Source: a virus. From it: DNA of 21,347 nucleotides. The translations under genes and the position numbers were made by a program. The stretch is taken from positions 1 to 21,347 of IMG/VR virus record IMGVR_UViG_3300047457_000946. The stretch is one strand, 5' to 3'. The notes beneath the pieces are model-generated. The model ran no database searches and was not told the DNA's origin. It was given only the letters and a program-made list of their open reading frames with translations. Below are positions 1 through 21,347 of this stretch, one piece after another; positions within the stretch are counted from its first letter, which is position 1, and each line of letters opens with the position of its first letter.

Positions 1-746
1 GTGCAGGCTACATCTTCACTGGCGACAATGACGCCAACATTATGCACAACTCCGCGACGATCAATCTGAACCTCCTGGATCAGCTAGTATCGCAGCATGC
101 CAGACTTGGCACTCCATATCCGACTGTGTTCTATTCATCGTCAGCTTGCATCTATCCAGACTTCAAGCAAACAGATTCCCAGAATCCAGACTGCCGCGAG
201 TCCTCTGCATATCCTGCCAACCCTGATTCCGAATATGGTTGGGAGAAGCTTTTCTCGGAGCGGCTGTATGCTGCATATGCGCGCAATCATGACGTGCCAG
301 TCCGCATTGCCCGATTCCATAACATCTATGGTCCCATGGGTACATGGCATGGCGGTAAAGAGAAAGCGCCCGCTGCCATCTGCCGCAAGGTTGCTGCCGC
401 GACAAACGCAATCGAAATCTGGGGCAATGGATCACAAACACGATCCTTCCTGTTCATCACAGATTGCATTGACGCTGTACAGCTCATGATGAAGTCTGAT
501 TTCCAAGGACCAGTGAATATTGGTTCAGAAGAAATGGTGACCATCAACCAGCTTGTGTCGATTGCTGAAAGCATTGCAGGTAAGAGTCTCAAGAGAGTTT
601 ACATTCCTGGTCCCATCGGAGTAGCAGGACGAAACTCACACAATGATCTGATTGAGGCTAAGCTTGGATGGAAGCCCAAGTACTCCCTCGTGGAGGGAAT
701 GGCGCTGACGTATACATGGATCGCAAGGCAGGTGCACGATGAATAA
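1..746 (+). CDS. GDP-mannose 3,5-epimerase, 5' end outside window
   Basis: The reading frame is open from base 3 to the TAA at 744-746, so the N-terminal Rossmann glycine motif is cut off by the window edge. The product is an extended short-chain dehydrogenase/reductase. Visible motifs are SSSACIYP (catalytic Ser region), YGWEK (catalytic Tyr and Lys), RFHNIYGP followed by GTWHGGKEKAPAA, GNGSQTRSF, and PVNIGSEEMV. These match plant-type GDP-mannose 3,5-epimerase closely, much better than GDP-fucose synthase or UDP-glucose epimerases. The known reaction is NAD-dependent conversion of GDP-D-mannose to GDP-L-galactose (with some GDP-L-gulose) in the cytoplasm. The end overlaps the next gene, a GT10 transferase, by 8 bases, which suggests the two act in sequence. 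An internal ATG at 42 is not the true start, because the frame continues upstream with sensible sequence. Confidence 0.88.
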   Translation, partial: AGYIFTGDNDANIMHNSATINLNLLDQLVSQHARLGTPYPTVFYSSSACIYPDFKQTDSQNPDCRESSAYPANPDSEYGWEKLFSERLYAAYARNHDVPVRIARFHNIYGPMGTWHGGKEKAPAAICRKVAAATNAIEIWGNGSQTRSFLFITDCIDAVQLMMKSDFQGPVNIGSEEMVTINQLVSIAESIAGKSLKRVYIPGPIGVAGRNSHNDLIEAKLGWKPKYSLVEGMALTYTWIARQVHDE

Positions 747-1635
747 GCTGAAACTAGGATTCACTGACACGTTTGGTGCCATCGAAAACTTCTTCACCAA
801 GGCTCTTGCGGAGCGGTATGTCATCGTTCGTGATGACGTGAATCCGAACTATCTGATCTTTGGTGACAGAAACTTTGGCACCAACAACATGTCATTCGAC
901 GAAACGAAGACCATCAAGATATTCTACACAGGCGAGAATGAGCGTCCGTTTAACTATAAGTGCCACTACTCGATTTCATTCGATCACTCTGAATTCGATG
1001 GACGCAACTATCGCCTGCCTCTGTATGTGATCTATGATCACGACAACCACTTCCGTGACGTGCCAAACACTTCGAACGTGGACAGGAAGCCAGAAGACCT
1101 CCTTGCAATCCAGGGCACCCAAACGAAAGGATTCTGTTCGTTTGTCGTCAAGAACGGTGGATGCGAGAAGCGCAATGACTGGTTCCAGTTGCTGAATAAG
1201 TACAAGCCAGTTGCATCTGGTGGTCCTCTGTTCAATAACATTGGTGGTGTGCTGCCACGTGGAGAAGATTCGGTGAAGGCGAAGCTGAACTTCCTCAACT
1301 CCTATCGGTTCAATCTGTGCTTTGAGAATGCCTCATATCCAGGATATGCAACCGAGAAGCTGTATGAAGCCCTGTGTGCCAAGACCATTCCCATCTATTG
1401 GGGATCACCGACGATTGAGGTTGACTTCAATCCCAAGGCATTCCTCAACTGGCACGACTATCAAGACGACAAGGCATTCTTCGAAGCGATCAAGGAGATT
1501 GACGAAAATCCCGACATGTATGAGGAAATGTACCTGGCTCCAATGTTCCCCGACTATCAGAGAGTCAACAAGTTCTTTGACAGGGATAGATTCCTCACCT
1601 GGTTCGATAAGAATGTATACAGGGGAGAGTGGTGA
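739..1635 (+). CDS. GT10 fucosyltransferase-family glycosyltransferase
   Basis: This 298-residue protein has the hallmarks of the alpha-1,3/1,4-fucosyltransferase family (GT10). They are YTGEN near residues 63-67, GFCSFVVKNGGC near 131-142, SGGPLFNNIGG near 160-170, and the donor-site block FENASYPGYATEKLYE near 195-210, followed by IPIYWGSPTIEVDFN near 217-231. Family members transfer L-fucose from GDP-L-fucose to N-acetylglucosamine or glucose residues of surface glycans. The length is close to that of compact bacterial members, and there is no membrane anchor. It overlaps the GDP-mannose 3,5-epimerase gene, so the donor may be GDP-L-galactose, which is 6-hydroxy-GDP-L-fucose. That is an inference from context. 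The ATG at 739 sits inside the end of the previous gene, and the stop forms a GTGA overlap with the next small gene. Confidence 0.9.
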   Translation: MNKLKLGFTDTFGAIENFFTKALAERYVIVRDDVNPNYLIFGDRNFGTNNMSFDETKTIKIFYTGENERPFNYKCHYSISFDHSEFDGRNYRLPLYVIYDHDNHFRDVPNTSNVDRKPEDLLAIQGTQTKGFCSFVVKNGGCEKRNDWFQLLNKYKPVASGGPLFNNIGGVLPRGEDSVKAKLNFLNSYRFNLCFENASYPGYATEKLYEALCAKTIPIYWGSPTIEVDFNPKAFLNWHDYQDDKAFFEAIKEIDENPDMYEEMYLAPMFPDYQRVNKFFDRDRFLTWFDKNVYRGEW

Positions 1636-1793
1636 AACGAGATATCCCATGGCTTGATATCATCATGATGGTGTACTTCGCCATCTTCTTTGGTGGAATC
1701 TTGTCGGCAGTGATTGTTCATCTATTGAAATTCATCGCCGGGCTCGATGCTCCTGAAGCCGGTTTCGTTATTGACATAAGGAACTTCAAATGA
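1632..1793 (+). CDS. 53-residue single-pass membrane protein, GTG start
   Basis: A GTG at 1632 overlaps the preceding TGA (GTGA junction). A strong Shine-Dalgarno AGGGGAG lies at 1621-1627, four bases upstream. The product has a short charged N-terminus (VKRDIP), one long hydrophobic stretch covering about residues 8-35, and a short C-terminal tail. The gene ends in an ATGA overlap with the next start. Translational coupling on both sides argues that it is real despite its size. No family is recognised. The likely location is the inner membrane. It is the first of four small ORFs wedged between two glycosyltransferase genes. Confidence 0.65.
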   Translation: MKRDIPWLDIIMMVYFAIFFGGILSAVIVHLLKFIAGLDAPEAGFVIDIRNFK

Positions 1794-2023
1794 AAGAAGA
1801 AATACTAATCACTGCCCCATACTCTAACATGACATTTACTCCTCCAGATACCACAGAGTTTGACAAGAGGTTGAAGTCTGTTGCAGAGAAGCTTGGGGTG
1901 AAATCGATTGACGCAAACTCACCATTTATGTTCAGAATGATTTTGGTCACTAGTGACGGCGCCAAGTATGACGTAATGGAAATGATGGAAAAGTTTCTCA
2001 CCAAGATGGATGAAAAGCTATGA
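1790..2023 (+). CDS. 77-residue protein of unknown function
   Basis: A soluble small protein starting at the ATGA junction with the previous ORF and ending in an ATGA junction with the next. An upstream AAGGA-like ribosome site (ATAAGGAAC, about 1775-1783) is well placed. The sequence is mixed in charge with a helical C-terminus rich in Met, Glu and Lys. There is no signal peptide, membrane segment or recognised motif. Its position inside a chain of membrane micro-proteins suggests a shared, unknown role. Confidence 0.6.
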   Translation: MKEEILITAPYSNMTFTPPDTTEFDKRLKSVAEKLGVKSIDANSPFMFRMILVTSDGAKYDVMEMMEKFLTKMDEKL

Positions 2024-2214
2024 CATTCTTCGATATGGTAACCTACATATTCATGGCAATGTTTGCCATACCCATCGCATGGTTCATTGCTGTTTCTGCA
2101 TGGATTGTTATTGTCATTGCATTTCTCGGAACCATGACATTCTTCGGTATCATGTTAGTTTGGTGTGCAGACACAAAGGATGCTATTGTGAGAAAATGGA
2201 GAAAGTGGAAATGA
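2020..2214 (+). CDS. 64-residue membrane protein
   Basis: Starts with ATG in an ATGA overlap with the preceding stop. Roughly residues 5-50 are strongly hydrophobic and rich in aromatic residues and Met, enough for two closely spaced membrane helices. They are followed by a basic tail with a KWRKWK ending, which the positive-inside rule places in the cytoplasm. A longer ORF in another frame covers the same bases, but its first 67 residues are Cys/His-rich and unlike a natural protein; only its last 65 residues are real (next entry). No family is recognised. Confidence 0.62.
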   Translation: MTFFDMVTYIFMAMFAIPIAWFIAVSAWIVIVIAFLGTMTFFGIMLVWCADTKDAIVRKWRKWK

Positions 2215-2408
2215 AGAAGGTTGATGTATTCGATATCATCATGGCTATTCCTCTTGGCCTTCTTTTGATTTCATGCATAGTTGGCGTTGTCAGCATGTTA
2301 TTTCGCTTGTTTGCCGAGGCAACATGGACAGATGTTTTGGTAGGATTCCTGACACTCTGGCTAACAGCGTCCGTGCTGTATTTCATCGTCATTAAGGGAG
2401 GCTCTTGA
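2211..2408 (+). CDS. 65-residue two-helix membrane protein
   Basis: The start chosen is the ATG at 2211 in an ATGA overlap with the previous stop, not the far upstream ATG at 2010 in the same frame, which would give an implausible N-terminal extension. The protein has two hydrophobic segments (about residues 7-31 and 40-60) joined by a short loop containing Arg and Glu. No family is recognised. It ends just ahead of a strong ribosome site that serves the next glycosyltransferase-like gene. Confidence 0.62.
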   Translation: MKKVDVFDIIMAIPLGLLLISCIVGVVSMLFRLFAEATWTDVLVGFLTLWLTASVLYFIVIKGGS

Positions 2409-2409
2409 T

Positions 2410-3150
2410 ATGAAAAGCCGCGCACTGATCATCACTCCGACTGGTTGTCCGATGTTCTTTGATCCGCTGTATGATGCCCAGAAGCACTGGCGCTTTGCAC
2501 TGCCGGAGCGAACCTATGACACCATCGTTGTCGGATTCAATGATCACGTGCCAGAGCTTGAGTCATATGACCTGTTCATCAAGTACCCGATTCGGTACAA
2601 GTGGAAACAGATGCCCGAGCTTATCAAGCACCATGTGCCATTCTGGACAAACTATGACTACATTGGAGTATGGGATGACGATTACTGCACAGACATTCCA
2701 TCAGTGAATCGAGCACTCCAACTTGCCCGCAGATATGACTTCCCGTTCTTTCAACAGTCACTAACCTCTTGGACGGTGTACCCATGTCTTGAACAGAAGA
2801 AGGAACACACATTCACTCGAACCAACTTCACCGAAATGGGTGTATGCTTCTATCGCCAAGATATCTTCCGCAAGGTGCTCTGGCTTCTGGAGGCATACAA
2901 GTACAGGGAGTCGGAATGGGGGATTGACAAGATCATGTGTGACTATCTTGGTCTGCCAGCAGCCGTTGTCCATGAAACATCAATCAAGCACATGCGCCGT
3001 GAAAGCTGGTACGACAAGACCAATGCATTTGCTGAAATGGCATATTTGACGAATGAGTGGTTCCCCGAATACATGCGGACCGTTCGTGGCGAGACGGGCT
3101 ATATATTCAGAGACGTGCAACAAACACTGGCGACATTCAAAGAGGAATGA
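2410..3150 (+). CDS. putative glycosyltransferase, DUF707-like
   Basis: A strong Shine-Dalgarno AAGGGAGG (2394-2401) lies eight bases ahead of the ATG. The 246-residue soluble protein has the layout of DUF707-type GT-A-like proteins. It has a beta-strand start (ALIITPTGCP), a YIGVWDDDY block near residues 84-92 where the acidic run would bind metal and nucleotide sugar, FPFFQQSLTSW near 111-121, EMGVCFYR near 142-149, and EWGID near 169-173. Family members are thought to be glycosyltransferases, but substrates are poorly known. Lying between a GT10 enzyme and RmlB supports transfer of a sugar made in this cassette. The DUF707 assignment is from motif resemblance only. Confidence 0.65.
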   Translation: MKSRALIITPTGCPMFFDPLYDAQKHWRFALPERTYDTIVVGFNDHVPELESYDLFIKYPIRYKWKQMPELIKHHVPFWTNYDYIGVWDDDYCTDIPSVNRALQLARRYDFPFFQQSLTSWTVYPCLEQKKEHTFTRTNFTEMGVCFYRQDIFRKVLWLLEAYKYRESEWGIDKIMCDYLGLPAAVVHETSIKHMRRESWYDKTNAFAEMAYLTNEWFPEYMRTVRGETGYIFRDVQQTLATFKEE

Positions 3151-4196
3151 TGATGACAAAGAGAGTATTGATCACGGGCGGCGCAGGATTCATCGGTCAC
3201 CATATCATCGACCTGTTCCTACGAGTCACCGACTGGGAAATCGTATCACTTGACAGATTGGACTATTCGGGCAACCTGAATAGGCTCCATGATGTTGTAT
3301 CGAAGCATCCAAAGCCAGAACAGAAGCGCGTTTCTGTTGTGTGGCATGACCTGAAGGCAGAAATACGCGACTACACTGCAAACAAGATCGGCAAGGTGGA
3401 CACGATTCTCCATCTGGCAGCATCATCGCATGTTGATCGATCAATCTCGAATCCCATGGAGTTTCTCCTAGACAACACGCTTGGCACTGTCAATCTCCTA
3501 GACTATGCTCGAAAGCTAGATGGACTGGAGAGACTGATCTATTTCTCGACCGATGAAATCTTCGGTGCAGCACCTCCTGGTGTGCTGTATAAGGAATATG
3601 ATCGTTACAACTCTACCAATCCATATTCAGCGTCCAAGGCTGCAGCCGAAGAGTTCTGTGTTGCCTATGAAAACACCTACAGGCTGCCGATCTTTGTGAC
3701 ACACACGATGAACGTCTTCGGCGAGCGCCAGCATCCTGAGAAGTTCATCCCCATGAGCATCCGCAAGATTCGCGACTCGGAGAAGATTTACATCCACTCT
3801 GATCCATCAAGAACCAAAGCGGGTAGCAGGTTCTACATTTCGGCAAAGGACGTTGCGGAGTCTATGTACTTCCTTCTTCACTTGACTCCGGCCCAGCACC
3901 AGATGATCTATGATGAAATGGAAGCGTTGGGTGTTCGTTGTCCGAAGTTCAATATTGTCGGCAAGGAAGAAATCGACAACCTGTCGATGGTCAAGATTCT
4001 TGCAAATGCACAGAATAAGGACCCAGTGTATGAAATGGTGGATTTCCACACTTCACGCCCTGGTCATGATCTTCGCTATTCACTTGACGGTGGATTTATG
4101 AAACGTCTAGGTTGGGAACCACGTGTTGATTTGAAGACCCGCCTGACACAACTGACCGAATGGTCACTCAAAAACAAGGACTGGATCGAACTATGA
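3147..4196 (+). CDS. rmlB: dTDP-glucose 4,6-dehydratase (RmlB type)
   Basis: An extended short-chain dehydrogenase that converts dTDP-D-glucose to dTDP-4-keto-6-deoxy-D-glucose using bound NAD. Visible features are GGAGFIG at residues 11-17 (NAD binding), LAASSHVDRSI near 90-100, STDEIFG at 134-140 with the Asp-Glu pair typical of the dehydratase, YSASK at 160-164 (Tyr/Lys), and the C-terminal RPGHDLRYSLD block. At 349 residues it is the usual length. Three ATG codons in a row (3147, 3150, 3153) overlap the previous stop; the first gives an ATGA junction. An upstream in-frame ATG at 3057 lies inside the previous gene and is rejected. No RmlC or RmlD partner is seen in the window, but a C-methyltransferase and an O-methyltransferase follow directly. 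Confidence 0.9.
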   Translation: MMMTKRVLITGGAGFIGHHIIDLFLRVTDWEIVSLDRLDYSGNLNRLHDVVSKHPKPEQKRVSVVWHDLKAEIRDYTANKIGKVDTILHLAASSHVDRSISNPMEFLLDNTLGTVNLLDYARKLDGLERLIYFSTDEIFGAAPPGVLYKEYDRYNSTNPYSASKAAAEEFCVAYENTYRLPIFVTHTMNVFGERQHPEKFIPMSIRKIRDSEKIYIHSDPSRTKAGSRFYISAKDVAESMYFLLHLTPAQHQMIYDEMEALGVRCPKFNIVGKEEIDNLSMVKILANAQNKDPVYEMVDFHTSRPGHDLRYSLDGGFMKRLGWEPRVDLKTRLTQLTEWSLKNKDWIEL

Positions 4197-4870
4197 CAGT
4201 AATGATGCCAACACTTTTCCAGTTTTTCAATGAGTCAGAGCATTCTTCTGACAAGTGGGATGGATACTTCGGAGTGTATGAAAAGCACCTCTGCAAGTTC
4301 CCACTTGTCGGTCATCCTCTGACCGTCGTGGAAGTTGGAGTGCAACAAGGTGGTTCACTCGACATGTGGGCGAAGTACTTCCCCAAGGAGTCGAAGATCA
4401 TCGGAATCGACAACAACCCAGAATGTGCCAAGCTGAAATACTCCAACCCAGATATCAAGGTCGTCATTGGCGATCAAGGCGATCCTGCATTCTGGGACAA
4501 GTTCCTTGCAGATCATCCCGATCCGATTGACGTGTTCATTGACGATGGTGGTCATTTCATGGATCAACAGATTACGACATTCGAGAAAGTGTTTCCTCGA
4601 ATCGCACAGGGCGGAGTCTATATCTGCGAGGATTGCCACACCAGCTACATGCCATACAATGGTGGTGGTCTCCATCGCAAGGGTACCTGGATCGAATATG
4701 CCAAGTCCTATGCAGACACTCTCCATAAGGATTGGCACCAGGAGCTCGACACAGAGCAGGAGCGTAGGAATCGAATCGGTGAAGACTTGACTTCTGTCGC
4801 GTTCTATGATAGTATGGTCGTATTCGAAAAGAACGGCAAGAGGAGGCTAAAGCGTGTTTTCCCAAAATAA
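4193..4870 (+). CDS. sugar O-methyltransferase, MycE/CalO6-like
   Basis: A class I SAM-dependent methyltransferase of 225 residues. The SAM-binding motif I is VVEVGVQQGGS near residues 45-55, followed by KIIGIDNNP. IDVFIDDGGH near 112-121 and MDQQ supply the acidic and His residues used for metal binding in macrocin/mycinamicin-type sugar O-methyltransferases. YICEDCHTSY and YNGGG follow, also as in that family. The early SDKWDGYFGVYE segment matches the family's usual lead-in. Known relatives methylate hydroxyls of deoxysugars attached to natural products. The start at 4193 overlaps the rmlB stop (ATGA). An upstream in-frame ATG at 4160 is rejected. Confidence 0.82.
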   Translation: MTVMMPTLFQFFNESEHSSDKWDGYFGVYEKHLCKFPLVGHPLTVVEVGVQQGGSLDMWAKYFPKESKIIGIDNNPECAKLKYSNPDIKVVIGDQGDPAFWDKFLADHPDPIDVFIDDGGHFMDQQITTFEKVFPRIAQGGVYICEDCHTSYMPYNGGGLHRKGTWIEYAKSYADTLHKDWHQELDTEQERRNRIGEDLTSVAFYDSMVVFEKNGKRRLKRVFPK

Positions 4871-6110
4871 TGATATCGCTGTACTAGACGAGTGCCTTGC
4901 ATGTGGCTCGAATTCATTGGTCTCAGTCTTGGACCTGAAAACCCAGCCCCTTGCCAACTCCTACAAGGACTTCAAGAGTGAGAACCAATCGAGCTTTCCT
5001 CTTGCTATCAATCGATGCACCACATGCCATCATGTGCAGCTAACGCATGCCGTGAATCCTGATCTAATGTTCAAGAACTACATGTATGTGTCAGGGACTT
5101 CGGCAACCATGAATGATCATTTCAAGTGGTTCGCAAACTACACCTATGAATATTTCACAGCACTGTCGGCTCTGAAACCAACTCGCGTTCTCGACATTGG
5201 ATGCAATGACGGTTCGCAGTTGAATCACTTCAAGAACCTGGGCATGGTTACTGTTGGTGTGGACCCAGCGCTGAATCTCCATGCCATGTCGGGCAAAAAG
5301 CACATGGTCTATCCAACCTATTTTGACATGAAGTTTGTGGAGGATCATCCAGGCGTGTATGACATTCTGGTTGCACAGAATGTGTTTGCTCACAACTACA
5401 ATCCCAAGGCATTCCTGACTGCGGCACGGAATCTCATGTCGCATGACTCGCTTCTGTTTATTCAGACTTCGCAGGCTGACATGATTCTGAATAGTGAGTT
5501 CGATACGATCTACCATGAGCATGTGTCATTCTTCAATACCAGATCAATGCGAATGCTTTGCGAACGTGCTGGTCTGTATCTCATGGATTCGATCAAGTGC
5601 CCACTCCATGGCAACTCCTACATCTTTGTCGTGACCAAGAACAAGTTGGTGGCACGACCTCACAACGTCTCGAATATCGAGGAGATGGAGAAGACACGTG
5701 GACTGTACTCGCCCGTCAAATATACCGAGTATGCACTCCGCTCGAATGCAATCGCTCAGGAGCTCAAAAGCACGCTGATGGAGTACAAGAAAGAGGGATG
5801 GAAGGTCATCGGTTATGGTGCAGCCGCCAAGGGTATGACGCTGCTGAACTACGCTGGACTGGATGATACCGTCTTTGATTACATCGTTGACGACAACGTC
5901 CTTAAGCAGGGAAAGTTTACTCCTGGTACCAATATTGAAATCGTTGGATCAGCTAGAGTGACACTTGAGGACCCAAAGACTTCGCTTGTATTCGTTCCGC
6001 TTGCGTGGAACTTCTATGGCGAGATCGTGTCGAAAATCAAGCGCCTCCGTCCTGATAGTACCGACGATTACGTTCAGTACTTCCCAGAGGTTATGGTGAA
6101 AATAGCATGA
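4854..6110 (+). CDS. nucleotide-sugar C-methyltransferase, NovU/TylC3-like
   Basis: This 418-residue protein has the three-part layout of dTDP-ketosugar C-methyltransferases. An N-terminal zinc site is formed by Cys14/Cys17 (CLAC) and Cys55/Cys58 (CTTC). The SAM domain carries VLDIGCNDGSQ near residues 112-122. The catalytic YHEHVSFF segment is at 220-227. A C-terminal Rossmann-like domain carries GYGAAAKG at 320-327. Family enzymes add a methyl branch at C3 or C5 of dTDP-4-keto deoxysugars, and RmlB upstream makes the basic 4-keto precursor. The start is GTG at 4854, set by a perfect AGGAGG at 4841-4846 seven bases upstream. It overlaps the O-methyltransferase by 17 bases. All key residues appear intact. 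Confidence 0.88.
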   Translation: MFSQNNDIAVLDECLACGSNSLVSVLDLKTQPLANSYKDFKSENQSSFPLAINRCTTCHHVQLTHAVNPDLMFKNYMYVSGTSATMNDHFKWFANYTYEYFTALSALKPTRVLDIGCNDGSQLNHFKNLGMVTVGVDPALNLHAMSGKKHMVYPTYFDMKFVEDHPGVYDILVAQNVFAHNYNPKAFLTAARNLMSHDSLLFIQTSQADMILNSEFDTIYHEHVSFFNTRSMRMLCERAGLYLMDSIKCPLHGNSYIFVVTKNKLVARPHNVSNIEEMEKTRGLYSPVKYTEYALRSNAIAQELKSTLMEYKKEGWKVIGYGAAAKGMTLLNYAGLDDTVFDYIVDDNVLKQGKFTPGTNIEIVGSARVTLEDPKTSLVFVPLAWNFYGEIVSKIKRLRPDSTDDYVQYFPEVMVKIA

Positions 6111-6919
6111 GAAAGAGCCTCTACTATCACATCTACCTTCGATGGGATGTTGATCCTTGGCTGGACATGTTTTTCGAGCAGATGAAGTGTATCGAGGACG
6201 CTGGGCTCCTGGACGAATTCGATGCCTTCAATTTTATCGCTCTGAACAGGCAAGAGAACACGCTAGCCAAGAAGCTCCTGACGGATGCAGTCAGATCGTA
6301 TGTTCCAGAGTCCAAGTTCCACATCACCTTCCCGGAGAATCCATTCTTCACGGATGAAGAAATGATGGCGAACTTGGACAGTCCGAAGCTGGTCTCCGAA
6401 AACTTCACCATGCGCAAGATATACAATCATGCGATGGCGGCACCAGAGCCTCAACTGATCTGCTATATACACCAGAAGGGCATCACCAGGACAATCAAAT
6501 ACAACTCCATCGACGTGGAGTCAGTCAAGCGTTACTACTATTGGAGACAATACCTCAACTGGGGCGTGATAGAAAACTGGAAGAGGTGTGTCGAAGTAAT
6601 CGAAAAGGAAAGCTGCGATGTTGCTGGTATCAATTTCAACTTTGATCCTCTTCCTCACTACAGCGGCAATTTTTGGTGGGCGTCAACTTCGCACATCAAA
6701 CTCCTGCCTGATCCGAAAACCGTAACCTGGTTCCACGAACTACAGAAAAACTCCACCAATCACTGGCTCAGAAATGTGGCTTCCGATAGATACAGGGACG
6801 AGCAATGGTTGTGTGCCCGAGAAGGAACTAGAGTGTTCAACGTGGCTGATCTTGACCAATCAAGAAACCCTGCTGGACAACTCCTCAAGCGTAAAGACTA
6901 TGGAGAAGTGAACCGATGA
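6107..6919 (+). CDS. putative glycosyltransferase with HYSGNFWWA motif
   Basis: A 270-residue soluble protein starting at an ATGA overlap with the C-methyltransferase. It contains YIHQKG near residues 120-125, a YYYWRQYL stretch near 143-150, GINF near 174-177, and HYSGNFWWAS near 184-193. Similar HTKG and HYSGNFWWA motifs occur in glycosyltransferase-like proteins from surface-polysaccharide clusters and large viruses (RgpF-like type). I recognise the pattern but cannot name the donor or acceptor. As the last gene of the sugar cassette, it could transfer the methylated deoxysugar. It ends in an ATGA overlap with a small unknown gene, so transcription runs on towards the polymerase gene. Confidence 0.6.
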   Translation: MRKSLYYHIYLRWDVDPWLDMFFEQMKCIEDAGLLDEFDAFNFIALNRQENTLAKKLLTDAVRSYVPESKFHITFPENPFFTDEEMMANLDSPKLVSENFTMRKIYNHAMAAPEPQLICYIHQKGITRTIKYNSIDVESVKRYYYWRQYLNWGVIENWKRCVEVIEKESCDVAGINFNFDPLPHYSGNFWWASTSHIKLLPDPKTVTWFHELQKNSTNHWLRNVASDRYRDEQWLCAREGTRVFNVADLDQSRNPAGQLLKRKDYGEVNR

Positions 6920-7122
6920 AGCTCATGGAGTTTACAGCATATGGCGTCGCCGACGAATATGCTGCGATAACAATCAACCTCGATAACGTGAACGCCATCT
7001 ATGCATCCGAGGCGAATACAAAAAAGGGCAACACGACAATCAATTATTCAAACGGAACTTGGACGTATCTCCGAGAGTCATACGTCGAAGTCATGGAAGC
7101 CATTAGAAAGGCATACGGATGA
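6916..7122 (+). CDS. 68-residue protein of unknown function
   Basis: Starts in an ATGA overlap with the preceding glycosyltransferase gene and ends in an ATGA overlap with the next ORF. The sequence suggests a small beta-rich fold, with ITINLDNVNAIYAS, TTINYSNGTW and a C-terminal helix YVEVMEAIRKAY. This resembles small phage proteins that form a compact antiparallel sheet plus helix, but no family is assigned. Confidence 0.62.
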   Translation: MKLMEFTAYGVADEYAAITINLDNVNAIYASEANTKKGNTTINYSNGTWTYLRESYVEVMEAIRKAYG

Positions 7123-7319
7123 AAAAGCACATGAGAGGAGTCCTTGAGACTCAACTGGTTCAGCGCGAGTTTGACGGCCGCTGGGAAAGACTCGCTAAGA
7201 TTCTCGACTATGAGAACAGTTACACATACGGCAATGAGGCTGGTGTGAAAGTCACGTACACTCCTGAAAAGTGGGTTGTAACGGACGTGTATGACTTCAT
7301 TATGCAGGAGGTACGCTAA
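7119..7319 (+). CDS. 66-residue protein of unknown function
   Basis: A small soluble protein coupled to its neighbours by an ATGA junction upstream and a TAATG junction downstream. It is charged, with a basic N-terminus and several aromatic residues in the middle (YENSYTYG). No motif or membrane segment is recognised. A GGAGG ribosome site near its end serves the next gene. Confidence 0.58.
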   Translation: MKKHMRGVLETQLVQREFDGRWERLAKILDYENSYTYGNEAGVKVTYTPEKWVVTDVYDFIMQEVR

Positions 7320-7645
7320 TGCTTCAAGACGAAGATATTAAACTATTCAGACTGATCACGGGAGAGGAACTAATTGCAGAGCGGATAACGCCTGATAGCC
7401 TTCCTCCACACGATTACGTCAAGTTCAGAAATCCTATTCGATTCATGCTAGTTCCTTCGAAGGGCAATCCAAACAACCCAACAGTAGGATTCGCTCCATG
7501 GCAAGAATTCTCGACCGATACCGAGTTTACTCTTGACAAATCGCACGTACTTGCTATAATGACACCAATCAAGGAGTTCAAGGAGCAGTATCGCGCGACC
7601 TTCTCCAAAATCATTACTCCTAAACCAGGATTGATCCTACCATAA
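7319..7645 (+). CDS. 108-residue phage protein, possibly LSm-like
   Basis: Begins at a TAATG junction with a GGAGG ribosome site about nine bases upstream. The N-terminal KLFRLITGEELIAE, the central KFRNPIRFML and the later APWQEFSTDTEFTL plus Tyr-containing C-terminus match a small protein that I recall as common in T4-like phages of marine and soil bacteria. The beta-strand pattern recalls an Sm-like barrel, but that is only an impression. The gene also carries, near its 3' end, a consensus promoter aimed at the polymerase gene. Confidence 0.65.
   Translation: MLQDEDIKLFRLITGEELIAERITPDSLPPHDYVKFRNPIRFMLVPSKGNPNNPTVGFAPWQEFSTDTEFTLDKSHVLAIMTPIKEFKEQYRATFSKIITPKPGLILP
7533..7560 (+). promoter_or_regulatory. 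sigma70 promoter for the DNA polymerase gene
   Basis: A perfect TTGACA (7533-7538) and a perfect TATAAT (7555-7560) are 16 bases apart, with TGC directly before the -10 (extended -10). Transcription would begin near 7567, about 87 bases ahead of the polymerase ATG. It lies inside the coding part of the preceding gene. Confidence 0.75.
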
Positions 7646-7653
7646 GGAAACAA

Positions 7654-10215
7654 ATGACAGAAACCTTCTATACTGACGTACAGATATACGGTGCACGTAT
7701 TCTATACAGAGGGGTAGAAAACGGACAACGTGTGAGGCGGAGAATCGACTATTCTCCGTCTCTGTTCGTTTCATCCAAAGAACCGACAAAGTTCAGAACG
7801 ATCTATGGGGAATATGTTGCTCCCGTGACTCCAGGCAACATTCGTGATTGCCGTGACTTTGTGCAGAAGTACAAAGACGTTTCCAACTTCCACATCTATG
7901 GCAACACCAAGTATGAATACTCCTTCCTATTCGACAACTTCAAAGATGACGTGAGATGGAATCTCCGTCACATCCGTGTCGCCAATATCGATATCGAGGT
8001 GGAGTCCGACGACGGCTTCCCTGAGCCAGAGGATGCAGCCAAAGCAATCACTGCCATCACTATCAAGTATTCCAATGGCAAGTTCATTGCATTTGGTTGT
8101 GGCGATTTCACGACAACACGCACCGACATTACGTATCATCGATGCGTCGATGAAATCGATTTGATCAGAAAGTTCCTTGATGTATGGACTGCCGACTATC
8201 CAGATATCATCACTGGATGGAACGTCAAGCTATTCGACATTCCGTACCTTGTCAATCGCATCACCCGAGTTCTGGGCGAAGATTTTGCCAAGAAGCTTTC
8301 GCCATGGGGGGTGATCACTGAACGTAAGGTGCATATGGGCGTTGGTCGCGTGCTGCAAGCATATAAGCTTGTCGGCATTTCGATCCTCGACTACATGGAC
8401 CTATATGTCAAGTTCGCTCCAGAGGGCAAGTCTCAGGAGTCCTACAAGCTTGACAACATCTGCCACGTGGAGCTGAAAGAGCGTAAGCTGTCCTATGACG
8501 AATATGGTGACCTGTTCTCTCTGTATAAGAAGAACTTCCAGCTATTCATGGAGTACAACATCCGTGATACTGAACTGATCGACAAGCTTGAAGGCAAGTT
8601 GAAACTAATCGAACTGGCACTGACCTTGGCATATGACTCCAAGACCGTGTATGATGACGTGTTCATGCAGACTCGCATGTGGGAGCAGATCATTCATTGC
8701 TACCTCATGAAGAAGGGCATCGTCATGCCTCCTTCCACCCAACACTCCAAGGACAAGTCATTCGACGGTGCCTATGTCAAGGACCCGCTGATTGGCTTGC
8801 ATGGATGGCTAGGATCATTCGACTTGACTTCACTGTATCCATCACTGTACCTCCAGTACAATATTTCTCCAGAGACTCTGGTGCAACCGCACGAATACAC
8901 AAGTGAAATGCGGCAGATTGCCGACAAAGCATCAGTCGAATCGTTCCTGAGAGGCGAAATCGATACTGCGATCCTGAAGAAACATGGCGTGACAATGACT
9001 CCCAACGGACAGTTTTTCCGAATTGACTCCGAAGGATTCATGCCAGCGATCACTCGAACCATGTTTGATGATCGTCAACGCTACAAAAAGGAAATGATCA
9101 AAGCACAAAAGGAACTTGAACTGGAATCTGATCCAGTCAAGCGTGAAGAAATCGAGAACCGCGTGTCTCGATACAAGAACCTGCAACTTGCCAAGAAGGT
9201 ATCTCTGAACAGCCTGTACGGTGCCTCTGGTACTCCGTATTTCAGGTTCTTCGACCTTCGCATTGCCTTGGCTATCACCTTGTCAGGGCAGTTGGCGATC
9301 CAGTGGATTGAGGCCAAGCTGAATAAATACATGAACGGCCTACTGAAAACAGATGGTGAGGATTATGTCATTGCATCAGATACGGACTCGATTTATCTTA
9401 ACCTTGCTCCGCTTGTGGGCAAGACTATTAAAGAGTCGAATCCTGATGCTGACGACAACACCGTCATTGGGTTTCTGGACAAGATTTGCGAAGCTAAGTT
9501 GCAACCGTATATCGATAAGTCTTACCAGGAACTTGCTGGACTGGTTAACGCCTACGCGCAAAAAATGATCATGAAGCGTGAAGCACTTTGCAACAAGGGA
9601 ATCTGGACTGCAAAGAAGCGATACATCCTGAACGTGTTCAACCAAGAAGGTGTGCAGTACGCGAAGCCTGAAATCAAGATCATGGGCCTCGAGGTTAAGA
9701 AGTCCTCAACTCCAAGTTTCTTCCGCGAGAAGATGGAGCGTTGCATCGAAATAGTGATCAACGAAACAGAGGAAGCCCTGATCGACTATATTGCGCAGGT
9801 CAAAGAAGAAATGCGCAAGGTGAATGTTGCAGATATCGCCTTCCCTCGTGGAGTAAATGGCATCGGACAGTACACAGACAAGAAAACTGGTCTGTTTGTT
9901 TCAGCTACTCCAATCCACGTCAGAGGATCGATCCTGTACAACTACCACATCAAAAAGGCGAAGCTGGAAAAGAAGTACGAGTTCATCAAGGACGGAGAGA
10001 AGATCAAGTGGATTTATCTCAAGACACCGAATCCTCTCCTGTCCAATAACGTCGTTTCTTTTCCGTTCGTGCTACCAGAGGAGCTGGACCTAATGGACTA
10101 TATCGACTATGATACGCAATTCGAAAAGGCATTCATCGAACCGTTCAAGATCATCACTGACAAGATCGGTTGGAAGTGTGAAAAGACTGCCTCTATCCTG
10201 GACTTTTTCTCATGA
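7654..10215 (+). CDS. 43: family B DNA polymerase, T4 gp43 type
   Basis: This 853-residue replicative polymerase has a complete 3'-5' proofreading domain. Exo I is NIDIEVES with Asp113 and Glu115, Exo II is GWNVKLFDIPYL with Asp195, and Exo III is YNIRD with Tyr301 and Asp305. The polymerase domain has motif A (FDLTSLYPS, Asp390), motif B (KKVSLNSLYG, 514-523) and motif C (ASDTDSI, Asp576 and Asp578). The size is close to T4 gp43 (898 residues). The C-terminus (EKTASILDFFS) carries a LDFF-type tail that probably binds the sliding clamp. The start ATG follows an AAGGAA ribosome site. A strong promoter lies just upstream inside the previous gene. The clamp and clamp-loader genes that often accompany gp43 are not in the window. 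Confidence 0.97.
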   Translation: MTETFYTDVQIYGARILYRGVENGQRVRRRIDYSPSLFVSSKEPTKFRTIYGEYVAPVTPGNIRDCRDFVQKYKDVSNFHIYGNTKYEYSFLFDNFKDDVRWNLRHIRVANIDIEVESDDGFPEPEDAAKAITAITIKYSNGKFIAFGCGDFTTTRTDITYHRCVDEIDLIRKFLDVWTADYPDIITGWNVKLFDIPYLVNRITRVLGEDFAKKLSPWGVITERKVHMGVGRVLQAYKLVGISILDYMDLYVKFAPEGKSQESYKLDNICHVELKERKLSYDEYGDLFSLYKKNFQLFMEYNIRDTELIDKLEGKLKLIELALTLAYDSKTVYDDVFMQTRMWEQIIHCYLMKKGIVMPPSTQHSKDKSFDGAYVKDPLIGLHGWLGSFDLTSLYPSLYLQYNISPETLVQPHEYTSEMRQIADKASVESFLRGEIDTAILKKHGVTMTPNGQFFRIDSEGFMPAITRTMFDDRQRYKKEMIKAQKELELESDPVKREEIENRVSRYKNLQLAKKVSLNSLYGASGTPYFRFFDLRIALAITLSGQLAIQWIEAKLNKYMNGLLKTDGEDYVIASDTDSIYLNLAPLVGKTIKESNPDADDNTVIGFLDKICEAKLQPYIDKSYQELAGLVNAYAQKMIMKREALCNKGIWTAKKRYILNVFNQEGVQYAKPEIKIMGLEVKKSSTPSFFREKMERCIEIVINETEEALIDYIAQVKEEMRKVNVADIAFPRGVNGIGQYTDKKTGLFVSATPIHVRGSILYNYHIKKAKLEKKYEFIKDGEKIKWIYLKTPNPLLSNNVVSFPFVLPEELDLMDYIDYDTQFEKAFIEPFKIITDKIGWKCEKTASILDFFS

Positions 10216-10466
10216 TCAACGAAGATGCGGAATTGTTCTATGTCGAAGGAATGATGCCCAAAGCGTCGGACGAAGTCATTGCTTTCGTGCGACATATTGT
10301 CAAGTGGAAGATGAATGACATGCCCATGTTTCCTGAGGACGTGCTTAACTACATGATCCAAGAGGGAGTTATCACGGAAACTGAGGTCATTGGCGTCATG
10401 ATCGAGCATTGTCTGACCGACAACAAATCGGTTGACATTGTGCTTCCGACCAAGTATAATGTGTAA
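10212..10466 (+). CDS. 84-residue acidic protein of unknown function
   Basis: Coupled to the polymerase gene by an ATGA overlap. The protein is helical, rich in Met, acidic and aliphatic residues, and has no membrane segment. No motif is recognised. Its position suggests co-translation with the polymerase, but no function follows from that. The last bases of the gene contain the promoter for the tRNA. Confidence 0.65.
   Translation: MINEDAELFYVEGMMPKASDEVIAFVRHIVKWKMNDMPMFPEDVLNYMIQEGVITETEVIGVMIEHCLTDNKSVDIVLPTKYNV
10432..10460 (+). promoter_or_regulatory. sigma70 promoter ahead of the tRNA gene
   Basis: Perfect TTGACA (10432-10437) and perfect TATAAT (10455-10460) are 17 bases apart. The predicted start near 10467 lies about ten bases before the tRNA. 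It overlaps the end of the preceding small ORF. Unlike the other promoters here it lacks a TGn element before the -10. Confidence 0.78.
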
Positions 10467-10476
10467 CAATGGAATA

Positions 10477-10567
10477 GGACGTCAGCACTGGTGTGCAGGA
10501 GGGCCTTATACACCCTTTGCGGCAGATTACCGTTCACGGGAGGGTTCGAATCCCTCGGCGTCTACCA
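10477..10567 (+). tRNA. tRNA with long variable arm, anticodon probably UAU
   Basis: The 3' half is clear. A T-arm GAGGG-TTCGAAT-CCCTC (10540-10556) is followed by acceptor strand GGCGTCT, discriminator A and an encoded CCA (10565-10567). The 5' acceptor strand GGACGTC (10477-10483) pairs along all seven positions with two G-U pairs. The D-arm is short (GCAC-TGGT-GTGC, 10485-10496). The anticodon arm is AGGG/CCCT with a C-A mismatch closing a loop that centres on TAT (10507-10509), which would read AUA (Ile). A four-pair variable arm (GCGG/CCGT, 10519-10533) is unusual for that isotype. The isotype is uncertain; an altered or degenerate tRNA is possible. Confidence 0.75.
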
Positions 10568-10583
10568 CTAAAAAGGAAAACGA

Positions 10584-10733
10584 ATGGAACCAATTATCCT
10601 GTTTTTGGCGTGCGTAGCTGCAATGGCGTTCTTTGCAGCGTTCAATAAAGAACTACTGGCAGCCACGTTTGCGTACATGTCAGTTATGATTGCCCTGTGG
10701 TACGTGCTTACACACTTCATCCTGAAACTCTGA
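10584..10733 (+). CDS. 49-residue two-helix membrane protein
   Basis: An ATG at 10584 follows AAAAGGA (10571-10577) at a suitable distance. The product has two hydrophobic stretches, about residues 3-20 and 27-47, separated by a short NKELL turn, with little else. It lies 16 bases after the tRNA CCA and shares the tRNA's promoter. No family is recognised. It could be a holin-like, superinfection or host-membrane protein, but nothing in the sequence decides between these. Confidence 0.55.
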   Translation: MEPIILFLACVAAMAFFAAFNKELLAATFAYMSVMIALWYVLTHFILKL

Positions 10734-10743
10734 GGAACTGACA

Positions 10744-11208
10744 ATGGAATTCGACACGAAAGATATCCGTAAGACCCCTGAGGACTCGGCAACTGAGGCT
10801 GGCATCATCAAGGCAATGATGATCTTTGCAGTCGCCATTCTGACAATATTTGCGCTTGCAGGTTGCTCTGTTGGTGCGCGAGTCGAGAAGGGTGTTATCA
10901 CTGAGCCCATCCACCAGTCAAGCGTACAGACTCACCAACACGAAAGCTTCCTCCGTCTTGTTCTGTTTGTTCGGCATCATCATGGATCGAAGCCAACGGA
11001 GAACCTGGTGTTGACTGCACAGACTCATGTCTATAATGCTGGGTTCACAAGGCAGTGCCGCGGCGGTGAATGCTTCTTTGTCTATCGTGACAAGGAGGTT
11101 GTTGTCGGTCCCGAGTTCGTTCAAATCCGTCGAGTTGGTTCGCGTGACTATGTGAAGTTCTACAACATGGAAGTTGCGATGAGGGTGATCTATGACCTCC
11201 ATCACTGA
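10744..11208 (+). CDS. 154-residue lipoprotein-like membrane protein
   Basis: Starts at 10744 after the leader GAGGAACTGACA. Residues 1-23 are polar, then a hydrophobic stretch (about 24-40) ends in LAGC with Cys41, a lipobox-like site for signal peptidase II. The long polar stretch before the hydrophobic segment is unusual for a signal peptide. The part after Cys41 is basic and His-rich at first (RHHHG), then has a CRGGEC pair and a beta-rich end. It may be a lipoprotein facing the periplasm, or simply a single-pass membrane protein. No family is recognised. It overlaps the next gene by 17 bases. Confidence 0.62.
   Translation: MEFDTKDIRKTPEDSATEAGIIKAMMIFAVAILTIFALAGCSVGARVEKGVITEPIHQSSVQTHQHESFLRLVLFVRHHHGSKPTENLVLTAQTHVYNAGFTRQCRGGECFFVYRDKEVVVGPEFVQIRRVGSRDYVKFYNMEVAMRVIYDLHH
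11011..11037 (+). promoter_or_regulatory. possible sigma70 promoter for the 11192 gene
   Basis: TTGACT (11011-11016) and TATAAT (11032-11037) are 15 bases apart, shorter than ideal. It lies inside the lipoprotein-like gene, about 155 bases before the next start, in the same placement as the stronger internal promoters of this window. Confidence 0.35.
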
Positions 11209-11527
11209 CAAGAGTCTCCATGAAGTTCTGAGTGAAATGTCAGACGTTCAAGAGAAAGCCACCAAGCAGTACGATCAAGATGCCGACAAGTTCTGGAACG
11301 GCATGTCCAAAGAAGATCAGTTACTAGCGTTCTATTCAGTCATCAAGCGTATGCATCAAGCCGAGGTGGTCGATCAAAGAAGCTACCGCGGTGCTCTGTA
11401 TGACGTGTATGGTTTTGGTCCAAATGCGTACGGCGTAGGCATGGAATGTGGCTACATGACCCTACATAACATGATCTGCGAACATCTGGCCATAGAAATG
11501 TGGTTACAGAATCCGGTGACAAAGTAA
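11192..11527 (+). CDS. 111-residue conserved-looking phage protein
   Basis: Begins within the end of the previous gene and is followed by a strong terminator. The N-terminal half is helical and acidic. The C-terminal half has SYRGALYDVYGFGPNAYG, a GMECGYM block and HNMICEHLAI. I recall such GM-CGY-LHN patterns in hypothetical proteins of T4-like phages, but no activity is known to me. There is no signal peptide or membrane segment. Confidence 0.65.
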   Translation: MTSITDKSLHEVLSEMSDVQEKATKQYDQDADKFWNGMSKEDQLLAFYSVIKRMHQAEVVDQRSYRGALYDVYGFGPNAYGVGMECGYMTLHNMICEHLAIEMWLQNPVTK

Positions 11528-11559
11528 AGTACCACCTAGATCATCACTGATAGATCACG

Positions 11560-11587
11560 GGGAGGAGTCCAATGGCTCCTCCCTTTT
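11560..11587 (+). terminator. rho-independent terminator
   Basis: A perfect eight-pair stem GGGAGGAG/CTCCTCCC with an eight-base loop is followed directly by TTTT and a pyrimidine tail (TTTTCTC). It ends the transcripts coming from the polymerase and tRNA units, 33 bases after the last stop codon. It lies 22 bases before the next start. Confidence 0.85.
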
Positions 11588-11608
11588 CTCGTGGAAACAG
11601 GAGGACAA

Positions 11609-12547
11609 ATGAAATCCGCTGTCAACATAAACAACATAGTATTCCTCACTGGGATAGCACTATCCGCAGTGGCAGGATTCTATTCGATTGTTGGTTTGAC
11701 TGCAATCTTTGCTGGGGCTGTCGTTCCTATCATCATCCTTGGAACAGTCCTGGAAGTGGCTAAACTCGTTTCTGTATCTTGGCTGCACTACAACTGGAAG
11801 ATTGCATCGCGTGCAGTCAGGGCGTATCTGATATTCGCCATCTTGATCCTCATGTTCATCACTTCGATGGGCATTTTCGGATTCTTGTCAAAGGCGCATA
11901 TCGAACAACAATCGAAGCTAGACACTGGAATATCCACAGAAGTACCCAAGATCGAGCTCCTCATTAAGAACAACGAGGAACAGATTGCGGACACAAGGAA
12001 GCAGATTGAGCAGATTGACGCTGCCATCAATGCTATTCGTGAAAAGGGCAAATCTGCCAAGGACGCACAGGCTGCACTCGATTCCGCTAAGCGTGAAACC
12101 GCAAAACGGGATGCGCTAAACAAGAGAGTAGTGGAGCTCCAGACCGAAGTTGCGGACCTCAAGTCCAAGAAGATCGCCCTTGAGAATGAAGTTAAGAAGT
12201 TGGAAGTCGAAGTTGGTCCGATTAAGTACGTTGCCGAGCTAATATTCGAAGCTTCCGACACGAAACTACTTGACAAAACCGTGAGAATTGTTATAATGAT
12301 TCTCATATCGGTGATCGATCCACTTGCTATCTTTCTCCTGATCGCTTTCAACCTGTCAGTAATTGACAAGCAGAACGCATCCGAGAAGATGGAATTTATC
12401 GACATGTCATTATATCGGCTCAAGAAACGTCCTGGGCCTAAGAAGCGTAGGAAGATCAGACGAAATATTCCAGTCAATAAACGCCTTGTGCCAAAGATGC
12501 GCAAGGGACGCATAAGGAAGATCAAGAGGAGTACGCATGGTATCTGA
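11609..12547 (+). CDS. four-helix coiled-coil membrane protein
   Basis: The ATG at 11609, just after AGGAGG (11599-11604), is preferred over a GTG at 11591 that would lie almost against the terminator. The 312-residue protein has three hydrophobic helices (about 10-30, 33-53 and 73-94). A long charged coiled coil follows (about 98-205, rich in Glu, Lys, Gln and Ala), then one more membrane helix (about 225-250) and a very basic tail (about 270-312) with many Arg and Lys. The segments TAIFAGAV, LEVAKL and FITSMGIFGFLSKAHIEQ match a membrane protein I recall from T4-like phages of aquatic bacteria. Its role is unknown. The basic tail next to uvsX suggests possible DNA or replisome tethering to the membrane, but this is speculation. 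Confidence 0.82.
   Translation: MKSAVNINNIVFLTGIALSAVAGFYSIVGLTAIFAGAVVPIIILGTVLEVAKLVSVSWLHYNWKIASRAVRAYLIFAILILMFITSMGIFGFLSKAHIEQQSKLDTGISTEVPKIELLIKNNEEQIADTRKQIEQIDAAINAIREKGKSAKDAQAALDSAKRETAKRDALNKRVVELQTEVADLKSKKIALENEVKKLEVEVGPIKYVAELIFEASDTKLLDKTVRIVIMILISVIDPLAIFLLIAFNLSVIDKQNASEKMEFIDMSLYRLKKRPGPKKRRKIRRNIPVNKRLVPKMRKGRIRKIKRSTHGI
12270..12297 (+). promoter_or_regulatory. sigma70 promoter for uvsX
   Basis: Perfect TTGACA (12270-12275) and perfect TATAAT (12292-12297) are 16 bases apart, with TGT ahead of the -10. It lies within the coding part of the coiled-coil membrane protein gene, about 230 bases before the uvsX start. Confidence 0.68.
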
Positions 12548-13601
12548 CCTGATTAGCAAAATCAAAAAGAATTCGACAATCAAGGCAACACAAGTTCTCA
12601 CTGAACAGACATTGCTTCACGATAAGGATTCTATCACCACTCCGGTGCCTATGATCAACGTCGCCCTTTCTGGGCGCGTTGACGGCGGACTGATTCCAGG
12701 GCTAACTGTCCTGGCAGGTCCGTCGAAGCATTTCAAATCCCTGTTCGCACTAGTCATAGGTGCTGCATTCTTGAAGAAGTATCCCGAGGGCATCCTTCTT
12801 TTCTATGACTCGGAGTTCGGAACACCAACCAAGTATTTCGAGAACCTTGAAATGGACATGGACAGAATCGTCCACACTCCAATCACGAACATCGAAGAAT
12901 TGAAGCATGACCTGGTTAGCCAGCTCGAAGGATTCAACCGCACAGATAAGGTGTGCATCATCGTTGACTCCGTAGGCAATCTAGCTTCCAAGAAGGAAGT
13001 CGAAGATGCCAAAGACGCCAAGTCTGTCGCCGACATGACTCGCGCCAAAGCAATGAAGTCCTTGTTCCGCATCGTGACACCGTACTTGACGGTCAAGGAC
13101 ATTCCACTCATTGCAATCAACCACACATACAAGACACAAGAAATGTTCTCCAAGGACGTTGTCTCTGGAGGCACTGGCATCTATTATTCTGCTGGTGATA
13201 TCTGGATCATTGGACGCCAGCAAGACAAAGACGAGAAGACCAAGAGAGTCGAGGGCTATCACTTCATCATCAACATTGAGAAGTCCCGTCTTGTCCGTGA
13301 GAAGATGAAGATTCCAATCTCGGTATCGTATGAACACGGCATTAATCGCTGGTCTGGTCTCCTAGAGAATGCAATCGAGGCTGGGATCATCGTCAAGCCG
13401 ATCGCTGGTCGCTATGAGCGTCCTACTGGCAAGTACTCTGGCAAGAGATACACAGAGGACGAGATTCTGACATTCGATGCCCTATGGCAGGACATTCTCG
13501 CGACAACTGATCTTCCGGAATACATCCGCAATAAATACTCGGGCTCTGGCTCTGGAAGTCTGATTCAAGAGGGAGACTCCGACGATGCAGATACCGACTG
13601 A
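12537..13601 (+). CDS. uvsX: UvsX RecA-like recombinase
   Basis: A 354-residue homologue of T4 UvsX, the strand-exchange ATPase used in recombination-dependent replication and repair. Walker A is AGPSKHFKS at about 60-68 and Walker B is VCIIVDS at about 139-145. The segments YDSEFG, NLASKKEVEDA, SDMTRAK-like ADMTRAKAMKSLFRIVTPY (split here as family landmarks) and AINHTYKTQEMFSKDV follow T4 UvsX almost residue for residue. The C-terminus is shorter than in T4 (391 residues) but ends in the typical acidic tail (GDSDDADTD). The ATG follows AGAGGAG and overlaps the membrane-protein gene by 11 bases. Its own promoter appears to lie upstream at 12270. Confidence 0.96.
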   Translation: MVSDLISKIKKNSTIKATQVLTEQTLLHDKDSITTPVPMINVALSGRVDGGLIPGLTVLAGPSKHFKSLFALVIGAAFLKKYPEGILLFYDSEFGTPTKYFENLEMDMDRIVHTPITNIEELKHDLVSQLEGFNRTDKVCIIVDSVGNLASKKEVEDAKDAKSVADMTRAKAMKSLFRIVTPYLTVKDIPLIAINHTYKTQEMFSKDVVSGGTGIYYSAGDIWIIGRQQDKDEKTKRVEGYHFIINIEKSRLVREKMKIPISVSYEHGINRWSGLLENAIEAGIIVKPIAGRYERPTGKYSGKRYTEDEILTFDALWQDILATTDLPEYIRNKYSGSGSGSLIQEGDSDDADTD

Positions 13602-14205
13602 TGATGAATATTATTCACTGTATTTCGAATGCAAGGAATACATTGACAAGAACTGCATTGTACGGGACACCAGAATGCCAGGCAAGGCGCCTGGCACCTG
13701 GTACTCCTGGATATTCTACATGAGACGTGGTCTCCTTGACAGAGCGTTTATGTCCGCAATCTCCAAGCTGTTCATCTATCGAATCAACCAAGAGATTGGA
13801 CACTTCGATTTCCAAATAGCAGGACTCGAAACAGGAGCAACTCCACTCGTGGTTGCTCTTCCTATCCACCTCCATCGGCACAAGATTGACGTGCATTCTT
13901 TTTCGATCCGAAAGGAAAAAAAGAAGTACGGACTACTGAACTGGATCGAAGGAGTTCCAAACGACAAGCCTGTTCTATTGGTGGATGATCTGTGCAATTC
14001 GTCCATGTCTATGCGTCAAGCGTACAATGTTCTGAAAGAGGAAGGGATACCTACACTGCCCTGGGCTTTCAGCGTAGTCAACAAGTACAATCACGGAGTC
14101 CACGATCCAATACGAGGAGTAACCGACATGTATCTCCCTCATGATATGCGAGTCGTTACCCTTTTCAGGATGGATGACTTCAACCTGAAAAACCCATCAC
14201 ACTGA
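13585..14205 (+). CDS. orotate phosphoribosyltransferase-like protein
   Basis: A 206-residue protein with a type I phosphoribosyltransferase core. GLETGATPL (residues 80-88), then SIRKEKKKYG (107-116), match the Arg-Lys-rich loop of orotate phosphoribosyltransferase. IEGV (121-124) and LLVDDLCNSSMS (131-142) form the PRPP-binding loop, with the acidic pair Asp134-Asp135. The PRPP loop has NSSMS where cellular enzymes have TTGGS. Known orotate phosphoribosyltransferases join orotate to PRPP in pyrimidine synthesis. Here the base acceptor is unknown. The start lies inside the uvsX end (17-base overlap), so it is translated with the recombination and helicase genes. About 80 extra N-terminal residues precede the core. 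Confidence 0.8.
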   Translation: MQIPTDDEYYSLYFECKEYIDKNCIVRDTRMPGKAPGTWYSWIFYMRRGLLDRAFMSAISKLFIYRINQEIGHFDFQIAGLETGATPLVVALPIHLHRHKIDVHSFSIRKEKKKYGLLNWIEGVPNDKPVLLVDDLCNSSMSMRQAYNVLKEEGIPTLPWAFSVVNKYNHGVHDPIRGVTDMYLPHDMRVVTLFRMDDFNLKNPSH

Positions 14206-14215
14206 GGAGAGTATC

Positions 14216-14539
14216 ATGAAACTAGGCCGAGATTTCATTTTCCGCGACGATCTGAAAAAAGACACGGTGCCGATACAACTTCTAGATTGCATTTTCGAAG
14301 ATATTGTGTTAAGATACACCAATGTGTCCATAGTCGAAAAAGAGAGCAATGAAGCAGTCGTTAGGTTCGACTATGAGCTAATAGAAGTTCCTGGGGAGTT
14401 TACCGAGAAGAAACTCCGACGCAACAAGCAGTTTCAGGAACATCTGGGCCTTGTTTTGAACACGCTGATATTGGATGTGGTAGAGCAAACGGAAAGATCG
14501 AATGAGCATAGAGAAAACAATCCTCCGAAATCTTCTTAA
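14216..14539 (+). CDS. 107-residue protein of unknown function between uvsX and gp41
   Basis: A GAGGAGAG ribosome site just upstream supports the ATG at 14216. The protein has a beta-rich N-terminal half (GRDFIFRDDL, VRFDYELIEVPG) and a helical C-terminal half. Its last 38 bases overlap the gp41 helicase gene. Small ORFs in this place are common in T4-like phages, but I do not recognise a function. Confidence 0.68.
   Translation: MKLGRDFIFRDDLKKDTVPIQLLDCIFEDIVLRYTNVSIVEKESNEAVVRFDYELIEVPGEFTEKKLRRNKQFQEHLGLVLNTLILDVVEQTERSNEHRENNPPKSS
14287..14315 (+). promoter_or_regulatory. possible sigma70 promoter for gp41
   Basis: TTGCAT (14287-14292) and TAAGAT (14310-14315) are 17 bases apart, with TGT ahead of the -10 (extended -10). 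It lies inside the small gene before gp41, about 180 bases before the helicase start. The hexamers are weaker than at 7533, 10432 and 12270. Confidence 0.42.
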
Positions 14540-15875
14540 GGACGACCAGTTCACGAGAAAGGCTCTTCCCTTTTTGAAGGACGAGTACTTTTTCGAGGAA
14601 GACGATAGGACACTTTTCTCTACCATTCGGGACTTTGTACTCAAGTACAACACCAATCCGACCGAAGACGCCCTTGCTATCGAGATTTCATCGAAGCAAG
14701 GGCTAACGGACATGACTGTCAAGAATATCGAGGCAACACTTGCAGAGATCAGGGCTTCCAAGGATACAAAGGAGCCCCATCTGAAATGGTTGGTCGACCA
14801 CACGGAGCAATTCTGTCAGGACAAATCTCTGTATAACGCCATCATGAAGTCCATCGATATCATGAAGGACGAGAAGGGACATACATCCAAGGGAGCCATA
14901 CCGAAGCTGTTGTCCGATGCCCTGGCTGTATCATTTGATCCAAACGTGGGACACGATTATCTAGAGCAGTCGGAGGATCGATTCGAGTACTATCACCGAG
15001 TGCATGAGAAGATTGCCTTCGACCTCGAATTCATGAACCTCATTACCAAGGGTGGACTACCAAAGAAAACTCTGAATATCATCCTTGCAGGCACGGGTGC
15101 AGGCAAGAGCTTGTTCATGTGTCACTGTGCAGCCGCCAATCTGGCAATGGGCAAGAATGTTCTCTACATAACAATGGAGCTTGCAGAAGAGGAAGTCGCC
15201 AAGAGAATTGACGCGAACCTCCTGAATACATCATTCGATGACCTTATGGTTATGCCGAAGGACATGTACCATAAGCGAGTATCTGCCCTCAAAGCAAAGA
15301 CGACTGGTAAGCTGATCATCAAGGAATATCCAACAGCCGCCGCGTCGACCTTGCACTTCAAGACTCTCTTGAACGAACTGTTCCTGAAGAAATCCTTCAG
15401 ACCAGATATCATCTATGTGGACTATCTGAACATTTGCTGTTCGGCGCGCGTCAAGCCGGGAGCCAATATCAACTCCTACACCTACATTAAGTCGATTGCC
15501 GAAGAGCTTCGAGGACTGGCAGTAGAGTTCGAAGTGCCGCTGGTTTCTGCGACACAGACTAACCGAACAGGTTTCGATAGCTCGGACGTGGACCTGACCA
15601 ATACGTCAGAGTCGTTTGGACTACCAGCCACTGCCGACTTCATGTTTGCACTGATCACATCCGAGGAACTGGAACAACTGGGTCAAATCCAAGTCAAGCA
15701 GCTAAAGAATCGCTTTGCTGATCCATCACAGAACAAGCGATTCCTTCTGGGTATCGACAAGAGCAAGATGAAGCTATTCGACTTGGAGGACTCTGCACAA
15801 CAGGACGTAGCCGATTCTGGTCAGGATCGACCAGTTATGGACCACAAGAGCAAATTCAAAGCGCTGAAGGTGTAA
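14502..15875 (+). CDS. 41: replicative DNA helicase, T4 gp41 (DnaB type)
   Basis: A 457-residue RecA-fold hexameric helicase that unwinds DNA ahead of the polymerase and loads with primase. Landmarks shared with T4 gp41 are GAIPKLLSDALAVSFD near 131-146, ITKGG near 181-185, Walker A AGTGAGKS (196-203), LYITMELAEEEVAKRIDAN near 221-239, Walker B IIYVDY (303-308), SYTYIKSIAEELRGLAVE, and SESFGLPATADFM. The length is near T4's 475. The ATG at 14502 overlaps the previous ORF by 38 bases and lies in good match to the start of the T4 protein. No primase (gp61) or helicase loader (gp59) is seen nearby. Confidence 0.96.
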   Translation: MSIEKTILRNLLKDDQFTRKALPFLKDEYFFEEDDRTLFSTIRDFVLKYNTNPTEDALAIEISSKQGLTDMTVKNIEATLAEIRASKDTKEPHLKWLVDHTEQFCQDKSLYNAIMKSIDIMKDEKGHTSKGAIPKLLSDALAVSFDPNVGHDYLEQSEDRFEYYHRVHEKIAFDLEFMNLITKGGLPKKTLNIILAGTGAGKSLFMCHCAAANLAMGKNVLYITMELAEEEVAKRIDANLLNTSFDDLMVMPKDMYHKRVSALKAKTTGKLIIKEYPTAAASTLHFKTLLNELFLKKSFRPDIIYVDYLNICCSARVKPGANINSYTYIKSIAEELRGLAVEFEVPLVSATQTNRTGFDSSDVDLTNTSESFGLPATADFMFALITSEELEQLGQIQVKQLKNRFADPSQNKRFLLGIDKSKMKLFDLEDSAQQDVADSGQDRPVMDHKSKFKALKV

Positions 15876-15876
15876 C

Positions 15877-16296
15877 ATGGAAAAAGTTGATGAGATTATC
15901 CTACACGGCAAGTTCATGAACTTGGCTGAGAAATGCGACACGCTTGAGAAGATGCAAAAGTTCTGCAAAGCCTTTCTGACCAAGTATCCAACAGAAGTCA
16001 AGCAGAAAGAGAACACTGAGTATTGGCCAAACCGCTATGAGGAGGAAGTACGGTGGCTGCCCAAAAGTAAACCACATGAGTATACCGCTTCTGTCTCCAT
16101 GGCCGATTATGGGTTTTCTATGTCCAATGAGGAACATCTAGCGATGATCGAACGCGCGAAATTTGACATTGCAAACTCTCTAACAATGCAGGTTATTAAT
16201 GGTGGTGGTATAGAGTGGATATCGAGAAAAGACTATCACAGTATGAACACCATCTACAGTGGAACTATGTCAGTCAACGTAGGAGAAAAGAAGTGA
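15877..16296 (+). CDS. 139-residue protein of unknown function
   Basis: Begins one base after the gp41 stop, with GAAGGTG as ribosome site. The N-terminal half is helical (LAEKCDTLEKMQKFCKAF) and has a Trp/Tyr/Arg-rich middle (YWPNRYEEEVRWLP). The end is beta-like with a GGG turn. No motif, signal peptide or membrane segment is recognised. It overlaps the next start by one base (TGATG). Confidence 0.62.
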   Translation: MEKVDEIILHGKFMNLAEKCDTLEKMQKFCKAFLTKYPTEVKQKENTEYWPNRYEEEVRWLPKSKPHEYTASVSMADYGFSMSNEEHLAMIERAKFDIANSLTMQVINGGGIEWISRKDYHSMNTIYSGTMSVNVGEKK

Positions 16297-16538
16297 TGGA
16301 AAAGTACAGCATTCATAAGGTTGTCCATTCTGGCGAGGAGTTCTATTGCATCTATGAGAACGCAACAAATCAAGTGATCGACTTTTTTGCGTTCAGCGAA
16401 GATGCATCCGATACTGTCAAGCGCATGAGCAAGGGCAAGGGATTCGATGGATTCACTCCAGCGTTTATGCTCAATTCGGCACTACCCGAACGGGCAGTGG
16501 ACATAAATAAGAAGTTCAAAGAGATATTCTCGAAATGA
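16296..16538 (+). CDS. 80-residue protein of unknown function
   Basis: The ATG at 16296 in a TGATG junction is chosen over an in-frame ATG at 16215, which would lie deep in the previous gene; AGGAG at 16281-16285 supports it. The protein starts with short beta strands (YSIHKVV, EEFYCIYENATNQVIDFFAF) and then has a charged helical part. The fold resembles small phage proteins but no family is assigned. Confidence 0.62.
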   Translation: MEKYSIHKVVHSGEEFYCIYENATNQVIDFFAFSEDASDTVKRMSKGKGFDGFTPAFMLNSALPERAVDINKKFKEIFSK

Positions 16539-16590
16539 GGGTTCGACTTTGGTGAATGCATTCCGCGTGATGGTAGAGTAATACTCAAAC

Positions 16591-17070
16591 ATGGAATGGG
16601 TAATGAACATATCAGTCAGAGGAAACAACGAAGTTCTAAACAAGCGCGAGTTGCGCTATGCTGTAACATTCTTTTCATATCGGCTTCTTGGACCCCGCCT
16701 TTCCAAGAACGTGTCAGTCAGAGTCGAGAATAATGCGGTGGATGGAAGATACTGGGGATTCTGTTGTGCCCTGGATGAAGACTTCCGCCGCTATCCTCGC
16801 GAGTTCGAAGTGGTACTTTTCCAATCCAAGCAGCGAAGCAAAACCCTAGAAACCTTGGCACACGAAATGGTGCACGTCAAGCAGTTTGCTAGAGGCGAGC
16901 TCCGCTCCATAGGAACATTCGATTACAAGTGGATGGGACAGAAGTTCAACATATGGGACCCCTCATATGGAGAAGCAAATCTCCCATGGGAAATCGAAGC
17001 GTACGGTCTCGAAAAGGAACTGAAAGAGGAGTACCTGGAGCATGTCAAGCAGGAAGGCTTGACGTTCTGA
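16591..17070 (+). CDS. SprT-like zinc metallopeptidase-like protein
   Basis: A 159-residue protein with a zinc-binding HEMVH at residues 91-95 within TLAHEMVHVKQ, preceded by a beta-strand region. Further on, PWEIEAYG (132-139) supplies an acidic residue placed like a third zinc ligand. This layout (HExxH, then a W-E-x-EA block about 40 residues on) is common in small phage metallopeptidases of the SprT-like or minimal gluzincin type. The substrate is unknown. There is no signal peptide. The ATG at 16591 or the in-frame ATG at 16603 could be the start; neither has a strong ribosome site. A short gap with a weak TGG-TAGAGT element precedes it. Confidence 0.72.
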   Translation: MEWVMNISVRGNNEVLNKRELRYAVTFFSYRLLGPRLSKNVSVRVENNAVDGRYWGFCCALDEDFRRYPREFEVVLFQSKQRSKTLETLAHEMVHVKQFARGELRSIGTFDYKWMGQKFNIWDPSYGEANLPWEIEAYGLEKELKEEYLEHVKQEGLTF

Positions 17071-17102
17071 TTGCTATATACAACCAGTGTCGAAGATTCC
17101 TA

Positions 17103-17131
17103 TTGACACTGGGGGTACCCTATGCTATAGT
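17103..17131 (+). promoter_or_regulatory. sigma70 promoter for the nuclease unit
   Basis: Perfect TTGACA (17103-17108) and TATAGT (17126-17131) are 17 bases apart, with TGC before the -10. The expected start is near 17138, ahead of the AGGAG at 17148-17152 that serves the ATG at 17162. This decides against ATGs at 17087 and 17138 for the next gene. Confidence 0.8.
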
Positions 17132-17161
17132 AGGGGCATGATCGAACAGGAGAACACTGAC

Positions 17162-17344
17162 ATGAACGGAAATATCGAGACTTGGCTTGTCGAGGAAGTT
17201 GACACCACCACTGGTCGAAAGACGTTCAGCCAGGTGTTCACTGATCGCATTGAAGCCTATGAAACATACAAGTACCTCTCGGAAAGTAAACCAGACACCT
17301 TGGTCTCAGTGACCAAGCAAACCAAGAGGTTGCTAGTCGAGTAA
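17162..17344 (+). CDS. 60-residue protein of unknown function
   Basis: First gene of the unit driven by the 17103 promoter. The ATG at 17162 is nine bases after AGGAG and follows the leader AACACTGACATG, similar to leaders at 10744 and 20081. The product is a small soluble protein (ETWLVEEVDTTTGRKTF, then a helix with YETYKYLSES and a beta strand). No family is recognised. It ends two bases before the nuclease-like gene. Confidence 0.62.
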   Translation: MNGNIETWLVEEVDTTTGRKTFSQVFTDRIEAYETYKYLSESKPDTLVSVTKQTKRLLVE

Positions 17345-17345
17345 T

Positions 17346-17819
17346 ATGCTTCTAGTAAATGTGCTATTGAAACTGTTCACCATACTGCGAATAACTGTTG
17401 CATTCATACTATTTCTACCCTTCTATTCGAGTCGATTGGAAACCAAGGAACTATCCAAATACGATTTCAAGGTGCTGAGAGTAGTTGATGGAGACACGAT
17501 AGACATAGACGCGCAATTCCTGCCGCCCGAACTTGGGAAGCATTTGAAGTTGCGCGTCTATGGTGTTGACACTCCTGAAAAGGGTCATCAGGCGAAATGC
17601 AATGCAGAACGCCGAAAGGCTCAAACAGCTACCGAGTTCGTGGAAGAAAAAGTTGCTAACGCGAAAGTCATCAAGGTCGAATTACGCAAGTGGGACAAAT
17701 TTGGCGGCCGAGTATTGGGAGACTTGATTATCGATGGAAAACGACTATCTGAGCTCCTGGTGGAAGAAGGTCATGCGGTCTCATATGACGGTGGTAGAAA
17801 ATCCAAAAACTGGTGCTGA
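17346..17819 (+). CDS. staphylococcal-nuclease-like protein with membrane anchor
   Basis: A 157-residue protein with an N-terminal hydrophobic segment (about residues 2-27) followed by an SNase-fold domain. VVDGDT (46-51) and RVYGVDTPE (70-78) carry the calcium-site Asp48 and Asp75, the Arg70 and Glu78 pair of the active site, and GGRVLG (120-125) holds the second catalytic Arg (Arg122). The C-terminal LSELLVEEGHA and YDGG also fit. All key residues are present. Family enzymes cut DNA and RNA with calcium. The N-terminal segment means export or anchoring, with the nuclease outside the cytoplasm, where it would not attack phage replication intermediates. It could degrade DNA in the periplasm or at the cell surface. 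Confidence 0.86.
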   Translation: MLLVNVLLKLFTILRITVAFILFLPFYSSRLETKELSKYDFKVLRVVDGDTIDIDAQFLPPELGKHLKLRVYGVDTPEKGHQAKCNAERRKAQTATEFVEEKVANAKVIKVELRKWDKFGGRVLGDLIIDGKRLSELLVEEGHAVSYDGGRKSKNWC

Positions 17820-17820
17820 C

Positions 17821-18042
17821 ATGAAATATGAACTGAATACCTGGTATCACTATGACGAAGCTGCCAAGAAACACTTTGAGCGGTGGGCTCCTACGGAAGC
17901 TGCAGCCGCTGGACACCTCGTTCTTGCGTGTAAGAAGTGGTACGATGCGACTGGAAAGCTCCACGTCAGTGATGATAACTACCAGTCATTCGAAGTCACC
18001 TGTAAGGAATGCTGGAAATCTTGGAAGGTAGAATGCCAATGA
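17821..18042 (+). CDS. 73-residue protein with zinc-ribbon-like Cys
   Basis: Starts one base after the nuclease stop at ATG 17821; a longer in-frame form from 17734 or 17785 would overlap the nuclease gene and lacks a better ribosome site. The product has aromatic residues near the start (NTWYHYDE), an Ala-rich helix, and C-terminal Cys in TCKECW, with an earlier LACKKW. Three Cys and a His could form a small metal site, but this is not a clear family match. It overlaps the metallophosphoesterase gene by ATGA. Confidence 0.58.
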   Translation: MKYELNTWYHYDEAAKKHFERWAPTEAAAAGHLVLACKKWYDATGKLHVSDDNYQSFEVTCKECWKSWKVECQ

Positions 18043-18887
18043 AAGTGTCGTTTGTTTCGGACCTCCATTTGGAGTTCAAAGATTATCCCTCCACCTTCTC
18101 CAAAGAGGAGGGTGGAGATGTTCTCATTTTGGCTGGTGACATTCTTGTTGCCAACTATATCCGTGCTGATCGCACTGACAAGGATGCGCGCACGGTCAAG
18201 AGACTCGTGGAGAAGTTGAAGAAGGACCTATTCGACAAGTACACTCGCGTCCTGTACGTGGTAGGCAACCACGAGCACTATCATGGCATATACAAGAACA
18301 CTCACAAGACCCTCCGCAAGGGCCTTGATGATATGGGACTGATCGAGAAGGTGACCATCCTGGAGGATGACCACACCGTTATCGATGGAGTGCCGTTCAT
18401 TGGTGCTACGCTTTGGACCGACTTCTTCAAGGGCGACGAATCCGCAATGTATATTGCTGAACGCGGCATGAATGATTTCCACATCATTGGATCAATGGAT
18501 GTGGACGACATGACATATTTCAATAGGTATTCTAAGCGATCAATCACGCCGTCATTCGTGCTGGATGTTCACAAGAGATCGTTGGAGTACTTCGATTACA
18601 TGTCCAAGTTTTATGCGGACAAGGAATGCGTAGTCATTTCACATCATGCTCCGACCTACAAGAGTCTGAACGAACGTCATTCTGGCAACACGTTGGATGC
18701 TGCCTATGCGTCCGACCTGTCGGATTTCATGTTCGATCATCCGAACATCAGACACTGGATTCATGGGCACTGCCACATGAACACCGACTATCGAGTAGGC
18801 GACTGCCGTATCCTGTCTAACCAACGTGGCTATCCCGGAGAACAATCCTATGCCAACTTCAACGGCCTCCAATCTATCATTCTTTGA
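18039..18887 (+). CDS. calcineurin-like metallophosphoesterase
   Basis: A 282-residue enzyme with the five metal-binding motifs of the family. They are DLH (Asp8, His10), GD (33-34), GNHEH (76-80), the His pair in SHHAP (201-205), and GHCH (243-246). Such enzymes hydrolyse phosphomonoesters, phosphodiesters, nucleotides or nucleic-acid ends with two metal ions. The substrate cannot be told. The start at 18039 gives an ATGA overlap; in-frame ATG codons at 18009 and 18033 are less favoured. It sits downstream of the nuclease-like gene in the same unit. It lacks a signal peptide, so it should act in the cytoplasm. Confidence 0.9.
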   Translation: MKVSFVSDLHLEFKDYPSTFSKEEGGDVLILAGDILVANYIRADRTDKDARTVKRLVEKLKKDLFDKYTRVLYVVGNHEHYHGIYKNTHKTLRKGLDDMGLIEKVTILEDDHTVIDGVPFIGATLWTDFFKGDESAMYIAERGMNDFHIIGSMDVDDMTYFNRYSKRSITPSFVLDVHKRSLEYFDYMSKFYADKECVVISHHAPTYKSLNERHSGNTLDAAYASDLSDFMFDHPNIRHWIHGHCHMNTDYRVGDCRILSNQRGYPGEQSYANFNGLQSIIL

Positions 18888-19071
18888 TATGAGCAGGAAG
18901 CACAGAGACGAATGTGCGCTGATTCTTCCTGATATGCTTTCCGCAATCTTTGAAGGAACAGGACCCAGATTGTATATCAACGTACATGAGAACACAAAAG
19001 ATCCTCTAATAAAATATTCGGCGACTAGGGACGTCAAGGACACTTTACTGTGGGACATGGACATAATATGA
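18850..19071 (+). CDS. 73-residue protein of unknown function
   Basis: The ATG at 18850, nine bases after GGAG (18837-18840), overlaps the metallophosphoesterase by 38 bases. An in-frame ATG at 18889, just after that gene's stop, would give 60 residues but has no ribosome site. The product is a small soluble protein with no motif. It ends in an ATGA overlap with the next ORF. Composition from here to 19964 looks richer in A and T than upstream genes. Confidence 0.52.
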   Translation: MPTSTASNLSFFDMSRKHRDECALILPDMLSAIFEGTGPRLYINVHENTKDPLIKYSATRDVKDTLLWDMDII

Positions 19072-19292
19072 ATAAACCTCTCCAGTCGGTATTCAATAGG
19101 ATATACTCAGTGTCCGATGCCACACGGGGTATGTACTTTTTCGAAAAAGAGCTCCGCGCAATGTGCAACAGAGCGCTGCAAAGGAAAGTAGACATCCTGA
19201 TTCGGAATAGGGTTTATCTCGAATTATACGATCATTCATTCGAAGAAATGGTTGATCACATGTCCGGAGATATTTTCAATGACAAGGGATGA
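19068..19292 (+). CDS. 74-residue protein of unknown function
   Basis: Starts at an ATGA overlap with the previous ORF (ATG 19068). The protein is basic in the middle (NRALQRKVDILIRNRVYLELYDHSFEEMVDHM), helical, and without membrane segments or recognised motifs. The relevant features are its translational coupling and its overlap of 14 bases with the next gene. Confidence 0.52.
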   Translation: MNKPLQSVFNRIYSVSDATRGMYFFEKELRAMCNRALQRKVDILIRNRVYLELYDHSFEEMVDHMSGDIFNDKG

Positions 19293-19509
19293 CGTGAACC
19301 AGGCTACTTTACTACCCAGAGGGCTGTGGGAACGTACCATGACAGAGGAGGTATCATCTACACTGACCGCAGAATCAGAAAAAGGACTTCCTTTCAGCGC
19401 TAGTCGATTCCAAATTTCTATGTTCTTTCTTCAACAAATGACCAGGACAAGAATTATGACGGGTGATGGAATCATGGCTGCGATAAATCTGGAGAACATG
19501 ATAGAATGA
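19279..19509 (+). CDS. 76-residue protein of unknown function
   Basis: ATG at 19279 is nine bases after GGAG (19266-19269) and overlaps the previous gene by 14 bases. An earlier in-frame ATG at 19252 and a later one at 19339 are less likely. The product has a polar, Thr- and Ser-rich first half and a helical second half rich in Met and Phe (SMFFLQQMTRTRIM). No motif is recognised. Confidence 0.5.
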   Translation: MTRDDVNQATLLPRGLWERTMTEEVSSTLTAESEKGLPFSASRFQISMFFLQQMTRTRIMTGDGIMAAINLENMIE

Positions 19510-19724
19510 CCCTCACAGGCATCATAGACTCACCATTGCAGCCGGCATATGAGGCAAATTTAATGTGTGAAATGAGGGCTCAAGCTCCAAAGTATTGGTA
19601 TTCGCTTTGTCAACATGTCACGGATTTTCATCTTTTAGAGGTGAATGTTGAGCTCCAAAAAAAATATTCACCAAATGCAGAGAACACCTCAATGGTCGAT
19701 GGTCGTGAATGCTCTTTGGACTGA
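19506..19724 (+). CDS. 72-residue protein of unknown function
   Basis: Coupled to the previous gene by an ATGA overlap. It contains EMRAQAPKYWYSLCQHV and a region encoded by a run of eight A (19657-19664) where slippage could occur. A stem-loop (19640-19672) lies within the gene. No family is recognised. Confidence 0.5.
   Translation: MTLTGIIDSPLQPAYEANLMCEMRAQAPKYWYSLCQHVTDFHLLEVNVELQKKYSPNAENTSMVDGRECSLD
19640..19672 (+). repeat. inverted repeat inside a small ORF
   Basis: GGTGAATGTT (19640-19649) pairs with AATATTCACC (19663-19672), ten pairs with one G-U, around a 13-base A-rich loop. It sits in a coding region and is not followed by a T run, so it is not a normal terminator. Confidence 0.5.
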
Positions 19725-19730
19725 TGTATC

Positions 19731-19964
19731 GTGACCGAATTTAATGATAATTGGACAACTTCTCCTATTCGACCCATTCTGGTACAAGTCCATACGTGGA
19801 ATACTTCTTTTGATTCCATGTGGAATGATTCCATCGATTTGGCGACAAAGTTCGATCTTAGCGATTTCATGAATTATGAAGGAGGAGCGCTGCGACGATT
19901 GGAAGTTACAATGTCCTGGAGTCTTCGATGGAGTCTCATTGAAGAAATTTCAGAAACCAAATGA
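19731..19964 (+). CDS. 77-residue protein of unknown function, GTG start
   Basis: The frame opens with GTG at 19731, six bases after the previous stop; there is no good ribosome site, so the start is uncertain. The product is rich in Trp, Ser, Thr and Asp, with an orderly end (RRLEVTMSWSLRWSLIEEI). No motif is recognised. It is the last gene before a control region, and no clear terminator follows it. Confidence 0.45.
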   Translation: MTEFNDNWTTSPIRPILVQVHTWNTSFDSMWNDSIDLATKFDLSDFMNYEGGALRRLEVTMSWSLRWSLIEEISETK

Positions 19965-19981
19965 ACACCGTTCACTACCCA

Positions 19982-20026
19982 TGCATCCAGTGCATAGCAG
20001 CTATGCAAAAATAGATGTTGCATCCA
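19982..20026 (+). promoter_or_regulatory. dyad and direct repeats, possible operator
   Basis: A perfect seven-pair dyad TGCATAG-CAG-CTATGCA (19991-20007) is flanked by two copies of TGCATCCA (19982-19989 and 20019-20026). The second copy covers the -35 of the promoter at 20018. No T run follows the dyad on the + strand, so a terminator is unlikely. The layout fits a regulator-binding region upstream of the DUF6745-like gene. The gap 19965-20080 holds only this and the promoter. Confidence 0.5.
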
Positions 20027-20045
20027 CCTGGGCTCCTGCTATAAT
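20018..20045 (+). promoter_or_regulatory. sigma70 promoter for the DUF6745-like gene
   Basis: TTGCAT (20018-20023) and a perfect TATAAT (20040-20045) are 16 bases apart with TGC before the -10. The predicted start is near 20052, with the AGAGGA ribosome site at 20069-20074 serving ATG 20081. Confidence 0.7.
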
Positions 20046-20080
20046 GGTATCAAGATCGAGAAAGCAACAGAGGAACTGAC

Positions 20081-21175
20081 ATGACAGAGAAGATTGTACG
20101 CACCGCGACCAAGGCTTCTGGTGGAGTTACGCCGGAGGAAATGATCAAGCTCAAAGAGCATGCGGAAATGTGGAAGAAGCGTATTCTTCGCACCAAGTCC
20201 GTGGCCGAAGATTTTCCCAAGCTTCGCGATGCGATCTTTGGCATCTATGAGGCTGCCGACAAGCCGCGTCCAATCGTGATCCTGGCTCCGTCGCCAATCG
20301 CCATGGCATATGCATATGGTGCGGCGGCTGCGATCTGGCATGCTCGCTCAAAGGGCGAGAAGATTGATATCAATTTGGGCAATGATCATGTGTCGGACAT
20401 CATCCGCCTTGCCATCCAGGAAACCAAGAATCCTATCTCGGCTGCCGTTCGAATGGCTAAGCCGTCGGACACGGTTCTGGCTGATGCTCGGGCGACATGC
20501 TTCAATGCTGCCGGGCAGTTTGGCATCGATTGTGCCAAGCGCTGGAACAACGTGGTGCAGTGTGGTGCATATTCTGGTTTCGACGATGCATATTTCACTG
20601 CCTTCCGTGACGTGATCGGGCTCAAGCTGCCGATCTTTGAGAAGTACAAGCACTGGGAGCAGGCGGCAATCTATGGAACTCTCCGTGTCATGCACGAAAA
20701 GTTCTGCATCGTGTCGGATTTCCCTGAAGTTTTCAAGATGGATGAGGAAAATCGCTCGCACAATCAGACTGGCCCATCACATCGTTGGGCTGATGGTTGG
20801 GAATTGTATCACTGGCATGGTGTTCGCATTCCGAACGAGTGGATCAAGACTCCTGGTGCCCTAACGGCCAAGGTAGCCATCACTTGGAAGAATATCGAAC
20901 AGCGTCGTGCTGCATGCGAACTCTTGGGTTGGGCTAAAATTCTTGAGGAATTGAATGCCAAGGTTATCGACACCGATGCCGACCCAGAAATCGGTGAACT
21001 TCTGGAGGTTGATATTCCAGACATTGGAAAGGAAAAGTTTCTTCGGGCTCTTTGTGGCACTGGTCGAACCTTTGCAATCCCGGTTCCTCCGAACATGAAG
21101 ACTGCGATGGAGGCTAACGCCTGGACGTATGGTCTCAATCTCGATGACTTCAAGGTTCCTGAAGTTCGTACATAA
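20081..21175 (+). CDS. DUF6745-like protein
   Basis: A 364-residue soluble protein. From about residue 205 it has FCIVSDFPEVFKMDE, then NQTGPSHRWADGWELYHWHG and VRIPNEWI, a block I recognise as the core of DUF6745 proteins (the family pattern is a short repeat of D-P-x-G-P and DG-x-x-x-Y-x-x-HG). Its end has a charged region (EQRRAACELLGWAKIL), also typical. The N-terminal 200 residues include a PSPIAMAYAYGAAAAIW stretch. The function of the family is unknown to me. The gene is a separate unit with its own promoter and dyad. Its codons look richer in G and C than those of the small genes before it. Confidence 0.8.
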   Translation: MTEKIVRTATKASGGVTPEEMIKLKEHAEMWKKRILRTKSVAEDFPKLRDAIFGIYEAADKPRPIVILAPSPIAMAYAYGAAAAIWHARSKGEKIDINLGNDHVSDIIRLAIQETKNPISAAVRMAKPSDTVLADARATCFNAAGQFGIDCAKRWNNVVQCGAYSGFDDAYFTAFRDVIGLKLPIFEKYKHWEQAAIYGTLRVMHEKFCIVSDFPEVFKMDEENRSHNQTGPSHRWADGWELYHWHGVRIPNEWIKTPGALTAKVAITWKNIEQRRAACELLGWAKILEELNAKVIDTDADPEIGELLEVDIPDIGKEKFLRALCGTGRTFAIPVPPNMKTAMEANAWTYGLNLDDFKVPEVRT

Positions 21176-21347
21176 TGAAAAAAGGGCGCAGGCATATGAA
21201 TAGAACTTTACAAAAAGAAGCAACATATGCCTGCACCTATCCAAAACAATTGAATGATTTAGTAACTTCTAGTAAAATATGGAATGATATTGCAAAAGTG
21301 TCTAATTGGGATCAATGGAATAAAATGCGTCATGATTTATATTCTAA
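21175..21347 (+). CDS. AT-rich partial ORF, 3' end outside window
   Basis: Open from ATG 21175 (TAATG junction with the previous stop) or the in-frame ATG at 21196, and still open at the window edge. The visible 57 residues start with the basic MKKGRRHMNR and then have a Trp-rich stretch (KIWNDIAKVSNWDQWNKM). The region uses many A/T-ending codons and is clearly richer in A and T than the rest of the window. No family can be named from this part. Neither start has a strong ribosome site. Confidence 0.5.
   Translation, partial: MKKGRRHMNRTLQKEATYACTYPKQLNDLVTSSKIWNDIAKVSNWDQWNKMRHDLYS
21188..21234 (+). repeat. 11-base inverted repeat at the start of the last ORF
   Basis: GCAGGCATATG (21188-21198) is a perfect inverted match to CATATGCCTGC (21224-21234), around a 25-base A-rich spacer. 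The left arm contains the ATG at 21196. In RNA it would form a stem that hides this start. It could be an operator, an RNA control element or an element end. Confidence 0.6.

Follow-up and report, generated by a model that had tools for sequence, protein, structure and literature searches.

Two overlapping genes at the start of a phage DNA fragment encode a member of the GDP-mannose 3,5-epimerase (GME) family and a glycosyltransferase of the fucosyltransferase family GT10. We found that this pair probably makes and transfers L-galactose, where the donor, the acceptor and the biological role are what we infer. The family memberships, the active-site residues, the coupling and conservation of the two genes and an exchange of GME with gmd plus fcl, the genes of the fucose route, can be read from the sequences themselves.

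The fragment (21,347 nt; IMG/VR virus record IMGVR_UViG_3300047457_000946, positions 1–21,347) is the whole stretch of DNA that was analysed and is called the window below; the genes and motifs described between positions 1 and 6919 lie on its plus strand. It carries T4-like replication genes for a gp43 DNA polymerase, a UvsX-like recombinase and a DnaB-like helicase. The best isolate match of its gp43 reached at most 48.5% identity, indicating that the phage is T4-like but remote from cultured phages. Sugar-nucleotide and transferase genes form a cluster within this T4-like core genome, as in the surface-glycan (LPS) cassettes of T4-like marine phages. No tRNA was found in the 21,347-nt window. 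A weak phosphoribosyltransferase match lies between the UvsX and helicase genes (13585–14205), and a DUF6745 protein is encoded at the far end of the fragment (20081–21175). The gp43 gene is uninterrupted in the window, and it is split by about 1 kb in the related contigs L003 (10488–11601) and L090 (17509–18496), the latter interruption containing an unrelated ORF; an intron or intein is possible in both.

The first gene belongs to the GME family

The GME gene occupies positions 1–746 of the window and is read from base 3 (247 codons). Its ORF (3–746) is open at the 5′ edge of the contig and ends with the stop codon TAA at 744–746, so that about the 3′ two thirds of the gene are present; measured against the 346-residue GME of the related contig L083, some 99 N-terminal codons lie off the contig. 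The first residue of the window protein corresponds to about residue 100 in the complete L083/L003 protein, so that the NAD-binding motif also falls off the contig, and in the L083 GME this GxxGxxG motif reads GAGGFIG. When the protein was searched against the PDB with phmmer, the best matches were all GMEs (2C59, 2C54, 2C5A, 2C5E and 8SG0; E 1e-72 to 1e-73), and the next family followed at 5e-18, about 55 orders of magnitude weaker. Alignment with Arabidopsis GME (AtGME) revealed 117 identical residues among 237 aligned (49%). These results bear out the earlier note, in which the motifs of this gene were matched to GME, but its description as plant-type was overstated: the characterised bacterial GME has a similar identity to plant GME, about 50% (PMC6678494), and the nearest relatives of the window protein are those of other phages (full-length L083/L003, 81%).

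The active site was then compared with AtGME. All equivalents checked were found in the window (S143, C145, Y174, K178, N203, E216, K217, K225, Q241, R243 and R306), and 12 catalytic or substrate residues were invariant across 91 distinct phage GMEs. The S143-A144-C145 equivalents, comprising the SDR serine and the catalytic acid cysteine, are encoded at 141–149 and are identical in 91 of 91 phage GMEs. The YxxxK motif (Y174 and K178 equivalents) lies at 234–248, the E216-K217-A218 equivalents, with K217 as the catalytic base, at 360–368, and the equivalent of R306, which lowers the pKa of the catalytic cysteine, at 630–632; none of the equivalents in the list above varied in the 91 phage GMEs. 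The residues for C3/C5 epimerisation are thus in place (C145, K217 and R306 equivalents), and an active site lacking them, which had been named as a sign of ordinary fucose synthesis, was not what we found. GME differs from GDP-L-fucose synthase in having lysine rather than histidine as the base and arginine rather than lysine as the residue that acidifies the cysteine (PMC8787198), and the window epimerase carries the GME set, a lysine base and an arginine helper. An identity as GDP-L-fucose synthase (Fcl) was rejected on these key sites and on a score of 76 bits in NF047922 against a cut-off of 500, true phage Fcls scoring 444–473 bits in the fucose synthase model. UDP-glucose 4-epimerase, the usual GenBank label, was also rejected, with 45 bits in the GalE model against a cut-off of 262 and with GME structures far ahead. 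Collectively, these data established that window 3–746 encodes a GME family member, whose activity is predicted.

We next considered which product of the enzyme would be used. In the predicted reaction, GDP-D-mannose from the host would become GDP-L-galactose, and GDP-L-gulose would arise as a by-product. Should GDP-L-gulose, from a single C5 epimerisation, be the useful product, the GT10 would be an L-gulosyltransferase. Characterised GMEs do yield some GDP-L-gulose (PMC8787198 and PMC6678494), and the product ratio is not readable from sequence. However, GDP-L-galactose is the main product of the characterised enzymes, and L-galactose has the fucose configuration and is accepted by fucosyltransferases, whereas L-gulose differs at C3. 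We therefore regard the gulose reading as improbable and consider L-galactose the likelier sugar.

The second gene encodes a GT10 transferase

The adjoining gene (739–1635) encodes a 298-residue GT10 glycosyltransferase, assigned by Pfam domains, its match to Helicobacter pylori fucosyltransferase (HpFucT) and its fold. Both the GT10 C-terminal and FucT_N domains (PF00852 and PF18025) scored above the Pfam cut-offs, PF00852 with 63.9 bits against a gathering score of 23.9. The match to HpFucT had an E value of 2e-36, with 44% identity across 129 aligned positions in its C-terminal domain. Equivalents of HpFucT E95, R195, N240, Y246, E249 and K250, which we take to be the donor and catalytic residues, were all present in the alignment. 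An AlphaFold2 model built from 21 viral sequences (pLDDT 84) was matched by Foldseek to the HpFucT structures 2NZX, 2NZW and 2NZY, with and without GDP-fucose (E 1e-17 to 1e-19, probability 1.00), so that the window GT10 resembles HpFucT in both fold and donor residues. The description of the second gene as a fucosyltransferase-type enzyme is supported on each of these counts. No convincing donor-site position separating L-galactose users from L-fucose users emerged from the GT10 alignment, because the close GT10 family holds only one gmd-linked genotype.

GME and GT10 are coupled and conserved

The two genes share the 8 bases ATGAATAA at 739–746, which hold both the GT10 start (ATG at 739) and the GME stop. 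The overlap described in the earlier note was therefore real; a GME–GT10 fusion was rejected, as these are two separate genes. The spacing of the overlap was identical in L003, L083, L091 and L092. We found 46 viral contigs that encode the GT10 family of the window, 41 of which had enough upstream sequence to be informative. GME lay within one gene upstream of GT10 in 38 of these 41 (28 directly adjacent and 10 one gene away), and the pairing is not due to chance. With the family assignments, the overlap and this adjacency, the gene pair as first observed was confirmed overall. Where a gene stands between GME and GT10 it has one of two sizes (L086, 8928–10001; L087, 9285–9989; L099, 8901–9995). 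Of the two intervening genes that were scanned, one looks like an FkbM-type methyltransferase and the other like a NanM-like sugar O-methyltransferase, which suggests that O-methylation may occur on the transferred sugar or on the residue next to it.

When the window was compared with L083, both genes gave pN of 0.10–0.14 and pS of 0.76–0.89, with synonymous sites near saturation, revealing that the pair is under strong purifying selection. This bears on whether the pair might be decaying or neutral filler DNA ('stuffer'), since Sullivan et al. (2010) did not decide whether the large LPS clusters of cyanophages serve as headful filler (PMC3037559). The strong selection, the invariance of the catalytic residues in the 91 phage GMEs and the retention of gene order across about 40 contigs all argue against filler, which we consider highly improbable; a pair kept for its function is the reading followed below.

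A wider sugar cassette surrounds the pair

Downstream of GT10, its constant partner (2410–3150) is a GT-A-fold glycosyltransferase-like protein with a DDD motif (AlphaFold2 pLDDT 92), which gave weak Foldseek matches to GT-A enzymes including the WrtF fucosyltransferase (TMq about 0.5). It is followed by an RmlB-like NDP-hexose 4,6-dehydratase (3147–4196; TIGR01181, 228.6 bits), a Methyltransf_24 family methyltransferase (4160–4870), an NDP-sugar C-methyltransferase-like protein (4854–6110; Pfam Methyltransf_13/23/14) and a conserved cassette protein without a Pfam match that was recognised by its conserved order (6107–6919). An assignment of the SDR at 3147–4196 as Gmd was rejected, with 51.6 bits in TIGR01472 against a cut-off of 415, where true phage Gmds score 540–569 bits. 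In the relatives the order from GT10 to gp43 is constant, with the GT-A protein, the RmlB-like dehydratase and, in most, the methyltransferases and the conserved protein, and the cassette sits upstream of gp43. Upstream of GME the relatives carry a small ORF without a family assignment, a glycosyltransferase-like ORF and a GT2; some also encode an FkbM methyltransferase and a PstS-like protein there.

Several further observations concern this neighbourhood. The dehydratase, the Methyltransf_24 protein and the C-methyltransferase (3147–6110) form a second sugar pathway beside GME–GT10, whose product is probably a C-methylated 6-deoxyhexose. In the relative L113, the C-methyltransferase gene is followed by genes for a hexapeptide acyltransferase and an aminotransferase of the DegT type (13522–15178), pointing to an acylated amino-deoxy sugar. 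Upstream of its cassette the same contig encodes a PstS-like phosphate-binding protein (5168–6142); PstS-like genes are known from marine T4-like phages. Near the cassette in L083 (1–902, minus strand) lies a tail-fibre-like repeat protein with a long run of an NTTGSYNAAVG-type motif.

GME and gmd+fcl exchange beside fucosyltransferases

GME and gmd+fcl both lead from GDP-mannose to a galacto-configured GDP-L-hexose, and the two products differ only at the 6-hydroxyl. In 36 related records (longest 140 kb, most of them fragments) neither gmd nor fcl was found above the curated cut-offs, and the best scorers in these models were GME and the RmlB-like gene themselves. Across the 36 relatives and 28 other records, the curated-model search returned true gmd and fcl scores only in S-SCSM1, S-SKS1 and S-SRM01. 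The check for a gmd/fcl pair upstream of the epimerase, proposed with the original reading, was thus negative in the 36 relatives, and the flank of the window itself lies beyond the contig.

Three contigs with a GT10 of the window's family (53–54% identical to that of the window) were without GME. One of them, L115, carries two genes downstream of GT10, gmd (70% identical to that of S-SCSM1) and fcl (63%); L114 breaks off within the beginning of this gmd, and L119 ends right after GT10. As their GT10s are identical, we rejected these contigs as independent exceptions and counted them as one case, a single phage genotype.

The pattern was also seen among isolates. All 14 cyanophage isolate genomes with GME that were sampled carry a GT10 or GT11, which is the gene directly after GME in 8, and gmd+fcl stand alongside GME in only one of the 14, S-SCSM1. 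GT10 and GT11 were absent from 11 of 12 cyanophage control genomes without GME; the twelfth, P-SSM2, has a GT11 together with gmd (539 bits) and fcl (462 bits). S-SKS1 and S-SRM01 carry a GT10 with gmd+fcl and without GME, and gmd+fcl were therefore present in all three fucosyltransferase-bearing isolates without GME that were checked. The GT10 of S-SRM01 is 55% identical to that of S-SM2, which follows GME, and this reads as a second switch inside one GT10 branch; the supply label (GME or gmd+fcl) needs three changes on the GT10 tree. Many ACG-2014f records have a GT11 with gmd and are absent from the list of GME carriers, which comprises 37 phage records. Phage B23 and the fragment AG-345-E08, both of which carry a GT11, stand outside the assignment to GME or gmd+fcl. 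Fisher's test gave 1.6e-6 for the association of GME with a fucosyltransferase-family gene and, within the fucosyltransferase carriers, 0.006 for GME against gmd+fcl, values that describe the pattern and are not strict probabilities, because the phages are related and the samples were hand-chosen.

Since GME and gmd+fcl swap beside the same fucosyltransferase families, GME seems to stand in for the fucose route, taking the place that gmd+fcl hold in related phages; in at least one phage, S-SCSM1, which has all three genes, it is an addition. The simplest account of the exchange is that the transferase works with the product of the supply genes present beside it. Together with fucosyltransferases known to use GDP-L-galactose (PMC8787198), it suggests that the window pair makes and transfers L-galactose. 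The pathway proposed in the earlier note is accordingly supported in part, by the GME active site, the lack of gmd and fcl above cut-off in the 36 relatives and the reciprocal pattern; its remaining steps, the donor choice of the GT10 and the acceptor, are ones that we infer.

That choice would be different if the GT10 were an ordinary fucosyltransferase working on host GDP-L-fucose, with the GDP-L-galactose of GME feeding another transferase of the cassette, for example the protein at 2410–3150. The donor residues of the GT10 are the same as those of HpFucT, other glycosyltransferases are constant neighbours, and the GT-A protein is weakly WrtF-like in fold. No GDP-L-fucose supply gene scored above cut-off in the 36 relatives, which counts against a GDP-L-fucose-dependent enzyme unless the host provides the donor. 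Bacterial relatives favour the fucose reading in part: among 80 bacterial loci with the nearest GT10s, gmd lay within 8 kb in 8, with fcl also present in 6 of those, and gmd/fcl adjoined in some loci of Helicobacter relatives. No sugar-supply gene was found within 8 kb of the nearest cellular GT10s, those of a Comamonadaceae MAG (L153) and an Alphaproteobacteria MAG (L154). GME occurred in only one of the 80 loci, a MAG in which gmd, GME (63%), fcl and GT10 stand together (L205), suggesting that the linkage to GME is mainly a phage habit among these GT10s. Against a host fucose supply, GT10 follows GME directly or one gene away in the 38 contigs counted above, gmd+fcl appear where GME is absent, and GT11 enzymes likewise adjoin GME in other cyanophages. 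We consider an ordinary fucosyltransferase unlikely, and prefer the reading in which the GT10 takes the L-galactose made by its partner.

Discussion

GME genes beside fucosyltransferases are not new to phages, as a 2022 study of S-SCSM1 named GME, gmd, fcl and several fucosyltransferases and referred to a role in LPS that contains L-galactose (PMC9602691); the pathway is accordingly only partly new to phages, although S-SCSM1 also carries gmd and fcl. Its cluster (ORF121–134) resembles that of the window in having a phage GME (ORF123, 56% identical to the window GME) followed by sugar transferases, including an alpha-1,2-fucosyltransferase and a NodZ-type fucosyltransferase (PMC9602691). Unlike the relatives of the window, its GME is immediately preceded by gmd and fcl, and S-SCSM1 gave no GT10 match. 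The cyanophages S-SM2, S-T4 and Sf-CH8 are closer in arrangement, with GME and then an overlapping GT10 and with no gmd or fcl above cut-off in the genome, but their GT10s form a separate, distant branch with different downstream genes. Their annotations read 'UDP-glucose 4-epimerase', 'NAD-dependent dehydratase', 'putative transferase' or 'hypothetical' and never GME or GT10. In GenBank, 'UDP-glucose 4-epimerase' and 'nucleotide-sugar epimerase' are widespread names for cyanophage GMEs (S-SM2, S-SSM7, S-CAM9, S-T4 and others). Our literature search, which covered few subscription journals, returned no paper describing a GME–fucosyltransferase pair that takes over from the fucose route.

Outside phages, Methylacidiphilum fumariolicum has a prokaryotic GME with the same Cys/Lys/Arg active site, which adjoins a glycosyltransferase and lies near a methyltransferase; it differs from the window in being chromosomal, and the available part of the report does not describe the partner glycosyltransferase as a GT10 (PMC6678494). 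Arabidopsis GME (2C59) and promiscuous fucosyltransferases offer, in principle, the same two activities: AtFucTA, a plant alpha1,3-enzyme, and MmFUT8 (FUT8) transfer L-galactose from GDP-L-galactose made by GME, giving L-galactosylated glycans (PMC8787198). Unlike the window pair, plant GME serves ascorbate and the cell wall, and the transfer of L-galactose by fucosyltransferases is a substitution for fucose without a dedicated gene pair.

In the mechanism that we propose, the overlapping GT10 would pass the L-hexose from GME to a glycan acceptor, and the wider cassette would make an RmlB-type 6-deoxy sugar, C-methylate sugars and add further residues. The likeliest target would be the LPS or surface polysaccharide of the infected host and, less likely, the virion would be decorated. 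Cassettes of similar type in T4-like marine phages have been interpreted as changing the host LPS to prevent co-infection (PMC7029224). A bolder proposal, to which we give a little less than an even chance, is that the phage GT10 clade switched from fucose to L-galactose when gmd+fcl were swapped for one GME, so that a dedicated L-galactosyltransferase marks the host surface or virion. The sugar added by such an enzyme may be one that the host otherwise might not make.

The exchange of GME with gmd+fcl beside related fucosyltransferases offers a natural experiment on donor choice in GT10 and GT11 enzymes, and the phage genes would be candidates for a prokaryotic GME and an L-galactosyltransferase with which rare sugars could be synthesised. 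Whether phage LPS cassettes are functional or filler (PMC3037559) becomes a question testable with two purified proteins. Under the usual gene names, 'UDP-glucose 4-epimerase' and 'transferase', the pathway has been hidden in annotations. If the reading is true, many aquatic T4-like phages would carry a short L-galactosylation route, in which one enzyme instead of two provides the activated L-sugar.

Follow-up and report, generated by a model that had tools for sequence, protein, structure and literature searches.

A conserved block of putative glycan-building genes in uncultured T4-like phages and its kinship with SAR11

Sugars with a C-methyl branch have been described in antibiotics and in a small number of lipopolysaccharides (LPSs), which raises the question of what a set of overlapping genes predicted to build such a sugar does in a T4-like phage. 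The window, i.e. the entire stretch of 21,347 bases analysed from the virus record IMGVR_UViG_3300047457_000946, carries T4-like gp43, uvsX and gp41 genes. A preliminary description had located in it an RmlB dehydratase, a MycE-like O-methyltransferase, a NovU/TylC3-like C-methyltransferase and a putative glycosyltransferase overlapping at 3147-6919. All four genes are present at these positions, fill the interval with overlaps of 4 to 17 bases and have 3147 and 6919 as exact open reading frame limits. The same block continues 5' of 3147 with three further genes, of which the outermost is truncated, and the quartet is most likely the downstream end of a longer operon for glycan building that is conserved in a lineage of uncultured T4-like phages. 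The genes of the block are as follows:

3-746, plus strand: GDP-mannose 3,5-epimerase (GME), 5' end cut by the window edge (phmmer match to 2c59, motifs)
739-1635, plus strand: GT10 alpha-1,3-fucosyltransferase-like glycosyltransferase (PF00852, PF18025, 2nzw, motifs)
2410-3150, plus strand: X2410, a new GT-A-fold glycosyltransferase family (AF2 model, Foldseek, invariant DDDYCTDI)
3147-4196, plus strand: RmlB-like NDP-glucose 4,6-dehydratase of a divergent phage/SAR11 clade (2hun, TIGR01181, motifs)
4193-4870, plus strand: MycE-like sugar O-methyltransferase, catalytic domain only, 225 aa (PF13578, MycE 3ssm, motifs)
4854-6110, plus strand: MtmC/TylC3-like NDP-sugar 3-C-methyltransferase, possibly also 4-ketoreductase (PF08421, PF13489 and PF08484, 4rv9, residues)
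6107-6919, plus strand: Y6107, with YIHxKG and HYSGNFWW motifs, probably a divergent GT-A glycosyltransferase (AF2 model, BFVD matches)

The O-methyltransferase starts with the ATG at 4193, as judged by homology to the related contig L002 (the longer open reading frame begins at 4160), and the C-methyltransferase with a GTG codon (4854).

For comparison with relatives, loci were fetched for four genes of the block, contigs sharing sequence were placed in one group and open reading frames were assigned with profiles. The genes for GME, GT10, X2410, RmlB, C-methyltransferase and Y6107 follow each other in identical order in 28 contig groups, the window included, and this association is more than chance. 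The window's type of O-methyltransferase is carried by 18 of the 28 groups; in L009, L012, L028 and L184 another PF13578 methyltransferase (MT24b) takes its place between RmlB and C-methyltransferase. Downstream of the block, gp43 is found in 21/28 groups, i.e. wherever the contig extends that far, and upstream the relatives possess GT2, FkbM methyltransferase and hsp20 genes. As hsp20 and gp43 are just two small genes apart in the phages S-SM2 and S-BM3, the block has a defined position within the replication module. The relatives also have an upstream family of 344 aa (c0) and one of 190 aa (c4), neither of which has been named.

The relative L002, with proteins 77-88% identical to those of the window, contains the whole set including a complete epimerase, and a GT2 gene farther upstream. 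Between the two sequences dN amounts to 0.11-0.18 and dS is saturated; synonymous change by far exceeds amino-acid change, and this purifying selection indicates that the block genes are used. A near-identity DNA search of phages gave 185 bp of the epimerase as the sole match. The window polymerase is 47-48.5% identical to those of the nearest cyanophages and, at only 41.7% identity to that of the Pelagibacter phage HTVC008M, does not prove a SAR11 host. A cyanobacterial host is not supported, as photosystem genes, taken as a cyanophage mark, were found in 0/25.

Partial counterparts of the block exist in T4-like cyanophages. A same-clade RmlB relative, a GME and a GT10-like gene lie side by side in S-SM2, and S-SSM7 and P-TIM68 combine GME with several transferases. 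However, these clusters are located downstream of nrdAB or elsewhere, in contrast to the position between hsp20 and gp43 observed here, and C-methyltransferase, X2410 and Y6107 of the block's type were not found in them.

A genome scan with the C-methyltransferase profile placed single-cell contigs of SAR11 (Pelagibacteraceae) among the best matches. An overlapping tandem of RmlB variant and C-methyltransferase, with the order kept, is found in four SAR11 contigs (L189, L192, L194 and L205), with a MycE-like O-methyltransferase nearby in three of them (L189, L192 and L194). In L189 and L192, the open reading frames of which were read, the set is located between lepA and gyrB, as identified by eye from the translations, and glycosyltransferase genes stand alongside, GT9 and GT2 genes in L192 and one glycosyltransferase gene in L189. 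Unlike the phage block, this island is chromosomal and its flanks, as far as examined, are without GME, GT10, X2410 and Y6107.

The RmlB-like enzyme would convert NDP-glucose (dTDP or UDP) into a 4-keto-6-deoxy sugar. It matches PF16363 with 166 bits and, as best solved structure, 2hun with 162.7 bits; since its TIGR01181 score of 228.6 bits is below the equivalog cut-off of 365.1, we file 3147-4196 as RmlB-like only. With the motifs GGAGFIG at 11, STDEIFG (STDE at 134) and YSASK at 160, plus SHVDRSI and RPGHDLRY, the catalytic Thr-Asp-Glu, YxxxK and NAD-binding GxxGxxG are all present. The search for 3,5-epimerase, ketoreductase and thymidylyltransferase genes that had been proposed at the outset detected RmlC in 0/40 relatives, RmlD over the cut-off in none of 40 (the sub-threshold matches are mostly RmlB genes and other SDRs) and an RmlA-type NTP-transferase (PF00483) in none of the full-block contigs searched, whereby the relatives' contigs may be incomplete and the absence of a gene from them is weak evidence throughout. 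The 2,3-dehydratase (PF03559; 0/21) was searched for without a positive control and is not counted as evidence.

It is quite conceivable, at somewhat less than even odds, that the branched sugar is built on UDP- or GDP-linked precursors instead of dTDP-linked ones and that the name RmlB is misleading, which would be compatible with any acceptor. The low TIGR01181 score and the missing PF00483 gene point in this direction, as does the finding that none of the four SAR11 genomes with the RmlB/C-methyltransferase set has an RmlA over the cut-off; moreover, the mimivirus R141 enzyme accepts UDP-glucose and dTDP-glucose equally (PMC9614988), and the R141 structure, 6vlo, is one of those matched by the RmlB-like protein. 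On the other hand, the protein has RPGHDxRY, STDE and SHVDRS motifs of the RmlB type, and GDP/CDP-sugar dehydratases score much lower against it.

The C-methyltransferase unites in one chain a zinc domain (PF08421, 61.1 bits), a SAM domain (PF13489, 67.4 bits) and a C-terminal domain (PF08484, 115.4 bits). Its best solved match, 4rv9 (207.6 bits, E 2.8e-60; TcaB9/KijD1, 154 bits), which we take to be MtmC, the D-mycarose 3-C-methyltransferase of mithramycin biosynthesis, shares the three-domain architecture over its full length, the zinc cysteines and the catalytic Tyr/His/Glu/His. The residues C14, C17, C55, C58, Y76, Y78, H180, Y220, E222 and H223 are invariant in 25 phage homologues and, going by TcaB9, presumably include the four zinc cysteines and the catalytic Tyr, His and Tyr-x-Glu-His. 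MtmC is nevertheless part of an antibiotic pathway and acts on a 2,6-dideoxy substrate, whereas no 2,3-dehydratase is seen here. C-methyltransferases of this kind match 506 stretches of viral contigs; in the part of the literature that was covered, no on-topic report on phage C-methyltransferases was found.

The enzyme would methylate C-3 and may also carry out the reduction of the 4-keto group. As the C-3 methyl requires only the 4-keto-6-deoxy intermediate, the RmlB-like enzyme and a C-methyltransferase with reducing capacity may suffice. A TylCIII-type enzyme of S. argillaceus has been reported to possess 4-ketoreductase activity (PMC3539893); with MtmC as the best solved match, the missing ketoreductase may by analogy be the C-methyltransferase itself, and an outside ketoreductase is not forced. 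RmlC and a ketoreductase had both been assumed to come of necessity from the host or from genes upstream; the absence of RmlC is borne out, although RmlC is unnecessary for a D-configured 3-C-methyl sugar, and the necessity of outside ketoreduction falls away. A TylC3-type C-methyltransferase has also been proposed for a non-antibiotic LPS sugar in the Coxiella virenose pathway (CBU_0691), which differs in that it concerns a bacterial LPS and in that the authors prefer GDP-linked sugars (PMC3539893).

The O-methyltransferase (PF13578, 31.6 bits; MycE 3ssm, 66.8 bits, E 1.6e-17) would methylate a hydroxyl before or after transfer of the sugar. Its IDDGGH at 116 and ICED at 144 align with the metal-binding Asp and catalytic base (His) residues of 3ssm. 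As the match begins at residue 234 of the 419-residue MycE chain and the window protein of 225 aa has no MycE N-terminal domain, it is filed as MycE-like. The closest cultured-phage matches include mycobacteriophage methyltransferases of only 25-30% identity that adjoin glycosyltransferases, an arrangement also seen in mycobacteriophage capsid and tail glycosylation, for which RmlB, GME and C-methyltransferase are, however, not mentioned (PMC11600133). Absent catalytic residues would speak against the proposed pathway; the motifs are intact in the RmlB-like protein and in both methyltransferases, and methylation of the sugar on carbon as well as oxygen, as supposed from the beginning, is what this enzyme set predicts.

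The two outermost genes would contribute a second sugar. GME closely resembles the plant enzyme: it matches the GDP-mannose-3',5'-epimerase 2c59 with 250.9 bits over 243 aa (phmmer) and keeps the SSACIYP, YGWEK and GGKEKAPAAICRK motifs with the catalytic Cys, Tyr and Lys; its 5' end is missing in the window, and the full-length L002 homologue comprises 346 aa. It is predicted to turn host GDP-mannose into GDP-L-galactose or L-gulose, and the GT10 enzyme would transfer the resulting GDP-L-sugar. The GT10 protein matches PF00852 (63.9 bits, cut-off 23.9), PF18025 (62.8 bits) and the H. pylori FucT 2nzw (E 2e-36) and carries FYTGENE and GYATEK...TIPIYWGSP, i.e. the alpha-1,3-FucT motif is present.

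Two glycosyltransferases are recognized by structure. X2410 has no match in Pfam, PHROG or 50,697 phage records; its homologues in 24 viral loci are 52-77% identical with the DDDYCTDI motif invariant, and the AF2 model, derived from an alignment of phage homologues (pLDDT 92.8), matches many GT-A enzymes in Foldseek (E 4e-6 to 5e-5, all at probability 1.00), among them WrtF, RmlT and SpsA with E 4e-6 to 2e-5 and a TM of about 0.5. Y6107 belongs to no Pfam, PHROG or NCBIfam family, and its profile found nothing among PDB sequences. Its model, obtained in the same way (pLDDT 90.3), resembles PDB GT-A folds weakly (TM about 0.4). The best BFVD matches are M1IF74 (638 aa) and M1HWA2 (445 aa), with E 2.7e-13 and TM 0.64, and further matches include a S-SRM01 protein and glycosyltransferases annotated in Klosneuvirus and Harvfovirus; the model thus suggests that Y6107 is probably a divergent GT-A glycosyltransferase. 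Together with the upstream GT2 of the relatives, X2410 and Y6107 would link the sugars.

Judged by length and style of accession, M1IF74 appears to be the chlorovirus A064R protein, the relation to Y6107 being fold-based at about 17% identity. A064R of PBCV-1 is a three-domain rhamnosyltransferase/methyltransferase of 638 aa for the capsid glycan, and the second of the three domains represents a new family of cation-independent inverting transferases (PMC9614988). PBCV-1 (A064R, A061L) shares with the present block virus-encoded, mostly soluble glycosyltransferases and sugar O-methyltransferases; in contrast, it is a eukaryotic algal virus with an N-linked capsid glycan, for which no C-methyltransferase is named (PMC9614988).

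Which acceptor receives these sugars? The maximal 19-residue hydrophobicity of the seven window proteins is 1.52, with no obvious membrane segment, and the hallmarks of gtr-type serotype conversion, lipid-linked initiation and a flippase, were not found, with PF02397 initiating transferases in 0/29 records and GtrA (PF04138) in 0/21. As obvious membrane segments are lacking in the seven proteins and no lipid-carrier gene was found, assembly of the glycan would most likely proceed sugar by sugar in the cytoplasm, with a soluble molecule, most likely a virion protein, as acceptor. Virion proteins are the best-precedented soluble acceptors: soluble chlorovirus-encoded enzymes have been proven to rhamnosylate and methylate the capsid glycan (PMC9614988), and a methyltransferase/glycosyltransferase set modifies capsid and tail tube of cluster O mycobacteriophages (PMC11600133). 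Our preferred reading, with a probability of roughly 0.48, is that soluble enzymes make two sugars, a 6-deoxyhexose methylated on carbon and oxygen and one of the L-galactose type, and attach them stepwise to a virion protein. It builds on the computed gene identities, catalytic motifs, synteny, purifying selection and SAR11 kinship, from which substrates, order of steps, ketoreduction, acceptor and host are predicted. The block is without any structural gene, which counts against a virion acceptor.

Possible, with the odds clearly against it, is a transfer of the sugars to LPS or another surface glycan of the host during infection, where they would block adsorption of competing phages or the sticking of progeny to debris. 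A cluster of NDP-sugar and transferase genes would also be in keeping with LPS modification, SAR11 chromosomes carry the tandem beside GT9/GT2 genes, and pelagimyophage glycosyltransferases have been interpreted to modify the O-chain (PMC7029224), yet PF02397 and GtrA are absent from the relatives searched and all seven proteins appear soluble.

Decoration of the phage DNA, like that with glucose in T4, is very improbable, although the block immediately precedes the replication genes gp43, uvsX and gp41. The dCMP hydroxymethylase on which T4-type glucosylation depends was not detected: the full-block contigs searched, which may be incomplete but include ones of 110 and 141 kb, contain no PF00303 (dCMP-hydroxymethylase/thymidylate synthase) gene, and this family matches only in G021 and G028, both without the full block; moreover, several transferases and methyltransferases exceed the needs of a base modification. 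The preliminary description had left the choice between virion, LPS and modified DNA open, which holds for the first two, while DNA has become unlikely.

With respect to origin, the trees of both C-methyltransferase and RmlB unite the phage enzymes in a single clade with the SAR11 homologues, away from Streptomyces and Thermomonospora. SAR11 branches within the phage clade; phage-only monophyly is marginally rejected for RmlB (AU p 0.044) and not rejected for C-methyltransferase (0.075), and nesting of SAR11 inside the phage clade is thus merely suggested. Recent acquisition of an antibiotic-type deoxysugar pathway from an actinomycete can practically be dismissed: MtmC, TcaB9 and MycE are the best solved-structure matches of single enzymes, but both trees reject such an origin, the GC content of the block is that of the remaining window, and of the RmlA, RmlC and 2,3-dehydratase that accompany such a set in antibiotic clusters, RmlC was found in 0/40 and RmlA in none of the full-block contigs searched. 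The initial impression that the set resembles antibiotic deoxysugar pathways more than phage metabolism does not hold against 506 viral stretches, 28 syntenic contig groups and the SAR11 kinship.

The block is real, functional by conservation and larger than first described; its parts are ordinary and their combination is new. Phage sugar genes are usually viewed as scattered, variable extras. Here, a six-gene order is kept across phages with DNA polymerases that differ by approximately 40%, and therefore the glycan must matter to infection. A more far-reaching scenario, which we consider rather unlikely as a whole, is that a widespread lineage covers its virions with a glycan of several sugars that carries a C- and O-methylated 6-deoxyhexose of the SAR11 kind and is made by chlorovirus-like soluble machinery, the genes being exchanged with SAR11; such a coat would serve as disguise or receptor mimicry. 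With the pathway fixed in phages and its nearest cellular kin on SAR11 chromosomes, a surface sugar shared between viruses and some of the most abundant ocean bacteria becomes testable, and two new glycosyltransferase families, X2410 and Y6107, become open to assay.

In related loci, the last gene of the sugar block, the Pfam-less Y6107 gene for a probable GT-A glycosyltransferase, is immediately followed by a second SDR, GalE-like and of approximately 325 aa, which possibly provides an additional sugar-modifying step:

L032, 12142-13128, GalE-like SDR
L037, 11969-12940, GalE-like SDR
L046, 12061-13035, GalE-like SDR
L034, GalE-like SDR

A family represented by L068:8216-9064, with a weak match to CotH kinase (PF08757, below the cut-off), is repeatedly located near the RmlB gene, namely in L068 and about 29 further locus groups. 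Within the block, the fucosyltransferase-like GT10 gene and the glycosyltransferase gene X2410 are separated in the window by approximately 770 bases (1636-2409) holding small ORFs; the gap is shorter in the relative L002, and in many relatives the two genes directly adjoin.

Outside the sugar block, the window encodes:

13585-14205, phosphoribosyltransferase-like gene between uvsX and gp41 (TIGR00336, 49 bits, below the cut-off)
20081-21175, DUF6745 protein at the end of the window (PF20530, E 8e-21)

Across all first-set loci, a profile of the former matched a single ORF. The gp43 gene of L002 is in two pieces (10114-12696), as it likewise is in L004 and L026, and the L002 insert, which contains an HNH-type ORF (10578-11426), looks like a homing endonuclease insertion.

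Sugar clusters are also present in other phages. Pelagibacter phage HTVC008M (L274, 124-133 kb) combines a Nol-like carbamoyltransferase, UDP-glucose dehydrogenase, a glycosyltransferase and a methyltransferase; a second Nol-like carbamoyltransferase gene is located at 1.3-2.8 kb in L273. In Synechococcus phage DSL-LC02 (L272), GMD, C-methyltransferase and GDP-fucose synthase genes are grouped with many glycosyltransferases. Here phages have another way of making a C-methyl sugar, one that the annotation marks as GDP-linked.
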